Assembly (NCBI RefSeq): GCF_013410945.1 | Contig: NZ_JACCCH010000001.1 | Span: 558,001-622,000 of the forward strand | Source: Leifsonia sp. AK011 | GTDB taxonomy: Bacteria > Actinomycetota > Actinomycetes > Actinomycetales > Microbacteriaceae | Direction: 5' to 3' | Length of the DNA: 64,000 nt | In this document: one piece after another, positions 1 through 64,000 of the stretch | How the letters are laid out: every line of letters starts with the position of its first letter | Numbering within the stretch: the stretch's first letter is position 1 | Notes under the pieces: model-generated | Told to the model about the DNA's origin: nothing | The model's input: only the letters and a program-made list of their open reading frames with translations | The model's database searches: none | Program-made: the position numbers and the translations under genes

Positions 1-724
1 GACGAAGCTCATCGAGCGCAACACGGCCATCCCGACCAAGCGCAGCGAGACCTTCACCACGGCAGACGACAACCAGCCGTCCGTCGCGATCCAGGTCTTC
101 CAGGGCGAGCGTGAGTTCACCCGCGACAACAAGAACCTCGGCACGTTCGAGCTCACGGGCATCGCACCCGCGCCCCGTGGCATCCCGCAGATCGAGGTCA
201 CGTTCGACATCGACGCCAACGGCATCGTGCACGTGTCCGCGAAGGACAAGGGCACCGGCAAGGAGCAGTCGATGACCATCACCGGCGGCAGCTCGCTGTC
301 GAAGGAGGACATCGAGCGCATGGTGCGCGAGGGCGAGGAGCACGCTGCTGAGGACAAGGCCCGCCGTGAGGCAGCCGAGACCCGCAACACGGCAGAGCAG
401 CTCGCCTACTCGACCGACAAGCTCATCGCCGACAACGCCGACAAGCTGCCCGACGACGTCAAGTCCGAGGTCCAGGCGGATGTCGACGCACTCAAGACCG
501 CGCTCGCCGGAGACGACGACGCAGCCGTGAAGACCGCGTTCGACAAGCTGACCGAGAGCCAGCAGAAGCTCGGCGAGGCGATCTACAACGCGCCCGAGGC
601 GCAGCCGACCGAGGCCGAGGAGCCCGCAGCCGCAGCATCCAGCGATGAGGACATCGTGGACGCCGAGGTCGTGGACGACGAGGACGACAAGGACTCTTCG
701 ACAGGCTCAGGGCAGGCAAAGTAA
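1..724 (+). CDS. dnaK: Chaperone DnaK (Hsp70), C-terminal part
   Basis: The gene enters from the left edge; its reading frame starts at base 2 and about 240 codons are present. What is visible is the end of the substrate-binding beta domain ([30 protein letters not shown]), then the helical lid, then an acidic tail rich in Glu, Asp and Ala. The ATPase domain lies outside the window. DnaK is the cytoplasmic ATP-driven folding chaperone that works with DnaJ and GrpE, and both follow directly. The stop TAA ends at 724 and the grpE GTG starts at 725, so the two are probably translationally coupled. The last codons contain a dispersed repeat motif (696-712) that encodes a Ser/Gly-rich end in place of a purely acidic tail. 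Confidence 0.98.
696..712. repeat. Dispersed repeat word inside the dnaK 3' end
   Basis: The 17-mer CTTCGACAGGCTCAGGG lies in frame in the last dnaK codons. From general knowledge, words of this form (CTTCGACAAGCTCAGGG-like) are common dispersed half-palindromes in high-GC actinobacterial genomes. A shorter related word on the opposite strand lies in the 3' part of the MscS gene near 34236. Here it has become coding sequence. Confidence 0.45.
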
Positions 725-1372
725 GTGGCTGACGACATCACCCCAGAGGACGACAACGCAGCGGAGCCCGTCATCCGCGACAAGCGTCGCATCGACCCGG
801 AGACGGGCGATGTCCGCGAGCCGAAGGCTGACGAGCAGGACGAGTCGGATGCCACGGCTGAGGGAGCGGACGACGACTCCGCTCCCTCGGCTGAGGCCGA
901 CGCCGAACCGCTGAGCGCGGAGGACCAGGCTCTCCTCGATGAGGCCGAGCGCGACCTCGTCGCGGACATGCGCAACGACATGCTGCGTGCGCAGGCCGAG
1001 CTCGTGAACTTCCGCACCAGGGTCGAACGCGACCGCGCCGCGAACCGTGAGGCGGTCATCGCCGAGGTGCTGCGTTCGCTCCTGCCGGCGATCGACGATC
1101 TTGCTCGCGCCGAGGCGCACGGCGACCTCGTCGAGGGCAGCCCGCTCGCGATCGTTGCCCAGAAGCTCCGTACCTCGTTCGAGAAGTACGGACTCAAGAC
1201 GGTGGGGGAGAAGGGCGAAGCCTTCGACCCCGCGTTCCATGAGGCCGTCGTGCAGATCCCGACCCCCGGTGTGACCGAGAACACGATCGCGGACGTGATC
1301 GAGCAGGGCTACGCGCTCGGCGACCGCCTCGTGCGGCCCGCCAAGGTCGCGGTCGCGGTTCCCGCCGAGTAA
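725..1372 (+). CDS. grpE: Nucleotide exchange factor GrpE
   Basis: This 215-aa protein releases ADP from DnaK and lets the Hsp70 cycle restart. The first 75 residues are acidic and probably disordered. A long helix region follows (MRNDMLRAQAELVNFRTRVE), which forms the dimer in this family, and the C-terminal beta domain carries FDPAFHEAVVQ and the hallmark end region GYALGDRLVRPAKVAV. The GTG start directly follows the dnaK stop. The gene sits second in a dnaK-grpE-dnaJ-hspR operon, which in actinobacteria is controlled by HspR, encoded two genes downstream. Length and motifs are normal for the family. Confidence 0.97.
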   Translation: MADDITPEDDNAAEPVIRDKRRIDPETGDVREPKADEQDESDATAEGADDDSAPSAEADAEPLSAEDQALLDEAERDLVADMRNDMLRAQAELVNFRTRVERDRAANREAVIAEVLRSLLPAIDDLARAEAHGDLVEGSPLAIVAQKLRTSFEKYGLKTVGEKGEAFDPAFHEAVVQIPTPGVTENTIADVIEQGYALGDRLVRPAKVAVAVPAE

Positions 1373-1381
1373 GGCACGTCA

Positions 1382-2320
1382 GTGGCAAGCCAGGATTGGT
1401 TCGACAAGGACTTCTACGCGGTACTCGGGGTGTCCAAGGACATCAGCGAGGCCGAGCTCAAGAAGGTCTACCGCAAGCTCGCACGCCAGTACCACCCGGA
1501 CTCCAACCCGGGGGACGCCAAGGCAGAGGCGAAGTTCAAGGAGATCAGTGAGGCGCACTCCGTGCTCTCCGATCCCGAGATGCGCCGCGAGTACGACCAG
1601 ATCCGCGCCATGGGTTCCGGCGCTCGCTTCACGGCGGGCGACCAGCCGGGCGGGTTCGAGGACGTCTTCGGCGGCATGTTCGGCCAGCGTGGTGGCGCCC
1701 AGAGCGCGAGCTTCGAGGATCTCCTCGGTGGCATGTTCGGTGGTCAGGCCGGGTTCCGTACCGGCCCAACCCCGGGCAGGGACATCACGGCGGCAACGAC
1801 GCTCGATTTCGTCACCGCCATCCGCGGCGAGACGATCAAGTTGCAGGCGGCCGGGGGCAACCCCATCACCGTCAAGATTCCCGCCGGAGTGGCCGATGGC
1901 CAGAAGATCAAGCTCAAGGGCAAGGGTGAACCAAGCCCGAACGGCGGCCCGGCGGGCGACCTCGTGCTCACGGTCGCGGTGCGCAAGCACCCCGTCTTCG
2001 AGCGCGACGGCCTCAACCTCCGCGTGGTCGTTCCCGTCACCTTCACGGAGGCGGCTCTAGGCGCCACGATCGAGGTCCCCACCCTCGGGGGCGACCCCGT
2101 GAAGCTCCGGGTTGCGCCCGGAACGCCGAGCGGTCGCATCCTTCGGGTGAAGGGTCGCGGCGTGACATCAGCGCGCGGCACCGGCGACCTGCTCGCCGAA
2201 GTCGAGATCGCTGTACCTTCACGCGTGCCGGATGATGCGGCCGAACTCCTGCGAGCATTCGACGAGGCCATGCCGAAGGAGAACCCGCGCGCCGAGCTGA
2301 TCCAGAAGGCCAAGGTCTGA
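1382..2320 (+). CDS. dnaJ: J-domain co-chaperone DnaJ without zinc finger (class B)
   Basis: This 312-aa Hsp40 co-chaperone stimulates DnaK ATP hydrolysis and hands over clients. Residues 5-70 are the J domain with the essential HPD at 38-40. A Gly/Phe-rich stretch (about 75-125, with repeated FGGMFG) follows, then two beta-barrel client-binding domains. The four CxxCxGxG repeats of class A DnaJ are completely absent, so this is a class B (CbpA/DnaJB-like) member. The Hsp70-operon copy in many actinobacteria is a class A protein, so another DnaJ may exist elsewhere. Start is GTG at 1382, and the stop overlaps the hspR ATG by one base. Confidence 0.95.
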   Translation: MASQDWFDKDFYAVLGVSKDISEAELKKVYRKLARQYHPDSNPGDAKAEAKFKEISEAHSVLSDPEMRREYDQIRAMGSGARFTAGDQPGGFEDVFGGMFGQRGGAQSASFEDLLGGMFGGQAGFRTGPTPGRDITAATTLDFVTAIRGETIKLQAAGGNPITVKIPAGVADGQKIKLKGKGEPSPNGGPAGDLVLTVAVRKHPVFERDGLNLRVVVPVTFTEAALGATIEVPTLGGDPVKLRVAPGTPSGRILRVKGRGVTSARGTGDLLAEVEIAVPSRVPDDAAELLRAFDEAMPKENPRAELIQKAKV

Positions 2321-2736
2321 TGGATCTCGATACGCCGGTCTTCGCTATCGCGGCTGCCGCAGAGTTGGCGGGCATGCACCCGCAGACTCTGCGGCAGTAC
2401 GACCGGCTCGGCCTCGTGAGCCCCACCCGCACGGCCGGCCAGTCGCGTCGGTACTCGATGCGAGATGTCGCGCAACTCCGCGAGATCGCGGCTCTCTCGG
2501 CCGAGGGCCTCAACCTCGAGGGCATCCGCCGCATCCTCGAGCTGGAGAACCAGGTCAGCGCACTGAGCGAGCGAGTGCGTGAGCTCGAGCACGCCCTCGC
2601 CGAGGAACTGCTTTCGCGCCCCGGCCGCCGCGTCTTCGCTGCGGGTTCCGCCGGGGACGTCGTGTCGCTGCGGGCCGGATCCCGCGCCGAGAAGGCCAAC
2701 CAGGTGGTCGTGTGGCGACCCCTGCGTCGTAGCTGA
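2320..2736 (+). CDS. hspR: MerR-family heat-shock repressor HspR
   Basis: This 138-aa protein has an N-terminal MerR winged helix-turn-helix (residues 5-75: FAIAAAAELAGMHPQTLRQYDRLGLVSP) and a short coiled coil (residues 68-93). In actinobacteria HspR binds the HAIR sequence CTTGAGT-N7-ACTCAAG together with DnaK as co-repressor and controls the dnaK operon and clpB. The gene closes the dnaK operon, with ATG overlapping the dnaJ TGA by one base. A perfect HAIR stands in front of clpB at 8307-8327, so a target is visible in the window. The dnaK promoter itself lies outside. The tail is basic and probably disordered. Confidence 0.93.
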   Translation: MDLDTPVFAIAAAAELAGMHPQTLRQYDRLGLVSPTRTAGQSRRYSMRDVAQLREIAALSAEGLNLEGIRRILELENQVSALSERVRELEHALAEELLSRPGRRVFAAGSAGDVVSLRAGSRAEKANQVVVWRPLRRS

Positions 2737-2745
2737 CCCCCACGC

Positions 2746-2828
2746 ATCCCGAATACAGGAGATCCCCGTGTACCTGTCCCCTCACGCGCATGCCTGAGCG
2801 GGAGCATCCCAAATCTCCTGCATTGGGG
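2746..2828. repeat. Inverted-repeat element, copy 1
   Basis: This 83-base element has 16-base terminal arms at 2746-2761 (ATCCCGAATACAGGAG) and 2813-2828 (CTCCTGCATTGGGGAT) that pair at 14 of 16 positions. Copies 2 and 3 are at 12734-12821 and 21999-22084. The arms are conserved between copies while the roughly 50-base interior is not. Copy 1 covers the upstream region and the first possible codons of the rRNA methyltransferase that follows. Confidence 0.6.
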
Positions 2829-3929
2829 ATTGAGGTGCTGGAGAGTCTCCGCCGCTGGCCCGACATCGAGGCGCCGAACCTAGTCGCCGTGGATGCCACG
2901 GACCGCCTGCTCCTCGACAAGGCGGCCGAGGACATACGCGCCAACCCCGACGGCGTTCTCGTCGTCGACGACAACTACGGTGCACTCACGCTCGGGGCAA
3001 TCGCGCTGGGTGCTCGGGGCGTGCTCGTGCATCAGGACTCGATCGTGGGCGAGCGCGCCCTCGCCGCGAATGCTGGCGGGCTCGCTGACTACCGACATGA
3101 GGACCTCGATGACCGTGACTCGCTCGCTGGCGTGCGGGTCGTGCTCTGGCAACTTCCGCGAAGCCTCGACCGCGTCGCGGACGTCGCCTGGGCGCTCGCA
3201 GGGGGCGTTTCGCCGGACGCAACCGTGTATGCCGGTGGGCGCATCAAACACATGACTCTCCGCATAAACGAGGTGCTGAAGCAGCACTTCGCAAGTCTTG
3301 ACGTGCTCCCGGCGAGGCAGAAGTCGCGGGCTCTGCGGGTCGCGAACCCCATACCCAGCGCGCGGTCGAACGAGAGTCGTGGCATCCATACCGATCTCGG
3401 CATACAGCTCCACGGCGCCCCGGGTGTCTTCGCGGGCGGTCTGCTCGACATCGGCGCGCGGGCGATGCTGGAGGTGCTCGACGAGGTAGCGCCTGCCGCT
3501 ACCAGCGCCGTCGACCTGGGCTGCGGCTCGGGCATCCTCGCGATCACCCTCGCCCAAGCCCGACCGCACCTGCACATCACCGCAACGGATGTCTCGGCAG
3601 CAGCAGTGCGCGCCACCGAGCAGAACGTCGCTCTCAACGGCGTCACCACGATCACGGCGCTGCAGGACGACGCGGGCTCCAGCATCCCGGATGCGAGCGT
3701 CGACCTCGTGCTGCTCAACCCGCCCTTCCATACGGGATCGACGGTGCACACGGGCATCGCGTCGAAGCTCTTCGCGGCTGCGGCCCGCATCCTCAAGCCC
3801 GGCGGCGAGCTCTGGACGGTCTACAACTCGCATCTCGGGTACCGCGCCGAACTCGCGCGCGCGGTCGGGCCGACGCGTGAGGTGTCGCGCAACCGCAAGT
3901 TCACCGTGACAGCGTCGACGCGCCGCTAG
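2790..3929 (+). CDS. Class I SAM methyltransferase, RsmC/RlmG-like (23S or 16S rRNA guanine-N2)
   Basis: This 379-aa protein has the two-lobed layout of RsmC/RlmG: a degenerate N-terminal methyltransferase-like lobe (residues 15-190) and an active C-terminal lobe with the SAM motif VDLGCGSGILAI (about 243) and the catalytic LLNPPFHTG (about 309). These enzymes make m2G in rRNA. Which base is modified cannot be read from the sequence. The coordinates use the longest ATG start at 2790, but that region lies inside an inverted-repeat element and has no Shine-Dalgarno sequence. TTG at 2823 or GTG at 2835, giving an N-terminus beginning near GIEVLESLRRWPD, matches the expected domain start better. 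It is convergent with glpX, with 9 bases between. Confidence 0.85.
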   Translation: MPEREHPKSPALGIEVLESLRRWPDIEAPNLVAVDATDRLLLDKAAEDIRANPDGVLVVDDNYGALTLGAIALGARGVLVHQDSIVGERALAANAGGLADYRHEDLDDRDSLAGVRVVLWQLPRSLDRVADVAWALAGGVSPDATVYAGGRIKHMTLRINEVLKQHFASLDVLPARQKSRALRVANPIPSARSNESRGIHTDLGIQLHGAPGVFAGGLLDIGARAMLEVLDEVAPAATSAVDLGCGSGILAITLAQARPHLHITATDVSAAAVRATEQNVALNGVTTITALQDDAGSSIPDASVDLVLLNPPFHTGSTVHTGIASKLFAAAARILKPGGELWTVYNSHLGYRAELARAVGPTREVSRNRKFTVTASTRR

Positions 3930-3938
3930 GCAGAGCCT

Positions 3939-4907
3939 CTAAACCCAGCGCTCCGCCCGGTAGTCCGCGAGCACCCGACGCATCGTGCCGGAAGCTCCGC
4001 GCACGACGACGCTCTCGGTACGGATGATCGCGCCACGGTGCCGCACTCCCGCGACGAGCGGCCCGTCGGTGACACCCGTCGCGACGAAGAACGTGTTGTT
4101 GCCCTTCACGAGCTCGTCGGCTTCGTAGTGGGTATCGAAACGGAGGCCAGCCGCCTCCCCGCGTGCTCGTTCGTCGTCGTCCCGCGCGACGAGCCTGCCC
4201 TGGATGAGTCCACCGAGCGCCTTGACCGCGCACGCGGTGGCGACCCCCTCCGGGCTGCCGCCGGTGCCGACGCAGAGATCGAGCTCACCCTCGAGACTCG
4301 CGGCAGCGATTCCACCACCGACGTCGCCGTCGAGGAGGAGTCGGGTCCCCGCACCCGCGGCGCGGATCTCCTCGATGAGGACCTGGTGCCGTGGCCGGTC
4401 GAGTACCCCAACCGCGAGTTCCCCGACCCGTTTGCCGAGAACGGATGCCAGGGCTCGGAGGTTTTCACCGATGGGGTTCCTGATATCGACTACCCCGATC
4501 GCCTCCGGCCCGGCGACGATCTTCTCCATGTAGAACACGCTCGACGCGTCGAGCATCGTGCCCCGATCGGATGCCGCGATCATTGAGATCGCGCCGGGCC
4601 TCCCGGCCGCCGTCAGCGACGTGCCGTCGATCGGGTCGACAGCGATGTCGCACTCCGGCCCAGACCCGAGCCCGACAACCTCGCCGTTGAACAGCATCGG
4701 GGCCTGGTCCTTCTCGCCCTCTCCGATCACGACGGTGCCCCGGAACGCGACGGTGCCGAGGAACGCGCGCATGGCGTCGACCGCCGCACCGTCGGCCGCA
4801 TTCTTGTCACCGAGCCCGACGAACGAACTCGCCCGGATGGCGGCCGCCTCCGTTGCGCGTACGAGCTCGAGCGCGAGGTTGCGATCGGGGATCGCTGCGG
4901 CGTTCAC
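3939..4907 (-). CDS. glpX: Fructose-1,6-bisphosphatase class II (GlpX)
   Basis: This 322-aa enzyme hydrolyses fructose 1,6-bisphosphate to fructose 6-phosphate, the committed gluconeogenic step. Class II metal and substrate motifs are visible: GDKNAAD (33-39), GEGEKD (62-67), DPIDGT (91-96), and later GGSPEG. The frame stays open far upstream, but the start is taken as GTG at 4907. That codon overlaps the TGA of pckG (GTGA) and gives the family's normal N-terminus [15 protein letters not shown]. It is therefore the second gene of a pckG-glpX operon, which puts two gluconeogenic steps under one promoter. Actinobacteria generally rely on GlpX for this step. Confidence 0.95.
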
Positions 4908-6730
4908 GCGACGGCGCGCTGGAGCGAGGCCGCCTCGACGCCGAGCCGAGTCTCGAGCCGGCGCCTCAGGTCGGCCAGCTGCGCCCTGACCTCCGCGGGC
5001 AGACGCTCCCCGAACCCGTCGAGGAACCGTTCCGTGTCGTCTGCCTCGTCGAGGAGCGAGTTCACGTCCAGGTCGAACAGGGCCTCCCAGTCCCGGGCGG
5101 AGACACCCGCAGCGAGGTGGTCGATCGTGTTCGGAGTCGGCACGAGGCCGACGGGGGTGTCCGCGGCTCCGATCTCTCCCGTGATGCGCTGGATGATCCA
5201 GGTGAGCACGCGACCGTTCTCGCCGAAGCCCGGCCAGAGGAACGAGCCATCCGACCCCTTGCGGAACCAGTTCACCTGGAAGATCGCGGGCGCCTCGGCA
5301 CCGAGGCTCTCGCCGAGCTCGAGCCAGTGCCCGAAGTAGTCGGCCATGTTGTACCCGCAGAACGGGAGCATCGCGAAGGGGTCCCGGCGCAGTTCGCCCA
5401 CCGTGCCCTCGGCGGCGGCGGTGCGCTCGGAGGCGATCGTCGCCCCGAGGAAGACCCCGTGCTGCCAGTCGCGCGCCTGCGCGACGAGCGGAACGTTGGA
5501 TGCCCGGCGCCCGCCGAACAGGATCGCGTCGAGTGGCACGCCCGCCGGGTCGTCCCAGTCTGGCGCGATCGAGGGGCACTGCGATGCCGGAACGGTGAAC
5601 CGCGCGTTGGGGTGGGCTGCGGGTCCGGCCGCGGGGTTCCACGGCCTACCCTGCCAGTCGGTGAGGCCCTTCGGTGCGGTGTCGGTGAGTCCTTCCCACC
5701 AGACGTCGCCGTCCTCGCGGAGGGCCACATTGGTGAAGATCGTGTTGCCCCAGATGGTGTCGACAGCGGTCGGATTCGTCGCGGGGCCGGTGCCCGGGGC
5801 AACGCCGAAGAAGCCGGCTTCCGGGTTGATCGCGCGGAGACGCCCGTCGTCCCCGCGAGCGATCCACGTGATGTCGTCGCCAAGCGTCTCGACCGTCCAT
5901 CCGGGGATGGTCGACCGTAGCATCGCGAAGTTGGTCTTGCCGCACGCGCTCGGGAAGGCCGCGGCGATGTGGAAACGGCGACCGCCCGGGTCGGTGACCC
6001 TGATGAGGAGCATGTGCTCGGCGAGCCAGCCCTCGTCGCGCGCCATGACCGACGCGATGCGCAGGGCGAAGGACTTCTTCGCGAGGATGGCGTTGCCTCC
6101 GTAGGCCGATCCGAACGACCAGATCTCCCGCGACTCGGGGAAGTGGGCGATGTACTTGGTGGGATTGCTCGGCCACGCGACATCCTGCTGCCCCGGCTCG
6201 AGGGGCGCACCGACCGAGTGGAGCGCCGGCACCCAGCTGTCGCCTGCGGCGATACGGCTGAGCACGTCGTCTCCCACGCGCGTCATGATGGACATGCTCG
6301 CGACGACGTAGGGGGAGTCGGTGAGCTGCACGCCGATGCGGGAGAGCGGTCCGCCGACCGGACCCATCGAGAAGGGCACGACGTAGAGAGTGCGGCCGCG
6401 CATAGCGCCGCGGAACAGCTCGGTCATCTCCGCCTTCAACTCGGTGGGCTCCCGCCAGTTGTTTGTCGGGCCGGCATCGGCCTCGTTCTTGGAGCAGACG
6501 AACGTGCGGCTCTCGACGCGAGCAACGTCGTCGGGGTCACTGCGCGCGAGAAAGCTGTACGGGCGGTGCTCTGGGTTGAGCTGGGTGAGCTGGCCAGAGT
6601 CGACCATGGCCCGCAGGAGGCCGTTGAGCTGGGCGCGGGAGCCATCAACCCAGACGATGCCGTCGGGCTGGAGCAATTCGGTCTGCTCCTCGACCCAGGC
6701 CTCAAGGGTTCTCGGGAGTGTTGTCGTCAT
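4904..6730 (-). CDS. pckG: Phosphoenolpyruvate carboxykinase (GTP)
   Basis: This 608-aa enzyme converts oxaloacetate and GTP to PEP, CO2 and GDP, the entry to gluconeogenesis. The GTP-type signature is clear: the kinase P-loop FPSACGKTN at residues 259-267 with the catalytic Cys, [11 protein letters not shown] at 210-220, and the C-terminal [13 protein letters not shown] that is specific for the GTP family. Length matches the family (about 600). The ATG at 6730 is preceded by a good Shine-Dalgarno GGAGG. It forms an operon with glpX and is divergent from the RamB-like regulator, with 109 bases between. In corynebacteria RamB-type proteins control acetate and gluconeogenic genes, so local control is plausible. 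Confidence 0.97.
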
Positions 6731-6839
6731 CGTTCGTCCTCCGTAAAGAATGTGCTTACTTAGACTCTGGAGCGCGAACGTTCAGTGTGAGCGAATGAAA
6801 TGCTGGAAAGTTAAGCCATATTTGACATATCGTGGACGA
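6731..6839. promoter_or_regulatory. Divergent pckG / ramB-like promoter region
   Basis: On the plus strand TATCGT at 6828-6833 lies exactly 6 bases before the ATG at 6840, so the regulator gene is probably read from a leaderless transcript. On the minus strand pckG has a Shine-Dalgarno GGAGG. A partial resemblance to the published RamB box exists at AAAGTTAAGCCA (near 6807), too weak to call. Confidence 0.5.
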
Positions 6840-8273
6840 ATGGCGGATCTGACAACCCTCGGCCAGCGACTCAGGCACTACCGCACGGCCGCGGGCATGA
6901 CGTTGGGCGAACTGGGGGACGCGGTGGGTGTCTCACCCAGCCAGCTCTCCTTGCACGAGAACGGCAGGCGGGAACCGCGGCTCTCACTTCTCTCCGACAT
7001 CGCTGATCACCTCGGTGTGCCGCTCAGCCAATTCCTCGACGAGACGCCGCCCTCCGAGCGCGCCGCCCTCGAGATCGAGCTCGAGCGCGCGCAGTCGAGC
7101 CATGTCTACGCCGAGCTCGGGCTCCCCGCTCTGCGCCCTGGCCGGAGCATGCCGGACGAGGTGCTGTCGGTACTGGTCGGGATGCATCGTGAGCTTGATC
7201 GACGATCGCGCGAGGCCATCGCCACCCCCGAGGAGGCGCGGCGTGCCAACACGGAGCTGCGCATTCGCATGCGGGAACGCAACAACTACCTGCCAGAGCT
7301 GGAGGACCTCGCGGAGCGGGTCGTCGCGGAGGCCGGCCACACCACGGGGGCGCTCACCCATCGATCGGTCGCGCGGATCGCGGCATCCCTCGGCTTCGAG
7401 ATCGTGCACGTCGGCGACCTGCCGCACTCAGCCCGATCGGTGACCGACCTGGAGAACGGCAGGATCTACCTGCCGCCGGCGTCGATCCCGGGCGGACACG
7501 GTCTTCGCTCGATGGCGCTCCAAGCCGTTGCGCACCGTCTGCTCGGTCACACGGCGCCGCGCGACTACGCCGAGTTCCTCCAGCAGCGGCTGGAGATCAA
7601 CTACTTCGCTGCGGCGTGCCTCATGCCCCAGGGGGAGTCGGTGCGGTTCCTCACGCAGGCCAAGGCCGACAAGGACATCGCGCTCGAGGACTTCCGGGAT
7701 GCCTTCGGCGTCACCCACGAGGCGGCAGCGCTGCGGTTCACCAACCTCGCGACCGCCCACCTCGGCATGACCGTGCACTTCCTCCGGGTCGGGGGAGACG
7801 GATCGATCAGCAAGGCTTACGAGAACGACGGTCTGCGCTTTCCCGTCGACGTGCAGGGAGGCGTCGAGGGCCAGATCGTCTGCCGACGCTGGAGTGCCCG
7901 CCGCGCCTTCACGCGCACCAACCGCACCACCGAGTTCTACCAGTACACCGACACCCCGGAGGGCACGTTCTTCGAGTCGACGCAGACCGGCACGAGCGCC
8001 ACGGACGAGTTCTCGATCACGATCGGGGTGCCGTTCGATGCATCCAAGTGGTTCCGCGGTCGCGAGGTGACCCGGCGCGAGCACTCCAAGTGCCCGGATG
8101 CCTCGTGCTGCAAGCGTCCGCCGGCCGATCTCGAGGCGCGCTGGTCCGGCCGTGCCTGGACGAGCGCCAAGGTGCACGCCCACATCTTCTCGCCGTTGCC
8201 CTCCGGTACCTACCCCGGGGTGGACGATCGGGAGCTCTTCGAGTTCCTCGACGCGCACAACGCGGGGGACTAG
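6840..8273 (+). CDS. RamB/PrpR-type short-chain fatty acyl transcriptional regulator
   Basis: This 477-aa protein has an N-terminal XRE helix-turn-helix (residues 6-60, GELGDAVGVSPSQLSLHENG), an ImmA/IrrE-like central region (about 160-320), and the C-terminal short-chain fatty acyl regulator domain with a Cys cluster CPDASCCKRPP. Families with this layout (RamB in Corynebacterium, PrpR in Mycobacterium) sense acetyl- or propionyl-CoA-linked metabolism and control acetate, glyoxylate and propionate genes. The frame is open upstream, but ATG 6840 is chosen because it starts the HTH properly and has a -10 (TATCGT) 6 bases before it. Its place next to pckG-glpX and 2.4 kb from acs fits control of acetate use. 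Direct targets are inferred only. Confidence 0.88.
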   Translation: MADLTTLGQRLRHYRTAAGMTLGELGDAVGVSPSQLSLHENGRREPRLSLLSDIADHLGVPLSQFLDETPPSERAALEIELERAQSSHVYAELGLPALRPGRSMPDEVLSVLVGMHRELDRRSREAIATPEEARRANTELRIRMRERNNYLPELEDLAERVVAEAGHTTGALTHRSVARIAASLGFEIVHVGDLPHSARSVTDLENGRIYLPPASIPGGHGLRSMALQAVAHRLLGHTAPRDYAEFLQQRLEINYFAAACLMPQGESVRFLTQAKADKDIALEDFRDAFGVTHEAAALRFTNLATAHLGMTVHFLRVGGDGSISKAYENDGLRFPVDVQGGVEGQIVCRRWSARRAFTRTNRTTEFYQYTDTPEGTFFESTQTGTSATDEFSITIGVPFDASKWFRGREVTRREHSKCPDASCCKRPPADLEARWSGRAWTSAKVHAHIFSPLPSGTYPGVDDRELFEFLDAHNAGD

Positions 8274-8306
8274 GGCACTAGCATCCGACCCCCTGCGAGG
8301 AGTAAA

Positions 8307-8327
8307 CTTGAGTCGAACCAACTCAAG
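8307..8327. promoter_or_regulatory. HAIR operator (HspR binding site) of clpB
   Basis: CTTGAGT-CGAACCA-ACTCAAG is a perfect match to the actinobacterial HAIR consensus CTTGAGT-N7-ACTCAAG. It lies 20 bases before the clpB ATG, where bound HspR would block transcription or early elongation. An AGAAAGG Shine-Dalgarno lies between operator and start. Confidence 0.95.
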
Positions 8328-8347
8328 TTTTAGAAAGGCACGCCCAG

Positions 8348-10501
8348 ATGGCGAACATGCAGGGTGCCCCTGGCACCGACGAGGAGCAGAAGACTGCCCT
8401 CGAGCAGTACGGCGTGAACCTCACCGACATCGCCCGCAGCGGCAAGCTCGACCCGGTCATCGGGCGGGACGCTGAGATCCGCCGGGTCAGTCAGGTGCTC
8501 ACGCGCCGAACCAAGAACAACCCCGTGCTCATCGGGGAGCCCGGCGTCGGCAAGACGGCCGTGGTCGAAGGCCTCGCCCAGCGCATCGTCGCGGGTGACG
8601 TCGCCGACTCCCTCAAAGACAAGACCCTCATCGCGCTCGACCTCGCGGCGCTCGTCGCGGGCGCCAAGTACCGCGGTGAGTTCGAGGAGCGGCTGAAGGC
8701 CGTTCTCAAGGAGATCAACGACTCCGACGGCCAGGTGATCACGTTCATCGACGAGCTCCACACCCTTATGGGTGCTGGTGGCGGTGAGGGTTCGGTGGCG
8801 GCAGCCAACATGCTCAAGCCCATGCTCGCCCGCGGTGAGCTGCGTCTCATCGGAGCGACCACGCTCGACGAGTACCGCCAGTACATCGAGAAGGACGCCG
8901 CGCTGGAGCGCCGCTTCCAGCAGGTGTTCGTGGGTGAGCCCTCCGTCGAGGACACAGTCGCGATCCTCCGTGGTCTCAAGGAGCGTTACGAAGCCCACCA
9001 CAAGGTCGCGATCGCGGACTCGGCTCTCGTGGCCGCCGCCACGCTCAGCAACCGTTACATCTCCGGACGCAAGCTGCCCGACAAGGCCATCGACCTCATC
9101 GACGAGGCCGCGTCGCGGCTCAAGATGGAGATCGACTCGTCGCCCGTCGAGATCGACCAGCTCAAGCGCGCGGTGGATCGGCTTCGGATCGAGGAGCTCG
9201 CACTCAAGAAGGAGAAGGACGAGGCATCCAAGGCCCGTCTCGAGAAGCTGCGCGAGGATCTCGCCGCCCGCGGCAAGGAGCTCGACGCGCTCGAGGCGCG
9301 GTGGAAGACCGAGAAGGCGTCGCTCACGGGAGTGGGCGACCTGAAGACGCAGCTCAACGATGCCCGCATTCAGCTCGACCGCGCCATGCGCGAGGGCGAC
9401 TATCAGAAGGCGTCCAAGCTCAACTACGAGACCATCCCGCGCATCGAGGAGGCCCTCGCGGCGGCGGAGCAGAACGAGCCGACCGGCCCGCGCATGGTCA
9501 ACGACCAGGTGACCGAGGAGGACATCGCCGCCGTCGTCGCCGCGTGGACAGGCGTTCCCGTCGACAAGCTCACCCAGGGCGAGACCGAGAAGCTCCTCCA
9601 CCTCGAGGCAGAGCTCGGCAAGCGACTGATCGGACAGAAGGATGCCGTGGCCGCCGTGTCCGAAGCGGTGCGCCGCACACGTGCCGGCATCTCCGACCCC
9701 GACCGTCCGACGGGCTCGTTCCTGTTCCTCGGGCCCACCGGTGTGGGCAAGACAGAACTCGCCAAGGCGCTCGCGGAGTACCTGTTCGACGATGAGAAGG
9801 CCCTCGTGCGCATCGACATGAGCGAGTACGGGGAGAAGTTCTCCGTGTCGCGGCTCGTCGGCGCCCCTCCCGGCTATGTCGGTTACGAGCAGGGTGGCCA
9901 GCTCACGGAGGCAGTGCGGCGTCGGCCGTACTCGGTGATCCTCCTGGACGAGGTGGAGAAGGCGCATCCCGAGGTCTTCGACGTGCTGCTGCAGGTTCTC
10001 GACGACGGCCGCCTGACCGATGGGCAGGGGCGTACGGTCGACTTCCGCAACGTCATCCTGATCCTGACGTCGAACCTCGGCAGCCAGTTCATCACCGACC
10101 AGTCGCTGCCGTGGGAGCAGCGCAAGGAAGCGGTGAACGAGCTCGTGCGCCAGGCGTTCAAGCCGGAGTTCGTCAACCGTCTGGACGACATCGTGGTGTT
10201 CTCGCCGCTGTCGACCGACGACCTCTCGCAGATCGTCGAGCTGTACATCGACCGGCTGTCGCGTCGACTGGCGGACCGCCGTCTCGAGCTCGCGGTAACC
10301 CCCGATGCCCGTTACTGGCTGGCCGAGCGCGGCTACGACCCGATCTACGGTGCGCGCCCGCTTCGGCGGCTCATGCAGCGCGAGATCGACGACCGACTCG
10401 CGAAGGCGCTGCTCTCGGGCGAGATCCGCGACGGCGAGACGGTCTACGTGACGGTCGCCGACGGTGGAGACGGCCTCTCCGTCACGCGTCTGGGGGAGTA
10501 A
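8348..10501 (+). CDS. clpB: Disaggregase ClpB lacking the N-terminal domain
   Basis: This 717-aa Hsp100 AAA+ ATPase rescues aggregated proteins together with DnaK. Visible are AAA module 1 with Walker A GEPGVGKT (63-70) and Walker B FIDELH (about 133-138), the coiled-coil M domain (about 255-375) that binds DnaK and sets ClpB apart from ClpA/ClpC, and AAA module 2 with Walker A GPTGVGKT (462-469) and GYVGYEQGG. The usual N-terminal Clp_N domain of about 145 residues is missing, and the chain starts shortly before module 1. No upstream frame could supply it, because the HAIR operator and an AGAAAGG ribosome site stand directly before the ATG. It is controlled by HspR from this window. It is convergent with acs. 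Confidence 0.95.
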
Positions 10502-10566
10502 CGGCAGCGGGCTGGTTCTGCGCGGTGCCGCGCGGGTCGCCGCGCGCCTAGTTGCTCGTAGTCTGC

Positions 10567-10677
10567 CAATCAGCGCGCTGTTTGAGGAGCACACCGCGAG
10601 AAGCTGCGGTATTGGCGAGAGGCGTGCATATGTGCGCGAAGGATGTCAATCAGCGCGCTCTTTGGGATTAGGCGAGA
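10567..10677. repeat. Imperfect direct repeats between clpB and acs
   Basis: CAATCAGCGCGCTGTTTG (10567-10584) recurs as CAATCAGCGCGCTCTTTG (10647-10664), 80 bases later and 17 of 18 identical. Each is followed by ATTGGCGAGA or ATTAGGCGAGA. The second unit looks like a shortened copy of the first. The repeats lie in the 178-base convergent gap, which holds no gene or clear terminator. Confidence 0.5.
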
Positions 10678-10679
10678 CT

Positions 10680-12665
10680 TCAGCGAGCGGGTGTGCGCGA
10701 CGCAGCCACCACTGCCGCGATGCGCTCCGGGCCCGTCGGGTCCTGGAGTGACGTCGTGTCGCCGAGCGGGCGACCGTCGACGATGTCGCGCAGCAGGCGT
10801 CGCATGATCTTGCCCGAGCGGGTCTTCGGCAGGTCCTGCACGATGTGGATGTCCCGTGGCTTGGCGATCGGCCCGATGGCGGCGGCCACGTGGGCGCGCA
10901 GTTCCTGCGCGAGGTCGTCGGTCGCGGCATCCGTTGCGGCGAGCACGAAGGCCACGATCGCCTCTCCCGTGGTCGCGTCGTCGGCTCCCGTCACTCCGGC
11001 CTCGCCCACCAGCGGGTGGGCGACCAGCGCCGACTCGATCTCGATGGTCGACAGACGGTGGCCGGAGACATTGATCACGTCGTCGACGCGTCCGAGCAGC
11101 CAGATGTCGCCGTCGGCGTCGGCCTTCGCGCCGTCGCCGGAGAAGAAGTATCCGCGGTCGGCGAAGCGCGCCCAGTACGAGTCGAGGTAGCGCTGGGGGT
11201 TGCCCCACACCGTGCGCGCCATGGAGGGCCATGTGCCCTCGATCACGAGGTAGCCGCCAGCGCCCGGCGGTACCGGCTCGCCCGCGTCATCCACCACGAG
11301 TGTCTTCAGGCCGGGCAGCGCTCGAGTCGCCGAGCCCGGCTTGATCGTGGTCCAGGCGGGGATGGGCGCCATGATCGCGGCGCCCGTCTCGGACTGCCAC
11401 CAGGTGTCGATGACGGGTGCGGTGCCGGCACCGAACTGCTCGCGGAACCACACCCACGCCGCGGGGTTGATCGACTCACCGACCGACCCGAGCAGGCGAA
11501 TGCTCGAGAGGTCGAACCCCGACGGCAGCCCCTCGGGGAACCACGTCATGAACGTCCGCACGAGCGTGGGCGCCGTGTAGTACGTCGTGACGCCGTAGCG
11601 TTCGATGATCTCGAGGTGTCGGGTGCGCGACGGGGTGTCCGGCGTGCCCTCGTAGATCACCTGCGTGGTTGCGTTCGACAGCGGCCCGTACAGCTCGTAG
11701 GTGTGCGCCGTGACCCACGCGAGGTCGGCGGTGCACCAGTGCACGTCATTGTCCTTCGCGTCGAAGGCAGCCCAGTGCGTCCAGCTCGCCTGCGTGAGGT
11801 AGCCGCCGGAGGTGTGCACGAGGCCCTTCGGCTTACCCGTGGTGCCCGAGGTGTAGATGATGAAGAGCGGGGTCTCGGCGGGGAACGACTCGGCCTCGTG
11901 ATGCGAAGGCTGCGAGTCCACGATGTCGTGCCACCAGACGTCGCGTCCCTCGGTGATGTCGACCTGGAGGCCAGTGCGGTTGACCACGAGAACGTGCTCG
12001 ACATGGTCGAGGCCCTCGACCGCGGCATCCGCGTTCTGCTTCACGGGCACGGCCTTGCCCCGGCGGAACTGCCCGTCACTCGTGACCACGAGCTTCGCCC
12101 CCGTGTCCTCGACGCGGAATCGCAGCGCCTCGGCCGAGAACCCACCGAAGACGAGCGAATGGATGGCACCGATGCGGGCCACCGCGAGCGTGATGATCAC
12201 GGTCTCAGGGATCACTGGCAGATAGATGACGACGCGGTCACCCTTCGTCACGCCGAGTGCTTCCAGCGCGTTGGCGGCCTTCGACACCTCGCGCTGCAGC
12301 TCGGCGAAGGTGATCGCCCGGCGGTCGCCCGGCTCGCCCTCGAAGTAGTACGCGACCTTGTCGCCGAGGCCGGCATCGACGTGCCGATCGACGCAGTTCA
12401 CCGCGACGTTGAGGGTGCCATCCGAGAACCACTCGGCGACGGGCGGCTGCAGGCCGTCGGGTCCGGCGGCGGGCTCCCACGTGTGCGCGACGGTCCAGGG
12501 GGTGTCCCACTTCAGTCGCCCGGCCGCCTCCTCCCAGAACGCGACGGGGTCGGCGGCGGCGCGCTCCCAAGCATCGGCGGCCACGTTCGAGTCGATCGCG
12601 AAGTGCGCGGGCGGCGGGAACGAGCGGGTCTCGACGAGCAGTTCATTGAAGGGCGCGGATGTCAC
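10680..12665 (-). CDS. acs: Acetate--CoA ligase (acetyl-CoA synthetase)
   Basis: This 661-aa cytoplasmic enzyme makes acetyl-CoA from acetate, ATP and CoA through acetyl-AMP. Motifs: IIYTSGTTGKPKGLVH (A3 loop), DTWWQSETG (A5), YFFSGDGAKAD (A7), GRVDDVINVSGHRLSTIEIE (A8), and PKTRSGKIMRR with the catalytic Lys that is a known acetylation target in this family. Length is normal. The GTG start at 12665 has TAGCGT 6 bases upstream (12672-12677 on the minus strand), so the transcript is probably leaderless. With pckG, glpX and a RamB-like regulator nearby, it forms the acetate-use end of the region. Confidence 0.96.
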   Translation of the reverse strand: MTSAPFNELLVETRSFPPPAHFAIDSNVAADAWERAAADPVAFWEEAAGRLKWDTPWTVAHTWEPAAGPDGLQPPVAEWFSDGTLNVAVNCVDRHVDAGLGDKVAYYFEGEPGDRRAITFAELQREVSKAANALEALGVTKGDRVVIYLPVIPETVIITLAVARIGAIHSLVFGGFSAEALRFRVEDTGAKLVVTSDGQFRRGKAVPVKQNADAAVEGLDHVEHVLVVNRTGLQVDITEGRDVWWHDIVDSQPSHHEAESFPAETPLFIIYTSGTTGKPKGLVHTSGGYLTQASWTHWAAFDAKDNDVHWCTADLAWVTAHTYELYGPLSNATTQVIYEGTPDTPSRTRHLEIIERYGVTTYYTAPTLVRTFMTWFPEGLPSGFDLSSIRLLGSVGESINPAAWVWFREQFGAGTAPVIDTWWQSETGAAIMAPIPAWTTIKPGSATRALPGLKTLVVDDAGEPVPPGAGGYLVIEGTWPSMARTVWGNPQRYLDSYWARFADRGYFFSGDGAKADADGDIWLLGRVDDVINVSGHRLSTIEIESALVAHPLVGEAGVTGADDATTGEAIVAFVLAATDAATDDLAQELRAHVAAAIGPIAKPRDIHIVQDLPKTRSGKIMRRLLRDIVDGRPLGDTTSLQDPTGPERIAAVVAASRTPAR

Positions 12666-12733
12666 GACTCAACGCTATGCGACGGGCCCGCGGCATCCCG
12701 AAGCAGTTGTCACTCGCCGAAACATCACCGCGC

Positions 12734-12821
12734 GATCACAAATGCAGGAGTGGGGGCGCTCAAGCGCGCCTCTTCGGGTTGCCGCCGCTGTCGGTCGTGC
12801 CGATCTCCTGTATTTGGGATC
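12734..12821. repeat. Inverted-repeat element, copy 2
   Basis: This 88-base element has arms at 12734-12750 (GATCACAAATGCAGGAG) and 12805-12821 (CTCCTGTATTTGGGATC) that pair at 15 of 17 positions. It lies in the 202-base divergent gap between acs and the dehydrogenase gene, whose -10 element starts 35 bases after the element ends. Confidence 0.65.
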
Positions 12822-12867
12822 ATGCCGGTCGTCGCGGCACGGGCGAGCGTGCGCGTAGCCTGAACCC

Positions 12868-13917
12868 ATGCTCGCCACCGTCATCCACGCCCCGCACGAC
12901 ATCCGCAGCGAAGAGGTCCCGGACCCCGCGCTCCTCAAGCCCACCGATGCCATCGTGCGCGTGAGCGCCGCGTGCGTCTGCGGCTCCGACCTGTGGCCCT
13001 ACCGCGGGGTCACGCCCACGACCAAGCCGCGCCGCATCGGCCACGAGTTCGTCGGAATCGTCGAGCAGATCGGCGACGAGGTCACGACGATCAAGGTCGG
13101 CGACTTCGTCATCGCGCCGTTCTACTGGTGCGACATGACGTGCATCAACTGCCGCAATGGCGTGAGCACGAGCTGCCTCCACGGTGGCTGGTGGGGCGCA
13201 CCGGACCGCAACGGTGACTTCGTCGACGGCGCCCAGGGCGAGGTCGTGCGCGTGCCGCTCGCCGACGGGACCCTCGTCGCAACGCCGGGGATGCCCGCCC
13301 CCGAGCTCATTCCGAGCCTCCTGACCCTCGCCGACGTCATGGGCACCGGCCACCACGCCGCAGTCTCGGCAGGCGTCACCGCGGGCAGCACCGTGGTTGT
13401 CGTCGGGGATGGCGCGGTCGGGCTCTGTGCGGTACTCGCCGCGAAGCGGCTCGGGGCATCCCGCGTGGTCGCGATGTCGCGTCACGCTGACCGCCAGGAG
13501 ATCGCGCGCGAGTTCGGCGCCGACGACATCATCGAGGAGCGCGGGGCCGAGGGCATCAAGCGCGTGAAGGAGATGTTCGATGGCATCGGGCCCGACTGCG
13601 TGCTCGAGTGCGTCGGCACGAAGGAGTCGATGGACCAGGCGCTGAAGTCGGCGCGCCCCGGCGGCATGGTCGGCTTCGTCGGCGTGCCGAACGGCGGACC
13701 GGAGCTGCCTATCCAGACGATGTTCGGCACCAACGTCGGGGTCAATGGCGGCGTGGCATCCGTGCGCAACTACATCGACGAGCTGCTGCCCGAGGTGCTC
13801 TCGGGAGCCATCAACCCGGGTCGCGTCTTCGACCTCGAGCTGCCGCTGAGCGAGGCAGCCGAGGCCTACGCCGCCATGGACGAGCGCCGCGCTACGAAGG
13901 TGCTGCTGCGCCCGTAG
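12868..13917 (+). CDS. Zinc-dependent alcohol dehydrogenase family protein (MDR superfamily)
   Basis: This 349-aa medium-chain dehydrogenase has the catalytic-zinc Cys (CVCGSDLWPYRG, about 37), the GHE motif (RIGHEFVGIVE), the structural-zinc Cys cluster CDMTCINCRNGVSTSC and a Rossmann fold with VVVVGDGAVGLCAV. It oxidises an alcohol or polyol with NAD(P); the substrate is not evident. Start ATG 12868 is supported by TAGCCT 6 bases upstream (12856-12861). No metabolic operon partner is present. The 3' end faces threonine aldolase across a palindromic repeat. Confidence 0.9.
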   Translation: MLATVIHAPHDIRSEEVPDPALLKPTDAIVRVSAACVCGSDLWPYRGVTPTTKPRRIGHEFVGIVEQIGDEVTTIKVGDFVIAPFYWCDMTCINCRNGVSTSCLHGGWWGAPDRNGDFVDGAQGEVVRVPLADGTLVATPGMPAPELIPSLLTLADVMGTGHHAAVSAGVTAGSTVVVVGDGAVGLCAVLAAKRLGASRVVAMSRHADRQEIAREFGADDIIEERGAEGIKRVKEMFDGIGPDCVLECVGTKESMDQALKSARPGGMVGFVGVPNGGPELPIQTMFGTNVGVNGGVASVRNYIDELLPEVLSGAINPGRVFDLELPLSEAAEAYAAMDERRATKVLLRP

Positions 13918-13929
13918 TCCAACCGCTCC

Positions 13930-14007
13930 CTGAGGAGCGACCGAAGGTCGCGTCTCGAAGGGTCACCCGCGTGGTGCACTTCGAGACGGTGCTGCGCACC
14001 TCCTCAG
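13930..14007. repeat. Palindromic repeat at convergent gene ends, possible bidirectional terminator
   Basis: Outer arms CTGAGGAG and CTCCTCAG, with inner arms CGTCTCGAAG (13951-13960) and CTTCGAGACG (about 13978-13987), form a large imperfect hairpin between the convergent dehydrogenase and threonine aldolase genes. The right arm contains the stop codon of the aldolase. Similar large palindromes occur at two other convergent ends in this window. Confidence 0.6.
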
Positions 14008-15077
14008 CGAGCGAGTTGGTCTGCGATCGCTGCCACGAAGGTGTCGATGTCGGCCTCGGTCGTGTCCCACGCGGTCATCCAGCGCACCTCTCCGGTGGCG
14101 GGGTTCCAGTCGTAGAACCGGAAACTCTCGCGCAGCTTGTCGGCGACCCCGGGCGGCAGTGTTGCGAACACGGCGTTGGCCTGGGTTGGTTGCGTGAAGC
14201 CGAGCGAACTTCCGTTGATCGAGCCCGTCGAGATCGCATCCTCGAGCGCCGACCGCAGCCGCGCCGCCATCGCGTTCGCGTGCGACGCCGACCGCAGCCA
14301 CAGGTCGCCTTCGAGCAGCGCGATGAGCTGCGCCGACACGAACCGCATCTTCGATGCGAGCTGCATGTTGAGCTTGCGCAGGTACACGAGGCCGTCGGAT
14401 GCTGCGGGGTTCAGCACCACGATGGCCTCCCCGAACACGAGCCCGTTCTTGGTCCCCCCGAAGCTGAGGACATCAACGCCAGCCTCGGACGTGAACTCCG
14501 CGAACCCCGTCCCGAGCGCCGCCGCAGCGTTCGACACGCGTGCACCGTCCATATGCAGCAGCATCCCGCGCTCGTGCGCGTAGTCCGCGATCGCACGCAC
14601 CTCGTCGACCGTGTACAGCGTGCCGAGCTCGGTCGTCTGCGTGATGCTCACGGCGAGGGGCTGCGCGCGGTGTTCGTCGCCCCAGCCCCACGCCTCGGTG
14701 CCGATGAGCTCGGGCGTGAGCTTGCCGTCGGGGGTGTCAACCGTGAGCAGCTTGAGACCGGATACCCGCTCGGGCGCCGCGTTCTCATCGGTGTGGATGT
14801 GCGCGGTCGACGTCGCGACCACCGCGCCCCACCGAGGGAGCATGCTCGTGAGGGCTGTCACGTTGGCGCCCGTGCCATTGAACACCGGCCACGCCTCAGC
14901 CTGGTCGCCGAAGTGACCGCGCACGACCTCCTGCAGCCGCGCCGTGTAGACGTCCTCGCCGTAGGCGATCTGGTGGCCTTCGTTCGCATCCGCAAGTGCG
15001 GCGAGAACCTCGGGGTGCGCGCCGGCGTAGTTGTCGCTCGCGAAACCGCGGTAGGAGGGGTCGTGCAGTCTCGTCAT
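14004..15077 (-). CDS. Low-specificity L-threonine aldolase family protein
   Basis: This 357-aa PLP enzyme of the beta-eliminating lyase / threonine aldolase family cleaves L-threonine or allo-threonine to glycine and acetaldehyde. It shows the expected start (GFASDNYAGAHPEVLAAL), the substrate-binding HMDGARVSNAAAALG, and the PLP-lysine site FGGTKNGLVFGEAIV. It follows the DUF6421 gene by only 4 bases, so both are likely cotranscribed from the DUF6421 promoter. The stop codon lies inside a palindromic repeat. Aldolase identity is secure; the exact stereo-specificity is not. Confidence 0.9.
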   Translation of the reverse strand: MTRLHDPSYRGFASDNYAGAHPEVLAALADANEGHQIAYGEDVYTARLQEVVRGHFGDQAEAWPVFNGTGANVTALTSMLPRWGAVVATSTAHIHTDENAAPERVSGLKLLTVDTPDGKLTPELIGTEAWGWGDEHRAQPLAVSITQTTELGTLYTVDEVRAIADYAHERGMLLHMDGARVSNAAAALGTGFAEFTSEAGVDVLSFGGTKNGLVFGEAIVVLNPAASDGLVYLRKLNMQLASKMRFVSAQLIALLEGDLWLRSASHANAMAARLRSALEDAISTGSINGSSLGFTQPTQANAVFATLPPGVADKLRESFRFYDWNPATGEVRWMTAWDTTEADIDTFVAAIADQLAR

Positions 15078-15081
15078 GGAG

Positions 15082-16476
15082 TCAGTCTTGCAGGCCGCTA
15101 GCGGTGATCCCGCGAGTCGACTCGATCACGTCGGCCATCTTCTTGGAGAGCGCCTCGTAGAACATGGACAGCGGGAACTCGTCGTCCATCACGGCATCCG
15201 TGTAGCCCTTGGGCGGCCCGGCCAGGATCTCGTCTGGCAGCCCGCGCGCCCAGGCCGAGGCCGGGTGCGGCGTCAGCGTCGAGGCGACGAGGTCGTACGC
15301 GGCGAGCCAGTGCGCGATCTTCGGGCGGTCGATCGACTTCCAGTACAGCTCGTCGATCGCATCCGACAGCGCCACGACGACATCCGGCACCTGCTCCCAG
15401 TCGATCGCGAGCGCCGTGTCGGTCCAGTGCAGCACGTGGTGCTGGTGCAGCCACGCGAAGAGCAACTGGCCGCCGAGCCCGTCGTAGTTGCGCACGCGTG
15501 TGCCGGTGATCGCGAACCGGAAGATCCTGTCGAAGATCACGGCGTACTGCACGAGCTTGGCGCGGTCGCGCGTAACCTCCCCGTTCGCTGAGGCACTCGA
15601 AGCGTCGTCCGCCCGCGAGAGGCGCACCGACTCGCGGAACGCCGTGAGGTCGCAGCGCAGCTCCTCGAGGGAGTACAGGAAGAAGGGCATCCGCTGCTTG
15701 ATCATGAACGGATCGAACGGCAGGTCGCCGCGCATGTGGGTGCGGTCGTGGATGAGGTCCCACATCACGAAGGTCTCCTCCGCCACAGCCTGGTCGTCCA
15801 GGAGTCGCTGGGCGTCCTCGGGCAGCTCGAGCTTGGTGATCTCGGATGCCGCGCGCACCACCCGACGGAAGCGGGCAGCCTCACGATCCGCGAAGATCGC
15901 ACCCCAGGTGAAGGTGGGGATGGAGCGCATCGCGACGGTCTCGGGGAACAGCACCGCCGAGTTCGTGTCGTAGCCCTCGGTGAAGTCGAGGAACCGGATC
16001 GGCACGAACAGGCCGTTCGAGTAGTCACCGGCCTCGAGGGATGCCACGAAGTCCGGCCACACGACCTCGACGAGCACCGCCTCCACGAGCCGTTCGCTCG
16101 ACCCGTTCTGCGTGTACATGGGGAAGACGACGAGGTGACGCAGTCCGTTCACGCGGTCGCGCTGCGGCTGGAACGCCTGCAGCGAGTCGAGGAAGTCGGG
16201 CACACCGAAGCCCTCATCGGCCCAGCGGGCGAAGTCGACGTCGAGCGCGTCGAGGTACTCCGCGTCGTGCGGGAGCGCCCCGGCGAACGTCGGCAGGGCG
16301 GCGCGGATGCTCGCGACCAGCTCATTCGCTCGTGCGTGAGCCGCGGCATCCTCGATGCTGCCGTCCTTCGACTGGAACTGCCGCAGCTCGGAGGCGGCGG
16401 CCTTGAGGTCGAGCCATGCCTGCGAGTCCTCGAGAACCTCGGGTTCTCCTACGACGGTCTGTTGGACACGTGACAT
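15082..16476 (-). CDS. DUF6421 family protein
   Basis: This 464-aa soluble protein resembles the actinobacterial family DUF6421; function unknown. There is no signal peptide or membrane segment. Conserved-looking charged motifs include MWDLIHDRTHMRGDLPFDPFMIKQRMPFF, with several His and Asp residues that could bind metal, and WLHQHHVLHW. It is upstream of threonine aldolase with a 4-base gap, which suggests a functional link that is not understood. A good Shine-Dalgarno (GGAGG) precedes ATG 16476. The 136 bases between it and the GntR gene contain no gene that I can see, only the likely promoter. Confidence 0.75.
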   Translation of the reverse strand: MSRVQQTVVGEPEVLEDSQAWLDLKAAASELRQFQSKDGSIEDAAAHARANELVASIRAALPTFAGALPHDAEYLDALDVDFARWADEGFGVPDFLDSLQAFQPQRDRVNGLRHLVVFPMYTQNGSSERLVEAVLVEVVWPDFVASLEAGDYSNGLFVPIRFLDFTEGYDTNSAVLFPETVAMRSIPTFTWGAIFADREAARFRRVVRAASEITKLELPEDAQRLLDDQAVAEETFVMWDLIHDRTHMRGDLPFDPFMIKQRMPFFLYSLEELRCDLTAFRESVRLSRADDASSASANGEVTRDRAKLVQYAVIFDRIFRFAITGTRVRNYDGLGGQLLFAWLHQHHVLHWTDTALAIDWEQVPDVVVALSDAIDELYWKSIDRPKIAHWLAAYDLVASTLTPHPASAWARGLPDEILAGPPKGYTDAVMDDEFPLSMFYEALSKKMADVIESTRGITASGLQD

Positions 16477-16612
16477 GGGTCACCTCCGTTCCTCGATTGA
16501 TCCTTACTTCGAGGCTATCCGCGCCCTGTCGCTCTTTGATTGCGATGCGCGAGGCATCGTTGCGTCAACGCCAGAGAACGCGCAGCTTTCCCCTGATCTC
16601 GCGCAAGGGAAC

Positions 16613-17254
16613 TCAGGAGAGCGGAACTTCGATGCCGCGCAGCTGCTCCATCGCCTCGCGTGCCTTCGCGGGATCGTGCTGTCGAGCGGCATCGATGATG
16701 AGGCTCTGCGCTCGCGCGAGGCTCGTGAAGTCGATGTGCCTCGGTAGGTAGAGGCTGCCGATCCGCACGATGTGCACGACGGCAACGAGCGACCGCAGAA
16801 GAATCGCGTTGCTCGTGAACGCGTTCAGGCGCGAGAAGAACAGGAAGTTGGCGGTGGCGATGCGCTGCCCCACGAGGGTGGGGAGCGCCTCCAGATACTC
16901 GGCGTGGTCCGCCTCGAGCAGCGCGACGGTATCGGCATCGACGACGGGGATCGCGTCCTCGAGAAGCAGTGGGTAGAGCGCCTTCCACACGGTGAATGCC
17001 TGGTCGGTCTGCTCCGGCGTCACGTCTGTCACGCGCGTGAAGCGACTGGCGGATGCCTCGATCAGCCCGATATCGCGGAGCTTCTGCAGTGCCTCCCGAA
17101 CAGGCGTGCGCGACACCCCGAACCGCACGGCCAGATCAGCATCGCTGATGCGTTGGCCGGGCAGGAGTTCGCCACTCATCATCTCGGACAATAACTGCTC
17201 GAAGACCTGCGTGACCACCGGACTCGACGAGATCCGTGGATCGATCGTGCTCAT
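16613..17254 (-). CDS. GntR/FadR-family transcriptional regulator
   Basis: This 213-aa protein has an N-terminal GntR winged helix (residues 14-75: LLPGQRISDADLAVRFGVSRTPVREALQKL) and an all-helical FCD ligand domain in the C-terminal 130 residues. FadR-subfamily proteins usually respond to organic acids or fatty-acyl compounds. The His residues expected for a metal site are mostly lacking here. The ATG at 17254 has TAGGAT 6 bases upstream (17261-17266, minus strand). It lies upstream of and in the same orientation as DUF6421-threonine aldolase, which might be its targets. No operator was identified. Confidence 0.88.
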   Translation of the reverse strand: MSTIDPRISSSPVVTQVFEQLLSEMMSGELLPGQRISDADLAVRFGVSRTPVREALQKLRDIGLIEASASRFTRVTDVTPEQTDQAFTVWKALYPLLLEDAIPVVDADTVALLEADHAEYLEALPTLVGQRIATANFLFFSRLNAFTSNAILLRSLVAVVHIVRIGSLYLPRHIDFTSLARAQSLIIDAARQHDPAKAREAMEQLRGIEVPLS

Positions 17255-17314
17255 GCCGCCATCCTAAGTGCCCCCCGTTCGGGGGAGCGAACCACGACGA
17301 GACGGATGCGTCGC

Positions 17315-18151
17315 CTACAGGAACATCGGGCGGTCGTCCTCGTCCTCGGTCTCCAGGTCGAGATCCACGACAACCGGAACGTGGTCGCTGGGGGCATCGC
17401 CCTTGCGCTCCTCGCGGTCGATTCGGGCAGCGGTGACGAGGTCGTCGAAGGCCTGCGAACCAAGAATGAAGTCGATCCTCATGCCCTCGTTGCGGGGGAA
17501 TCGGAGCTGCTGGTAGTCCCAGTACGTGTAGCCCTCGATGCCACGGGAGCGGAGTGCATCCACGAGGCCTGCGTTCTCGAGCGCCGCAAATGCGTCGCGC
17601 TCAGGCTGGCTCACGTGCGTCTTGCCGGCGAACGCCTGGATGTCCCACACGTCGTGGTCGAAGGGGGCGATATTGAAGTCGCCCATGAGCGCGAGGGGCT
17701 GGCCGGGGTTCTCGGCGAGCCACGCGCGGGTGTCCGCCGCGAGGGCCGCGAGCCACGCGAGCTTGTAGGGGTAGTGGGCATTGTCGAGCTCGCGACCGTT
17801 GGGCACGTACAGGCTCCACAGGCGCACATCGTTGACGGTGACACCGAGCGCGCGTGCTTCGAGGGGCAGGCTGCCGTCGGGCAGCGGCTTGCCGAAACCC
17901 GGGGCGTCGGGGAACCCGACGGTGACATCCTCAATGGGGAGTCGACTCGCGACCGCGACGCCGTTCCACTGGTTGAGACCGTGCAGCTCGACCTCGTAAC
18001 CCGCGTCGGCGAAGGCCGCATAGGGGAACTGCGCCTCGGTGCACTTGATCTCCTGCATCGCGAGCACGTCGACGTCCTCGCGCCCGAGCCAGTCCACCAC
18101 CCGGCCGACCCGGCTTCGGATGGAGTTCACATTCCAGGTCGCAACACGCAT
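17315..18151 (-). CDS. xthA: Exodeoxyribonuclease III (AP endonuclease)
   Basis: This 278-aa DNA repair nuclease of the endonuclease/exonuclease/phosphatase fold cuts at abasic sites. Catalytic motifs fit E. coli XthA: MRVATWNVNSIRSR at the start, MQEIKCTE with Glu34, GDFNIAP (Asp and Asn), and the end motif SDHVPVVVDLDL with Asp and His. A short acidic tail (ETEDEDDRPMFL) follows. The frame is open upstream, but ATG 18151 gives the exact family N-terminus. TACCGT lies 7 bases before it, and GGAG is also present, so either initiation mode is possible. Confidence 0.95.
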   Translation of the reverse strand: MRVATWNVNSIRSRVGRVVDWLGREDVDVLAMQEIKCTEAQFPYAAFADAGYEVELHGLNQWNGVAVASRLPIEDVTVGFPDAPGFGKPLPDGSLPLEARALGVTVNDVRLWSLYVPNGRELDNAHYPYKLAWLAALAADTRAWLAENPGQPLALMGDFNIAPFDHDVWDIQAFAGKTHVSQPERDAFAALENAGLVDALRSRGIEGYTYWDYQQLRFPRNEGMRIDFILGSQAFDDLVTAARIDREERKGDAPSDHVPVVVDLDLETEDEDDRPMFL

Positions 18152-18251
18152 GAACTCCACGGTACAAGGTTGCACCGACGGGAGAACCACGTCCTGTCCT
18201 CCCCTCAACTGGGGCGGGTACAACACCGGGGTACAGACGTACAGTTCATGA

Positions 18252-18410
18252 GTGACGTTCCCTCACAAGCTCCTCGACCATGAAGCGGCGCAGGATCGAT
18301 CGGATTCCCGCCGCGCGATCGTTGTCTCCGTTGTCGCCTTGGTTGTGCTCGTTGTCGCCTGCGTTCTCGCTGCGGTGGCGGGCATCCCGACCCCGGGGGT
18401 CACTCAGTAG
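18252..18410 (+). CDS. Small single-span membrane protein (52 aa) upstream of pyrE
   Basis: A 53-codon frame begins at GTG 18252, directly after an in-frame stop, and ends with TAG at 18408-18410. It encodes a polar, His- and Arg-rich N-terminus (HKLLDHEAAQDRSDSRR) followed by one hydrophobic helix (IVVSVVALVVLVVACVLA) and a short outer tail ending GIPTPGVTQ. The positive-inside pattern puts the N-terminus in the cytoplasm. No Shine-Dalgarno is visible. The TAG stop is also the first half of the TAGGCT -10 of pyrE, so the two genes abut. I do not recognise a family; reality rests on the clean membrane-protein pattern. Confidence 0.5.
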   Translation: MTFPHKLLDHEAAQDRSDSRRAIVVSVVALVVLVVACVLAAVAGIPTPGVTQ

Positions 18411-18413
18411 GCT
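18408..18413 (+). promoter_or_regulatory. pyrE -10 element (leaderless)
   Basis: TAGGCT ends exactly 6 bases before the pyrE GTG at 18420. No Shine-Dalgarno is present between them. Confidence 0.6.
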
Positions 18414-18419
18414 TGCGGT

Positions 18420-18971
18420 GTGACCGACGCGAAGCAGCAGCTCATCGACTACATCTCCTCCGACGCCGTCTTCCATGGCGACTTCACGCTCACGAGCGGC
18501 AAGAAGGCGACGTACTACGTCGACCTGCGCAAGGTCAGCCTCGACCATCGCGTCGCGCCGCTCATCGGGCAGGTCATGCTCGATCTGATCGCCGAGGTTC
18601 CGGATGTCGCGGCCGTCGGCGGTCTGACGATGGGCGCCGACCCGATCGCCTCCGCCGTGCTGCACCAGGGTGCGGCTCGCGGCCTCTCGTACGATGCTTT
18701 CGTCGTGCGCAAGGAACCGAAGGACCACGGCCGCGGACGCCAGGTGGAGGGGCCGGATCTCGCGGGAAAGCGCGTGATCGTCCTCGAGGACACATCCACC
18801 ACTGGCGGCTCGCCTCTTGCCGCGATCGAAGCACTCAAGAAGGTCGGCGCGGAGATCGCCGCCGTCGCCGTCGTCGTCGACCGCAGCACCGGCGCTCGCG
18901 AGCGCATCGAGGCCGAGGGCTACCCGTATTTCGCCGCGATCGGACTGGATGATCTCGGGCTCCCGCGATGA
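18420..18971 (+). CDS. pyrE: Orotate phosphoribosyltransferase
   Basis: This 183-aa enzyme joins orotate and PRPP to give orotidine 5'-phosphate in pyrimidine synthesis. The type I PRTase motif VIVLEDTSTTGGSP (about 120-133) binds PRPP, and TLTSGKKATYYVDLR near residue 23 is the orotate/flexible region seen in the family. GTG 18420 is chosen because TAGGCT stands 6 bases upstream. The stop overlaps the ATG of the next gene (ATGA), so a two-gene operon with the septum-formation-domain protein is likely. No other pyrimidine gene is in the window. Confidence 0.95.
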   Translation: MTDAKQQLIDYISSDAVFHGDFTLTSGKKATYYVDLRKVSLDHRVAPLIGQVMLDLIAEVPDVAAVGGLTMGADPIASAVLHQGAARGLSYDAFVVRKEPKDHGRGRQVEGPDLAGKRVIVLEDTSTTGGSPLAAIEALKKVGAEIAAVAVVVDRSTGARERIEAEGYPYFAAIGLDDLGLPR

Positions 18972-20281
18972 CCGACGAGCGCGACCGGGAGGGCGAGGAC
19001 GAGAAGGACGAACTCGATCCGAGTGACTGGCTCGCGAGCCAGTTCGACCCCACCGGCACCGTGCCCGTGCAGCGCCCCGTGCCGCCGGTCCCGCCCGCAG
19101 CTCCTGCTCCGCCGACGCCTCCTGTTCCGCCCGCACCACCCACCACGCAGCTGCCGCCCCAGCCGGTAGCGGCGCCGCCCCCGGTAGCGCCCGCAACGCC
19201 CCCTCCCGCCGCAGCGCCGCCCCCGCTCGTGGAGCCGCCAGCCCAGACATTCACGTGGAACCTCGAGCCGGGTGCCGAGGTCCCCAGCCCTCCCGTGCCT
19301 CCGCCGACGGTGCCGCCAACCCCTCCCGTCCCACCCGCTCCCGCCGCGTCGCCTCCGCCTGTCGTTCCGGACTTCCCGCCCACCGTTGCGATGCCCTCGG
19401 CGGATGTTCCGACCCAGGCGTTCACGCTCCCCGAGCTCGCCGAGACGAGTCTCTCCAGCCGGGAACTGGAGCCCCAGCAGTGGGAGCCGTGGCAGGCACG
19501 CCCTGTCGATGCATCCCTCGACGGCGCGACCGAGGTCATCGAAGCCGAGATCATCGGGCTCGATGGCCCGGAGGGCGAGTCGAACCCACAGTCTCCGATC
19601 GACGATCTCTTCGGCGACAACCAGTTCCAGGACTACGAGGGCGAGCCCCTCCTCTCCGGTCCGCCGCCGTCCGACCCGGGTGCTCGTTCGAAGCCCGCGG
19701 CGCGCGCACCCATGCCCCGCACGCAGAAGATCCTGCTCTGGGTGGCGGGAGGCCTCGTCGCTCTGCTCGCACTTCTGGCGCTCTTCATGCTCGGGCAGCG
19801 TCTCGCGGGCGCCCCGACCGCGGCGCCCGCGCCCACCCCCACGGCCAGCCCGACTCCCGAGCCCACGGTCGCCGCGCCCCAGGTCGGCCCGGTGCTTCCG
19901 GGCGAGTACGAGTGGGACCAGCTGCTGGGCGGCGAGTGCCTCGCACCCTTCGAGTCGGCGTGGCAGGAGCAGTACACCGTCGTGGACTGTGGAACGCCGC
20001 ATCCCGCACAGATGCTCGTGCGCGGCCAGTTCGATGACGCAGCGGATGCCGCCTACCCGGGCTTCGACGAGTTGACCAAGCGCATCGGCCTCCTCTGCAC
20101 AGCCCCGTCCGTCATCAACTACCAGGTGGCGGGCACCGCGCAGGACATCCAGGTCGCGGCGAGTTTCGCCGTGGACGAGGCGGACTGGGCCTCCGGCAAC
20201 CGCACCTACTTCTGCTTCGCCAACCGCGCCTCCGGCGCGGACCTCACGGCGTCGATCGTCGTGCCGCAGGCAGCCCCGTAA
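18968..20281 (+). CDS. Proline-rich membrane protein with septum-formation-type outer domain
   Basis: This 437-aa protein has a charged start, a long Pro/Ala-rich cytoplasmic part (residues 30-245), one membrane helix (about 253-276, ILLWVAGGLVALLALLALF), a short Pro/Thr linker, and an extracytoplasmic domain of about 125 residues. That domain contains GECLAPFESAWQEQYTVVDCGTPHPAQM, paired cysteines and a terminal FCF. It resembles the actinobacterial septum-formation family (Septum_form), small secreted domains found in division-linked or envelope proteins. Proline-rich cytoplasmic tails often bind partner proteins. The ATG overlaps the pyrE stop. Function is inferred from the domain only. 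Confidence 0.78.
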   Translation: MTDERDREGEDEKDELDPSDWLASQFDPTGTVPVQRPVPPVPPAAPAPPTPPVPPAPPTTQLPPQPVAAPPPVAPATPPPAAAPPPLVEPPAQTFTWNLEPGAEVPSPPVPPPTVPPTPPVPPAPAASPPPVVPDFPPTVAMPSADVPTQAFTLPELAETSLSSRELEPQQWEPWQARPVDASLDGATEVIEAEIIGLDGPEGESNPQSPIDDLFGDNQFQDYEGEPLLSGPPPSDPGARSKPAARAPMPRTQKILLWVAGGLVALLALLALFMLGQRLAGAPTAAPAPTPTASPTPEPTVAAPQVGPVLPGEYEWDQLLGGECLAPFESAWQEQYTVVDCGTPHPAQMLVRGQFDDAADAAYPGFDELTKRIGLLCTAPSVINYQVAGTAQDIQVAASFAVDEADWASGNRTYFCFANRASGADLTASIVVPQAAP

Positions 20282-20284
20282 CGG

Positions 20285-21082
20285 CTACGCGTCGGACTCG
20301 ATCGGCTCGGCGGACACGAGCTCGGCGACCGAGGTGAGCACCTCGTCAGGGCGGAACGGGTAGCGGTTGATCTCGGCCTGGTCGCTGATGCCCGTGAGCA
20401 CCAGGATCGTGTGGAGTCCCGCCTCGATACCGGCGACGATGTCTGTGTCCATGCGGTCACCGATCATGCCCGTGTTCTCGGAGTGCGCGCCGATCTTGTT
20501 CATGGCCGAGCGGAACATCATGGGGTTGGGCTTGCCCACGACGTACGGTTCGCGTCCCGTGGCCTTGGTGATGAGGGCGGCGACGGCGCCCGTCGCGGGC
20601 ATCGGTCCCTCGGCGCTCGGGCCCGTGGCATCCGGGTTGGTCACGATGAAGCGCGAACCCTCACCGATCAGGCGGATCGCCTTGGTGATGGCCTCGAAGG
20701 AGTAGTTGCGCGTCTCGCCGATGACGACGTAGTCAGGGCTGGTCTCCGTCATGATGAAGCCAGCCTCGTGGAGGGCAGTCGTGATGCCGGCCTCGCCGAT
20801 CACGAACGCGCTGCCGCCGGGCATCTGCGACTTGAGGAAGTCGGCCGTGGCCAGGGCTGAAGTCCAGATGGACTCCTCGGGCACGACCAGGCCGGAGGCC
20901 TTCAGCCGCGCACTGAGATCGCGCGGCGTGAAGATCGAGTTGTTCGTGAGCACGAGATAGGGCTTGCCCTCGTCGCGCCACTGCTGCAACAGCTCTGCGG
21001 CACCCGGAATCGGGTTGTTCTCATGGACGAGCACGCCGTCCATGTCGGTCAGCCAGCATTCGATCTCGCCACGGTTACCCAT
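20285..21082 (-). CDS. HAD-IIA family sugar/nucleotide phosphatase (NagD-like)
   Basis: This 265-aa protein shows the HAD nucleophile motif LTDMDGVLVHENNPIPGA (Asp13, Asp15), motif II VLTNNS, a C2-type cap and the final motif MIGDRMDTDIVAGIEAGL. This layout is that of NagD and related phosphatases acting on nucleoside monophosphates or sugar phosphates; the substrate is unknown. ATG 21082 has TAGCAT 6 bases upstream (21089-21094, minus strand). It is convergent with the preceding gene, with a 3-base gap. Confidence 0.92.
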   Translation of the reverse strand: MGNRGEIECWLTDMDGVLVHENNPIPGAAELLQQWRDEGKPYLVLTNNSIFTPRDLSARLKASGLVVPEESIWTSALATADFLKSQMPGGSAFVIGEAGITTALHEAGFIMTETSPDYVVIGETRNYSFEAITKAIRLIGEGSRFIVTNPDATGPSAEGPMPATGAVAALITKATGREPYVVGKPNPMMFRSAMNKIGAHSENTGMIGDRMDTDIVAGIEAGLHTILVLTGISDQAEINRYPFRPDEVLTSVAELVSAEPIESDA

Positions 21083-21091
21083 GCGGCAATG

Positions 21092-21955
21092 CTAGCGGCG
21101 CACCCCTTGGATGAACTGTGTCTCCTCGGGCAGCCGTGAGCGCATCACGCCGATCGCGTCGGGGTTCGCGTCAACGAGCACGAAACGCCGGTCGAGGGCT
21201 GCGGCCACTGCACCCGTCGTGCCGCTCCCGGCGAAGAAGTCGAGCACCCAGTCGCCGGGCGCACTGGATGCCTGGACTATCCGCCGCAGCACCCCCTCCG
21301 GTTTCTGCGTGGCATACCCCGTCTTCTCCTTGCCCATCGGGGAGACGATGGTGTGCCACCACACGTCCGTCGGGAGTTTGCCGAGCGCCGCCTTCTCCGG
21401 CGTGACGAGGCCGGGGGCCATGTACGGCTCGCGATCGACCGCGGCGTTGTCGAAGTAGTACTGGGTCGGATCCTTCACATAGACGAGGATCGTGTCGTGC
21501 TTGGAGGGCCACTTGCGTGTGGCACGAGCACCGTAGTCGTAGGCCCAGATGAGCTCGTTGAGGAAGGACTCCCGACCGAACAGCGCGTCAAGAGCGACTT
21601 TCGCGTAGTGCGCCTCGCGGTAGTCGAGGTGAAGGTAGAGGGTGCCCCTGTCGTCGAGCAGCCGCCACGCTTCGGCGAGCCGTGGCTCGAGGAACTCCCA
21701 GTAGTCGGCGAACCGGTCGTCGTAGCCGTAGAGCGCACCCTTGACGGTGTCGTACTGCTGGCCCTTGAAGCCGGTCCGTGCCCCGTCGGGATTGCGTGTC
21801 GTGGTGATGCTCTGGCGCGACTGGGTGCGGCCGGTGTTGAACGGCGGGTCCAGGTAGATCAGGCGGAAGCTGGCATCCGGCAGTTCGCGGATCACGTCCA
21901 GGTTGTCGCCGTGGATGACGCGGTTCGGGCCGTCCGCGTGCCAGCGCTCGTGCAT
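21092..21955 (-). CDS. Orphan site-specific DNA methyltransferase (N6-adenine/N4-cytosine, beta-type order)
   Basis: This 287-aa protein has the catalytic motif DPPF (36-39, in IYLDPPFNTGRT) near the N-terminus and the SAM-binding FFAGSGTTG near the C-terminus (about 244-252). That order defines the beta class of amino-methyltransferases (CcrM/HinfI type). DPPF points to adenine or N4-cytosine methylation. No restriction endonuclease, specificity subunit or repair nuclease is next to it, so it is solitary and may serve regulation or replication. ATG 21955 has TAATGT 6 bases upstream (21962-21967, minus strand). Target sequence unknown. Confidence 0.9.
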   Translation of the reverse strand: MHERWHADGPNRVIHGDNLDVIRELPDASFRLIYLDPPFNTGRTQSRQSITTTRNPDGARTGFKGQQYDTVKGALYGYDDRFADYWEFLEPRLAEAWRLLDDRGTLYLHLDYREAHYAKVALDALFGRESFLNELIWAYDYGARATRKWPSKHDTILVYVKDPTQYYFDNAAVDREPYMAPGLVTPEKAALGKLPTDVWWHTIVSPMGKEKTGYATQKPEGVLRRIVQASSAPGDWVLDFFAGSGTTGAVAAALDRRFVLVDANPDAIGVMRSRLPEETQFIQGVRR

Positions 21956-21998
21956 TCCCTGACATTAACAGGCCGGGCCCCCTCGCGTGGCCCACCCT

Positions 21999-22084
21999 GA
22001 TCCCAAATGCAGGACGCGGCCACCTCAGGGCGCCGGGATGCCGGAGATCGCCGTCGACCGACGCGGAACTCCTGCACTTGGGAT
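21999..22084. repeat. Inverted-repeat element, copy 3
   Basis: This 86-base element has arms at 21999-22014 (GATCCCAAATGCAGGA) and 22069-22084 (CTCCTGCACTTGGGAT). It lies in the divergent gap between the DNA methyltransferase and the SpoU-type methyltransferase and ends 14 bases before the -10 element of the latter. Confidence 0.65.
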
Positions 22085-22109
22085 TGACGTCACTGCGTAG
22101 GCTGGCGAC

Positions 22110-22736
22110 GTGAGTGCCGAGAACCCCACCCCCGAGCTCACCACGCACGGTGTCGGCCCGTGGCAGGGGGAGTTGCCGGATGATCCCCGCTACGACCCGG
22201 AACTGCTCCAGCGCGGCGACACTCGCAACGTGATCGACAGGTACCGCTACTGGACGATGGAGGCGATCGTCGCCGACCTCGACACGCGCCGCCACGGCTT
22301 CCATGTCGCGATCGAGAACTGGCAGCACGACCTCAACATCGGCTCGATCGTGCGCACGGCCAACGCGTTCCTCGCCGACACGGTGCACATCATCGGGCGT
22401 CGACGCTGGAACCGTCGCGGAGCGATGGTCACAGACCGCTACCAGCACGTTCTGCACCATCCCGAGATCGCCGACTTCGTCGCGTGGGCCCGCGAGCACG
22501 ACCTGCCGATCGTGGCCGTCGACAACCTCGAGGGCAGCGTGCCGATCGAGCGCACCGAGCTGCCGGAACGCTGCATCCTGCTCTTCGGCCAGGAGGGTCC
22601 CGGGCTCACGCCCGAGGCGCTCGCCTCTGCGGACCTGGCGGTGGAGATCACCCAGTACGGCTCCACCCGGAGCATCAACGCCTCGGCGGCTGCCGCCATC
22701 GTGATGCACACGTGGGTGCGGCAGCACGCCCGGTAA
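22110..22736 (+). CDS. TrmH/SpoU-family RNA 2'-O-ribose methyltransferase
   Basis: This 208-aa SPOUT enzyme has all three family motifs: NIGSIVRTANAFLADTVHIIG (motif 1), CILLFGQEGPGLTPE (motif 2) and STRSINASAAAAIVMHTW (motif 3, knot that binds SAM). The RNA target (tRNA or rRNA) cannot be told from sequence. It carries a roughly 60-residue N-terminal extension before the SPOUT core. GTG 22110 has TAGGCT 6 bases upstream (22098-22103). Together with the rRNA methyltransferase at 2.8 kb it is the second RNA methylation gene beside an inverted-repeat element. Confidence 0.9.
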   Translation: MSAENPTPELTTHGVGPWQGELPDDPRYDPELLQRGDTRNVIDRYRYWTMEAIVADLDTRRHGFHVAIENWQHDLNIGSIVRTANAFLADTVHIIGRRRWNRRGAMVTDRYQHVLHHPEIADFVAWAREHDLPIVAVDNLEGSVPIERTELPERCILLFGQEGPGLTPEALASADLAVEITQYGSTRSINASAAAAIVMHTWVRQHAR

Positions 22737-22742
22737 GAGAGG

Positions 22743-23087
22743 TCAGGCCGTCGGGGGCACGGTTGGTGGACCGTACGGCGGTGCCGGAGCTACGGCCGGG
22801 GCAACAAGGGCTGCGCGATTCTCCGCCCTGATGCGCGCGGAGCGGACGACGAGCACGATGCCAATGGTGAGAAGCGTCGCGCCGAACATCGCAACGCCCA
22901 GGGGGTACCCGGGGCTCACCATGCCGGGCTGGGTGAGTGTCACGATGACACCGACAATTCCCCGCGGCAGGCTGAACAGCGACGCGAAGATCAGCAGGAT
23001 GCCGACGACGAGTTGCCAGACGCCTGTCTTGCGCGGTGCCGCGGCCTGTGGTGCTGGTACGTATGGGGGCTGCCCTGCGTTGGTCAT
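22743..23087 (-). CDS. Small two-span membrane protein
   Basis: This 114-aa protein has a Pro/Ala-rich start (MTNAGQPPYVPAPQAAAPRK), two membrane helices (VWQLVVGILLIFASLF and YPLGVAMFGATLLTIGIVLVV) separated by a short loop, and a Pro-rich tail. This is a common actinobacterial small-membrane-protein layout without known role. ATG 23087 is chosen over an earlier in-frame ATG because TACCAT lies exactly 6 bases before it (23094-23099, minus strand). It is convergent with the TrmH-like gene, 6 bases apart. Confidence 0.75.
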   Translation of the reverse strand: MTNAGQPPYVPAPQAAAPRKTGVWQLVVGILLIFASLFSLPRGIVGVIVTLTQPGMVSPGYPLGVAMFGATLLTIGIVLVVRSARIRAENRAALVAPAVAPAPPYGPPTVPPTA

Positions 23088-23151
23088 GTGTGAATGGTAT
23101 TCGGGCAGTCGACGTTCGGGCCAGCACATGACCGTGCGGCAGCACGCCGGA

Positions 23152-23157
23152 TAGACT
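23152..23157 (+). promoter_or_regulatory. purA -10 element
   Basis: TAGACT in the context GCCGGATAGACTGGT is nearly identical to the purS promoter (GCCGGTAGACTGGT, 37169-37174 minus strand). Transcription would start near 23164, which leaves a leader of about 85 bases. Confidence 0.55.
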
Positions 23158-23174
23158 GGTCATTCCCTGAGCAC

Positions 23175-23220
23175 GGCCGCCCCGCCGCGTCTTCGACGCG
23201 ACGCGACGGTACCGGCGGCC
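23175..23220 (+). promoter_or_regulatory. Structured purA 5' leader hairpin
   Basis: GGCCGCC (23175-23181) pairs with GGCGGCC (23214-23220), and CGCGTC (23186-23191) pairs with GACGCG (23195-23200) around a 3-base loop. It lies between the likely transcription start and the ribosome site. It matches no known riboswitch that I can recognise. Confidence 0.4.
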
Positions 23221-23249
23221 GGGGCCCAAGCCCGACTGAGGAGTGACTC

Positions 23250-24536
23250 ATGCCCGCCATCGTCATCATCGGCGCCCAGTGGGGCGACGAAGGCAAGGGC
23301 AAGGCTACTGACCTTCTTGCCGATCGCATCGACTACGTCGTCAAGTTCAACGGCGGCAACAACGCCGGCCACACGGTCGTCATCGGCGACCAGAAGTACG
23401 CCCTGCACCTGCTGCCCTCCGGCATCCTCACCGACGGCGTCGTGCCCGTGATCGGCAACGGCGTGGTCGTCGACATCGAGGTGCTCTTCGACGAACTGAC
23501 TGCGCTCGCGAGCCGTGGGGTGGATGTCTCGAAGCTCGTCGTCAGTGCGAACGCCCATGTCATCACGCAGTACCACCGCACCCTCGACAAGGTCACCGAG
23601 CGCTTCCTCGGAAAGCGCCAGATCGGCACCACGGGTCGCGGCATCGGGCCGGCCTATGCCGACAAGATCAACCGCGTCGGCATCCGCATCCAGGACATCT
23701 TCGACGAGAACATCCTGCGCCAGAAGGTGGAGGGTGCACTGCACCAGAAGAACCACCTGCTGGTCAAGATCTACAACCGGCGCGCGATCGCGGTGGACGA
23801 GGTCGTGGAAGACCTGCTGTCGTACGCCGAGCGCCTGCGCCCGATGGTCGCGGACACCGGTCTCCTCCTCAACAAGGCACTGGAGGCGGGCAAGACCGTC
23901 GTCTTCGAGGGCGGCCAGGCGACGATGCTCGATGTCGACCACGGCACCTACCCGTTCGTGACCTCGTCCAACTCCACGAGCGGTGGAGCCGCGACGGGCT
24001 CCGGCGTCGCGCCCAACCGCATCGACCGCGTCATCGGCATCGCCAAGGCCTATGTCACGCGCGTCGGCGCCGGCCCGTTCCCGACCGAGCTCCACGATGA
24101 GTGGGGTGAGTGGCTGCGCACGCGGGGCTTCGAGTTCGGCACCACCACCGGTCGTCCGCGCCGTACGGGATGGTATGACGCACCCATCGCGCGCTACTCG
24201 GCACGCATCAACGGGGTGACCGACTACGTTCTCACCAAGCTCGACATCCTCACGGGTCTCGAGAGGATCCCCGTCTGCGTCGCCTACGACGTCGGGGGCG
24301 TGCGGTTCGACGAGGTGCCGGTCAGCCAGAGCGACTTCCACCACGCCGTGCCGATCTACGAGGAGTTCCCCGGCTGGTCGGAGGACATCTCCGGTGCGCG
24401 CACCTTCGAGGACCTTCCGAAGAACGCCCAGGACTATGTGCTCGCGCTCGAGGCCATGAGCGGTGCCCGCATCTCGGCGATCGGTGTCGGCCCGCAGCGC
24501 GACGCCATCGTGGTGCGCCACGACCTCCTCGGCTAG
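23250..24536 (+). CDS. purA: Adenylosuccinate synthetase
   Basis: This 428-aa enzyme couples IMP and aspartate with GTP hydrolysis, the first step from IMP to AMP. Signatures: [16 protein letters not shown] at the N-terminus (P-loop and catalytic Asp), [23 protein letters not shown], and [22 protein letters not shown]. Length is normal. ATG 23250 has a GAGGAG Shine-Dalgarno, unlike the many leaderless genes around it, and a long structured leader. It is followed closely by a GNAT gene (7 bases) and chorismate mutase. Confidence 0.98.
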
Positions 24537-24543
24537 CCGGGGG

Positions 24544-25203
24544 ATGACCGCTTCCACGCCGCTCCCTCGGATCCTTCGCGGCCAGTTCATCACCCTTGAA
24601 CCACTGTCGCCGTCGGACGCCGACGAGTTGTACGAGGCGATCGGGCATCCCTCCGTTTTCGCGGGTGGATACGGCGGTGGCCCTGCCGGGTTCGCCCCCA
24701 CGATCGAGGGCTTCCGGGAGTTCGTGGCCGAGTACTACCCGTGGGCTCGCGGAATCACCTACGGCGCCCGGCTGCAGGGCGGACCCGAGGCCGGCCGCCT
24801 TGTCGGAACCTCGACGCTCTCCGACTTCGACGAACCCCGCGAGCATGCGCACATCGGCTGGACGGCGTGGTCTCCGACCGTGTGGGGCACCGCGGTCAAT
24901 CCCGAAGCAAAGCTGCTGATGCTCGGTGAGGCGTTCGACCACGGCTTCGGTCGGGTCAAGCTCCAGGCTGATGCTCTCAACTCGCGGTCGCGTGCTGCGA
25001 TCCTCAAGCTCGGCGCCACCTTCGAGGGCATCGTGCGCCGGGACATGCTGCGAGCGGATGCCACGTGGCGCGACTCCGCCGTCTACTCCGTGACCATCGA
25101 CGACTGGCCGCGGGTGCGCTCCGCCCTTCGCGAGCGGCTGGAGCGTTTCGATGCTCCGGTTGCGCCCGCGAGTGCGGATGATCGTGCGGCCAACGACGAC
25201 TAG
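24544..25203 (+). CDS. GNAT-family N-acetyltransferase (RimJ/RimL-like)
   Basis: This 219-aa protein resembles RimJ/RimL acetyltransferases acting on protein N-termini or small amines. The core has [85 protein letters not shown] (acetyl-CoA-binding and the usual asparagine stretch) and a final SVTIDDWPRVRSAL. The frame is open upstream inside purA; ATG 24544 is chosen because it follows the purA stop by 7 bases behind a G-rich ribosome site. Acceptor unknown. Confidence 0.85.
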   Translation: MTASTPLPRILRGQFITLEPLSPSDADELYEAIGHPSVFAGGYGGGPAGFAPTIEGFREFVAEYYPWARGITYGARLQGGPEAGRLVGTSTLSDFDEPREHAHIGWTAWSPTVWGTAVNPEAKLLMLGEAFDHGFGRVKLQADALNSRSRAAILKLGATFEGIVRRDMLRADATWRDSAVYSVTIDDWPRVRSALRERLERFDAPVAPASADDRAANDD

Positions 25204-25212
25204 ATTGACCGT

Positions 25213-25527
25213 ATGAGCCAGCCCACTCCCGTCGAACTTGCCTCGCTGCGCCAGAGCATCGACAACATCGATGCGGCACTCGTTCACCTGCTAGCGGAGC
25301 GGTTCAAGTTCACGCAGCAGGTTGGTGTGCTCAAAGCTGCTCGCGGGCTCCCGGCATCCGACCCCGATCGCGAGGCGATTCAGGTAGCACGGTTGCGGGC
25401 GCTCGCCGAGGAATCCCATCTCGATCCGGCTTTTGCGGAGAAGTTCCTCGGATTCATCGTCGCCGAGGTCATCCACCACCACGAGTCGATCGCGACGGGC
25501 GCCATCGCCGTCAGCGACGAGCAGTAG
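25213..25527 (+). CDS. Chorismate mutase (AroQ type)
   Basis: This 104-aa all-helical enzyme converts chorismate to prephenate for Phe and Tyr synthesis. AroQ residues are visible: the N-terminal helix LRQSIDNIDAALVHLLAERF with the Arg and Asp of the first helix, K in AARG, and the second half VARLRALAEESHLDPAFAEKFLGFIVAEVIHHHE. It is a free-standing catalytic domain without regulatory part. ATG 25213 has TAGATT exactly 6 bases upstream, and its TAG is the stop codon of the GNAT gene. It is convergent with the GGDEF-like gene. Confidence 0.92.
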   Translation: MSQPTPVELASLRQSIDNIDAALVHLLAERFKFTQQVGVLKAARGLPASDPDREAIQVARLRALAEESHLDPAFAEKFLGFIVAEVIHHHESIATGAIAVSDEQ

Positions 25528-25550
25528 GCAGAAGCGACGCGCGCTGGCCG

Positions 25551-26285
25551 CTACAGGCCAGCGATCAACTCGATCGCAGAGTCGTAGGTCGGGGGCATGA
25601 TCGCGGTCGACACCGTGACACTCTCCATGTCGTCGAGCGCGAGAAGTCGATGCCGGAGGCGGATCGCGTGCTCCTCGACGGTGGGTGCATGCACGACGCT
25701 CACGAACGTTCCGGTTTCGAGGATCGCGTTGGTCTGACCCGCGGCGAGCACCTCGGACAGCACGCGCGCGACCGCGCAGTTGCGGAGCACCCTGCGCCAG
25801 CCGGTGATCCGATCCCCCTCGATCGTGATGAGCCGCCAGGCATCGGATGCCGCGACCCCGGTCTCGCTCTGCTCCGCGTACATCTCCTTCAGCCGTGCCC
25901 CGAGGTATTCGCGGGTACGCAGTCCCGTGAGTGAATCGGTCGTTCCCGTGGCCAGGGCGGTGGTGGTGGCGATCTCTGTCCACTCCGTGGCGAACGCCCT
26001 GGCCACCGCGAACGGTGGCTCACCGGCATCCGCGGCCCGGTAGAGGGCGGCGAGGTCGAGGAGGCCCTCGGAGATGCCAACTCCGCGAGAGGCGCGGTCG
26101 GCTCCCAGAGCGCCGGCAGCTTCGTTCACACCCTCGCCCGCGAGGAGTGCCGTGACCATCGCGCCGACGGAGGTGCTGTACCAGTCGCCGGGGTGCAGCC
26201 AGCCATCCGCCAGTGCGACTGCCTGCCACTTGTCGGCGAGGAAAGGCGCACTGCCGGATGTGGCGGTGGTCTTGGGAACGTTCAT
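25551..26285 (-). CDS. Degenerate GGDEF-like cytoplasmic protein
   Basis: This 244-aa protein has no membrane segment. The N-terminal half (1-110) is an unrecognised helical region. At about residue 118 it has DSLTGLRTREYLGARLKEMY, which matches the opening of GGDEF diguanylate cyclase domains (DxLTGLxNRR). The catalytic GG[D/E]EF loop itself is missing: in its place the chain reads NAILETGTFVSVV. So it is probably a non-catalytic GGDEF relative that binds a nucleotide or protein. It is divergent from the membrane-tethered sigma gene and starts 4 bases after a long hairpin. No Shine-Dalgarno is visible. Confidence 0.6.
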   Translation of the reverse strand: MNVPKTTATSGSAPFLADKWQAVALADGWLHPGDWYSTSVGAMVTALLAGEGVNEAAGALGADRASRGVGISEGLLDLAALYRAADAGEPPFAVARAFATEWTEIATTTALATGTTDSLTGLRTREYLGARLKEMYAEQSETGVAASDAWRLITIEGDRITGWRRVLRNCAVARVLSEVLAAGQTNAILETGTFVSVVHAPTVEEHAIRLRHRLLALDDMESVTVSTAIMPPTYDSAIELIAGL

Positions 26286-26289
26286 CAGA

Positions 26290-26338
26290 AATGAGAGGGC
26301 AAAACCGCGTCATCATGACGCGATTTCTCCCTCTCATT
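26290..26338. promoter_or_regulatory. Nested perfect inverted repeat between the GGDEF-like gene and the sigma gene
   Basis: Outer arms AATGAGAGGG (26290-26299) and CCCTCTCATT (26329-26338), and inner arms CGCGTCA and TGACGCG (26306-26322) around a 3-base loop, are all perfect. The outer arm starts 5 bases before the GGDEF-like ATG. A separate 14-base perfect palindrome CACGCGCGCGCGTG follows at 26352-26365. Both fit operator or RNA-structure roles in the 172-base divergent spacer. Confidence 0.65.
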
Positions 26339-26457
26339 GTGTATAGAGGCACACGCGCGCGCGTGAACTCGACAATAATGATGGGGTTTCGCAAAGATTC
26401 GCGAGTCCTCAGCTCACAAAGCCCCTCAGAGCATGCCGGCAGAGGGCGGAGAACAAC

Positions 26458-28899
26458 ATGCACTCACCGCAGGTCGACCCACGAAGCGACGCCGAGCTGA
26501 TCGCCGCCGTGCGATCCGGCGACCCTTCGGCGTTCGGCGTGCTGTATGCCAGGCATGCACCGGCGGCCACCGCGATGGCTCGCTACTACTCGCGGGACGA
26601 CTTCACCGCAGACGACCTCGTGAGCGACGCCTTCGAGAAGACGTACTCCACCCTGCGAGCCGGGGGAGGCCCCGACGTCTCATTCCGCGCCTACGTCTAC
26701 ACCGCGATCCGCCGCCAGGCCTACGAGCTCACGGAGAAGGGCCGTCGCACCCAGGTCACCGACGACTTCACGCCTTTCGAGATGCCCGAGGAGATCAACG
26801 ACCCGGCCGTCGACACCTTCGAGAACCGCATGGTCACGACGGCATTCGCCGGCCTCCCCGAGCGCTGGCAGGCGGTGCTCTGGTACCTCGAGGTCGAGGG
26901 GATGCGCCCGCCGGAGGTTGCCGTGCTGCTCGGGCTCACCGCCAACGGAGTTTCGGCTCTCGCCTACCGTGCCAGGGAGGGACTGCGTGAGTCCTACCTT
27001 CAGGCGCACGTTTCATCGGACTCCCGCACGGCCGAGTGTGAGGCGCTTCGCCGCAAACTGGGTGCCTACGCCAATGGCTCGCTCGCCGCTCGTGAATCGG
27101 CGAAGGTCGAGAAGCACGTCGAGGAATGCGCCGAGTGCTCCGCGATCCTCGTCGAACTCCGGGACGTCGGGCATGGACTTCGGGTCATCATCGCGCCCCT
27201 CATCCTCGGTGGCGCCGCGACGGCGGGTCTCGTTGGTGGTGCGCAGGCGAGCCCGGCGACTGCGGCGGCACTTCCCGGTCGGGGTGTGCGCAACGGGTCG
27301 CGGGTCAGCCTGGCCGTCGGTGCGGCGCTGGCGATAGCCGTCGTGGCGGCTGTCGCGGTCGTGGCATCCATCGCGCTCGCCCCGAGTGAGGACTCGGCCC
27401 TGGAGCAGCCGGCCGCACCGGCTGAGAGCTCGGCCCCGCTGAGCCCGTCGACTGCGCCCACGGCAACCCCGACTCCCACGCCGACGCCGACGCCGGTTCC
27501 CTCCGCCCCGCCGACGCGCACCGCGCCTCCCACTCCGCCGCCGGTCAGCCCGCCTACGCAACCGACGAAGCCCACGCCCACTCCGACTCCGACGGTCACG
27601 CCGCCGCCTGCTCTCCCCGAGCTCGAGGTGGCGATGGACGACCTGGGCGCCCTGGTGCTCGGTCGAGACGGCATGCTCGGGGGGCGCGCCACCAACGTTG
27701 GTTCCGGAGAGGCGAAGCAGCTCGTCATGACGTTCCGCCTCCCGGCGGGAGTGGATCTCGATTCCGTGCGTTCCGTCCGGTCCTCGGGCGTCGACTGGGC
27801 GTGCTCCCAGTCGGGCACGGATGTCGCGTGCAAAGCTGCCACGCTCGCCGCCGGTTCCTCCTCCACCGTCTACATCCCCGTGACGGTCTCGACGGCCGCC
27901 GACGTCGTGGAGGTGCCCGCCGTCGAGGTGCGCGCGCACAACGTGGGGCCCGTGGCGGCTGCGGCACCCTGGCCGGTTCTCGACCGCGGCCTCGGTACTC
28001 GCTTCGTCGCGGATGGGGCGCTCGCGTCGACCTCGGTCGGGGCATCCTTCCTGACCTGCGATGTGAGCCTGCCGGGCTGCGCTGAAGCACTGGCGCGCGA
28101 GGGCGATAGTACGGCGTGGAACAACCAGCAGTGGAATCTCATCGCAGAAGACGCCGCGGGCACTGGTTCCGTCTCATCGAGCACCACCCTCACGATGCCG
28201 CAGGGTGCCGACGTGGCGTTCGCGGGGCTGTACTGGTCGGCACCAGAACCGGCCGGCGATACGGATGCGGCGATCGGGTCGCTCACTCTTCGCTCCCCGA
28301 GCGGCGACTCCTCGCCGATCACCGCGGCCCGGGTCGACCGCACCATCGTCTCCGGTGTCGACAGCTACCAGGCATTCGCCGACGTGACATCCATCGTCGC
28401 GGCGGGGGGAGCCGGTTCCTGGGCAGCGAGTGCCCCGCGCATCGGACCGGGTGCCAGCGCAGTTCCCCTCGATGTCGTGGGGAGTGGGGTGAGCGCCGGG
28501 TGGGCTCTCGTGGTCGTGTACGAGGACTCCTCCCTGAGCGCGGGCCGCGTTGCCGTCTTCGACGGCTTCGAGCCCGTGACGAGTTCCGACGTGTCGTTTG
28601 TCGTCGCGGGACTTCCCAATTCGCAGGTCACCGCGGGCGTTGTTGCGTGGGAGGGTGACGCCGGAACCGGTGGAGACAGCCTGTCACTCGACGGGGTGAC
28701 GCTGGCCCGGTCCGAGGCCGACGCCCCGGCCGACAACCACTTCTACTCCTACGCGGTGGGCTCCGCCGTGGCGAACACTTTCGGGGTCGATGTCGGGAGC
28801 TTCCTTCCCACTCCGCTTGCCTCTTCTCGGGCCACACTCTCCGCGTCGACAACGGGCGATCAGTACGCCATCGGAGTGGTCACGGTCACCACGCGATAG
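26458..28899 (+). CDS. Membrane-tethered ECF sigma factor with fused zinc anti-sigma domain and large outer domain
   Basis: This 813-aa protein is a mosaic. Residues 12-95: sigma-70 region 2 (DAELIAAVRSGDPSAFGVLYARHAPA). 115-180: region 4 helix-turn-helix (LPERWQAVLWYLEVEGMRPPEVA). 194-227: zinc anti-sigma (zf-HC2) motif with Cys194, His220, Cys224 and Cys227. Then a hydrophobic segment at 241-264 and a clear membrane helix at 284-307. 315-387: Pro/Thr-rich wall-spanning linker with repeated TPTP. 388-813: extracytoplasmic beta-rich domain with paired Cys, first part DUF11-like. The sigma domains are cytoplasmic, so the sigma factor is held at the membrane. Release or a conformational signal would be needed for promoter use. 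The ATG has GGAG 8 bases upstream. A hairpin terminator follows. Confidence 0.88.
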   Translation: MHSPQVDPRSDAELIAAVRSGDPSAFGVLYARHAPAATAMARYYSRDDFTADDLVSDAFEKTYSTLRAGGGPDVSFRAYVYTAIRRQAYELTEKGRRTQVTDDFTPFEMPEEINDPAVDTFENRMVTTAFAGLPERWQAVLWYLEVEGMRPPEVAVLLGLTANGVSALAYRAREGLRESYLQAHVSSDSRTAECEALRRKLGAYANGSLAARESAKVEKHVEECAECSAILVELRDVGHGLRVIIAPLILGGAATAGLVGGAQASPATAAALPGRGVRNGSRVSLAVGAALAIAVVAAVAVVASIALAPSEDSALEQPAAPAESSAPLSPSTAPTATPTPTPTPTPVPSAPPTRTAPPTPPPVSPPTQPTKPTPTPTPTVTPPPALPELEVAMDDLGALVLGRDGMLGGRATNVGSGEAKQLVMTFRLPAGVDLDSVRSVRSSGVDWACSQSGTDVACKAATLAAGSSSTVYIPVTVSTAADVVEVPAVEVRAHNVGPVAAAAPWPVLDRGLGTRFVADGALASTSVGASFLTCDVSLPGCAEALAREGDSTAWNNQQWNLIAEDAAGTGSVSSSTTLTMPQGADVAFAGLYWSAPEPAGDTDAAIGSLTLRSPSGDSSPITAARVDRTIVSGVDSYQAFADVTSIVAAGGAGSWAASAPRIGPGASAVPLDVVGSGVSAGWALVVVYEDSSLSAGRVAVFDGFEPVTSSDVSFVVAGLPNSQVTAGVVAWEGDAGTGGDSLSLDGVTLARSEADAPADNHFYSYAVGSAVANTFGVDVGSFLPTPLASSRATLSASTTGDQYAIGVVTVTTR

Positions 28900-28902
28900 A
28901 CG

Positions 28903-28929
28903 CCGAAAAACTTCTCGGAAGTTTTTCGG
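28903..28929. terminator. Hairpin terminator after the tethered sigma gene
   Basis: CCGAAAAACTT and AAGTTTTTCGG form a perfect 11-base-pair stem with a 5-base loop, starting 4 bases after the stop codon. It is AT-rich against this background. Confidence 0.75.
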
Positions 28930-29022
28930 TAAACCGCGTAATGGATCGCCCCCCGGGGGCTCTCATTCCCAGAGAGGGGGGTTTCGCCAGCGTCGAAGGT
29001 CGACGCGGTTGCCCCTGAGTCA

Positions 29023-29322
29023 ATGACCCTGACCGAGACGCTGCTCGCATGTGCGGCTATCCTCGCGTCACTCTCTGGCGCAATTCTTGCCTTCGTGTTG
29101 TGGCTGAAGCGACCCCGGTACCGCCGGACGAGACGCCTCGGCTCGCTCGAAGGCCATAGACCCTCCGCGCCGTTTGCCCTCTTTACCCGTCGTCCAGACG
29201 AGGGTTCCTCGTTGTCGGTTCGTCCCCCCAGATTATGGACCGACGCAAACGATGTTCCCGTTGCGGACGTTGAAGACGACACACGGGCGAGCGGCGCGGA
29301 GGCCACCCTTCACGGCACCTAG
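29023..29322 (+). CDS. Possible small membrane-anchored protein (99 aa)
   Basis: A 99-aa frame starts at ATG 29023 with a hydrophobic helix (LLACAAILASLSGAILAFVLWL), then a strongly basic stop-transfer stretch (KRPRYRRTRR) and a hydrophilic tail ending TLHGT. This is what a small anchored protein looks like, and the codon use is fair but less GC-biased at third positions than the neighbours. No Shine-Dalgarno or -10 was found. If it is not real, 28930-29330 is a roughly 400-base stretch without a gene. I know no family for it. Confidence 0.4.
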   Translation: MTLTETLLACAAILASLSGAILAFVLWLKRPRYRRTRRLGSLEGHRPSAPFALFTRRPDEGSSLSVRPPRLWTDANDVPVADVEDDTRASGAEATLHGT

Positions 29323-29330
29323 CAGAACGA

Positions 29331-29366
29331 AGAAAGCGGGCGCCCCCGAGAGGGTGCCCGCTTTCT
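29331..29366. terminator. Bidirectional hairpin terminator before the purL end
   Basis: AGAAAGCGGGC (29331-29341) and GCCCGCTTTCT (29356-29366) are perfect 11-base arms with extra inner pairing. It serves the convergent purL gene (minus) and whatever is transcribed from 29023. Confidence 0.8.
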
Positions 29367-29383
29367 CTGTTCGTTGAAGGTCG

Positions 29384-31678
29384 TTAGCTCGCGCCGACGA
29401 GCGGCCCGAAGGCCGCGGGCAGGGTCTCCGTGTGGATGCCGCGCAGCTCGCTCACGGTGAGCGTGAACTCATCCTGGATCTCGAGGGTTCCGGAATTCTC
29501 GGTGACACCGATACGGAGCACAGGGTACCCGCGCCCCTCACAGAGGCCGCGGAACTTCACGTCGTCCTCGCGGGGCACGCTCACGAGCATCCGTCCCGCC
29601 GACTCGCTGAACAACGCAGCCGTGGCGTCGACGCCGTCGCGCTCCATGATCTCGGTGAGCCAAACGCGCGCGCCGACACCGAACCGCAGCACGCTCTCGA
29701 CGAGCGCCTGACCGAGACCACCGTCGGCGAGGTCGTGGGCCGAGGCGATGAGGCTCTCCTGCGCTCCGCCAGCAATGAGGCCGGCGAGCTTGCGTTCTGC
29801 GGCGAGGTCGACCATGGGCGGCACACCACCGAGGTGGTTGTGGATGGCACCGGCCCAGGCCGAACCATCCAACTCGTCACGCGTGACACCGAGCAGGTAG
29901 ATGTTGTTGCCCTCGTCCTGCCAGCCCGAGGGGATGCGACGGGCCACATCATCGATGACACCGAGCACCGCAACGACCGGCGTGGGGTGGATCGGAACAT
30001 CGCCGGTCTGGTTGTAGAAGGAGACGTTGCCGCCGGTGACGGGGATCTCGAGCTCGAGGCATCCGTCGGCCAGGCCCTCGACGGCCTTGCTGAACTGCCA
30101 CATGACCTCGGGGTTCTCGGGCGAGCCGAAGTTGAGGCAGTCCGAGACGGCGACCGGGCTCGCGCCCGTCGCCGCGACGTTGCGGTAGGCCTCGGCAAGG
30201 GCGAGCTGGGCGCCGCGGTAGGGGTCGAGCTGGCAGTAGCGGCCATTGGCATCCGTCGCCACGGCGAAGCCCAGGCCGGACTCCTCATCGACGCGGACCA
30301 TGCCTCCGTCGTCGGGGAAGCTCAGCGCGGTATTGCCCATGACGTAGCGGTCGTACTGGTTGGTCAGCCAGGACTTGTCGGAGAGGTTCGGTGTGCCGAC
30401 GAGGCGGAGCAGGTCGGCCTTGAGGTCGGAGGAGCGCGGGAGGCGAGCTGCAGTGTCCGCGTTGAGCGCGTCGATCCAGGTCGGGTAAGCGACGGGACGG
30501 TCGTAGACGGGGCCGTCGACGGCGACCGTGCGGGGCTCGACGTTGACGATCTCCTCGCCGTGCCAGTTGATGATGAGACGGCCGGTGTCGGTGACCTCGC
30601 CGAGCACGCTCGTCTCGACATCCCACTTGGCGGTCACCGCGAGGAAGCCCTCGAGCTTCTCCGGCGTGACGATCGCCATCATGCGCTCCTGGCTCTCCGA
30701 CATGAGGATCTCCTCGGCCGTGAGGGTGGGGTCACGCAGGAGCACCTTCTCGAGCTCGATGAACATTCCACCGTCGCCGTTGGAAGCAAGCTCCGACGTC
30801 GCGCACGAGATGCCGGCGGCACCCAGATCCTGGATGCCCTCGACGAGATCCTGCTGGAAGAGCTCGAGGCAGCACTCGATGAGGACCTTCTCCGCGAAGG
30901 GGTCGCCGACCTGCACAGCGGGGCGCTTGGTGGGGCCACCCTCGGAGAAGCTGTCGCTCGCGAGAATGGATGCGCCGCCGATGCCGTCGCCGCCCGTGCG
31001 GGCCCCGAACAGCACGACCTTGTTGCCCACGCCGCGCGCGTTGGCGAGGTGCAGGTCCTCGTGGCGCAGCACCCCGACCGCCAGAGCGTTGACGAGCGGG
31101 TTCGCCTGGTACACCGGGTCGAACCAGGTCTCGCCGCCGATGTTGGGCAGGCCCAGGCAGTTCCCGTAGAACGAGATACCGGAGACGACACCGTGGACAA
31201 CCCGCGCGGTGTCGGGGTCAGCGATGTCACCGAAGCGGAGGGCATCCATCACGGCAACCGGGCGAGCGCCCATGGAGATGATGTCGCGCACGATGCCACC
31301 CACGCCCGTTGCCGCACCCTGGAAGGGTTCGATGTAGCTGGGGTGGTTGTGGCTCTCGATCTTGAAGGTGACAGCCCATCCCTCACCCACGTCGATGACA
31401 CCGGCGTTCTCGCCCATGCCGACCATGAGGTTCTTCTTCATGGTGTCGTTGACCTTCTGGCCGAACTGGCGCAGGTAGGTCTTCGAGGACTTGTAGGAGC
31501 AGTGCTCGCTCCACATCACCGAGTACATCGCGAGCTCGCCGCTCGTGGGGCGACGACCGAGGATCTCGCGGATCTTCAGGTACTCGTCCTCCTTGAGTCC
31601 GAGCGCCGCATACGGCTGCTCCTTCTCGGGGGTCGCGGCGGCATTCGAAACGGTGTCAGCACCGGAGATGGGGGTCAC
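29384..31678 (-). CDS. purL: Phosphoribosylformylglycinamidine synthase subunit PurL
   Basis: This 764-aa synthetase subunit turns FGAR into FGAM using ATP and ammonia supplied by PurQ, with PurS bridging the complex. It is the short form of PurL, consistent with separate purS and purQ at 36-37 kb. Motifs: [35 protein letters not shown] at the start, [24 protein letters not shown], and [19 protein letters not shown] in the second half. The GTG start at 31678 has a GGAG ribosome site. It is split from purQS by 4.5 kb of unrelated genes (DUF2254, MscS, CPBP-like, DUF1801). Confidence 0.97.
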
Positions 31679-31714
31679 GAGGCTCCAGAGAACGGGGGCG
31701 TGAGGTACCCGCCG

Positions 31715-31720
31715 ATCCTA
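31715..31720 (-). promoter_or_regulatory. purL -10 element
   Basis: On the minus strand TAGGAT in context CCGGTAGGATCGG lies in the 50-base gap before purL. It resembles the purA and purS -10 contexts. A leader of about 30 bases with a Shine-Dalgarno follows. Confidence 0.45.
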
Positions 31721-31728
31721 CCGGAGGG

Positions 31729-33108
31729 TTACCGCAACTCCCCGGCTAGCGCGGTGCGGGTGCGCTCCGCGAGGGCACTGAATCGCTCCCGTTCCGCTGG
31801 CAGATAGTCCGCCTGGCCGACCGAGGCGACGAGTAGGTCCAGCTCCCGGCCAAGGGCCTCGAGCTGGTCGGGCCCGCGCGCGCGGTAGCCCACCTCGCTG
31901 AGGAGCTGGTGGAGCCGCTCGACGACATCGGGGTCGGAGCATCCGTATCGGCGGGGCTGTTCCATGGCCGTGCGCAGCAGGTCGGTGAATCGGTGAGTGC
32001 GCAGGATGACGCGGAGGTGGCCGTCGTCGTCCTCGAGTGCCACGGCCTGGCCGGGGAGTTCGGCGAGATCGCCGAGGATCGCGGAGACGTGGCCGAGCGC
32101 GTGCACCGCCGTTGTCGGATCGTTGACGCCCGGCGAGAGGGCGCGCACGCAGATGTCGGTCAGTTGGCGGATCCCGAAACCGATGTCCTGACTGGCCGTG
32201 CGCTCGTAGGACAGGCCGAACGCGCCAGCGATGTCGCGAGAACGACGTTCGACGTCGTCAGCACCGAGATGGACCAGTCGGTCGCGGGTCCACCATCGGG
32301 CGAGCGGCGTCGCCTTGACCACGTTGTGGCCGACCGGATGCTCCTCCTCGATCACGAGATCGTGCTCGACCGCGATCGTCAGGAGACGGGCCCGGTCAAC
32401 GCTGCGGATGAAACCGGATCCCCTCGCGAGAGCAACCTCGCGCGTCTCGGGCCGGAGACCCGATGGAAGCACCTCGGGGCCCTCCGTCGAGGTGGACGCC
32501 ACAAGGTCGATGGTGTGCCCGGTCTCACTGTGCACCTGCCGCATGACGGTATCCACGCGGAGCTGTCGTGCGAGGTGCCCGAGGAAGAGAGCGAGGGTGA
32601 TCACACTCGCGAACGTGAGGAGGGAGGCGAGCGTGACCGCGATACGCGGAACCTGCGCGTCGGAGGCGTCGGTGGCATCCTGCACCGTCCTCAGCACGGT
32701 GAGGGCGTATGCGAACGTGCCCACGAACATCGCCAGCGTGTCCTGCACGGCTCGATCCTTCGCGAACGTGCGGAGCACTCGAGGTGAGGCCTGGCTGCTC
32801 GCCAGTTGCAGGGCGACCACCGTGAGGGAGAACGTGAGGGAGGTTGCGGTGATGAGCGACCCGCTGATGGCCGAGAGCACCGCGCGGGCACTGTCGACGC
32901 CGCCCGCGAAGAGGAAGCCTGCGACGGAAGGCGGGAGGCTGGCATCCACCGCGCGGTCCACGAGGGGCAGGGCGATACCGAGAGCGACAGCCAGGACGAC
33001 CGCGAGAGTGGGAAGGGGCCACAGTTCGGTGGCGAGGCTCTCGCGGGCTGAGGCGATCGCCCGGCGCAGTGAGTTGCGCTTCACGCCATTGACGGACTGT
33101 GCTGTCAC
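31729..33108 (-). CDS. DUF2254 family membrane protein
   Basis: This 459-aa protein resembles the DUF2254 membrane family of unknown function. The first about 180 residues hold four hydrophobic helices (LPTLAVVLAVALGIALPLV, AVLSAISGSLITATSLTFSLTVVALQLA, TLAMFVGTFAYALTVL, IAVTLASLLTFASVITLALFLGHLARQL). The rest is a soluble cytoplasmic part with a conserved-looking SQDIGFGIRQLTDICVRALSPGVNDPTTAVHAL. The GTG start has a GGAG ribosome site. It may share a transcription unit with purL, although purL appears to have its own -10 in the 50-base gap. Confidence 0.85.
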   Translation of the reverse strand: MTAQSVNGVKRNSLRRAIASARESLATELWPLPTLAVVLAVALGIALPLVDRAVDASLPPSVAGFLFAGGVDSARAVLSAISGSLITATSLTFSLTVVALQLASSQASPRVLRTFAKDRAVQDTLAMFVGTFAYALTVLRTVQDATDASDAQVPRIAVTLASLLTFASVITLALFLGHLARQLRVDTVMRQVHSETGHTIDLVASTSTEGPEVLPSGLRPETREVALARGSGFIRSVDRARLLTIAVEHDLVIEEEHPVGHNVVKATPLARWWTRDRLVHLGADDVERRSRDIAGAFGLSYERTASQDIGFGIRQLTDICVRALSPGVNDPTTAVHALGHVSAILGDLAELPGQAVALEDDDGHLRVILRTHRFTDLLRTAMEQPRRYGCSDPDVVERLHQLLSEVGYRARGPDQLEALGRELDLLVASVGQADYLPAERERFSALAERTRTALAGELR

Positions 33109-33222
33109 GGTGTTCTCCGTCCCGCCACCCAGTCAATCAGACCCGGCGCACGGGGGCATCCCGACGCAGTCCAGACAGACCGCCTAGCCTGAAGGGGGTT
33201 GGCAAACGACGGAGGTATCCCC

Positions 33223-34377
33223 GTGTTCACCTGGGAAGTACTCATTGGTTCGGTTATCGCACTCGCGGCGGCCATCGCTGGAGCATGGCTCGTCGGCACG
33301 ATTGCCTCGCTGATCCTGCGGATCATCGCCAAACGAGCGACGTGGCCCGATCCGCTCATCAGGCACACGCGCACCCCGTTCCGGGCCTTCGTGGGTGTCA
33401 TCCTGTTCTGGATCGGTGGTGCGATCGTCAGTCTCGGCGAACCCTGGGCGGCCGCCTTCAATCACGGCGCGCTCGTCGCCGTGATCATCACCTTCGCGTG
33501 GCTGGCGACGGGCTTCGTACGGTTCGGCTTCCTGATCGCCAGCGGCCGGTACGACATCGACGTCTCCGACAACCGCGTCGCGAGGAAGGTGCATACCCAG
33601 CTCCGGGTGCTCCAACAGGTAGTTGTCGTTGTGGTCTGGCTCCTCGGCCTCGGCGCAGCACTCCTGACCTTTCCCGGGGTTCAGGCATTCGGGGCCAGCC
33701 TGCTCGCCTCCGCCGGAATCGTCTCCGTCGTCGCTGGAATCGCGGCCCAGTCGCTTCTCGCCAATGTCTTCGCCGGGGTGCAGCTCGCGTTCACCGATGC
33801 GATCCGCGTCGACGATGTCGTGATCGCCAATGGCGAGTGGGGCCGCATCGAGGACATCACGCTGACCTACGTTGTCGTCCACATCTGGGACGACCGACGC
33901 CTCGTTCTTCCCTCGACCTACTTCACGACGACACCCTTCGAGAACTGGACGAGGAACGACAGCGCGTTGCTCGGGTCGGTGATGTTCGACGTCGACTGGA
34001 CGATCTCGCCCTCCGCTATGCGCAAGGAACTCCAGCGCGCACTCGAGGCGGACGATCGCTGGGACGGCCGCGTCGGCAACGTGCAGGTGACGGATGCCGT
34101 CGACGGCAACGTCCGCGTTCGGGTGCTGGTGAGCGCATCCGACGCCGGGAGCCTCTGGGACCTTCGCTGCGCCGTTCGCGAGCACCTCGTGGAGTGGGTG
34201 CAGCGCCAGCGGGGCGGGATGCCGCGCACCCGGGTCGAGCTTGTCGAAGCGGTCGGTGCCACCCGTCGCTCCAAGGACGAGGCTCACTCCGAGGGAGTGT
34301 TCAGCGGCAACGCGGACGCGGAGGCTCGGGGTTCGCAGTTCAGGACGGCCACCTCCGAAATCCCCGTACAGGAGTAG
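33223..34377 (+). CDS. MscS-family mechanosensitive ion channel
   Basis: This 384-aa protein is a tension-gated channel that releases solutes on osmotic down-shock. It has N-terminal membrane helices, the pore helix and beta-domain entry FGASLLASAGIVSVVAGIAAQSLLANVFAGVQLAFTDAIRVDDVV (Gly/Ala-rich TM3 of MscS), and a cytoplasmic beta/alpha domain. GTG 33223 is chosen over a TTG 24 bases earlier because GGAGG stands 7 bases before it. TAGCCT at 33185-33190 is the likely -10. The C-terminal part carries a word related to the dispersed repeat seen in dnaK. It is divergent from the DUF2254 gene. Confidence 0.9.
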   Translation: MFTWEVLIGSVIALAAAIAGAWLVGTIASLILRIIAKRATWPDPLIRHTRTPFRAFVGVILFWIGGAIVSLGEPWAAAFNHGALVAVIITFAWLATGFVRFGFLIASGRYDIDVSDNRVARKVHTQLRVLQQVVVVVVWLLGLGAALLTFPGVQAFGASLLASAGIVSVVAGIAAQSLLANVFAGVQLAFTDAIRVDDVVIANGEWGRIEDITLTYVVVHIWDDRRLVLPSTYFTTTPFENWTRNDSALLGSVMFDVDWTISPSAMRKELQRALEADDRWDGRVGNVQVTDAVDGNVRVRVLVSASDAGSLWDLRCAVREHLVEWVQRQRGGMPRTRVELVEAVGATRRSKDEAHSEGVFSGNADAEARGSQFRTATSEIPVQE

Positions 34378-34406
34378 CGCCGACAGTGCTCACGTAGGCT
34401 GATGGC

Positions 34407-35264
34407 GTGCCCGCCGACGTGATCGACGCCCCGAGACACCCCAGGCTGTCGTGGGCGCTCGTGCCGGGCATCCTGCTGTCCGGATCCGCGTTGTTCCTCT
34501 TCGCCTGGCGGCATGCATCGGTGGGCGTGATCATTGCGGGCTACGGGATGCTCGTGGCATCCGTCGTCGTGGCCTACCTGCTCGACCGCCGCGGGCTCAG
34601 CACCGGTCTCGCGAAGGACCTGTCGCTTATCGCCCTTGGGATGGTGATCGTCTCGACGATCTCGGTCGAGGCGGATATCTCGTGGGGCAACTTCTTTTTG
34701 CTCGGCTTCGTGTTGGCGCTCGCCGTGGCGGTGCCCTACCTCGTGTCGCGGTTCGTGTTCAAGGACTACTCGATCCGCTTCAGGTGGCGCGGAGGATGGC
34801 CCTGGTCACGGGTGCAGTGGGGCTACCTCGTGCTCGTGCTGTTCCTCGGCTGGGCGATCCTGCCGTTCTACTTCATCACCTCGGGCGTCTACCTGAACTG
34901 GCCCGCCGTGTACGAGTGGCACGAGATCCTGCGCCTGTTCGTGGGGGTCAACGCGGTCGGAACGTGGGATGAATTGTTCTTCATCCTCACGGTGTTCGTG
35001 CTGTTCCGCCGGCACTTCCCGACCTGGCAGGCAAACGTCCTGCAGACGATCATCTTCGTATCGTTCCTGTGGGAACTCGGGTACCAGGCCTGGGGGCCCC
35101 TGCTGACGATCCCGTTCGCGCTCCTCCAGGGGTGGATCTACTTCCAGACGAAGTCGCTGCCGTACGTGCTCACGGTGCACCTTCTGTTCGACGCGATCGT
35201 GTTCCTCGTGATCGTGCACGCGCGCAACGACGGCGTGATCCCGTTCTTCCTCATCTCGCCGTGA
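34407..35264 (+). CDS. CPBP/CAAX-protease-like multi-span membrane protein
   Basis: This 285-aa protein has about eight hydrophobic helices. Positions expected for the CPBP (Abi) intramembrane protease motifs read WDELFFILTVFVLFRRHFP where EExxxR is normal, WELGYQAWG where FxxxH is normal, and VHLLFDAIVF, which keeps HxxxD-like spacing. The active-site set is thus incomplete, and the protein may not be proteolytic. GTG 34407 has TAGGCT exactly 6 bases upstream. It follows mscS by 29 bases but seems to have its own promoter. Confidence 0.68.
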   Translation: MPADVIDAPRHPRLSWALVPGILLSGSALFLFAWRHASVGVIIAGYGMLVASVVVAYLLDRRGLSTGLAKDLSLIALGMVIVSTISVEADISWGNFFLLGFVLALAVAVPYLVSRFVFKDYSIRFRWRGGWPWSRVQWGYLVLVLFLGWAILPFYFITSGVYLNWPAVYEWHEILRLFVGVNAVGTWDELFFILTVFVLFRRHFPTWQANVLQTIIFVSFLWELGYQAWGPLLTIPFALLQGWIYFQTKSLPYVLTVHLLFDAIVFLVIVHARNDGVIPFFLISP

Positions 35265-35281
35265 CTCGGTAACCTCACTGC

Positions 35282-35686
35282 ATGGCGGAGATCAAGACGA
35301 AGCCAACGGGTGCGGATGTCACGGCGTTCCTCGATGCCGTACCAGACGAGACTCGTCGACGCGACGGCCACTCGATGCGCGCGCTCATGGAGCGCATCAC
35401 GGGAGAGCCTGCCGTCATGTGGGGTCCGACCATGGTCGGCTTCGGCTCGAAGCCCTACACCAACACCACCGGGACGAACGAGATGTTCATCCTCGGCTTC
35501 TCGCCCCGCAAAGCCGACCTCACTCTCTACGGGCTCACCAACGCGTACGAGGAACCGGATCCGCTCCTCGACGAACTGGGGCCGCACCGGCTGGGCAAGT
35601 CGTGCCTGTACGTGAAGCGCCTCGAGAACGTCAACGCCGAGGTGCTCGAACGGCTCGTGCACCAGGCGTGGGAACGCCGCAGCTAG
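35282..35686 (+). CDS. DUF1801 (YdhG-like) family protein
   Basis: This 134-aa single-domain protein resembles the DUF1801 fold: TDVTAFLDAV-like start (ADVTAFLDAVPDETRRRDGHSMRALMERITGEPAVMWGPTMVGFG), YTNTTGTNEMFILGFSPRKADLTLYG, and the conserved end LGPHRLGKSCLYVKRLENVNAEVLERLV. The family is widespread and its biochemical role is undefined. ATG 35282 has TAACCT 6 bases upstream (35270-35275). Its 3' end overlaps the convergent DUF3817 gene by 4 bases. Confidence 0.88.
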   Translation: MAEIKTKPTGADVTAFLDAVPDETRRRDGHSMRALMERITGEPAVMWGPTMVGFGSKPYTNTTGTNEMFILGFSPRKADLTLYGLTNAYEEPDPLLDELGPHRLGKSCLYVKRLENVNAEVLERLVHQAWERRS

Positions 35687-36150
35687 CCCTTCGAGCCGGG
35701 GAGTTCAGGCGGGCCGGCAGTGAGCAGCACCACGAAGAGCACGACCACGGCCGCTCCGATGACCAGCAGTAACAGCCAGGGGTGGCGGATGAACCAGCGC
35801 GCGAGGCGATCGATCCAGGTGCGGTCCCGCGGGTCATCGGTCTCGTCACGGCGCCAGGCGCCATCGAGGCGTGCGGTGCGGGCGAGCCAGATCTCGGTGG
35901 GGATCGTTGCGTAGGGGATGACGGCACTCGCGATCGCGGTGATGGCGACTCCCGGGTGCCAGCGCTGGTTGACCGCCAGCAGCACGGCCGTCGCGCCGTA
36001 GGCGAGGAACACGAAACCGTGGATGCCACCCGCGATCGTCACACCGAGGGCGAACCCGGTGGCGGCCCGCACGATGAGGGCTGTGATGAGCAGGGTCCAG
36101 GTGATGGCCTCGGCGATGGCGGCGAGGCGGAAGAGCTGCTTGGGGGTCAC
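35683..36150 (-). CDS. DUF3817 family membrane protein
   Basis: This 155-aa membrane protein has helices around [65 protein letters not shown] and a last one [19 protein letters not shown]. The first three match the DUF3817 family (integral membrane, function unknown); the fourth is an extension. The frame is open upstream inside purQ; GTG 36150 overlaps the purQ stop (GTGA), so it is the third gene of a purS-purQ-DUF3817 operon. A link to purine synthesis is only positional. Confidence 0.82.
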
Positions 36151-36851
36151 GCGGTGGCGAGGAGGGCGGCGACGGCGCTGGTGAAGAAGGGGAGTCCGTC
36201 GATGCCTGAGCGCATGGCATCCGGGGTGTCCGGTCCGAAGCCGGGTTCGATCGCGTGCTCCGGGTGCGGCATGAGGCCGACGACGTTGCCGCGGTCGTTG
36301 GTGATACCCGCGATATCGTTGATCGACCCGTTCGGGTTGACGTCGAGGTAGCGGAAGACCACCCGACCGTCGCCCTCGAGGCGCGCGATCGTCTCGGCGT
36401 CGGCGATGAATCCGCCCTCGCCGTTCTTGAGGGGGATCGTGATCTCCTGGCCGGCGGTGAAGGCGTTGGTCCAGTCGGTGGAGTTGTTCTCGACGCGCAG
36501 GCGCTGGTCGCGGCACACGAAGTCGCCGTGATCGTTGCGGATGAGGCCACCGGGCAGGAGGTGCGCCTCGACGAGGATCTGGAAGCCGTTGCAGATGCCG
36601 AGTACGGGCATCCCGGACTTCGCAGCGTCGATGACCTCGCTCATGATGGGCGAGCGGGCTGCGATCGCGCCGCAGCGCAGGTAGTCGCCGTAACTGAAGC
36701 CCCCAGGCAGCACGATCGCGTCCACGCCCTTGAGGTCGTGCTCGCCGTGCCAGAGTGCGACGGGCTCGGCTCCGGCGAAGCGCACGGCGCGCTGCGCGTC
36801 GCGATCGTCGAGCGAGCCGGGGAAGGTGATGACGCCGATGCGCGCTGCCAC
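36147..36851 (-). CDS. purQ: Phosphoribosylformylglycinamidine synthase glutaminase subunit PurQ
   Basis: This 234-aa class I glutamine amidotransferase releases ammonia for PurL. The nucleophile Cys is in [21 protein letters not shown], the oxyanion/glycine motif is [18 protein letters not shown], and the catalytic His-Glu pair is in [12 protein letters not shown]. Length is normal. The GTG at 36851 shares one base with the purS stop (TAGTG). Cotranscribed with purS and DUF3817; PurL lies 4.5 kb away on the same strand. Confidence 0.97.
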
Positions 36852-37129
36852 TAGCGGGTCTCTCCCGCGACGACGCTCTCGGTGCTGGCCTCGTGCACGC
36901 TCACGACGTCCTCGATCACGAGGTTGGCGAGCATGTCCTCCGCGATCTCCCGCACCTCGGCGAGCACGCTTTCGGTGACGGGACCGTCGACGGTCAGCTC
37001 GAAGCGCTTGCCGACACGAACGTTCGTGAAGTGGCCTTTGCCGAGACGGTGGAGGGCGCCGGAGACGGCCTTGCCCTGGGGGTCGAGAAGTTCGGCCTTG
37101 GGCATGACTTCGACGACGATGGTGGGCAC
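36851..37129 (-). CDS. purS: Phosphoribosylformylglycinamidine synthase subunit PurS
   Basis: This 92-aa small subunit docks PurQ onto PurL. It shows the family pattern [29 protein letters not shown] and [13 protein letters not shown], with a slightly extended C-terminus ([12 protein letters not shown]). GTG 37129 has a GGGAG ribosome site. The promoter TAGACT (37169-37174) lies about 40 bases upstream and matches the purA one. It is the first gene of the purSQ operon and divergent from the MFS transporter. Confidence 0.95.
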
Positions 37130-37168
37130 GATGGGCTCCCGAGAGTTGCCGGTGGGGTGACAGATACC

Positions 37169-37174
37169 AGTCTA
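37169..37174 (-). promoter_or_regulatory. purS -10 element
   Basis: On the minus strand TAGACT in context GCCGGTAGACTGGT is almost the same as in front of purA, which suggests related control of the two purine units. Confidence 0.55.
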
Positions 37175-37233
37175 CCGGCAGCAGGCCGTGTGGTCGGCGA
37201 GACGATCCGGCCCCACGGGTGGAGACTGGGCAG

Positions 37234-38445
37234 GTGAGCGGAACAACGAGCGCAGTGCAGTCGCGGACCGTCGGTGTGCTCGTGGCCGGTCAGGTGCTTC
37301 AGGGGCTCGGTCAGGGCGCCACGCTCGCGATGGGTGCCGTCATCGCCAACGAGATTGCCGGGGCCAGTCTGTCCGGGGCCGCGGCAACGGCGTCGACGTT
37401 GGGTGCTGCCGTGGCATCCATCCCGCTGGCCCGATTCGCCCAGAGACTCGGCCGGCGGCCAGCGCTCGCGCTCGGCGCGGCCCTCGGAGCACTCGGATCG
37501 GTGATCACGGTCGTGGCGACGGGACTCGCCTTCTTCCCGCTGCTGCTCGTGGGGTTCGCCCTGCTCGGTGTGGGAACGGCGGTCGGCCTGCAGGCGAGGT
37601 TCGCCGCAACCGACAACGCGGAGCCCGAGCGTCGCGGTCGGGATCTCTCGCTGGTCGTCTGGTCGACGACGATCGGCGCTGTCGCCGGGCCCAACCTGTT
37701 CGGGCCTGGCGTGCTGATCCAGGATGCCCTGGGCTTGCCGCCGCTCACCGGTTCGTTCGTCATCGCACTCGCGGCGCAGCTCGCGGCCACCGCGCTGTAC
37801 CTGATCGCCCTCCGTCCCGACCCGCTTACGCTCGCGCGCAACCGGCCCGTCGAGCTCGCCCCAGCCGACGCGGGCATCGTACGCGGCCGCGCGACCCTGT
37901 TCTTCGCCGTCGGCTCCATTGCCGCGAGCCACGCGGTGATGGTCGCCATCATGTCCATGACACCCGTGCACCTCACCACACATGGCGCGACGCTCGTGAT
38001 CGTCGGGTTCACGATCAGCCTCCATGTGGCCGGGATGTTCGCTCTGTCGCCGGTCTTCGGCTGGGCGAGCGACCGCTGGGGCCGGATGCCGCTGATCCTC
38101 TTCGGTCAGGCACTCCTCGCTGCGGCTGTGGTGCTCGTGGGGGTGGGCTCCGAGGATCACGTGGCCGTGGTCGTCGCCCTCATTCTGCTCGGCCTCGGTT
38201 GGAGTGCCGCGACGGTCTCCGGCTCGGCCCTCGTGTCGGACCTTGTGACGGGTGAGGCGCGCCTCAAGGTGCAGGGCCGTACCGACACGATCATGAGCCT
38301 CGCCGGCGCGCTCGGCGGTGGGCTCGCCGGTCCCGTGCTCGCGCTGGTCGGGTACTCCGGCCTCGCGTGGGTCGCTGGCGTGCTTGTGGTGGTTGTTGTG
38401 GTCTGGGCGCTCGCCGTCAGTCGGCGCCCAGCGCTCCTGCCCTGA
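37234..38445 (+). CDS. Major facilitator superfamily transporter
   Basis: This 403-aa protein has 12 predicted hydrophobic segments in two halves. The loop after helix 2 holds the MFS signature-like [18 protein letters not shown], and the second half has [19 protein letters not shown]. Drug or metabolite exporter families look like this; the substrate is unknown. GTG 37234 is preferred to GTG 37219 because a GGAG stands 9 bases before it. The last 29 bases overlap the convergent SGNH hydrolase gene. Confidence 0.88.
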
Positions 38446-39157
38446 CGGCGTCCTCGATCGCAAAACGCGACCAGTCCCGGTATCCGATGGGCGAAGGGTG
38501 GAACAGGTCGCTCGCGAAGAACCCCTCGGTGTAGGGCGGAGGCGGTGGGGACATATGCGCTCCTGGGAATGCGTCCACCACCCTGCGGGCACCCGCCTCG
38601 AGATTCCTCGAATGGAGGTAGAGGTTCCAGCGCAGCGGGTTGGGGAGGAGCTCGAACCGGAAGAATGCGGGCAGGCTCGAGACGAGTATCCGTGCGCCTG
38701 GGGAGGTCGCGCGCAACCGTCGGAGGATCGTACGGATGTCACGGGCGAACGCTCGACGCGAGCGCAACCCGAGCGCATCGTTCGCACCCAGGCTGACGAA
38801 GACCACGTCCCATGTCTCTGCTGCGGCGTCATCGAGGTAGCGCTCGATGAACTCGCGGGCGTCGACCCCGTTCTCGCCGATCGCGCGCCACTCGACGCCC
38901 CGGGAAGTGAGAGCGGCGATGCCGCGGCCGAGATGCCCAGGAAGGGCCTCCTCCTGGGTCGGGGAGCCGACACCGGCAGCGGTCGAGTCACCGAGCACCA
39001 GCAGGCGGAGCGGGTGCGGCCCGGGGATCGAGCCGCGCCAGGGCAGCGCGGCATCCGGAAGTCGCGGGGTGTCACGGCGGAGGCGGCGACCCTGAACGTA
39101 GAGGGCGGGGCCCGTCGGAATGATGGCCAGGCGGCTCAGCCGGAGGAGTGGACCCAT
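38417..39157 (-). CDS. SGNH/GDSL-family hydrolase
   Basis: This 246-aa protein has block I LLVLGDSTAAGVGS (Ser nucleophile of GDS), block III LGANDALG (Asn), and block V SDLFHPSPIGYRDW (Asp and His). The oxyanion Gly block (IGENGVDA) is also visible. A hydrophobic N-terminus (LLRLSRLAIIPTGPALYVQG) may anchor it. Such enzymes are esterases or lipases acting on lipids or acylated sugars. ATG 39157 has TAGCAT 6 bases upstream (39164-39169, minus strand). Confidence 0.9.
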   Translation of the reverse strand: MGPLLRLSRLAIIPTGPALYVQGRRLRRDTPRLPDAALPWRGSIPGPHPLRLLVLGDSTAAGVGSPTQEEALPGHLGRGIAALTSRGVEWRAIGENGVDAREFIERYLDDAAAETWDVVFVSLGANDALGLRSRRAFARDIRTILRRLRATSPGARILVSSLPAFFRFELLPNPLRWNLYLHSRNLEAGARRVVDAFPGAHMSPPPPPYTEGFFASDLFHPSPIGYRDWSRFAIEDAVRAGALGAD

Positions 39158-39225
39158 CCGGCCATGCTAGTTACGCGGCGCGACATCCTGACCGCGCCCA
39201 ACACATGTTGACTACGCTCGGAGAC

Positions 39226-40236
39226 ATGGATACCACTGGACTCGATGACGTTCTGGCCGACAACGAGTTCAGCGGCGTGGTGCTCGTGCGACGCGATTCG
39301 GGCACGCTCTACGAGGCCGCGACGGGTCTCGCCACACGGCGCTGGGACGTGGCGAACACGCTCGACACCCGCTTCGACTGCGCCGGAATCACGAAACTCT
39401 TCACGAGTGTCGCGGTGCTGCAGCAGGTCTCGAAGGGCAACCTCGACCTCGAGGCATCCATCCACCACTACGTTGACCTCTCGGGTTCGACGATCGCGCC
39501 CGAGGTGACTCTGCTGCACCTCCTCACGCACACGAGCGGCATCGCCGACGATGTGGACGAGGAGGAGGACGAGAGCTACGCCGACCTCTACGCGACCGTT
39601 CCGAGCTACAACCTCATGGAGGCCGCAGACTACCTCCCGCTGTTCTCGTCCAAGCCGCCGGTTGCGCCTCCCGGGATCGGCACGCTCTACGGCAACGCCG
39701 GGTATGTGCTCGCGGGCCTGGCGATCGAGAGGGTCACCGGCATCCCGTATCGGCAGTACGTGTTCGACGAGGTGCTGACGCGCGCTGCCATGAGGGACTC
39801 CGGCTTCTACGACAAGCGCGAGGCAGCCCCCCGCATCGCCGAGGGATGGGAACTGGTGGATGGCGCGTGGCGCTCGACCCTCTTCGACTCCCCGCCCATC
39901 GGCTCCCCAGACACCGGCGCGCACGTGACCGCCTCGGACCTCGTGCTGTTCCTCGAGGCGGTGCGCGACGGCTCGCTGCTCGACAAGGAGTACACGGACG
40001 AGTTCCTCACCCCGCAGGTCGAGCACGACCCCGTCACCTGGTACGGCTTCGGCCTCGAGTTCGACCTCAACGACGACGGTTCGGTGCGCTCGTACTACAA
40101 GGACGGGGTCGGGGCAGGAGCGTCCGGCATCGTGCGCCACTACGTGGAGGAGCGCATCGACATCGCCGTGCTCTCCAACTCGGAGGAGGGCGCGTGGCCC
40201 GTCATCCGTGAGCTGGACGAGCGACTCGGGGGTTGA
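39226..40236 (+). CDS. Beta-lactamase-family serine hydrolase homologue without the nucleophile
   Basis: This 336-aa protein has the class C beta-lactamase / D-Ala-D-Ala peptidase-like fold. The region for the active SxxK reads CAGITKLFTS, so the Lys (57) is kept but the Ser position is Gly54. The YxN motif is present as TLYGNAGYVLAG, and the third motif reads GVGAGASG where a His/Lys-x-Gly is usual. It therefore looks catalytically dead or altered. There is no signal peptide. ATG 39226 is chosen because TACGCT lies 7 bases before it; an ATG at 39205 is possible. Confidence 0.78.
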   Translation: MDTTGLDDVLADNEFSGVVLVRRDSGTLYEAATGLATRRWDVANTLDTRFDCAGITKLFTSVAVLQQVSKGNLDLEASIHHYVDLSGSTIAPEVTLLHLLTHTSGIADDVDEEEDESYADLYATVPSYNLMEAADYLPLFSSKPPVAPPGIGTLYGNAGYVLAGLAIERVTGIPYRQYVFDEVLTRAAMRDSGFYDKREAAPRIAEGWELVDGAWRSTLFDSPPIGSPDTGAHVTASDLVLFLEAVRDGSLLDKEYTDEFLTPQVEHDPVTWYGFGLEFDLNDDGSVRSYYKDGVGAGASGIVRHYVEERIDIAVLSNSEEGAWPVIRELDERLGG

Positions 40237-40269
40237 TCCCAGTGCAGCCCAGTGGCGACAGTCGCACAT

Positions 40270-40326
40270 CGACCTGACACAGAACGCTCCTTAGGCGACC
40301 CTAAAGCGACGATCTGTGTCAGGTCG
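40270..40326. terminator. Long perfect inverted repeat at convergent ends
   Basis: CGACCTGACACAGA (40270-40283) and TCTGTGTCAGGTCG (40313-40326) are perfect 14-base arms around a 29-base loop. The repeat lies between the convergent serine-hydrolase-like and VOC genes and probably terminates both. Confidence 0.65.
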
Positions 40327-40333
40327 CGGTCGC

Positions 40334-41203
40334 CTAGCCCCGCGCCACCACCCGGATCGCATTCGCCCAGGGGTCGTCGAAGCTGACGGTCCGGCCGTCA
40401 TCGCGCGTGGCGACACCGTAGTGCTTCATGCGCTCGACCAGGGCGCCGACATCATCCGTCGATGGCACTTCAATGTCGACCTGCGCGAGCCCGAGGCCGA
40501 GCTGACGCTTGCCCGCTCCGAGGCTGTTCCACGTGTTCATGGCCATGTGGTGGTGGTAGCCACCGGCGCTCACGAAGAGCGCGCTGGGGCCGTAGGTCGC
40601 GGTCTGCTCGAAGCCGAGGCGGTTGATGTAGAACTCGTGGGCCGACGCGATGTCGCCCACCTGCAGGTGGACGTGGCCCACCTGGGCGCCGCCGATCACG
40701 GGATTGGCGACGGCGTCCTCGGTGAGGTTCTCCTGCAGGAACCCGTTCGGGTCGAGGTAGAGGGTGCTCATCTCGATCGTGCCGTGGGCCCAGCTCCACT
40801 GGCTGCGGTCGCGATCCCAGTACAGCTCGACGCCGTTGCCCTCCGGGTCGGTGAAGTAGAAGGCCTTGCTCACGAGGTGGTCTGAGCTGCCCGTGAAGGT
40901 GTTGGGGTACTTGCGCGCGACCGAGTACACAGCGGCGGCGAGCGCCTCCTCGGTGTCGAAGAGGATCGCTGTGTGGAAGAGTCCGGCGTCGCGAGGGCTG
41001 GCGTGCTTCAGCTCCGGCGCGTACCTGAGGATGACGACGGGCGTGGTGCCGCGGCCGAGCGTGACCGTGTCCGCGGTCTCGGTGAGAACCGTCAGGGCGA
41101 CGGCGTCGCGGTAGTACGCGGTCATCGCATCGAGGTTGCCGACGCTCAGGGTGACGGGGCCCATGGCGGTGTCGGCGGCGAGGAGATCCTGTGAGGCGTT
41201 CAT
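40334..41203 (-). CDS. VOC-family ring-cleavage dioxygenase/glyoxalase (catechol 2,3-dioxygenase-like)
   Basis: This 289-aa protein carries two vicinal-oxygen-chelate modules. Metal ligands of the extradiol dioxygenase type are seen: His in LFHTAILF, Glu in FTDPEGNGVELYWDRD, and in the second half VGHVHLQVGD and YHHHMAMNTWNS. It resembles Bacillus CatE/MhqE-type thiol- or quinone-stress dioxygenases. It is divergent from a MarR regulator with 48 bases between, which is the usual layout for such detoxification pairs. TAAGTT, 9 bases before the ATG, is the likely -10. Confidence 0.85.
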   Translation of the reverse strand: MNASQDLLAADTAMGPVTLSVGNLDAMTAYYRDAVALTVLTETADTVTLGRGTTPVVILRYAPELKHASPRDAGLFHTAILFDTEEALAAAVYSVARKYPNTFTGSSDHLVSKAFYFTDPEGNGVELYWDRDRSQWSWAHGTIEMSTLYLDPNGFLQENLTEDAVANPVIGGAQVGHVHLQVGDIASAHEFYINRLGFEQTATYGPSALFVSAGGYHHHMAMNTWNSLGAGKRQLGLGLAQVDIEVPSTDDVGALVERMKHYGVATRDDGRTVSFDDPWANAIRVVARG

Positions 41204-41211
41204 GATGGCCC

Positions 41212-41231
41212 CAACTTAGTTGAAGTCTCAA
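41212..41231. promoter_or_regulatory. Probable MarR operator between the VOC and marR-like genes
   Basis: CAACTTAGTTG (41212-41222) is a perfect 11-base palindrome, overlapping a second one TTGA-AGTC-TCAA (41220-41231). They cover the -10 of the VOC gene and lie just before the TAGACT -10 of the regulator, so one bound protein could control both. Confidence 0.5.
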
Positions 41232-41251
41232 ATATTCCCTAGACTGGACCC

Positions 41252-41701
41252 ATGATGACGGATGCCCAAACCAACGCCTGGCGTGGGCTCGTGATTGCCG
41301 CCCACAGCCTCGAGGAGGCTCTCGATCGCCAGTCGCGTCGGGATGGCGGCATCCCGCACTCCCACTACAAGCTCCTCGTCTTTCTCTACGAGGGCGGTCA
41401 GTCGGGCATCCCGATGTCTGAGCTCGCCGAGCAGCTTCAGTACTCGCCGAGTCGGCTGACTCACGCGCTCGCGAGCCTCGAGCGCTCGGGATGGGCGCGA
41501 CGTGAGCGTTCGCTCGACGACAAGCGAGTGCAACTGGCGAGCATCACCCCGAGTGGGCGGGAGATTGTGCGCGCCGTGACGCCCGGCCAGGTGCGGGAGA
41601 TCCGCGAGCCGGTGATTGCCGAGTTCAGCACGGAGGAACTCGCGCTCCTCGCGCGCATCACCGAACGCATCGTGAGCGTGACGAGTCCGGCAAGCTCCTA
41701 A
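41252..41701 (+). CDS. MarR-family transcriptional regulator
   Basis: This 149-aa winged-helix dimer has DNA-binding region SGIPMSELAEQLQYSPSRLTHALASLERSGWARRERSLDDKRVQLASITPSGREIV, a full MarR wing with the conserved D-x-R. It likely represses itself and the divergent VOC dioxygenase. In Bacillus, MarR-type regulators (MhqR) control similar enzymes in response to quinones. No clear sensing Cys is present. ATG 41252 has TAGACT 6 bases upstream. Its stop overlaps the convergent membrane-protein gene by 3-4 bases. Confidence 0.9.
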   Translation: MMTDAQTNAWRGLVIAAHSLEEALDRQSRRDGGIPHSHYKLLVFLYEGGQSGIPMSELAEQLQYSPSRLTHALASLERSGWARRERSLDDKRVQLASITPSGREIVRAVTPGQVREIREPVIAEFSTEELALLARITERIVSVTSPASS

Positions 41702-42801
41702 TCGGTGAAGCCGCTGATGAACTCCGCGACGCCGTCTCGGAACACGATCACACCCTGCTGGTTGACCCCGCCCACGAAGGCATCGCCCGAGCCGTCGGGC
41801 CCGGATGCAGAGAACTTGAGGCTGCCCGCACCATCCGACACCACCGGCCACCCCGCCGACAGCACAGCCGAACCGTCGTAGGGCTCGAAGGCCACGGTCG
41901 GACGGGTGGTGATGGACCACGTCAGGGTCGTGAGGGTCAGGCCGTCGGTGCCCGTCACGCGGAACCCACATCCCGGCCCGGGAGCGACACTGGCCTGCGC
42001 GACACAGGCGTCGAACTGGGCGTCGACTGCCTGCTGGGCGGCTGCGATGCCAGCCTCGGTGAGGACGATCGACACATCGATGTTGACGTTGTCGGCTGCG
42101 CCGAGCAGGAGTGGTGCCGAGACCGGCTCCGCGCCGTAGAGGTCGCCGCCGCCCGTCGCCTCGAGCGTGTAGGTGCCGGGGAGTGCGCGGAGGTCGAACT
42201 GGATTCCCCCGGTAAAGGCGGGAGTGTCGACTCCGTTGATGAGGAGCCCCATTCCCGCGGGCCGCGGGTTGATGATTCGCGCCTTGGGGAGCACGTCGGG
42301 GCTGATCGCCCACCGGTCGAAGAAGAGGAGGTCGCGGCCGGTCTTCACCAGCGGCACCCTCGCCGTGTAGACCTGGTCGCCCTGCTGCACCTCGACCGTC
42401 ACGGCAGCCATCCCGCCCTGGCGGCTTGAGTCCAGCACGCGGTACCCCGAGATCGTGTCGGTGGCACCCGCGTACACACCGTCAACGAGGAAGTAACCGG
42501 GGCCGCCGGGGCTCTCCTCGAGTGTTGCCAGTGCCGCCGCGTCATCCCCGGCGATCAGGGCGCCTACGAACCGCGAGGTCACGGCCTCGGGTGTGTGCTG
42601 GGAGGAGAACACTGCCGCTGCGACGACGAGACCGGCGATGACCAGCAGCAAAATCGACCCACCCACGATGAGCCCGATCCACAGGCCACGACGCGAGCGG
42701 CGCGGCTCCGGCGGGATCACCGCTGCGGGCGGCTCGGGCGGCACCGTCGTGACGCGCTCGGAAGGCTCGATAGGGGGAAGGGGAGGCTGAAGATCGCTCA
42801 C
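41698..42801 (-). CDS. Single-span membrane protein with large outer domain, third gene of the purDC unit
   Basis: This 367-aa protein has a proline-rich cytoplasmic start (LQPPLPPIEPSERV), a membrane helix at about 40-68 (LWIGLIVGGSILLLVIAGLVVAAAVF) and an outer part of about 300 residues with repeated beta-type segments (VDGVYAGATDTISGYRVL, ARIINPRPAGMGLLINGVDTPAF) and two Cys. I do not recognise a named family. The GTG start directly abuts the purC stop, so it is translated from the purD-purC transcript. A purine link is only positional. Confidence 0.7.
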   Translation of the reverse strand: MSDLQPPLPPIEPSERVTTVPPEPPAAVIPPEPRRSRRGLWIGLIVGGSILLLVIAGLVVAAAVFSSQHTPEAVTSRFVGALIAGDDAAALATLEESPGGPGYFLVDGVYAGATDTISGYRVLDSSRQGGMAAVTVEVQQGDQVYTARVPLVKTGRDLLFFDRWAISPDVLPKARIINPRPAGMGLLINGVDTPAFTGGIQFDLRALPGTYTLEATGGGDLYGAEPVSAPLLLGAADNVNIDVSIVLTEAGIAAAQQAVDAQFDACVAQASVAPGPGCGFRVTGTDGLTLTTLTWSITTRPTVAFEPYDGSAVLSAGWPVVSDGAGSLKFSASGPDGSGDAFVGGVNQQGVIVFRDGVAEFISGFTD

Positions 42802-43674
42802 TCAACCATCATGGCGTACCGCGCGGCCGCTCGTGTCCTGGGCCGTGAGTCGCTCGATCAGTTCGCGGTACCGGGCGGCGGTCTGTTCGACGATCTCCGA
42901 AGGGAGCGCGGGAGGCGTGCCGGTCTTGTCCCAGTTCGCGGCGAGCCAGTTGCGCACGATCTGCTTGTCGAAGCTGTCCAGGCGGTCCGCGCCGCCCGCC
43001 GCGTAGCGCTCGGCGTCCCAATAACGCGAGCTGTCTGACGTGAGCACCTCGTCCGCGAGCGTCAGTTCACCCGTCGCGGGGTCGGCACCGAACTCGAACT
43101 TGGTGTCGGCGAGGATGATGCCGCGCTCCTCCGCGATGGCCGACGCCGTCGTGAACACGGAGAGGGAGGCATCCCGAATCGCCTCGGCAGCCTCGGCGCC
43201 GACGAGCTCCACCGTGCGCTCGAACGTGATGTTCTCGTCGTGCTCGCCCATCGGGGCCTTCCACGCCGGCGTGTACAGCGGCTCGGGGAGCCGGTCGCCC
43301 TCGGCAAGTCCGGAGGGCAACGGGATGCCGCACACCGTCTGAGTCTCGCGGTACTCGGCCCAACCGCTACCGACGAGGTAGTCGCGCACGACGGCCTCGA
43401 TCGGGTACATGTCGAGCGACTTCACGAGCATGGCATTGGGTGGAACCTCGGATGCGTCGTCCACGAGGTGGTTTGGTACGGGAAGGTGGGCGAACCACCA
43501 CAGGCTCAGCTGCGTGAGCAGCTCGCCTTTACCCGGGATGCCCGGCTCGAGCACGTGATCGAATGCACTCACGCGATCACTGGCGACCACGAGCATCCTG
43601 CCCGGCTGGTCGGGGTTCTCGTAGAGGTCACGGACCTTGCCCGAGTAGACGTGGTTCCAGCCGGGGAGTGTCAC
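42802..43674 (-). CDS. purC: Phosphoribosylaminoimidazole-succinocarboxamide synthase (SAICAR synthetase)
   Basis: This 290-aa enzyme joins CAIR and aspartate using ATP. Motifs: VYSGKVRDLYENPDQPGRMLVVASDRVSAFD (ATP-binding), ECVVRDYL-like IEAVVRDYLVGSGW, and the end region EVLTSDSSRYW with DEVLTPDSSR-type signature. The GTG at 43674 overlaps the purD stop. Length is normal for the actinobacterial type. It is the second gene of purD-purC-membrane protein. Confidence 0.97.
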   Translation of the reverse strand: MTLPGWNHVYSGKVRDLYENPDQPGRMLVVASDRVSAFDHVLEPGIPGKGELLTQLSLWWFAHLPVPNHLVDDASEVPPNAMLVKSLDMYPIEAVVRDYLVGSGWAEYRETQTVCGIPLPSGLAEGDRLPEPLYTPAWKAPMGEHDENITFERTVELVGAEAAEAIRDASLSVFTTASAIAEERGIILADTKFEFGADPATGELTLADEVLTSDSSRYWDAERYAAGGADRLDSFDKQIVRNWLAANWDKTGTPPALPSEIVEQTAARYRELIERLTAQDTSGRAVRHDG

Positions 43675-44912
43675 TGCGCGACCCTCGCCGCGATGTCGGT
43701 GCGGTAGTGCCCACCCTCGAGGTGGATGGTCTCGAGCGCGGCGTAGGCCTTGCGGCGGGCATCCGTGAAGTCGGAGCCGAGCGCGACGACACTCAGCACG
43801 CGACCGCCCGTCGCGATGAACTCGCCATCGACCATCGCGGTGGCTGCGTGGGCGACCGTGACGTCGGTGATCTTGTCGAGGCCCGTGATGCGGCGACCCG
43901 TGACGGGCTCCTCGGGGTAGCCCTCGCTCGCGAGCACAACCGTGACGGCGGCTTCGTCGCTGAACTCCGGCCAGGCGTGCGAGGCAAGTTCGCCGCTTGC
44001 CGCGGCCATGAGCAGCTCGCTCAGCGGTGTGATGAGTCGCGGGAGGACCACCTGGGTTTCGGGGTCACCGAAGCGGGCGTTGAACTCGATCACGCGAATG
44101 CCCTTCGCCGTGATGATGAGGCCGCAGTAGAGCAGGCCGATGAACGGCGTGCGCTCGCTCGCGAGCTGGCGGATCGTCGGCACGGCGATGGTCTCGATGA
44201 CCTCGGTGACGAAGTTCTCCGGCAGCCACGGGAGCGGGCTGTAGGCACCCATGCCGCCCGTGTTGGGACCCTGGTCGCCGTCGAGCGCGCGCTTGTAGTC
44301 CTGGGCAGGGGAGAGCGGGAGCACGGTGTGGCCGTCGCTCAGGAGGAAGAGCGAAACCTCCTGGCCGTCGAGGAACTCCTCCACGAGCACCGGGCCCTGC
44401 TGCAGCCAGTAGTCGGAGTGCGCGATCGCGGCGTCGCGGTCGGGCGTGACGAGCACACCCTTGCCCGCGGCGAGGCCGTCCGCCTTGATCACGTAGGGGG
44501 CGCCGTATTCATCGATCGCTTCGATGGCGTCCTCGATGGTGCCCGCGCGGGTGGCGCGGCCCGTGGGCACGCCCGCGTCATCCATGATCCGCTTGGCGAA
44601 GGTCTTGCTGCCCTCGAGGGCGGCGGCGGCCTTGCCCGGCCCGAAGACGGCGATGCCGCGCTGTCGGAGGGCATCGGCCACGCCCGCGACGAGGGGAGCC
44701 TCCGGCCCGATCACGACGAGTTCGATGTCGTTGTCGAGCGCGTACGCCGAGACGACGTCGCCGCGGGTCGGGTCGAGTGCGACGACGGGAACGTCGGCGG
44801 CGATGCCGGCGTTGCCTGGCGCAGCGGTGATGTCATGGTCCGCGTCTTCGCGGAGGAGAGCAGTGATGATGGCGTGCTCTCGCGCGCCCGAGCCCAGAAC
44901 GAGAATTCTCAC
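43671..44912 (-). CDS. purD: Phosphoribosylamine--glycine ligase (GAR synthetase)
   Basis: This 413-aa ATP-grasp enzyme makes GAR from phosphoribosylamine and glycine. N-terminus MRILVLGSGAREHAI, the ATP-grasp region YVIKADGLAAGKGVLVT, and the metal/ATP site IRVIEFNARFGDPETQVVLPRL are diagnostic. GTG 44912 has TAGTGT exactly 6 bases upstream (44919-44924, minus strand), so the transcript is probably leaderless, unlike those of purA, purS and purL. It heads the purDC unit and is divergent from the SCP-like gene. Confidence 0.97.
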   Translation of the reverse strand: MRILVLGSGAREHAIITALLREDADHDITAAPGNAGIAADVPVVALDPTRGDVVSAYALDNDIELVVIGPEAPLVAGVADALRQRGIAVFGPGKAAAALEGSKTFAKRIMDDAGVPTGRATRAGTIEDAIEAIDEYGAPYVIKADGLAAGKGVLVTPDRDAAIAHSDYWLQQGPVLVEEFLDGQEVSLFLLSDGHTVLPLSPAQDYKRALDGDQGPNTGGMGAYSPLPWLPENFVTEVIETIAVPTIRQLASERTPFIGLLYCGLIITAKGIRVIEFNARFGDPETQVVLPRLITPLSELLMAAASGELASHAWPEFSDEAAVTVVLASEGYPEEPVTGRRITGLDKITDVTVAHAATAMVDGEFIATGGRVLSVVALGSDFTDARRKAYAALETIHLEGGHYRTDIAARVAQ

Positions 44913-44966
44913 TGTTCAACACTACCGAGCCGCGCTGAGGGGCGGCTGCCGAAGTAGCGTGGGGTC

Positions 44967-45332
44967 ATGCCCCCCAAGCGCATCCCCGACGCCATCGGAC
45001 AGGCCGCCGTTCGAGGCGCGCTCGCTGGAACGACCGCCGACCTGCCGACCGCAGTCCGCTACCTCCTCCAGGTGCTCGCCACCACCGCGGAGGGCAACAC
45101 TGTGGAGGTGCGGGTTCCGCCGTACGGCGCGGTGCAGGCGATCGAGGGTCCGCGGCACACGCGAGGAACTCCACCGAACGTGATCGAGTTGGGCGGGGAG
45201 GCGTGGCTGGCGCTCGCGACGGGAAGCCTGGGGTGGGCGGATGCCGTGGCATCCGGTGCCGTGTCAGCCTCCGGCCAGCGCGCCGATCTCACGGCGTTCT
45301 TGCCGCTGCGGTGGGGGACAATGGGGGAGTGA
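44967..45332 (+). CDS. Sterol-carrier-protein-like (SCP) family protein
   Basis: This 121-aa protein resembles the short actinobacterial sterol carrier family: AVRYLLQVLATTAEGNTVEVRVPPYGAVQAIEG, then VIELGGEAWLALATGSLGWADAVASGAVSASGQRADLTAFLPL. The typical SCP2 hydrophobic cavity pattern is kept; ligand unknown. It is often found beside purine genes in related genomes, from general knowledge. ATG 44967 has TAGCGT 6 bases upstream (44955-44960). The stop overlaps the GTG of the next gene. Confidence 0.82.
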   Translation: MPPKRIPDAIGQAAVRGALAGTTADLPTAVRYLLQVLATTAEGNTVEVRVPPYGAVQAIEGPRHTRGTPPNVIELGGEAWLALATGSLGWADAVASGAVSASGQRADLTAFLPLRWGTMGE

Positions 45333-45658
45333 GTACACCCGGTTCAGCCAAGCAGGTCGATGTGAGGGTGCGACGCGCGCCCAAGTTCGGCGCATTCATC
45401 GTGGTCGGCGCCGGTATCGCGCTCATCGCGACGCTCATCGTCACGGCGCTGTTCCCCTCTGACCCGAGCGTCGGCTACCCGGCGCTCGTCGCCTACTTCA
45501 GCCTCTTCACGATTCCCGCCGGCATCGCCATCGCGGCCGTGATCGCGCTGATCGTCGACCGACGCTCCTCGAAGCGCGCGAGGACCCTCGCCGCCGAGGA
45601 GGAGACCGTGGGCGCTCCCCAGCAGCCGGAGCTGCCCGAGGCGCCTCAGCCGGAGTAG
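45329..45658 (+). CDS. Small two-span membrane protein
   Basis: This 109-aa protein has two helices (FGAFIVVGAGIALIATLIVTALF and LVAYFSLFTIPAGIAIAAVIALIVD) and a basic then acidic Pro/Gln tail (RRSSKRARTLAAEEE..., PEAPQPE). It is a common actinobacterial membrane-protein layout; role unknown. The frame is open upstream, but GTG 45329 overlaps the stop of the SCP-like gene (GTGA), which fixes the start. Likely an operon 44967-46340. Confidence 0.8.
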   Translation: MSTPGSAKQVDVRVRRAPKFGAFIVVGAGIALIATLIVTALFPSDPSVGYPALVAYFSLFTIPAGIAIAAVIALIVDRRSSKRARTLAAEEETVGAPQQPELPEAPQPE

Positions 45659-45662
45659 GCGG

Positions 45663-46340
45663 ATGGCCGGGCGCGACGGTGAAGTGACTCGCTTCGGCGA
45701 CCCGGCCGCACCACGGTGGATCAGTGCCTGGCTCGAGCGCTACGCCCGGGTGATTCAAGTCGCCGTTGGGGCGGTCACTCTGGCTTTCTGCGTAGTTCTC
45801 GTGTGGTCGACTCTCGACCGCGGCGAGCCGACGCGCGTGTGGGGCACGGCGATCGGGATTTCGCTCGGTGTCCCTATCGTGGCTGTGATTGTGGTGATCT
45901 TGGTCAGGTACTGGGCGCCTCTCAAAGCCGCTGAAGCTCTCGCGAGGCGGGAGAACCCCTCTGCAGTGACGCTCGCAGCCCGGTTGCCGGATGGCGCCGC
46001 TCGCAGTGCGTGGCCGGGGCCGCCTGAGTCGATGCCCGCCTCCCCGTTCCTAGTGATCGTCGCGGATGGACAAGGGGTACGTGTGATGAGCGTGCACAAC
46101 GTGTCCGAGCCCATCCTCACCCTCGGCTGGCCTGAGGTCGTCCGCGTCGGGGTCGTTGAGTATGTGGAAAAGGGTAGGGCCTACGACGGGATCGCGATCT
46201 TCAGTCCGACGAACGATCGAGCGGTGGTGGTGCAGCCTGTGCGTCCGGCACCTGTCGGCATGTCAGCACTAAAGCGGGGCGGGCTGGAACATCTGACGAG
46301 GGAACTGCTAGCCCGCCAGACGGACGGCGCGGGCGCGTGA
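45663..46340 (+). CDS. Two-span membrane protein with C-terminal domain, unknown
   Basis: This 225-aa protein has two helices at about 22-48 (VIQVAVGAVTLAFCVVLVWS) and 56-80 (VWGTAIGISLGVPIVAVIVVILVRYW). A cytoplasmic beta-rich part follows (FLVIVADGQGVRVMSVHNVSEPILTLGWPEVVRVGVVEY), which resembles a small PH-like sheet domain. It follows the previous gene by 4 bases. Its codon use is a little less GC3-biased than neighbours, for example runs like GGGATTTCGCTCGG. No family recognised. Confidence 0.65.
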   Translation: MAGRDGEVTRFGDPAAPRWISAWLERYARVIQVAVGAVTLAFCVVLVWSTLDRGEPTRVWGTAIGISLGVPIVAVIVVILVRYWAPLKAAEALARRENPSAVTLAARLPDGAARSAWPGPPESMPASPFLVIVADGQGVRVMSVHNVSEPILTLGWPEVVRVGVVEYVEKGRAYDGIAIFSPTNDRAVVVQPVRPAPVGMSALKRGGLEHLTRELLARQTDGAGA

Positions 46341-46352
46341 TAGTTCTTCGCC

Positions 46353-47714
46353 TCAGCCGGAGTAGGCGGATGTGATGCCGAAGTACTCCTCGAGCGTCTG
46401 ACCGCTCGTGTAGAGCTTGGTCGCCAGGTCCACACCGACGTAGCGCATGTGCCACGGCTCCCACTCGTAGCCCGTGATGCTCTCCTTGTTCGGTGGGTAG
46501 CGGATGATGAGGCCGAACCTGTGAGCGTTGTCGCGCACGTACTGGCCTTCGGCCGTGTCGGCGAAGGCGTGGTCGATCGTGTTCAGGTCGAAGGCGAGAC
46601 CGCTCTGGTGCTCGCTGTGTCCCGGGCGCGCTGACGTGCGGTCGGCTCCCGCCTGGCCGAGGGTTGCCACGTAGTTTCCATACACGGCGACCTGGGTGTC
46701 GTAGGACCGGAAGCCGCTCGAGATGTAGAGGCCTAGCCCGTACGCGGCCGCCTCGGCCTGCATCGCGTTGAACGCCGCCTGCGTCTCCGCAGTGAGGCCG
46801 TCGCCATACCAGGACGGCAGTGGGTAGGTCTTGTTCACGATGAGAACGCCCTGGATGTAGGTGGGCTGGAGGCCCGAGGCATCCGGCTCGCTTTCGCCAC
46901 TGGCCTCGTTGTGGGATGCCACCGCGGCGCCCCATGCGCCTTGGTACGCAGTCACGAGAGCCGCGAGGTCTGCGTTGCTCGCGGGCTTCTCGAGGGCTGC
47001 GACGGCCGCGGCGTAGGCGTCCTTGGTCTCCTGGGAGGCGAGTTCCGGCGGCGCGGTGGCAGCGCCCTTCTCGTGGGCGGATGCCACGACAGCAGCCGCG
47101 TTGCGTGCGAGTGCGGTGCGCGCATCCTCGATCGCCTTCGTCTCCGCGTCGGTCGCAGTCGTCTCGTCCGCGAGTTGTTCGACGAGCAAACCGATCTCGG
47201 CCACGGCGTCGGGAATCTGCGCGGTGTCAGCGGGGACGCTCTGCGCCGGCACGGCAGATGGCGAGGGAAGCTTCTTGAGCGTCGCCGTGCCATCCGCCGC
47301 GATCGTGATGGCTGCGGCCTTCTCGAGCTGCCCGATCGACGCCGACAGGGCGTCGCGTTTCGCGGCGTCGGCGAGCAGCGCCGGGTCGATCGCGGCCTCG
47401 AGAGCCTTCGCCTTCGCGCGGTCGTCGAGGGCATTCGCAGCAGCGGCGCCTCGTGCGGTGAGGGCCGCATCACGTGCCTGCTCGGCGTCGCTGAGCTCGT
47501 CCTCGGCTGTCTGGAACGAGGCGAGCGCCTCCTGCTCAGCTGCTTGACCTGCGATCACCTGCGCGACCACGACGCCGGCGGCCGCGAGAAGCAGAACGAG
47601 TGCGCCGCCACCGATGAGCAGCCAGAGTCGTGCGCGACGGGACAGTCGCTTCGATCGAAGCCGGTCGGCAACTTCAGGGGTCTCGACGTCAGGGGTCCGG
47701 GGTGCGTCACTCAT
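46353..47714 (-). CDS. Membrane-anchored D,D-carboxypeptidase of the M15/VanY family
   Basis: This 453-aa protein has a cytoplasmic start, a membrane helix at about 29-55 (ARLWLLIGGGALVLLLAAAGVVVAQV), a long Ala-rich coiled-coil stalk (60-260), then the M15B peptidase domain. Zinc and active-site motifs are visible: SGFRSYDTQVAVY, TSARPGHSEHQSGLAFDL (His and Asp ligands) and YEWEPWHMRYVG (catalytic Glu and His). It trims D-Ala from peptidoglycan stem peptides outside the cell. ATG 47714 is chosen because it opens the cytoplasmic segment; an earlier in-frame ATG would add 19 unlikely residues. Confidence 0.88.
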   Translation of the reverse strand: MSDAPRTPDVETPEVADRLRSKRLSRRARLWLLIGGGALVLLLAAAGVVVAQVIAGQAAEQEALASFQTAEDELSDAEQARDAALTARGAAAANALDDRAKAKALEAAIDPALLADAAKRDALSASIGQLEKAAAITIAADGTATLKKLPSPSAVPAQSVPADTAQIPDAVAEIGLLVEQLADETTATDAETKAIEDARTALARNAAAVVASAHEKGAATAPPELASQETKDAYAAAVAALEKPASNADLAALVTAYQGAWGAAVASHNEASGESEPDASGLQPTYIQGVLIVNKTYPLPSWYGDGLTAETQAAFNAMQAEAAAYGLGLYISSGFRSYDTQVAVYGNYVATLGQAGADRTSARPGHSEHQSGLAFDLNTIDHAFADTAEGQYVRDNAHRFGLIIRYPPNKESITGYEWEPWHMRYVGVDLATKLYTSGQTLEEYFGITSAYSG

Positions 47715-47841
47715 CTCACGCCCATCGTCGCACGGACGGCCAGAGGGTGGATGCACACGTTTGTGGGCCACGCCGCGTGATGGGCGGCTCCGGCCGGCGC
47801 GTCGCCTCGTCCGTGTGCATCGCGCCGCGCTCGGCGGAGCG

Positions 47842-49299
47842 TCAGCTGAGCTGGTTCGCCTCGACCCACGCGAGATACTCGGGCGTGACGGTGCCGGTGA
47901 CGTAGTCGCCCGTGAAGCAGCTCATCTCGAGGGCCGTGACATCCGACCCCTCGATGATGGCGGCCTGCATGTCGGCGACCTCCTGGTAGATCATGTGGTC
48001 GGCGCCGAGCTCCGTCGCGATCTCGGGGATCTTGCGTCCGTGCGCAACGAGCTCCTGCCGCGTCGGCATGTTGATGCCGTATACGTGCGGGAAGCGCACG
48101 GGGGGAGCGGCAGACGTGAAGGTGACCTTGTTGGCGCCGGCCTCGCGGGCCATCTGAACGATCTCTTTCGAGGTGGTGCCGCGCACGATCGAGTCGTCGA
48201 CGATGAGGATGTTCTTGCCCTTGAACTCGCTCGACATCGCGTTGAGCTTCTGCTTGACGCTCTTCTTGCGCTCGGCCTGGCCGGGCATGATGAACGTGCG
48301 GCCCACGTAGCGGTTCTTGTAGAACCCCTCGCGGTACTCGACCCCGAGCTTCTGTGCCACCTGCATGGCCGCCGGGCGCGACGAGTCCGGGATCGGCATG
48401 ACCACGTCGATGTCGCCCATGGGCGTGTACTTCGCGACGGTGTCGGCCAGGCGGTCGCCGAGGCGCAGGCGTGCCTCGTACACCGAGATGCCGTTCATCA
48501 CGGAGTCGGGGCGGGCGAGGTAGACGTACTCGAAGGAGCACGGGATGAGCTGCGGGTTCGCCGCGCACTGGCGCGACGTCATCTCACCGTCGGGCGCGAT
48601 GAAGATGGCCTCGCCCGGCTCGACGTCGCGGATGAAGTCGCACCCTGCGTTCTCGAGAACCAGAGACTCGGATGCCACGAACCACTCCGCACCGACGAGC
48701 CCGGTCGTGCGGCGGCCGACCACGAGCGGCCGGATGCCGAACGGGTCGCGGAACGCGAGCAGGCCGCGCCCGGCGATGAGCGCGATCGCAGCGTAGGAAC
48801 CCTCGACCCGCTCGTGCAGGCGGGTGATTGCGTTGAACACCTGGTCGGGGTCGAGGTCGCGACCCGAGACCTGCGCCTGCAGCTCGTGCGCGAGCACGTT
48901 GACGAGGAGCTCGGTGTCGCTCGTCGTGTTGAGGTGGCGGCGGTCGATGTTGAAGAGCTCGTCCGTGAGCTCCCGCGTGTTGGTCAGGTTGCCGTTGTGC
49001 ACGAGGGTGATGCCGTAGGGGGCGTTCACGTAGAAGGGCTGTGCCTCCTGCTCGTTGCGGGCATCCCCCTTGGTCGCGTAGCGAACGTGGCCGAGGCCCA
49101 TCGTTCCGAGAAGGCTGCGCATATCGCGCGTGCGGTAGGCCTCACGCACCTGGCCCTTGGCCTTGAACATGTGGATGGTGTTGCCATCCGCTGTGGCAAT
49201 ACCTGTGGAGTCCTGCCCGCGGTGCTGCAGCAGCGACAGTGCGTCGTAGACCTGCTGGTTGACCGGAGTGGCCGAGACGATTCCGACGATTCCGCACAT
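47842..49299 (-). CDS. purF: Amidophosphoribosyltransferase
   Basis: This 485-aa enzyme makes phosphoribosylamine from PRPP and glutamine, the first committed purine step. ATG 49299 gives MCGIVGIVS, where Cys2 becomes the N-terminal nucleophile of the glutaminase domain. The PRTase motif NILIVDDSIVRGTTSKEIV and the Fe-S type ligands expected for this class (for example in CFTGDYVTGTVTPEYL near the end) are present. A GGGA ribosome site and a structured leader (49316-49359) precede it. In related genomes purF and purM are usually neighbours; here four sensory and surface genes lie between. Confidence 0.97.
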   Translation of the reverse strand: MCGIVGIVSATPVNQQVYDALSLLQHRGQDSTGIATADGNTIHMFKAKGQVREAYRTRDMRSLLGTMGLGHVRYATKGDARNEQEAQPFYVNAPYGITLVHNGNLTNTRELTDELFNIDRRHLNTTSDTELLVNVLAHELQAQVSGRDLDPDQVFNAITRLHERVEGSYAAIALIAGRGLLAFRDPFGIRPLVVGRRTTGLVGAEWFVASESLVLENAGCDFIRDVEPGEAIFIAPDGEMTSRQCAANPQLIPCSFEYVYLARPDSVMNGISVYEARLRLGDRLADTVAKYTPMGDIDVVMPIPDSSRPAAMQVAQKLGVEYREGFYKNRYVGRTFIMPGQAERKKSVKQKLNAMSSEFKGKNILIVDDSIVRGTTSKEIVQMAREAGANKVTFTSAAPPVRFPHVYGINMPTRQELVAHGRKIPEIATELGADHMIYQEVADMQAAIIEGSDVTALEMSCFTGDYVTGTVTPEYLAWVEANQLS

Positions 49300-49315
49300 G
49301 GGGCGGTGACTCCCT

Positions 49316-49359
49316 GAGACTCGAGGTCGTACCCGCGGCAGGGGGTACGTTCCAGTCTC
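49316..49359 (-). promoter_or_regulatory. Hairpin in the purF 5' leader
   Basis: GAGACT/AGTCTC (49316-49321 with 49354-49359) and CGTACCC/GGGTACG (49328-49334 with 49343-49349) form a two-part stem. On the minus strand TATGCG lies just upstream, so the hairpin would be at the very start of the transcript. Confidence 0.45.
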
Positions 49360-49452
49360 GCATACCTGGGGCGGGCATCCGCCTGTCATACCTTCGATGG
49401 ATTCGCGCTGAACACGGCGCCACTGGCGGTCGGGTCGGGTTAGCGTGACGGC

Positions 49453-50277
49453 ATGAGAGAGAAACTCGCTTTAGGCGGTCGATGGATGCTCCGGCACCCC
49501 GCCCACTGGATCGCCCCGATCATCGCCGCCCTCGTTCTGCTCAACTGGATCGTGTCGGAGGCCGGGCGCGGACCCTGGCCGGACCTCCTGTGGTTCATGA
49601 TTCCTGCCGCCGTGATGCTCGGGATCGCACCCTGGGCGCCCTTCGCGGCTCTCGCGATCATGGTGCTCCTTCCTGCTGCGCAGGCGGTCGGACTCATCAT
49701 CGGGCCCGGGTCGATCACGTGGCCTGTCTACCTCGTCGTGCCCATCGTGGCTCTGATCCTCGGCGGCGTCGCGGAGGGGCGTGCGAGACGATTCGCACTC
49801 GTCGGTGGCTTCCTGTGGGCCGGACTCGCGGCGTACTTGATGGCGGCCCCCGGCCCACAGGGCAGCTGGGCGCAGTGGAACGCGCTCTACGGCCGGCTCA
49901 ACCCCCACGAGCAGGACTTCGTCATCATCGCCCTCGTCGCCTTCGGGCTGTACTTCCTCCTCTGGGCTATCGGCGTGCTCTACAGGTTGGCGCTGCAGGG
50001 CAGGTTCGCCCGTATCGCGGCGGTGCTCTCCGAGGGGCGTGCGGATGAAGCATCCACCCGCCCCGTCCACACCACGCTCACGGGGCTGAGCCCCCGGGAG
50101 CTCGAGATCTACGCCCTCGTTGCCCGCGGCTTCAGCAACGCGGAGATCGCCTCGCGCGAGCACATCTCGGAGACCACTGTGAAGACCCACGTGAGTTCGA
50201 TCCTGCGCAAGCTCGAACTCCGCAGCCGGACCCAGCTTGCGGCGCACGCGCACGCCAAGGGCCTTGTCGCTCCCTGA
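49453..50277 (+). CDS. Membrane sensor domain fused directly to a LuxR DNA-binding domain
   Basis: In this 274-aa protein residues 1-190 form about six hydrophobic segments (HWIAPIIAALVLLNWIV, LLWFMIPAAVMLGIAP, AALAIMVLLPAAQAVGLII, VYLVVPIVALILGGV, FALVGGFLWAGLAAYLM, VIIALVAFGLYFLLWAIG). Residues 210-270 are a complete LuxR/NarL helix-turn-helix (GLSPRELEIYALVARGFSNAEIASREHISETTVKTHVSSILRKL). There is no kinase and no receiver domain, so it would act as a one-step, membrane-bound transcription factor. Its membrane part resembles that of the adjacent histidine kinase and its HTH resembles that of the adjacent response regulator. ATG 49453 has TAGCGT 6 bases upstream. Confidence 0.85.
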   Translation: MREKLALGGRWMLRHPAHWIAPIIAALVLLNWIVSEAGRGPWPDLLWFMIPAAVMLGIAPWAPFAALAIMVLLPAAQAVGLIIGPGSITWPVYLVVPIVALILGGVAEGRARRFALVGGFLWAGLAAYLMAAPGPQGSWAQWNALYGRLNPHEQDFVIIALVAFGLYFLLWAIGVLYRLALQGRFARIAAVLSEGRADEASTRPVHTTLTGLSPRELEIYALVARGFSNAEIASREHISETTVKTHVSSILRKLELRSRTQLAAHAHAKGLVAP

Positions 50278-50335
50278 GCCTCATCACTTGGTATGAATCG
50301 TGACTCATACGCTGGTAGATCCGGCCGCGGCGACC

Positions 50336-50341
50336 TACCGT
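50336..50341 (+). promoter_or_regulatory. -10 element that sets the histidine kinase start
   Basis: TACCGT lies exactly 6 bases before ATG 50348 and no such element precedes the alternative GTG at 50300. Confidence 0.55.
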
Positions 50342-50347
50342 CGTCGT

Positions 50348-51613
50348 ATGCAGAGGACGTACAAGACACTCGAGTGGATCGCAGGGGGACTCCGCACGTG
50401 GATGCCCCCGGCGGGCGGGGCGATCTTTCTCGCGCTCTGGATCATCGCTGAGGCCGGCCGCTACGCGATCCTCGAGAAGACCGTCGTCTTCGCGATCCTC
50501 GCGGTTGCGATCGCTGTTGCCGGCTGGAAGCCGCTGATCTCCCTCTCACTCCTGCTCGCCGTTCCACTACTCCAGCTGCTCGGCATCCTCTACCCACCGA
50601 TGGAGAACTCCTGGCCGATGTACGAGGCTGTTGCGCTCGTGGCGTTCATCATCGGTTTCACGGGGGTCGGACTCGTTCGTCGGGTTGTGCTGCCGGTGGG
50701 GGCCGCGACATCCGCACTCTTCGCCCTGCTCATGGTGATGCCCTCGCCGAACAGAGTCGGTTGGGCGAGCTGGGTCGGCCGGGGCGACACACTCCACGAT
50801 TTCTGGGTCGACCTCGTGACGTTGAGCGTCGGCTGGTTCCTCCTGTTCGTCTTGTTGTGGACAGCTGGCGTTGCGGGCAGGACGATCCTCCGCGAGAGGC
50901 GGACCGTGACGGTCTTGAGGGATGCTGAGGTCCGACTGGTTGAGACGGACTTCGAGCTGCGCCTCGCGGAGGATCGAGCACGCATCTCGCGGGATGTTCA
51001 CGATGCGCTCGCCCACTCGCTTGCCGTGATCGTCTCGCAAGCGGAGGGCGCCGTTGCTTTGCAGGGGCGCAAACCGGAGGTCGTCGGTGATGCGCTCGGC
51101 AGCATCGCGTCCGTCGGTCGCAGTGCGTTGACCGACGTGCGGAGCCTTGTCGAACGAATCCACGACCAGGACCTCACGAGCATCGCACCGCGCATCGACG
51201 ATGTGCCTGAGGTGATCCACCGCATGCGCCAGGTGGGGATGGATGCCACGCTGCAGGTTCTCGGGACTCCAGAGCCGCTCTCCGATCCGCGCGAACTCGC
51301 GGTCTTCCGGATCGTGCAGGAGAGCCTCACCAACGCCCTCAAGCATGCTGGTTCGACGGCCTCTGCAAGGGTCACCCTCGACTGGCAAGGGCCGGGGCTC
51401 GCGATTCTGGTGGTGTCACGGCCTTCTGGAGAGCCTCCAGCCCCGGCCGCCGGTCGTGGAATCGGCATCGCGGGCATGAAGGAGCGCGCGAGGCTTGCCG
51501 GGGGATGGCTCACGGCCGAGGCAGAGGGCAGGGACTTCCTGGTGACCGCGTTCATTCCCGCGAGCACCCGGTCTCCGGCCGAGCCTGAGACGGAGGATCT
51601 GATCGATGCCTGA
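50348..51613 (+). CDS. Sensor histidine kinase (HisKA_3/NarX-type)
   Basis: This 421-aa protein has six hydrophobic segments in residues 1-180, then the dimerisation/phosphoacceptor box ARISRDVHDALAHSLAVIV with His218, and an ATPase domain with the N-box VQESLTNALKHAGS and G-box RGIGIAGMKERARLAGG. It should phosphorylate the response regulator whose ATG lies inside its own 3' end (overlap 8 bases). The sensor part lacks any recognised ligand domain, so it probably senses the membrane or envelope state. ATG 50348 is used because of the -10 at 50336; a GTG at 50300 is possible. Confidence 0.93.
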   Translation: MQRTYKTLEWIAGGLRTWMPPAGGAIFLALWIIAEAGRYAILEKTVVFAILAVAIAVAGWKPLISLSLLLAVPLLQLLGILYPPMENSWPMYEAVALVAFIIGFTGVGLVRRVVLPVGAATSALFALLMVMPSPNRVGWASWVGRGDTLHDFWVDLVTLSVGWFLLFVLLWTAGVAGRTILRERRTVTVLRDAEVRLVETDFELRLAEDRARISRDVHDALAHSLAVIVSQAEGAVALQGRKPEVVGDALGSIASVGRSALTDVRSLVERIHDQDLTSIAPRIDDVPEVIHRMRQVGMDATLQVLGTPEPLSDPRELAVFRIVQESLTNALKHAGSTASARVTLDWQGPGLAILVVSRPSGEPPAPAAGRGIGIAGMKERARLAGGWLTAEAEGRDFLVTAFIPASTRSPAEPETEDLIDA

Positions 51614-52277
51614 GACCTCGAAGATCTCGGTCGTGGTGGTCGACGACCAGCCCCTGTTCGCGTCCGGAATGGCCATGCTCATCGACGCCCAGGACGACAT
51701 GAGCTGCATCGCCACAGCGAGCGACGGACGAAGTGCACTCGCCACGATTGCCGAGCTGACCCCCGACATCGTCCTGATGGACCTGCGGATGCCCGGACTC
51801 AACGGCATCGATGCCACCCGAGAGATCCTCCGCCATGGCAACGCCGACGACAGGCCGCGCGTGATCGTGCTCACGACCCTGCGCCGCGACGACATCGTGG
51901 TGCAGTCGCTGGAGGCCGGCGCGAGCGCCTTCCTGACGAAGGATGCCACGACCGAACAGATGCTCACGAGCATCCGCACCGTCCACTCCGGGGACTCGAT
52001 ACCCGACCTCGCGACGACCCTCGAGCTCGTCGCGGAGATGGGTGGCGAGACATCCGCCGCCCGCCAGCACGAGACGATCGACGCCCTCAGCCCCCGCGAG
52101 CGCGAGGTGTTCCTGCTGGTGGCGCGCGGCCTGTCGAACGCGGAGATCGCGCGGGCGGCCTATGTCAGCGAGGCGACCGTCAAGACCCACATCGCCGCAA
52201 TCCTGCGCAAGCTCGACCTGCGCAGCCGCGTGCAGGTTGTCGTCTTCGCCCACAAGCACGCCCTCGTCGTGGTGTGA
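51606..52277 (+). CDS. NarL/LuxR-family response regulator
   Basis: This 223-aa protein has a receiver domain (residues 7-125) with the acidic pair VVDDQ, phosphoacceptor Asp59 in DIVLMDLRMPG, the Thr switch (VIVLTTLRRD) and the Lys in AFLTKDAT. The LuxR-type DNA-binding domain follows (LSPREREVFLLVARGLSNAEIARAAYVSEATVKTHIAAILRKLDLRSR). Overlap with the kinase gene means coupled translation. Targets could be the adjacent surface protein gene or itself; no binding site was identified. A strong terminator follows directly. Confidence 0.94.
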   Translation: MPETSKISVVVVDDQPLFASGMAMLIDAQDDMSCIATASDGRSALATIAELTPDIVLMDLRMPGLNGIDATREILRHGNADDRPRVIVLTTLRRDDIVVQSLEAGASAFLTKDATTEQMLTSIRTVHSGDSIPDLATTLELVAEMGGETSAARQHETIDALSPREREVFLLVARGLSNAEIARAAYVSEATVKTHIAAILRKLDLRSRVQVVVFAHKHALVVV

Positions 52278-52284
52278 GCCCCCA

Positions 52285-52341
52285 CGAACGAAAGAGTCGC
52301 GGCGGTGCTGGAGACCAGCAACCACCGCGACTCTTTGTTCG
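52285..52341. terminator. Strong bidirectional terminator
   Basis: Arms 52285-52306 (starting CGAACGAAAGAGTCGCGG) and 52321-52341 pair over about 20 bases, followed by a T-rich run (GTGTTTTG). It separates the response regulator from the convergent surface-protein gene. Confidence 0.85.
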
Positions 52342-52360
52342 CTGTGTTTTGTCCTAGCGG

Positions 52361-53329
52361 TTAGGCCGTGCGACGACGCGCGATGACAGCACCGGCGACC
52401 ACGAGCAGGGCGCCGAAGCCGACGAGCATGCCCAGGTTGCCGTTGTCCGACCCGGTTGCCGCGAGGACGGGCTCCGGAGCAGGCGCGGGGGCCGGAGCGG
52501 GTGCCGGGACGATAAGGATCGACTCGGAGTAGATGTTGTCCTCGGGGGACTCGCCGTTCGGGTCGGGGTTGATGACCGAGAGCACCTCGGCCGACGCGAA
52601 GTCGGTGATCGGGGCGGAGATGATGTCCTCGTTGATGCCCCAGACCTGGCCGGCGGAGTCGAAGGCGATCGCGTACGGCACGACGTCGCCGAAAACATCC
52701 TCGGCAAACGTGGTGAAGGCTCCGGTCGTGGTGTCGACCGTGTAGAAGTCCTCGGTGCCAACGTTGTACGCGTAGACCGTCTTCGTCACGGAATCCCATG
52801 CCAGGCCGTAGTTGTCCGACTCGTCCGTTACGCCGGTCGGGCCGACCTCGGTGAGTGCGGCGGTGGAGAGGTCGAGGGAGTAGAGGACGTCGGGGCTGAC
52901 GCTCCACGACGTTGCCCAAGCATTGCCCGCTGCATCGATCGCAATGGCGATCGGGGTGTAGTAGGGCTCGCCCTCGATCGTGAACTGCCCGACGACAGTG
53001 TTCTCTCCCGTAGTGAGGTCGACCGAGATGAGGTACCCTTCACTGTTCGCCCAGGAGATCCAATAGCCGAGGCCGTTGACCGGGTTGTAGGCGGCGGGCC
53101 CAGCGCACGCGAACACATCGGTGTCCGGGTTCTCCCAGTCGCCGACCTGCGTGGCCACGCCGGTGGTGGTGTCCACCTCGTAGAGCAGGCCGTTGAATTC
53201 ATCGCTGTCGCACGGCAGGATGTAGGCCTTGTCGCCCGCCGGAAGTGATGCTGCGTTCGCGGGCGATGCCGCGAACGTGAGTGCCGCGATGCCGACGAGT
53301 GCGGTGGCCACGCCAAGAGTTCTGCGCAC
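52361..53329 (-). CDS. Secreted beta-propeller-like surface protein with LAATG sortase signal
   Basis: This 322-aa protein has a signal peptide (RRTLGVATALVGIAALTFAASPANAA) and repeated beta-propeller-like strands with recurring TTGV/YNVGTEDFYTVDTTTGA units, as in NHL/SMP-like folds. It ends with an acidic Pro/Ala linker (PAPAPAPAPEP), the cell-wall sorting signal LAATG (residues 289-293), a hydrophobic stretch and ARRRTA. LAxTG is the class E sortase type of actinobacteria. It should be covalently wall-anchored. The GTG start has a strong Shine-Dalgarno (AAGGGGA). No sortase gene is in the window. Confidence 0.87.
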   Translation of the reverse strand: MRRTLGVATALVGIAALTFAASPANAASLPAGDKAYILPCDSDEFNGLLYEVDTTTGVATQVGDWENPDTDVFACAGPAAYNPVNGLGYWISWANSEGYLISVDLTTGENTVVGQFTIEGEPYYTPIAIAIDAAGNAWATSWSVSPDVLYSLDLSTAALTEVGPTGVTDESDNYGLAWDSVTKTVYAYNVGTEDFYTVDTTTGAFTTFAEDVFGDVVPYAIAFDSAGQVWGINEDIISAPITDFASAEVLSVINPDPNGESPEDNIYSESILIVPAPAPAPAPAPEPVLAATGSDNGNLGMLVGFGALLVVAGAVIARRRTA

Positions 53330-53414
53330 AGGTGTCCCCTTTAATCTATTACCTGAGAATGTTCTGGGAAATGTATCATAAAGAGCCCATGAGGTAGCGC
53401 GGTACTCTGGTGGC

Positions 53415-54518
53415 GTGACGGCCAATACCTCAAGCTATGCCCGCGCAGGAGTCGACACCGAGGCCGGTGACCTCGCCGTCGAACTCATGAAGGCTGCGGT
53501 GAGCCGCACCCACGGCCCGGAGGTCTTCGGTGGTGTCGGCGGTTTCGCGGGCATGGTGGATGTCTCGTTCCTCAAGTCCTACGACCGCCCCCTGCTCGCC
53601 ACCTCGACAGACGGCGTCGGTACCAAGGTCGCGATCGCACAGGCGATCGACAAGCACGACACCATCGGCCAGGACCTCGTCGGCATGGTCGTCGACGACA
53701 TCATCGTGGTCGGCGCGAAGCCCTACTTCATGACGGACTACATCGCCTGCGGCAAGGTCGTACCGGAGCGCATTGCCGAGATCGTCCGTGGCATCGCGGA
53801 GGCGTGCGAGGCGACCGGCACCGCACTCGTCGGCGGCGAGACGGCCGAGCATCCCGGGCTCCTGGGGCCGGACGACTACGACGTCGCCGGTGCCGCGGTG
53901 GGCGCCGTGGATGCAGCGGACCTGCTCGGCCCGGAACGTGTGCGCGAGGGCGACGTGGTGGTGGCGCTCGCGTCATCCGGACTCCACAGCAACGGCTTCT
54001 CGCTCGTGCGCCACATTCTGCGCGAGCGCGGTCTCGCGTTCACCGACCGGTCGGATGAGCTCGGCGGACTCGTGGGCGAGGTGCTGCTCGAGCCGACGCG
54101 CCTCTACACGTCCCCGTTGCTAGCCCTGCTCGCTGCGCAGCCGGGCGCCGTTCACTCGCTCAGCCACGTGACCGGCGGCGGAATCGCGGCCAACCTCGCC
54201 CGTGTACTACCGAAGGGGAGTTGGGTCGAACTCGAGCGCTCCACGTGGTCGCCCCCCGCGGTGTTCCGCACCCTGTCGGATTTCGCTGGGTCAACGCTCG
54301 AGAGCAGCGAGGGCACCTGGAACCTGGGCATCGGAATGTTCGCGGTGGTCTCGGCGGATGCTGCGGCAGCGACGATCGCGGAGCTGGAGGCCGATGGCAT
54401 CCCCTCGTGGGTCGCCGGAACGGTCTCGCTGGGCGCGCGCCCGGACGCGGACTGGTCGCAGGGTGCGAAGGGCGTCGACGGCGGTGCCGTGCGACTCACC
54501 GGACGCTACGCAGACTGA
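53415..54518 (+). CDS. purM: Phosphoribosylformylglycinamidine cyclo-ligase (AIR synthetase)
   Basis: This 367-aa enzyme closes FGAM to AIR with ATP. Motifs: YARAGVDTEAGDLAVELMK near the start, LLATSTDGVGTKVAIA, DLVGMVVDDIIVVGAKPYFMTDYIACGK, and the Gly-rich HVTGGGIAANLARVLP. GTG 53415 has TACTCT 6 bases upstream (53403-53408), which fits a leaderless transcript. Its stop codon lies in a 17-base tandem repeat (54514-54558). The DUF3073 gene, a frequent neighbour of purM in actinobacteria, faces it from the other strand. Confidence 0.97.
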   Translation: MTANTSSYARAGVDTEAGDLAVELMKAAVSRTHGPEVFGGVGGFAGMVDVSFLKSYDRPLLATSTDGVGTKVAIAQAIDKHDTIGQDLVGMVVDDIIVVGAKPYFMTDYIACGKVVPERIAEIVRGIAEACEATGTALVGGETAEHPGLLGPDDYDVAGAAVGAVDAADLLGPERVREGDVVVALASSGLHSNGFSLVRHILRERGLAFTDRSDELGGLVGEVLLEPTRLYTSPLLALLAAQPGAVHSLSHVTGGGIAANLARVLPKGSWVELERSTWSPPAVFRTLSDFAGSTLESSEGTWNLGIGMFAVVSADAAAATIAELEADGIPSWVAGTVSLGARPDADWSQGAKGVDGGAVRLTGRYAD

Positions 54519-54558
54519 GTCACAGGGCGAACCGAGTCACAGCGCGAACTGAGTCACG
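54514..54558. repeat. 17-base tandem repeat at the purM stop
   Basis: ACTGAGTCACAGGGCGA, ACCGAGTCACAGCGCGA and a partial third copy ACTGAGTCACGGC follow each other in phase (54514-54530, 54531-54547, 54548-54558). The first contains the purM stop codon. Confidence 0.65.
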
Positions 54559-54585
54559 GCACGTCGCGCAGACGCCGCACGAGAG

Positions 54586-54807
54586 TCACGCCGTGCGCGT
54601 CTCGTCCTCGTCCTCGCCGATGTCCTCGACGTTGTCGACGACATCGGCGTACGGGTCAACGTACTCCGGCCAATCCTGTGCTTCGTCACTGGAGTGGCTC
54701 GAACCAGCGAGCTCGCGCTCAAGCGCCGTGTAGTTCGTGTTCGGGCTGAAGTACTTCAGATCGCGAGCGACCTTGGTGTGCTTCGCCTTTTGACGGCCCC
54801 GCCCCAT
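54586..54807 (-). CDS. DUF3073 family protein
   Basis: This 73-aa protein matches the DUF3073 family: basic, conserved start GRGRQKAKHTKVARDLKYFSPNTNY, then a variable acidic tail (YADVVDNVEDIGEDEDE). It is small, soluble and of unknown function; the basic head could bind RNA. ATG 54807 has an AGAGGGGG ribosome site. It is typically next to purM in actinobacteria. The 161 bases upstream hold its promoter and that of the divergent monooxygenase; I see no further gene there. Confidence 0.93.
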   Translation of the reverse strand: MGRGRQKAKHTKVARDLKYFSPNTNYTALERELAGSSHSSDEAQDWPEYVDPYADVVDNVEDIGEDEDETRTA

Positions 54808-54968
54808 GCGTGACCCCCTCTTTCTCTGCCGCGCGCTCAGATTGTTGGCGGAAGGATCGCACCATTACACGAGCGAACAGGGTGGATTAAATCTAGCGAC
54901 GAGCTTATCACGCGGCCCCGGGCGCGATCCCTCTCTCCACTGGTGCGCTGGCCGGTAACGTTGTGCGC

Positions 54969-56078
54969 GTGACTACCGCCAGTACCGACACCTCCGTGGT
55001 GGTCATCGGAGCTGGCCAGGCCGGTCTTTCGGTGGGCTACTACCTCCGCCGCCTCGGACTCGACCCGGGCAACGACTTCGTCATCCTCGATCGCGGCCCC
55101 GGCACCGGCGGCGCCTGGCAGAACCGGTGGGAGGCGCTGCGCATCGGCTCGGCGCACAGGATCAACGACTTGCCCGGAATGGACGAGCTCGGCATCAGCT
55201 TCGACACGGCCGACCGGCACGCCCCGGCGAAGGATGTCGTGGCCGACTACTACCGCCGGTACGAGGATCACTACGGGCTGCAGGTCGTGCGACCGGCCGA
55301 CGTCACCTCCGTCGAGAACTTCGGCACCGACCTGAAAGTCAACTTCACGCTCGACGGGGACGACCCCAAGGACGTCACGACGGTCACGGTCGTCAACGCG
55401 ACGGGAACCTGGGGTGCACCCTTCATCCCGTGGTACCCGGGGCTCAAGTCCTTCGAGGGTCGCCACGTGCACACGAACGACTACCGCTCGGCGCAGGACT
55501 TCGCGGGGCAGAGTGTCGTGGTGGTCGGTGGGGGCACGTCGGCGATCGGGTTCCTGCTGGAGCTGGAGGGGGTGGCAGCCGACCTCACCTGGGTGAGCCG
55601 CCGCCCGATCGACTTCCTCGAGGATGGCGAGCTCAACCTCGAGGCCCGCAGCGAGGCGGTCCGCCTTCAGGATGAAGCGGCTCGCGCCGGGCGGGCACTC
55701 CCGAGCATCGTCAGCGGCACCGGGGTTCCCCGCACACGTCGCATCCAGGCCGGCATCGAGCGCGGAGTGCTCACCCCGCGCCCCATCTTCGACTCGATCG
55801 AGCCGCACGGTGTGCGCTGGGCGGATGGCGCGTTCAAGTACGCCGACGCGATCATCTGGTCCACCGGCTTCCGGCCGGAACTGCGCCACCTCGCACCGCT
55901 CAAGCTCCGTGAGAAGGAGGGCGGCGTCGTGGTCGCCCAGGGCGCATCCTGGAAGGACCCGCGCATCTTCTTCGCCGGCTACGGCCCGCAGGCATCCACC
56001 ATCGGCGCGAACCGAGCTGGGCGCCTGATCGCCCGCCAGGTGATCGCGACTCTCAGCAAGCTACAGGCAGCGAGGTAA
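54969..56078 (+). CDS. FAD-dependent monooxygenase/oxidoreductase (YdaP/CzcO-like)
   Basis: This 369-aa flavoprotein has the FAD motif VVVIGAGQAGLSVGYYL at the start, the intermediate ATGTWGAPFIPWYPG, a second Rossmann motif VVVVGGGTSAIGFLLE for NAD(P)H, and the C-terminal IIWSTGFRPEL and FFAGYGPQASTIGANRAGR. It is like flavin-containing monooxygenases and the CzcO/TrkA-associated group; the substrate is not evident. GTG 54969 is chosen over GTG 54963 because TAACGT lies 7 bases before it (54956-54961). It is close before lspA (2 bases). Confidence 0.87.
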   Translation: MTTASTDTSVVVIGAGQAGLSVGYYLRRLGLDPGNDFVILDRGPGTGGAWQNRWEALRIGSAHRINDLPGMDELGISFDTADRHAPAKDVVADYYRRYEDHYGLQVVRPADVTSVENFGTDLKVNFTLDGDDPKDVTTVTVVNATGTWGAPFIPWYPGLKSFEGRHVHTNDYRSAQDFAGQSVVVVGGGTSAIGFLLELEGVAADLTWVSRRPIDFLEDGELNLEARSEAVRLQDEAARAGRALPSIVSGTGVPRTRRIQAGIERGVLTPRPIFDSIEPHGVRWADGAFKYADAIIWSTGFRPELRHLAPLKLREKEGGVVVAQGASWKDPRIFFAGYGPQASTIGANRAGRLIARQVIATLSKLQAAR

Positions 56079-56080
56079 GC

Positions 56081-56659
56081 ATGTCCCAGCCCGAAACCGA
56101 GGCCACCGATAGCGCAGCCGCGCCGAAGCGGTCGCATCGCGCCTTCTGGATCGTCATTGCGATCGCGGTCGTGGTGGTCGCGCTCGACCAGCTCTCCAAG
56201 TGGTGGGCCATCGAGAACCTGTCCGACGGTCAGGTCATCCCCGTCATCGGTGACTGGCTGCGCTTCGTGCTCGTCTACAACCCGGGTGCGGCCTTCGGTC
56301 TCGGCACCGGATACACCTGGATCCTCGCGCTCGTCGCAGTCGCGGCCGTCGTGGCGATCGCCTGGTACGCGTGGCGAGTGAAGTCGCTCGCCTGGGCGAT
56401 CGTGCTGGGGATGATCCTCGGCGGAGCCATCACGCACGCCGGCGACCGGTTGTTCCGAGAGCCGGGCTTCGCGCGCGGACACGTCGTGGACTTCATCGGG
56501 TACGGCACCTTCTTCGTGGGCAACGTCGCCGACATCATGATCGTCGTGGGTGCGGCGCTCGCCGTACTGCTCGTCATCATGCGGGTCGATGCTGGGCGGC
56601 ATCCCGCGGCCGTCGAGGCCGATGCGGAGGCCGAAGCACCTCGCGAGACTGCCGAGTAG
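56081..56659 (+). CDS. lspA: Lipoprotein signal peptidase (signal peptidase II)
   Basis: This 192-aa four-helix membrane aspartyl protease removes the signal peptide of prolipoproteins. It shows DQLSKWWAIENL, VYNPGAAFGLGTG, the first catalytic Asp region GGAITHAGDRLF (usual form GGxxGNLxDR) and the second GNVADIMIVVG. Both Asp are kept but the conserved GN before the first reads TH. It has a cytoplasmic acidic extension at both ends. The GAGGT ribosome site is close. The next gene is a lipoprotein 5 bases downstream, a direct substrate candidate. Confidence 0.93.
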   Translation: MSQPETEATDSAAAPKRSHRAFWIVIAIAVVVVALDQLSKWWAIENLSDGQVIPVIGDWLRFVLVYNPGAAFGLGTGYTWILALVAVAAVVAIAWYAWRVKSLAWAIVLGMILGGAITHAGDRLFREPGFARGHVVDFIGYGTFFVGNVADIMIVVGAALAVLLVIMRVDAGRHPAAVEADAEAEAPRETAE

Positions 56660-56663
56660 CACC

Positions 56664-57506
56664 GTGGGTGCGCGCGCTGCGATCGTGGGCGGTGTCGCCG
56701 TCTGCGCTCTGCTCGCCGGATGCACGCCGGGCGTTCCGGCGGAGCCACCGTTCACCGTGACCGTCGTCCAGCCGCGCACCGGGATCGCCATGGGCATCAT
56801 CGCGATGCAGGTGAAGAACACAGGCGAGACAACGATCGATGTGTCATCCGCCGAGCTCGACTCCGACTACCTGGGCGCACCGCTCGTCTGGGAGGGCGAC
56901 TCGGTCACTCTCGCACCGGGTCGCGCGGTCGACCTGCGGGTGCCGCTCGACACATGGGACTGCGATACGGATGCCACAGCCGACGCCTCGGCGACCATCG
57001 GCTACTCCATCGAGGGTGGCGGTTCCGGCACAGCGATCGTCTCCGCTCCAGACCCCACGATCGCCCTGCCGGGGCTGTGGGAGGGTGCGTGCCTTGCCGA
57101 GGGTGTGGCAGAAGTGGTGGATCTGCGGGCGATCGCGCTCGAGTCGAGTGGCACCGTGGGTGCCGTCGGTGAGCTGGTGCTCTCGACGGAGCCGACCGGG
57201 GCGGATGGCACGGTGGAGGTGCACAGCGTGGAGAGCACGACGCTGCTCGCGCCCTTCGACGGGGTGAGCGGGGTGCCGACGGTGCCGCTCGACCTCGTGC
57301 TCGGGGCCGATGGGCCTCCCGAGGTACGCATCCCGTTCGTGCCGAACCGGTGTGACGCGCACGCCCTCGCCGAGGACAAGATCGGCACTCGGATCCCGCT
57401 GCAAGTCACGGTGGGCGAGCTGTCGGGTCGGCTCGTGCTGCCCGCGACGGACGAACTGCGTGCGCAGATGTACGCGTTCTACGGGGACTACTGCGCGCTG
57501 CCGTAG
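56664..57506 (+). CDS. Lipoprotein, unknown function
   Basis: This 280-aa protein has a signal peptide ending in the lipobox LLAGC (VGGVAVCALLAGCTPG), so Cys19 would be lipidated. The mature part is beta-rich with four Cys (for example TWDCDTDATADAS, WEGACLAEG, VPNRCDAHALAEDK, YGDYCAL), which suggests two disulphides. No named domain recognised. GTG 56664 follows the lspA stop by 4 bases; coupling with the enzyme that processes it is sensible. The last codons meet a large palindromic repeat. Confidence 0.85.
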   Translation: MGARAAIVGGVAVCALLAGCTPGVPAEPPFTVTVVQPRTGIAMGIIAMQVKNTGETTIDVSSAELDSDYLGAPLVWEGDSVTLAPGRAVDLRVPLDTWDCDTDATADASATIGYSIEGGGSGTAIVSAPDPTIALPGLWEGACLAEGVAEVVDLRAIALESSGTVGAVGELVLSTEPTGADGTVEVHSVESTTLLAPFDGVSGVPTVPLDLVLGADGPPEVRIPFVPNRCDAHALAEDKIGTRIPLQVTVGELSGRLVLPATDELRAQMYAFYGDYCALP

Positions 57507-57516
57507 GTTCCGCGGT

Positions 57517-57656
57517 GGTGAGGTTTCGATACGGCGCTTCGCGCCTACTCAACCCACAGCACAGCTACTGCTCGTTGAGTGTGCGCCTACTCAGCCCACG
57601 GAAGCTACTGCTGGTTGAGTAGCCGCGGCGAAGCCCGGCGTTATCGAAACCTCACC
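57517..57656. repeat. Large palindromic repeat element A at convergent ends
   Basis: Left arm 57517-57553 (begins GGTGAGGTTTCGATA, ends CCTACTCAAC) and right arm 57614-57656 (begins GTTGAGTAGCC, ends TATCGAAACCTCACC) are inverted copies, with smaller nested copies of GTTGAGT and CCTACTCA between. The same words form the element at 62112-62219. It lies between a plus-strand lipoprotein gene and a minus-strand LLM gene. Confidence 0.75.
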
Positions 57657-57662
57657 GACGAG

Positions 57663-58535
57663 TCACTGCACCTCGCGCAGGCGCGGTGCCACCTCGTCGC
57701 CGAAGCGGGCGATCGACGCTGCCGGGTCCGGGCCCAGCACACCGAAGTGCAGGTGCTGGATTCCCGCGCCAGCGAACGCCTCGGCATTGGCGAGCACGTC
57801 GTCCGCGTCGAAGTCGGGCATGAGCCGGGCCTGGGCGGTGCGTTCGATGGTCTCGTAGTCGCGTCCTACGTCATCGCAGTGCTCGCGCAGGATGTCGAGC
57901 TTGCGCACGACCGTCTCGGTGTCCGCGGCGATGAGGTTCGTGGCATCCGCGTACTGGGCAACAAGGCGCAGGGTCTTCTTCTCGCCGCTGCCACCGATCA
58001 CGATGGGCGGGCGGGGCGACTGCACGGGCGCAGGGATGCTGATGGTCTCGGCGAGCTGGTAGTGCGTGCCGTTGTAGGGACCCTCGTCGTCGCTCCACAT
58101 CTGGAGCGCGATCTGCAGGGTCTCCTCCAGGCGCTCGAAGCGCTCCCCCAGTGGCGGGTACGGCACGCCGAGTGCAAGGTGCTCCCGCTCGTACCAGGCG
58201 GCGCCGATGCCGAGGAACGCGCGCCCCTCCGACAGCACGTCGAGGGTGGTGACGGTCTTCGACAGGATGCCCGGATGCCGGTAGGTCACACCGGTCACGA
58301 CCGTGCCGAGCTTCACGTTCTCCGTGATGCCCGCGAGATAGCCGAGCGTCGTGTACCCCTCGAGCATCGGGTCGTGGGCGGTGCGGAACTGTTCCATCTG
58401 GAAGAAGTGATCCATCACGGTGAACCAGCTCGCGCCGACCTGGTCGGCGTTGCGGCCAGCCGAGCGGATGGCGGGGGCGAGACCGGCGGGGCCGCCGGGG
58501 AGGGTCATGTCGAAGAAGTGGAATCCGAAGCGCAT
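57663..58535 (-). CDS. Luciferase-like (LLM class) F420-dependent oxidoreductase
   Basis: This 290-aa TIM-barrel enzyme resembles F420-dependent luciferase-like oxidoreductases: RFGFHFFDMTLPGGPAGLAPAIRSAGRNADQVGASWFTVMDHFFQM, the conserved LGYLAGITENVKLGTVVTGVTYRHPG, FLGIGAAWYEREHLALGVPYPPLGERFERLEE, and RPPIVIGGSGEKKTLRLVAQYAD. The substrate is unknown; cofactor choice (F420 versus FMN) is inferred from the subfamily look. ATG 58535 has TAGCCT 6 bases upstream (58542-58547, minus strand). Confidence 0.9.
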   Translation of the reverse strand: MRFGFHFFDMTLPGGPAGLAPAIRSAGRNADQVGASWFTVMDHFFQMEQFRTAHDPMLEGYTTLGYLAGITENVKLGTVVTGVTYRHPGILSKTVTTLDVLSEGRAFLGIGAAWYEREHLALGVPYPPLGERFERLEETLQIALQMWSDDEGPYNGTHYQLAETISIPAPVQSPRPPIVIGGSGEKKTLRLVAQYADATNLIAADTETVVRKLDILREHCDDVGRDYETIERTAQARLMPDFDADDVLANAEAFAGAGIQHLHFGVLGPDPAASIARFGDEVAPRLREVQ

Positions 58536-58544
58536 GGCCTCAGG

Positions 58545-58919
58545 CTACGCCTGGGCGGTGAGCGCATACGCCACGGCGGCCACCCCGATGCCGAGTGTTA
58601 AGTTGAGCGCCACCGACGCGACGGCTGACCGCGCCTTGCGCTCCATGACGAGCTGGATCGTCTCCACGCTGAACGTCGAGAACGTGGTGAGGCCACCGCA
58701 CAGACCGGTGAGCAGGATGAGACGGGCATCCGCAGACACGAGCCCGGCCTGCGCGAGACCCAGTGCCGCGCCGCCGATGGCGGAGCCGACGACGTTGACG
58801 ACGAGGACCGCCCACGGGAAGTCGCCGGGTCGTGGGGCGAAGAATCGCGACACGAGGTAGCGCAGCACCGCACCGAGGGCGCCCGCGGCGAGCACGGCGA
58901 CGATTGTTGCGGCGCTCAC
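58545..58919 (-). CDS. crcB: Fluoride ion channel CrcB/Fluc, subunit 1
   Basis: This 124-aa four-helix channel expels fluoride. Typical GALGAVLRYLVSRFF, TLVVNVVGSAIGG-like WAVLVVNVVGSAIGGAALG, and the TGLCGGLTTFSTFSVETIQL motif (pore and sodium site) are seen. It is the second of two adjacent crcB genes; in many Gram-positives the pair forms a heterodimer. The overlap with the upstream gene is 4 bases. No fluoride riboswitch was recognised upstream. Confidence 0.94.
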   Translation of the reverse strand: MSAATIVAVLAAGALGAVLRYLVSRFFAPRPGDFPWAVLVVNVVGSAIGGAALGLAQAGLVSADARLILLTGLCGGLTTFSTFSVETIQLVMERKARSAVASVALNLTLGIGVAAVAYALTAQA

Positions 58920-59329
58920 TCGTCCACCTCATCAATCGGGACAGGCTCATCCCCAGGGACCGCACCTCGGACGCGGCCGAGGCGCAACCCGAGCCACGCA
59001 GCGGCGAGGCCGAGGACGATGGTCGCTACGAGGTACGCCAGGGCGAGCATCCCCCAGCCTGCGGCCGTGAGGGAGACCAACGAGACCGCCACTGCGGAGA
59101 ACGTGGTGAAGCTCCCGAGCAGCCCAACGCCGAGACCGGCCCGTAGCCAACTGGGCGCCGTGGGCCAGACGCGGGCGACGAGGAAGCCCAGGGCGAACGC
59201 TCCGAGCGCGTTGGCGATGAGGGTCGACAACGGGAACTGGTCGTCCTGGTGGAGCAGCACGCCATCCACTGCGAACCGCGCACCGGTGCCGAGTAGTCCA
59301 CCGATGACGACGGCCAGGAGGTCCCGCAC
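58916..59329 (-). CDS. crcB: Fluoride ion channel CrcB/Fluc, subunit 2
   Basis: This 137-aa paralogue of the previous gene has GGLLGTGARFAVDGVL, TLIANALGAFALGFLVARV and GLLGSFTTFSAVAVSLVSL. The extended C-terminus ends with acidic residues (DEPVPIDEVDE). The GTG start shares one base with the stop of the APC permease gene (TAGTG). It is likely cotranscribed with the permease and the second crcB. Confidence 0.94.
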   Translation of the reverse strand: MRDLLAVVIGGLLGTGARFAVDGVLLHQDDQFPLSTLIANALGAFALGFLVARVWPTAPSWLRAGLGVGLLGSFTTFSAVAVSLVSLTAAGWGMLALAYLVATIVLGLAAAWLGLRLGRVRGAVPGDEPVPIDEVDE

Positions 59330-61383
59330 TACGGCTTCTTCGTGGTCGTCGCGGTGGGCTTCTTGGCAGCGGGCGACGCGGGCGGCATGGGCTTGCGCAC
59401 GACGGGGCGGCGCGGCTCACCGCGGCGGTCCTGTCCGGGCAGCGGGCGCGACCGGCGACCGTAGATGAGAGTCGACGAGTCGAGTAGCCACGGCACGACA
59501 GCGATCACCACACCGTGCACGAGCGAGAGCTTCTGGCGGATGCGACGCGACTTGTGGTTGTGCAACAGGTGCTCCCACCAGTGCCCCACGATGTACTGCG
59601 GCGTGTAGACCGTGACCACCTCGGCGCCGTGCTCAGCACGACGGGACTTGATGTACTTCGCGAGGGGTGCGCTGATGTCGCGATAGGGCGACTCGACGAT
59701 GGTGAGTGGAACCCTGATGTTCTGCTCGATCCACTCCCGCTCGAGTTCCTTCGTCGCCTCCTCGTCGATGGAGACGTGCACCGCCTCGATCGAGTCGTGC
59801 CTGGCAGCGATCGCGTAGTCGAGCGCCTTGAGAACGGGCTTCTGCATCCGACCGACGAGCACGATCGCGTGGTCGCCGTTCGCGCCGAAGCGGGTCGTCG
59901 GGTCGGCCTCGATCTCCTTGTCCACGTCGCGGTAGTACCGGTTCACGCCGAGCATGAGGAAGAACAGGATGGGCATGACCACAAACACGATCCACGCGCC
60001 GTGCGTGAACTTGGTGACCGTCACGATCACGAGAACGCTGGCGGTCATGGTCGCGCCGAGGGCGTTGATGGCGAGCCCCCGCCACACGGCGCCCCGGTCG
60101 TCGCATCCGTTGCGGAGCATGCCGGACCAGTGCTTGACCATCCCGATCTGCCCGAGGGTGAACGAGACGAACACACCGATGATGTAGAGCTGGATGAGGG
60201 TCGTCACGTCGGCCTGGAAGGCGACGAGCAGAACGGTGGCCGCGATCGCGAGGGCGATGACGCCGTTGGAGAAGATGAGGCGGTCACCGCGCGTGGCAAG
60301 CGACTTGGGAGCGTAGCGGTCGGTCGCGAGCACAGAGCCGAGCAGCGGGAAGCCGTTGAAGGCCGTGTTCGCCGCGAGGAGCAGCACTGCGGCCGTGGCC
60401 GCCTGGATGATGAAGAAGAAGACGGTGTTGTTGCCGAACGTGGCGGCCGCCATCTGGGCGATGAGGCTTCGCTGGGGATCGTCGCCTGCGCGGCATCCCT
60501 CGTACTCGAGCAACTCGGTGCAATCGAGGTAGTGCACGCCCGCGATGAGAGAGATGGCGACGAGGCCGACGAAGAGCGTGATCGCGATCGCACCCATCGC
60601 GACGAGGGTCTTCTGCGCGTTCTTGATCTTGGGGCGGCGGAACGCCGGCACGCCGTTCGAGATGGCCTCGACACCGGTGAGGGCGGCACATCCACTCGCG
60701 AACGCGCGCAGGAGAAGAAGGATGAACGCGGCCTGCCCGAGGCTCTCGGCCTGCACCACGAGGTCGGCGCTCTCGGCAACCGGTGGGTCACCGAGGGCGG
60801 TGCGCACGAGACCGACAACAACCATGAAGGCGATGGATGCCACAAACAGATAGGTCGGCACGGCGAACGCCTTGCTCGACTCACGCACCCCGCGGAGGTT
60901 CACCGCAGCGAGGATCACGACAAAACCGACCGCGATCTCCACACGCCCCGGGTTCCACTCCGGGAACGCCGAGATGATGTTGTCGACGCCGGAGGCCACC
61001 GACACGGCGACTGTGAGGATGTAGTCGACCAGCAGGGCGGATGCCACGACCAGCCCGGCCTTCTCGCCGAGGTTCTTCGACGCGACCTCGTAGTCGCCGC
61101 CGCCGCTCGGGTAGGCCTTGATGAGCTGGCGGTAGCTGAGCACCACCACCACAAGCAGAATCACGACAGCCGCAGCGACCCACGGCGCGAACGACAGGAA
61201 CGCGAGCCCGCCGAGCAGCAGGATCATGAGGAGTTCCTGTGGAGCGTACGCCACAGAGGAGAGGGGGTCGCTCGCGAAAATGGGGAGCGCCAAATGCTTG
61301 GGGAGAAGCTGACCTTCGAGTTTGTCGGAGGCCAGAGGCTCCCCGATCAGCCACCGTTTGGGTGACCGGGCTTCGTCTGTCAC
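59329..61383 (-). CDS. APC-superfamily permease with C-terminal cytoplasmic domain
   Basis: This 684-aa protein has an N-terminal amphipathic start (WLIGEPLASDKLEGQLLPKHLALPIFASDPLSSVAYAPQELL), about 12 membrane helices in the first 450 residues with conserved SGGGDYEVASKNLGEKAGLVVASALLVDYILTVAVSVASG, and a C-terminal soluble part with a USP-like fold (AIVLVGRMQKPVLKALDYAIAARHDSIEAVHVSID), followed by a basic Pro/Lys/Thr tail. It is of the amino-acid/polyamine type; the substrate is unknown. The frame is open upstream; GTG 61383 is chosen as the start of the conserved N-terminus, with TACGCT 8 bases before. Confidence 0.88.
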   Translation of the reverse strand: MTDEARSPKRWLIGEPLASDKLEGQLLPKHLALPIFASDPLSSVAYAPQELLMILLLGGLAFLSFAPWVAAAVVILLVVVVLSYRQLIKAYPSGGGDYEVASKNLGEKAGLVVASALLVDYILTVAVSVASGVDNIISAFPEWNPGRVEIAVGFVVILAAVNLRGVRESSKAFAVPTYLFVASIAFMVVVGLVRTALGDPPVAESADLVVQAESLGQAAFILLLLRAFASGCAALTGVEAISNGVPAFRRPKIKNAQKTLVAMGAIAITLFVGLVAISLIAGVHYLDCTELLEYEGCRAGDDPQRSLIAQMAAATFGNNTVFFFIIQAATAAVLLLAANTAFNGFPLLGSVLATDRYAPKSLATRGDRLIFSNGVIALAIAATVLLVAFQADVTTLIQLYIIGVFVSFTLGQIGMVKHWSGMLRNGCDDRGAVWRGLAINALGATMTASVLVIVTVTKFTHGAWIVFVVMPILFFLMLGVNRYYRDVDKEIEADPTTRFGANGDHAIVLVGRMQKPVLKALDYAIAARHDSIEAVHVSIDEEATKELEREWIEQNIRVPLTIVESPYRDISAPLAKYIKSRRAEHGAEVVTVYTPQYIVGHWWEHLLHNHKSRRIRQKLSLVHGVVIAVVPWLLDSSTLIYGRRSRPLPGQDRRGEPRRPVVRKPMPPASPAAKKPTATTTKKP

Positions 61384-61446
61384 GAGGGGCAAGCGTACTC
61401 CTGCGCAACCCACTGTCAACAAGCGCGCGCGCCATAGAATTCCCCC

Positions 61447-62091
61447 ATGCCCTCCCCTCGCGTGCGCCGGCGTCGCTGGCCCTGGATCGTTGCCGCGGCG
61501 CTCGTTGTGCTGCTCGTGCCGATCGCGTTCATCGTGGTGCCGATCCTCACGCACCAGAACCAGGGCACGGCCGGGCAGGATCGACCGGTCGACGAGTTCC
61601 CCGTGCAGGTGACCGCGTCGGGCGATGATGGCCGCGAGCGCGCCCTTGAGGTGTTCTCGGTCCGGCCGGGGATGACGCCGGACCTGACGGCTCTCGAGCC
61701 CGGGCAACGCCTCATCGTGAGTGGCACCGGGTACGACGCATCCCAGGGCATCTACGTCGCGATCTGCGTGATCCCGAGCGACCCGACGGTGAAGCCCGGC
61801 CCCTGCATCGGCGGGGTGCCCGATCAGGAGCAGACGGATGTCGCGGAGGGCACCGTGCAGTACGCCCCGAGCAACTGGATCAACGACGACTGGGCCTGGA
61901 AGCTGTTCGGCGCTCGCAGCTACGACGACGAGGCGACGGGCACCTTCACGGCGTACCTCGAGGTGGGCGACCCCGTCGGTGAGGGGTTCGATTGCCGCGT
62001 GGATGCGTGCGGCATCTTCACGCGCAACGACCACACCGCGCTGAACGACCGCGTGCAGGACCTGTACCTGCCGGTCGCCTTCGCGTCGTAG
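61447..62091 (+). CDS. Membrane-anchored secreted protein with neocarzinostatin-like beta domain
   Basis: This 214-aa protein has a basic start (RVRRRRWPW), one membrane helix (IVAAALVVLLVPIAFIVVPIL) and an outer beta domain with PGQRLIVSGTGYDASQGIYVAICVIPSD, two Cys pairs and VDACGIFTRNDHTALNDRVQDLYLPVAF. This recalls actinobacterial cell-surface beta-sandwich domains of the neocarzinostatin/HtaA-associated kind; the function is unknown. ATG 61447 has TAGAAT exactly 6 bases upstream (61435-61440). Confidence 0.75.
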   Translation: MPSPRVRRRRWPWIVAAALVVLLVPIAFIVVPILTHQNQGTAGQDRPVDEFPVQVTASGDDGRERALEVFSVRPGMTPDLTALEPGQRLIVSGTGYDASQGIYVAICVIPSDPTVKPGPCIGGVPDQEQTDVAEGTVQYAPSNWINDDWAWKLFGARSYDDEATGTFTAYLEVGDPVGEGFDCRVDACGIFTRNDHTALNDRVQDLYLPVAFAS

Positions 62092-62111
62092 TGCCGGCGT
62101 CACCCTTAGTT

Positions 62112-62219
62112 GGTTGAGTAGCCGCGGCGCAGCCCGGCGTTATCGAAACCTCACCAACGTGGATCTTGTTGCACGTAGGTGAGGTTTCGATAACGGCCGC
62201 TTCGCGGGCCTACTCAACC
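62112..62219. repeat. Large palindromic repeat element B at convergent ends
   Basis: Left arm 62112-62155 (GGTTGAGTAGCC ... TATCGAAACCTCACC) and right arm 62178-62219 (GGTGAGGTTTCGATAA ... CCTACTCAACC) form a hairpin stem of over 35 pairs with gaps, the same words as element A. Between the 61447 gene and the PadR gene. A small extra hairpin ACTGTG-GGTT-CACAGT (62221-62236) follows at the padR stop. Confidence 0.78.
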
Positions 62220-62229
62220 CACTGTGGGT

Positions 62230-62832
62230 TCACAGTCGCCCGCGGATCGCGTCGAGGCCCTCGCGGAGGGCTGCGACCGTCTCGGCCGTGAGGTCGCCGC
62301 GGGATGCCCGCATCCGCAGCTCCGACCGCACGCTCGCCCTGAACTCGGCGAGAAGTGCCTCGGCCTCCTGCAGTCGCGTGCGCGACTCGATGTGCTCGTT
62401 GTCCGGGATCACGGTGGCCGTGTACCGGGCCTCGGCCTTGGCCTCCCGTGCCGCGGCGGCCAATTCGGCGCGGAGCGACCGCATCGCATCGTTGACGGAG
62501 GAGCGCACCTCATCGGCCAGGCGTCGCACGGAGTCGGTCACCCCGTTCTCGATGCCGTCGAGCTCGGAGGCCCTCGCCTCGAGTTCGGCGCGCCCGGCAT
62601 CGGTGATCTCGTAGACGGTCTTGCGGCCATCGGCCACCTTCGTCACGAGTCCCTCCTCCTCGAGCTTGCCGAGGCGCGGGTAGATCGTTCCGGCGCTCGG
62701 CACGTAGGTGCCGCCGAAGCGATCGCCGAGCGCCTGGATGAGCTCGTAGCCGTGCATCCCGCGGCCCGACTCGGCGAGCAGGCTGAGCAGGTAGAGGCGC
62801 AAGTGGCCGTGGGCGAAGACGGGCGGGGTCAT
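62230..62832 (-). CDS. PadR-family transcriptional regulator
   Basis: This 200-aa protein has a PadR winged helix (residues 8-80: LRLYLLSLLAESGRGMHGYELIQALGDRFGGTYVPSAGTIYPRLGKLEEEGLV) and a long C-terminal helix bundle for dimerisation. It is transcribed after the DUF4097 gene with an ATGA overlap (stop of DUF4097 at 62829-62831, ATG at 62832). The operator repeats at 63653-63714 suggest it represses its own operon. The frame is open far upstream but the N-terminus chosen starts the HTH correctly. Confidence 0.9.
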   Translation of the reverse strand: MTPPVFAHGHLRLYLLSLLAESGRGMHGYELIQALGDRFGGTYVPSAGTIYPRLGKLEEEGLVTKVADGRKTVYEITDAGRAELEARASELDGIENGVTDSVRRLADEVRSSVNDAMRSLRAELAAAAREAKAEARYTATVIPDNEHIESRTRLQEAEALLAEFRASVRSELRMRASRGDLTAETVAALREGLDAIRGRL

Positions 62833-63632
62833 GCCGACACCGAGTGCAGCACCGACACGTGACCGGAGACGGTGTTCACCTTGAAGTCGAGCCAGTGCTT
62901 GTCGAGGTCGCCGACGCGACCCGTGTACGAGCCGCGCACACCGCGCACCTCGGCGTTGTCGAGCAGGATCCGCCCGCTCACGGTGTTGATGCGGTACTGC
63001 ACGGGAACCTCGGGGGCGAGCCGCGTGGTGACGTTGCCGCTGACCGTGTTGACCGCGACCTCGTCGGGGATGCCCGTCAGGTCGAGGAACACCTCGCCCG
63101 TCACGCTGTCGGCGGAGAACCGGGAGATGGCACCGGATGCCGTGACATCCCCGTTCACCGTGTGCGCCGTGATCGAGCCGGTGTGGGCGCGAACCGAGAG
63201 CTCGCCGCCCACCGCGTTGAGCGTGAGGTTGCCCGCGATGTCGTCGAGCACGAGGTCGCCGCTCACGGTCGAGACGGATGCATCGGACCGCAGCCCCGAG
63301 ATGAGGCCGCTCGCCGACACCACACCGAACTTGAGTGCAACATCCCGCGGTACGCGGATGCTGATGTCCGCCTTGGCGTTGCCGCCGCGCCACGAGGAGA
63401 AGACGTCAATGAAGTTGTCCCAGCGCAGTTGCGGGTGGTCGATCTCGAGCGTGTGCCCGTCGACGCTGATCTTCAGCTCCCGACCGGTGACGGAGTGCAC
63501 CTCGACCCGGGTGCCCGGCTCGTCGTGTCCGATGATGTTGACCTGGCCGGCGATGAGCCCGACCTTGAGACTACGAATCCCGTCGAGGTCGATGATCTTC
63601 TCGCCGTCGACGATCCACTTCTCCTGAGCCAT
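62829..63632 (-). CDS. DUF4097 family beta-strand repeat protein
   Basis: This 267-aa protein consists of regularly repeated short beta strands (for example VSTVSGDLVLDDIAGNLTLNAVGGELSVRAHTGSITAHTVNGDVTASG), the right-handed beta-helix-like DUF4097 fold. There is no signal peptide, so it is probably cytoplasmic or membrane-peripheral. DUF4097 genes are commonly paired with PadR regulators in actinobacteria. ATG 63632 has a strong Shine-Dalgarno (AAAGGGAGG), in contrast with the many leaderless genes here. Role unknown, perhaps envelope-stress related. Confidence 0.88.
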   Translation of the reverse strand: MAQEKWIVDGEKIIDLDGIRSLKVGLIAGQVNIIGHDEPGTRVEVHSVTGRELKISVDGHTLEIDHPQLRWDNFIDVFSSWRGGNAKADISIRVPRDVALKFGVVSASGLISGLRSDASVSTVSGDLVLDDIAGNLTLNAVGGELSVRAHTGSITAHTVNGDVTASGAISRFSADSVTGEVFLDLTGIPDEVAVNTVSGNVTTRLAPEVPVQYRINTVSGRILLDNAEVRGVRGSYTGRVGDLDKHWLDFKVNTVSGHVSVLHSVSA

Positions 63633-63652
63633 CGTGGACCTCCCTTTCGCGC

Positions 63653-63714
63653 TATATCGCGTATGTCGAAAGACACGTTATATCGCGTTTGCGAGAGAGT
63701 CAAGCTATATCGCG
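63653..63714. promoter_or_regulatory. Triple TATATCGCG operator and promoter of the DUF4097-padR operon
   Basis: TATATCGCG occurs at 63653-63661, 63679-63687 and 63706-63714, spaced 26 and 27 bases. On the minus strand TTGACT and TAACGT (17 bases apart) form a good promoter between and across the repeats. The spacing of about 2.5 helical turns suggests several PadR dimers binding cooperatively. Confidence 0.65.
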
Positions 63715-63717
63715 AGA

Positions 63718-64000
63718 TCAGCTCCCGCGGCGCACACGCGCCACGGTGTCGACGAAAGTCGTGGGTTCGCCGTCGCGCCCCGTCCCGACGCGGTCCACGG
63801 TGCCGCTCACCTCCACCGTCCAGCCGGCGGGCAGGTCGAGCGCAGCCAGCACCTCGTCCGCGGTCGGCAGGGGCGGGGCATCCGTGTGGTCGTGGCCCGA
63901 CCCGGGCGGGAAGGCGCCGTGACCGACGACGAGCAGGCGCCCGCCCGGGGCGACGGCCGAGAGCGCTCGCCGCAGGATCTCCTCTCGGGCCAGCTCGACG
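63718..64000 (-). CDS. Class I SAM methyltransferase, C-terminal part (cut by window end)
   Basis: A frame open from the right edge ends with TGA at 63718-63720 and gives 93 residues. It shows the C-terminal half of a class I methyltransferase: an EEILRRALSAVAPGGRLLVVGHG stretch (motif post III, the usual LkpGG step), then a His-rich HDHTDAPPLPTADEV and the final strand TFVDTVARVRR. The stop lies 4 bases from the DUF4097 operator, so it is just upstream in the same direction. The start and SAM-binding motif lie outside, so exact type is unknown. Confidence 0.8.
   Translation of the reverse strand, partial: VELAREEILRRALSAVAPGGRLLVVGHGAFPPGSGHDHTDAPPLPTADEVLAALDLPAGWTVEVSGTVDRVGTGRDGEPTTFVDTVARVRRGS

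Follow-up and report, generated by a model that had tools for sequence, protein, structure and literature searches.

The spacer at 26286-26457 of the window (the 64,000-nucleotide stretch of Leifsonia sp. AK011 DNA analyzed here) is 172 bases long, separates a GGDEF-like gene on the minus strand from an ECF sigma factor gene on the plus strand, and contains a long inverted repeat. What is this hairpin for? An earlier note suggested that it could be an operator, an RNA switch on the GGDEF-like gene, or the target of the adjacent tethered sigma factor itself. Our results make it very probable that the hairpin is a symmetric divergent promoter read by the neighboring membrane-tethered ECF sigma factor.

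The hairpin is real and lies far above chance. As the earlier note described, the outer arms AATGAGAGGG (26290-26299) and CCCTCTCATT (26329-26338) are perfect complements that enclose an inner complement, and the sequence inside them reads CGCGTCAT-C-ATGACGCG. Overall, the 49-bp dyad at 26290-26338, to which no strand is assigned, is a 24+1+24 inverted repeat in which 21 of the 24 pairs match, and two of the three mismatches become G.U when the dyad is read as minus-strand RNA. The "6-base bulges" reported previously do hold unpaired positions, but the stretch is aligned, with AAA and TTT pairing inside it. When matches are scored +1 and mismatches -2, the stem reaches 15, compared to best scores of 9-12 in each of ten order-1 Markov versions of the window; seven stems in the 64 kb, the dyad among them, score 11 or more. 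A longer inverted repeat with 26-base arms and a score of 20, GTTATCGAAACC...GGTTTCGATAAC, is located at 62138-62195. RNA folding of the dyad gives z values of -8.2 for the minus strand and -6.3 for the plus strand, neither of which is equaled by any of 200 shuffles. We also searched the genome for further copies of the outer arm, as had been proposed. A one-arm pattern with 4-8 free bases finds the dyad as its sole match and a looser pattern, allowing three mismatches, finds one further weak match, so that the full dyad is otherwise unique.

The GGDEF-like gene (25551..26285, minus strand) encodes a protein of 244 amino acids with a degenerate GGDEF motif, for which no Pfam or NCBIfam family is found at E 0.01. 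Its predicted model (pLDDT 80, pTM 0.52) appears to have a GGDEF-type fold, and a comparison with the PDB gives 35 matches with E no higher than 0.001, GGDEF proteins leading and the best match at E 9.4e-06. The GG(D/E)EF active-site motif itself is absent, being replaced, at a position assigned by eye, by ETGTF in the window and by RSGTI in G003, the only other one of 27 genomes of the genus to possess this gene. Given a GGDEF fold that lacks the GGDEF motif, the protein probably has a binding or regulatory role. The divergent gene (26458..28899, plus strand) encodes an ECF sigma factor with a fused, anti-sigma-like zf-HC2 zinc-finger domain; the chain further comprises a hydrophobic stretch, a linker rich in Pro and Thr, and an outer part that resembles DUF11. 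Sigma70_r2 and zf-HC2 score above the Pfam cut-off, and Sigma70_r4_2 (25.5 vs 25.7) and DUF11 (22.7 vs 24.6) fall just below theirs. In G003 the GGDEF-like/sigma pair occupies the same place, between purL and purA, and identity to the proteins of the window is 52% for the GGDEF-like protein and 63% for the sigma factor. A chorismate mutase gene (25213-25527, plus strand) lies between a GNAT gene and the GGDEF-like gene in the window, and the G003 locus (L009, 8359-8660) has no room for it.

Both strands of the dyad carry one and the same ECF-type promoter motif, CGTCAT-N17-CTCTCA. The putative promoter directed towards the GGDEF-like gene (26292..26320, minus strand) has its -35 element CGTCAT at 26320-26315 and, after N17, its -10 element CTCTCA at 26297-26292; it fits the extended motif WWYCGCGTCATGR-N14-CCTCTCAT without a mismatch. 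This -10 element ends 6 bases before the start codon, the strand reading CGTCATG-N16-CTCTCA, then TTTCTG, and then the ATG. The transcript start is predicted at 26285, the A of the ATG, and the mRNA would hence be leaderless. The earlier note had placed the hairpin 5 bases before this start codon, where a ribosome site was to be expected; the distance is right (the stem begins 5 bases from the ATG), but no ribosome-binding site is seen there. On the plus strand, the putative promoter directed towards the sigma gene (26308..26336) has CGTCAT at 26308-26313, N17, and CTCTCA at 26331-26336, with one mismatch to the extended motif; this strand reads CGTCATC-N16-CTCTCA, and its transcript is predicted to start near 26343. 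The two -35 hexamers are thus one base apart at the center of the dyad (the extended -35 element being about WWYCGCGTCATGA), and its outer arms are the two -10 elements (CCTCTCAT). Because the -35 elements stand back to back, the mirror-image promoters resemble a stem. Even the leftover AAA/TTT symmetry matches the A/T-rich bases found before the -35 element at other sites of both genomes (WWY before CGCGTC).

Support for a promoter comes from homologous sigma genes, the upstream regions of which share the two-part motif CGTCATR-N16-GTCTCT. In 20 of 30 loci, the pattern CGTCA[TC]-N17-[CG]TCTC[AT] precedes the sigma match at a distance of no more than 300 bases; when the upstream stretch is read backwards, 0 of 30 contain it. 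Ten loci lack it: two (L033, L034) are not sigma homologues by tblastn, a third (L030) offers only 3 bases of upstream sequence, five (L035-L039) are second copies, none of which has the motif, L025 carries GTCTTT at the same spacing, and L032 is without the motif. One of the second copies, L035 (G000:C1:407798-408553), belongs to the genome under study and is another sigma factor of this type, 48% identical; without the motif upstream it presumably has another specificity. Taking the best sigma match in each genome, the motif is found in 20 of 25 genomes, or 18 of 23 when the window genome and G003 are set aside. Both dyad strands therefore match a motif that precedes homologous sigma genes in the other genomes as well as further genes of this one, which upholds the suggestion that the hairpin is the tethered sigma factor's own target. 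One two-part motif at fixed spacing precedes the sigma gene itself across relatives, as would be expected of an autoregulated ECF promoter. The core motif CGTCAT-N17-STCTCW has 138 matches in 27 genomes compared to 9 read backwards. This control takes no account of codon use, and conserved coding sequence contributes some of the 138 matches, with one such match recurring in several genomes. Over nine spacings, N17 accounts for 45 of 140 rows (hand count) in those seven of 12 genomes for which every row was listed, where about 16 would be expected if the spacings were even. In other genomes of the genus (L098:133-2232, minus strand; L105; L102) the motif precedes large exported proteins, that of L098 belonging to the choice-of-anchor G family (E 2.4e-70).

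In the genome under study, the core motif gives eight rows: the two strands of the dyad, three sites located 40-50 bases before the starts of predicted exported proteins, and three sites inside reading frames, which are probably chance matches. The three candidate regulon genes encode a protein of at least 962 amino acids with an SdrD_B domain, a 366-residue protein in which an LPXTG-type anchor scores 16.9 bits against a cut-off of 15.9, and a 239-residue protein with weak, below-cut-off likeness to calcium-binding repeat proteins; G003 has counterparts of the first and the third. When up to two mismatches to the extended motif are allowed, there are six sites here (both dyad strands, a site at 28932, and the three before predicted surface-protein genes) and four in G003. 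With up to three mismatches the numbers are 10 and 6 rows, respectively, against 1 control row each. The site behind the sigma gene (28932..28966, plus strand), a third copy of the promoter motif, reads CGTAAT-N17-CTCTCA with two mismatches to the extended motif, and its likely product is a small predicted membrane protein of 99 amino acids (29023..29322, plus strand) for which no family was found. A similar start follows the counterpart of this site in G003. Judged by these matches, the motif is common to other genes of the genome, again as would be expected of an ECF promoter. Two terminator-like stems are present nearby, at 28903-28929 behind the sigma gene and at 29331-29366 between the sigma gene and purL.

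A regulon matrix built from five sites outside the dyad ranks its minus strand first in the window (35.4), the 28932 site second (22.8; its G003 counterpart ranks first in the G003 locus), and the plus strand third (17.6), the next score being 12.0. Best scores in 20 Markov windows have a mean of 14.6 and a maximum of 19.3. The plus-strand (sigma) site is therefore the weaker one and, because 17.6 is above this mean but below this maximum, it is within chance by matrix score alone; what argues for it is its position before the sigma gene and its agreement with G003 (22.4), in which the dyad strands rank second and third in the locus. A second matrix, derived from 18 sigma promoters of other genomes, places the minus strand first only narrowly (11.2 vs 10.9, 10.9, and 10.9) and the plus strand fifth in the window (9.9). 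Because the core motif was used to pick the five regulon sites, their flanks alone are independent, and both the recurrence in the regulon and the matrix ranks are partly circular for the core bases.

Could the dyad instead be an operator, on which a dimeric DNA-binding repressor or activator controls both genes? Dyad symmetry, strong conservation, and a divergent gene pair are indeed typical operator traits. Halves in a single orientation, however, recur with -35/-10 spacing before the regulon and the homologous sigma genes, which would not be predicted for a factor that binds the dyad. In addition, the genome contains no further copy of the full dyad, and no classical regulator gene adjoins it in our reading of the neighbors. 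An operator is also not needed, because only about 4 of the 49 bases fall outside both promoter copies. We consider this suggestion of the earlier note quite unlikely to be correct, although another factor could bind the dyad additionally.

Conservation bears on the further possibility that the stem is an RNA element in the leader of the GGDEF-like mRNA, where it would block ribosome entry or end transcription. The single orthologous locus that we found, in G003, retains the hairpin, with 46 of the 49 dyad bases the same, even though the fourfold-degenerate sites of six neighboring genes are only 28-59% identical between the two species. At 59% per site, the value for the most conserved of these genes, the chance of so many matches is about 4e-8 (hand arithmetic, with sites taken as independent). 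Conservation had been proposed as a test of both palindromes in the spacer; the second one, discussed below, is kept in G003 only as ACGC....GCGT. Two of the three differences in the G003 dyad weaken the outer arm, and the third, in the inner stem, turns a G.U into a G-C pair on the minus strand, a change that would favor an RNA. No compensatory pair change is seen despite the heavily diverged neutral sites. Because the bases are kept to this degree while fourfold-degenerate sites are not, the stem is, on this comparison, held by its sequence and not by its pairing, and the proposed contrast of compensatory changes with base conservation comes out against an RNA. The -10 element on the GGDEF-like side is CTCTTC in G003, which is outside the motif pattern. 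The first 40 bases 3' of the stem align between the two species better than 1000 of 1000 shuffles; we had considered the rest of the spacer to be unrelated, and dropped this view when other gap costs aligned these bases.

More distant relatives separate the promoter motif from the dyad. Among 398 genomes of the family, four more (L005-L008) contain a GGDEF-like relative, and all four fetched loci include a sigma homologue, which is divergent in three of them. The GGDEF-like gene thus adjoins a sigma gene in 6 of the 6 genomes that have it, divergently in five. In L005 and L007, from two species of one other genus (g19), CGTCA-N-N17-TCTC is located 8-9 bases before the GGDEF-like ATG, with motif scores of 21.8 and 11.2. 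The match in L008 is weak (5.3) and differently spaced, and in L006, where the sigma gene is not divergent, the motif was not found before the GGDEF-like gene. A covariance model (R1) of the dyad, built from two sequences, finds only the two dyads in the genus, and in a scan with stricter filters none of the four distant genomes is among the ten that match the model. Since the g19 species keep the motif with no dyad detected, the promoter seems to be older than the dyad, the symmetry seemingly having been added in the line leading to the window species and G003. The dyad is known from these two species only. A protein scan of genome_contigs returned 126 pattern matches, none of them a relative, and scanning genome_contigs and viral_contigs with DNA patterns returned no match.

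These data leave little room for the RNA element. In its favor, the stem is highly stable on the minus strand (-33.8 kcal/mol), more so than on the plus strand. There is, however, no ribosome-binding site for the stem to hide, the terminator scan finds no T run behind it, and the g19 relatives retain the promoter motif at loci where the dyad was not found. No Rfam family reaches its gathering score in the window, the five matches at 26200-26500 being at chance level. Moreover, with a start predicted at the ATG, the stem would not be transcribed from the minus-strand promoter. The RNA switch of the earlier note is consequently very unlikely. We also looked for an upstream reading frame through the stem, and rejected it because no in-frame start exists for the frame with its stop at the GGDEF-like ATG. 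A bidirectional terminator or insulator, akin to long stems elsewhere in the family, is less probable still, to the point of being negligible. R1 does detect stems at E 0.001 or better in nine other genomes of the 398, most of them long and terminator-like, but their sequences are different; the stem studied here stands between divergent genes and not behind a gene, it is without a T run, and its conservation exceeds what a structure-only terminator needs.

The second palindrome, CACGCGCGCGCGTG, is present at 26352-26365 (plus strand) as reported previously, but 13 bases after the stem rather than 14. Counted from the predicted start of the sigma mRNA, it begins after about 9 bases, and it is a candidate 5'-terminal stem-loop of this mRNA. 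The first 40 bases of 20 predicted sigma leaders tend to form a stem-loop at this same place (mean z -1.75, 17 of 20 below -1), compared to a mean z of 0.01 for the next 40 bases, of which 2 of 20 are below -1. The CG palindrome may form a stem-loop at the 5' end of the sigma mRNA, although this is suggestive only, because many of the 20 leaders come from close relatives and the two exceptions in the next 40 bases are the window's genome and G003. In many members of the genus (L013-L031), the predicted sigma mRNAs open with such a stem-loop, GAAGG...CCTTC or a variant of it, which may be a leader element.

The motif, its spacing, its conservation, and its recurrence before homologous sigma genes and other genes are read directly from the DNA, and from them we infer how the symmetric divergent promoter might operate. 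Release from the fused anti-sigma part, by proteolysis as is expected for such fusions (PMC8999054), would free the membrane-tethered sigma factor. Together with RNA polymerase, the freed factor would bind CGTCAT-N17-CTCTCA in either orientation, the plus orientation giving sigma mRNA, and hence positive autoregulation, and the minus orientation giving the leaderless mRNA of the GGDEF-like partner. It would also transcribe the gene for the small membrane protein and the surface-protein genes. Given the shared -35 center and the outer -10 arms, polymerases on the two halves would overlap and one would exclude the other, as is shown for sigma-70 bidirectional promoters of other geometry (PMC12825309). 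It is a tentative and rather doubtful idea that the symmetry is itself a device, by which polymerase chooses the sigma gene or its GGDEF-like partner at each event; if the partner limits the sigma factor, such a site could act as a one-site switch with positive and negative feedback, and could split a population into cells with the surface coat on or off. More generally, a group of membrane-tethered ECF sigma factors gains a promoter code that can be put to the test and a link to predicted surface-protein genes, and the degenerate GGDEF-like protein beside the sigma gene is a candidate regulator. The locus illustrates how two mirror-image promoters, rather than RNA structure, can produce a striking hairpin, and palindrome scans should check for such promoters before an operator or riboswitch is named.

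How does this locus compare to known systems? Actinobacteria have fusions of a sigma factor with a zinc-finger anti-sigma domain and a membrane part (PMC8999054). The sigma protein resembles such autoregulated factors of groups ECF48, ECF52, and ECF53 in that a single chain joins a sigma domain, zf-HC2, an apparent membrane stretch, and an outer part rich in proline; the joint presence of sigma-70 region 2 and zf-HC2 is confirmed here by Pfam. This likeness is one of domains and assigns no numbered group. Unlike in ECF52, the outer part is DUF11-like and not a carbohydrate-binding module, no Pfam match to such a domain being found in the sigma protein at E 0.01. For the ECF52 member SCO4117, the motif 'CSGYN-17bps-SRHA' has been proposed and is present in one of the factor's own promoters (PMC5826349); it differs from CGTCAT-N17-CTCTCA. 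In contrast to the ECF48, ECF52, and ECF53 systems, the promoter here is symmetric and common to the sigma and GGDEF-like genes. We recognized no published description of a symmetric ECF promoter centered on the -35 element in the open-licence literature searched. A second parallel is provided by the bidirectional sigma-70 promoters of Warman, Grainger and co-workers, which have (PMC12825309, PMC10268837) a symmetric -10 element with starts usually 18 bp, or 10-23 bp, apart, and DNA symmetry that allows either orientation of polymerase, one excluding the other (PMC12825309). No sigma-70-type promoter was found at 26250-26500. The dyad shares with these promoters its symmetric DNA and the predicted mutual exclusion of polymerases, but its symmetry is about the -35 element, its predicted starts are some 58 bp apart, and the sigma factor predicted to read it is of the ECF type.

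What the first reader, a model, noticed from the sequence alone, without database searches (positions are those of the whole stretch)
26458..28899. One-chain membrane signalling device: ECF sigma, zinc anti-sigma, membrane span and 420-residue outer domain
Seen: sigma regions 2 and 4, the C194/H220/C224/C227 zinc motif, a membrane helix at 284-307, a TPTP-rich wall-spanning linker and a large extracytoplasmic part, all in one 813-aa frame with no stop. Known: ECF factors are normally soluble and held by a separate anti-sigma; C-terminally extended ECF groups have been described in actinobacteria. Inference: an outer signal must cleave or rearrange the chain to free the sigma domains, so this would be a complete outside-to-promoter pathway in one gene.
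Basis: partly seen in the sequence, partly recalled or inferred. Interest (0 to 1): 0.78.

Follow-up and report, generated by a model that had tools for sequence, protein, structure and literature searches.

The report
Membrane-tethered sigma factor with adhesin-like sensor
One bacterial protein carries a gene switch (sigma factor), its built-in zinc lock, a membrane anchor and a large outer domain resembling parts of surface proteins; this layout is a known actinobacterial type (ECF48/52/53), and the outer domain is a version of it that I did not find described.

Summary
ORF 26458-28899 (+) is one uninterrupted 813-residue frame holding sigma regions 2 and 4, a zinc anti-sigma domain (C194/H220/C224/C227, invariant in 14 aligned sequences), one membrane helix (~285-305), a Pro/Thr linker and a 425-residue outer part. 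It is not a fusion artefact: Nonomuraea has a collinear full-length homologue (34% over 791 columns, E 4e-94), and a Micrococcales genome has a syntenic 491-aa orthologue (purA-chorismate mutase-X-ECF-purL). The outer part is a DUF11 module plus a ~300-aa DUF3344-like domain, with two conserved cysteine pairs; the second module is otherwise found in surface-type proteins such as one of Thermus. Relatives keep the sigma/zinc/membrane core and swap the outer part (Ig-like Big_6, ricin lectin, DUF11-like, DUF11+DUF3344-like, or none, as in a second copy in this genome). Most likely an outer signal triggers stepwise proteolysis that frees the sigma part. Ligand, proteases and target genes are unknown. 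New variant of a known kind.

The parts
26458..28899 (+). whole gene, 813 aa: ECF sigma - zinc anti-sigma - membrane helix - Pro/Thr linker - DUF11 - DUF3344-like
   Evidence: collinear homologue
26542..26748 (+). sigma region 2 (residues 29-97)
   Evidence: PF04542 1.8e-9; AF2 pLDDT mostly 73-95, fold matches sigmaE/SigW
26830..26979 (+). sigma region 4 (residues 125-174)
   Evidence: PF08281 1e-5; AF2 pLDDT mostly 87-92
27037..27138 (+). zinc anti-sigma domain, C194/H220/C224/C227 (residues 194-227)
   Evidence: PF13490 7.6e-8; the four ligands invariant in 14 aligned sequences
27178..27234 (+). conserved hydrophobic helix, residues 241-259 (L241, G251 invariant), probably cytoplasmic or at the membrane face, not a full span
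27310..27366 (+). membrane helix, residues 285-303
   Evidence: mean Kyte-Doolittle 2.79, best in protein
27379..27621 (+). Pro/Thr-rich linker, residues 308-388
27688..27915 (+). DUF11 Ig-like module, residues 411-486, Cys pair 449/458
   Evidence: PF01345 1.3e-4, just under cut-off; Cys pair conserved in L001 and L017
27970..28896 (+). DUF3344-like outer domain, residues 505-813, Cys pair 534/541
   Evidence: PF11824 weak 0.014; homologues in Nonomuraea (2e-14) and Thermus (6e-17 to 7e-8); the Thermus HB8 protein matches PF11824 at 3.9e-6; shared motifs
26290..26338 (.). 49-bp inverted repeat in the divergent intergenic region upstream of the gene; possible operator or hairpin, role unknown

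Best explanation
It is a membrane-tethered ECF sigma factor of the regulatory-extension type (ECF52/53-like). The zinc domain fused behind sigma region 4 folds back and holds the sigma part inactive at the inner face of the membrane. The membrane helix and wall-crossing Pro/Thr linker display a DUF11 + DUF3344-like sensor outside. An outer event (ligand binding, wall contact, or pulling or unfolding of the sensor) lets a site-1 protease cut the outer part; a site-2 (M50) protease then cuts at the membrane, the zinc domain is degraded or rearranged, and the sigma part binds RNA polymerase and turns on its genes, possibly for surface proteins. Shown here: the layout, the conserved zinc ligands, single-span topology by sequence, conserved outer cysteine pairs, an M50 protease in the genome. 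Inferred: autoinhibition, the order of proteolysis, the signal, the targets.
For: Domains and invariant zinc ligands. The modelled sigma part resembles SigW and sigmaE as crystallised with their anti-sigma factors. Collinear homologue in another order. Exactly three Cys inside (zinc) and two pairs outside, same pattern in Nonomuraea, as expected for disulphides outside. Related outer domain in a Thermus protein that starts with a signal-peptide-like sequence. One M50 protease in the genome, 5.7e-45. Published precedents: SCO4117/ECF52, where deleting everything but the sigma part has a milder effect than deleting the whole gene and its own gene is still activated (PMC5826349); review assigning ECF48/52/53 to proteolysis (PMC8999054); IutY release by Prc and RseP (PMC5411451). 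Some relatives sit beside pilin or sortase-substrate genes.
Against: No direct evidence of cleavage, of a ligand or of a regulon. M50 proteases are near universal (14 of 14 control genomes), so its presence says little. One copy in the same genome has no outer domain, so the outer sensor is not obligatory for the core. The AF2 model does not tell whether the zinc domain packs on the sigma part.
Confidence: 0.72

Rival explanations
1. Conformational (non-proteolytic) switch: signal passes through the membrane helix and opens the zinc domain while the sigma factor stays tethered and transcribes at the membrane.
For: ECF41-type extensions are thought to work by conformational change (review); intact chain conserved.
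Against: A single helix and an 81-residue Pro/Thr linker would transmit conformation poorly (inference); IutY and SCO4117 precedents favour release.
Confidence: 0.15
2. Mainly a surface protein: the outer domain is an adhesive or structural module and the sigma part reports its state (assembly, load, damage), rather than sensing a soluble ligand. This concerns what is sensed and can be true together with proteolytic release.
For: DUF11/DUF3344-like modules come from surface and stalk proteins; relatives sit beside SpaA pilin and LAETG protein genes on plasmids.
Against: No binding data; no surface gene lies directly beside this gene; outer domains vary widely between relatives.
Confidence: 0.3
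3. Two products: the outer part is also made from an internal start.
For: In-frame GTG at codon 277 lies just before the membrane helix, with a weak G-rich stretch upstream.
Against: No good ribosome-binding site; collinear chain conserved.
Confidence: 0.05
4. Frameshift or assembly error joined two genes.
For: None found.
Against: Same full chain in Nonomuraea, same core-to-DUF11 chain in the syntenic orthologue, uniform codon-position GC.
Confidence: 0.01

Closest known systems
ECF52 sigma factors, e.g. SCO4117 of Streptomyces coelicolor (PMC5826349)
   Same: ECF sigma + zf-HC2 zinc domain + membrane region + Pro-rich linker + outer domain in one chain; actinobacterial
   Different: SCO4117 outer module is a carbohydrate-binding module (smart00776); here DUF11 + DUF3344-like. 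Group assignment not computed: no ECF group models or SCO4117 sequence at hand
ECF48 and ECF53 sigma factors (review PMC8999054)
   Same: C-terminal fused zinc anti-sigma, one to two membrane helices, regulatory extensions up to about 400 residues
   Different: The extension here is about 620 residues; reference sequences not available for comparison
IutY of Pseudomonas putida (ECF243; PMC5411451)
   Same: sigma and anti-sigma in one membrane protein, freed by stepwise proteolysis
   Different: anti-sigma domain lies in the periplasm rather than in a cytoplasmic zinc domain; Gram-negative siderophore system with an outer-membrane receptor
RsgI-SigI systems of cellulolytic clostridia (from my own knowledge)
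   Same: outer sensor modules shared with the surface machinery they regulate
   Different: separate sigma and anti-sigma genes; sigma not ECF type

Membership tests
ECF sigma factors | sigma regions 2 and 4 only, ECF-type profile match | tested here: met
   (TIGR02937 7e-17, over cut-off)
Class I zinc anti-sigma domain (ZAS / zf-HC2) | H-x3-C-x2-C with upstream Cys | tested here: met
   zf-HC2 7.6e-8 over cut-off; ligands invariant in 14 sequences
ECF with regulatory extension, ECF48/52/53 layout | fused zinc domain followed by membrane helix and outer extension, in Actinobacteria | tested here: met
   layout as described
ECF52 (SCO4117 group) specifically | carbohydrate-binding module at the C-terminus | tested here: not met
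   Pfam finds DUF11 and weak DUF3344, no carbohydrate-binding module
ECF52 or ECF53 by phylogeny | sigma domain clusters with the group's reference sequences | not testable with these tools
   no reference sequences or group models; tree of 25 relatives only
DUF11 (PF01345) | score over curated cut-off | tested here: inconclusive
   22.7 vs 24.6 bits
DUF3344 (PF11824) | score over curated cut-off | tested here: not met
   15.5 vs 27.2 bits; related through the Thermus protein (27.1 bits, 3.9e-6), hence 'DUF3344-like'
Proteolytically released sigma factor (IutY-like mechanism) | release of an N-terminal sigma fragment by site-1 and site-2 proteases | not testable with these tools
   only the presence of one M50 protease was shown

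The most novel reading that the evidence does not exclude
A sigma factor whose sensor is a fibrillar-adhesin module, so that the cell reads the state of its own surface fibres (contact, tension, assembly) straight into transcription: a mechanosensing or adhesion-sensing one-chain sigma factor.
Probability: 0.12. Interest if true: 0.8.

Novelty: new variant of a known kind. Interest (0 to 1): 0.42.

Why it matters
It shows a modular receptor family: a fixed sigma / zinc-lock / membrane core with interchangeable outer domains (lectin, Ig-like, DUF11-like, DUF3344-like, none). That makes it a natural series for learning what such sigma factors sense, with a syntenic short orthologue and an outer-domain-free copy in the same genome as ready-made controls.

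Tried and rejected
Frameshift or assembly fusion (rejected). Internal start for the outer part (no good site). Two-span topology with the outer part inside (unlikely). Solved-structure match for the outer part by sequence: none at E 1; NCBIfam for the outer part: none. AF2 on the outer domain alone: not usable (pLDDT 33); in the full-length model the outer part after the DUF11 region is also below pLDDT 50, so its fold was not tested. Viral contigs gave no relative of the outer domain. The DUF3344 profile finds nothing in the own genome at E 0.01, not even this gene. Genome-wide surveys of relatives failed because of tool errors, so frequency across Microbacteriaceae was not measured. Papers combining 'sigma factor' and DUF3344: none; 'ECF sigma factor' with a term beginning DUF11 gave 10 papers, none with a title or abstract on such a fusion (not read in full).

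Full report
Observation. The frame 26458-28899 (+) encodes 813 residues without a stop. GC at third codon positions is 0.75-0.92 in every 60-codon block, so the frame looks coding from end to end. Pfam gives Sigma70_r2 (29-97), Sigma70_r4_2 (125-174, a hair under its cut-off), zf-HC2 (194-227), DUF11 (411-486, just under its cut-off) and a weak DUF3344 (571-771); TIGR02937 sigma70-ECF is over its cut-off. AlphaFold2 with 14 sequences models the sigma regions and the zinc-domain helices well (pLDDT mostly 70-95, with a weak loop at about 100-115), leaves the membrane part and everything beyond about residue 476 unmodelled, and the sigma part matches SigW and sigmaE chains from their anti-sigma complexes, Z 12-13.

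Is it one real gene? Yes. Nonomuraea gerenzanensis, in another order of Actinomycetes, has the same chain from sigma to the outer domain (L017 2531-4867, 779 aa; 34% identity over 791 columns, E 4e-94). A Micrococcales MAG has the orthologue in the same neighbourhood, purA - chorismate mutase - divergent uncharacterised gene - ECF - purL, but ending after DUF11 at 491 aa. Thirteen loci were recovered from genome contigs, twelve of them Microbacterium.

Topology. Besides the clear span at 285-303 there is a conserved, weaker hydrophobic segment at 241-259 (L241 and G251 invariant). It scores as unfavourable for insertion in all relatives scanned, and it does not stand out in Nonomuraea. Arg 275/278/282 precede the span, as expected for a cytoplasmic side. 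The protein has exactly seven Cys: three zinc ligands inside and two pairs outside (449/458, 534/541); Nonomuraea has the same pattern and the 491-aa orthologue has the first pair. This fits one span with an oxidised outer part. It is inference from sequence, not an experiment.

The outer part. Residues 505-813 have relatives in Nonomuraea, Deinococcus and Thermus. The Thermus HB8 protein starts with a signal-peptide-like sequence and carries DUF11, SdrD_B and DUF3344 matches. Shared motifs are AGLYW, AFADVT, AGW(A/S)LV and EGD. A published survey places DUF11 among stalk modules and a DUF3344 cluster among fibrillar surface proteins of ambiguous function (PMC9210967). Its fold could not be tested: on the single sequence AF2 failed, and the relatives I had came from sources that the structure tool does not accept.

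A receptor-swapping family. With the same core, Microbacterium and Arthrobacter alpinus members carry Big_6 Ig-like domains, Streptomyces plasmid members a ricin-type lectin, Paenarthrobacter and the MAG a DUF11-like end that Pfam does not call (my reading of the sequence and Cys pair), and the window and Nonomuraea proteins DUF11 + DUF3344-like. The window genome holds a second core (347 aa) that stops shortly after the membrane helix, between NucS and a UDP-GlcNAc 2-epimerase. In the tree that copy groups with Microbacterium, while the window protein falls with the MAG, Nonomuraea, Arthrobacter/Paenarthrobacter and Streptomyces sequences (98/95; inner order unsure, long branches). Two plasmid members lie near SpaA pilin-related genes and one beside a LAETG surface-protein gene. 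This hints at surface-protein targets; no statistics were possible.

What is known. ECF48, ECF52 and ECF53 are described with this layout and proposed to be freed by proteolysis (PMC8999054). SCO4117 (ECF52) has zinc finger, membrane region, Pro-rich linker and carbohydrate-binding module; a strain left with only the sigma part is less affected than the full deletion, and an excision model has been proposed (PMC5826349). IutY gives the experimental precedent for release by a site-1 and a site-2 protease (PMC5411451).

Mechanism. Best supported: built-in zinc lock, outer sensor, stepwise proteolysis, free sigma. The genome has one M50 protease, which is compatible but weak evidence. The ligand, site-1 protease and regulon are unknown. 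The upstream 49-bp inverted repeat (26290-26338) may be an operator; half of it recurs in the corresponding region of the syntenic locus, not tested further.

Verdict. Real and correctly described, but a new variant of a known kind rather than a new kind of device. Limits: no survey across the family (search tool failed), no ECF-group models, no structure of the outer domain.

Noticed in passing
window 26290-26338: Near-perfect 49-bp inverted repeat (10- and 7-bp arms) in the intergenic region between two divergent genes; the half ATCATGACGCGAT recurs in the syntenic locus L001 at about 4842.
   Followed up: partly
window 25551-26285 (-): 244-aa divergent gene with no Pfam match and a GGDEF-like 'DSLTGLRTREYL' stretch; its relative sits at the same place in L001 (33% identity).
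   Followed up: partly
window 52361-53425 (-): Surface protein with an LAATG sorting-like end and weak DUF4394/DUF6923 matches; a possible but untested target.
   Followed up: partly
L015 1477-2520 (own genome C1, about 407.8-408.8 kb): Second sigma + zinc domain + membrane protein, 347 aa, with no outer domain, between NucS and a UDP-GlcNAc 2-epimerase.
   Followed up: yes
L002, L009, L013: Microbacterium loci with two copies of the sigma gene within a few kb; in L009 one copy is a bare 200-aa sigma factor without the zinc domain.
   Followed up: partly
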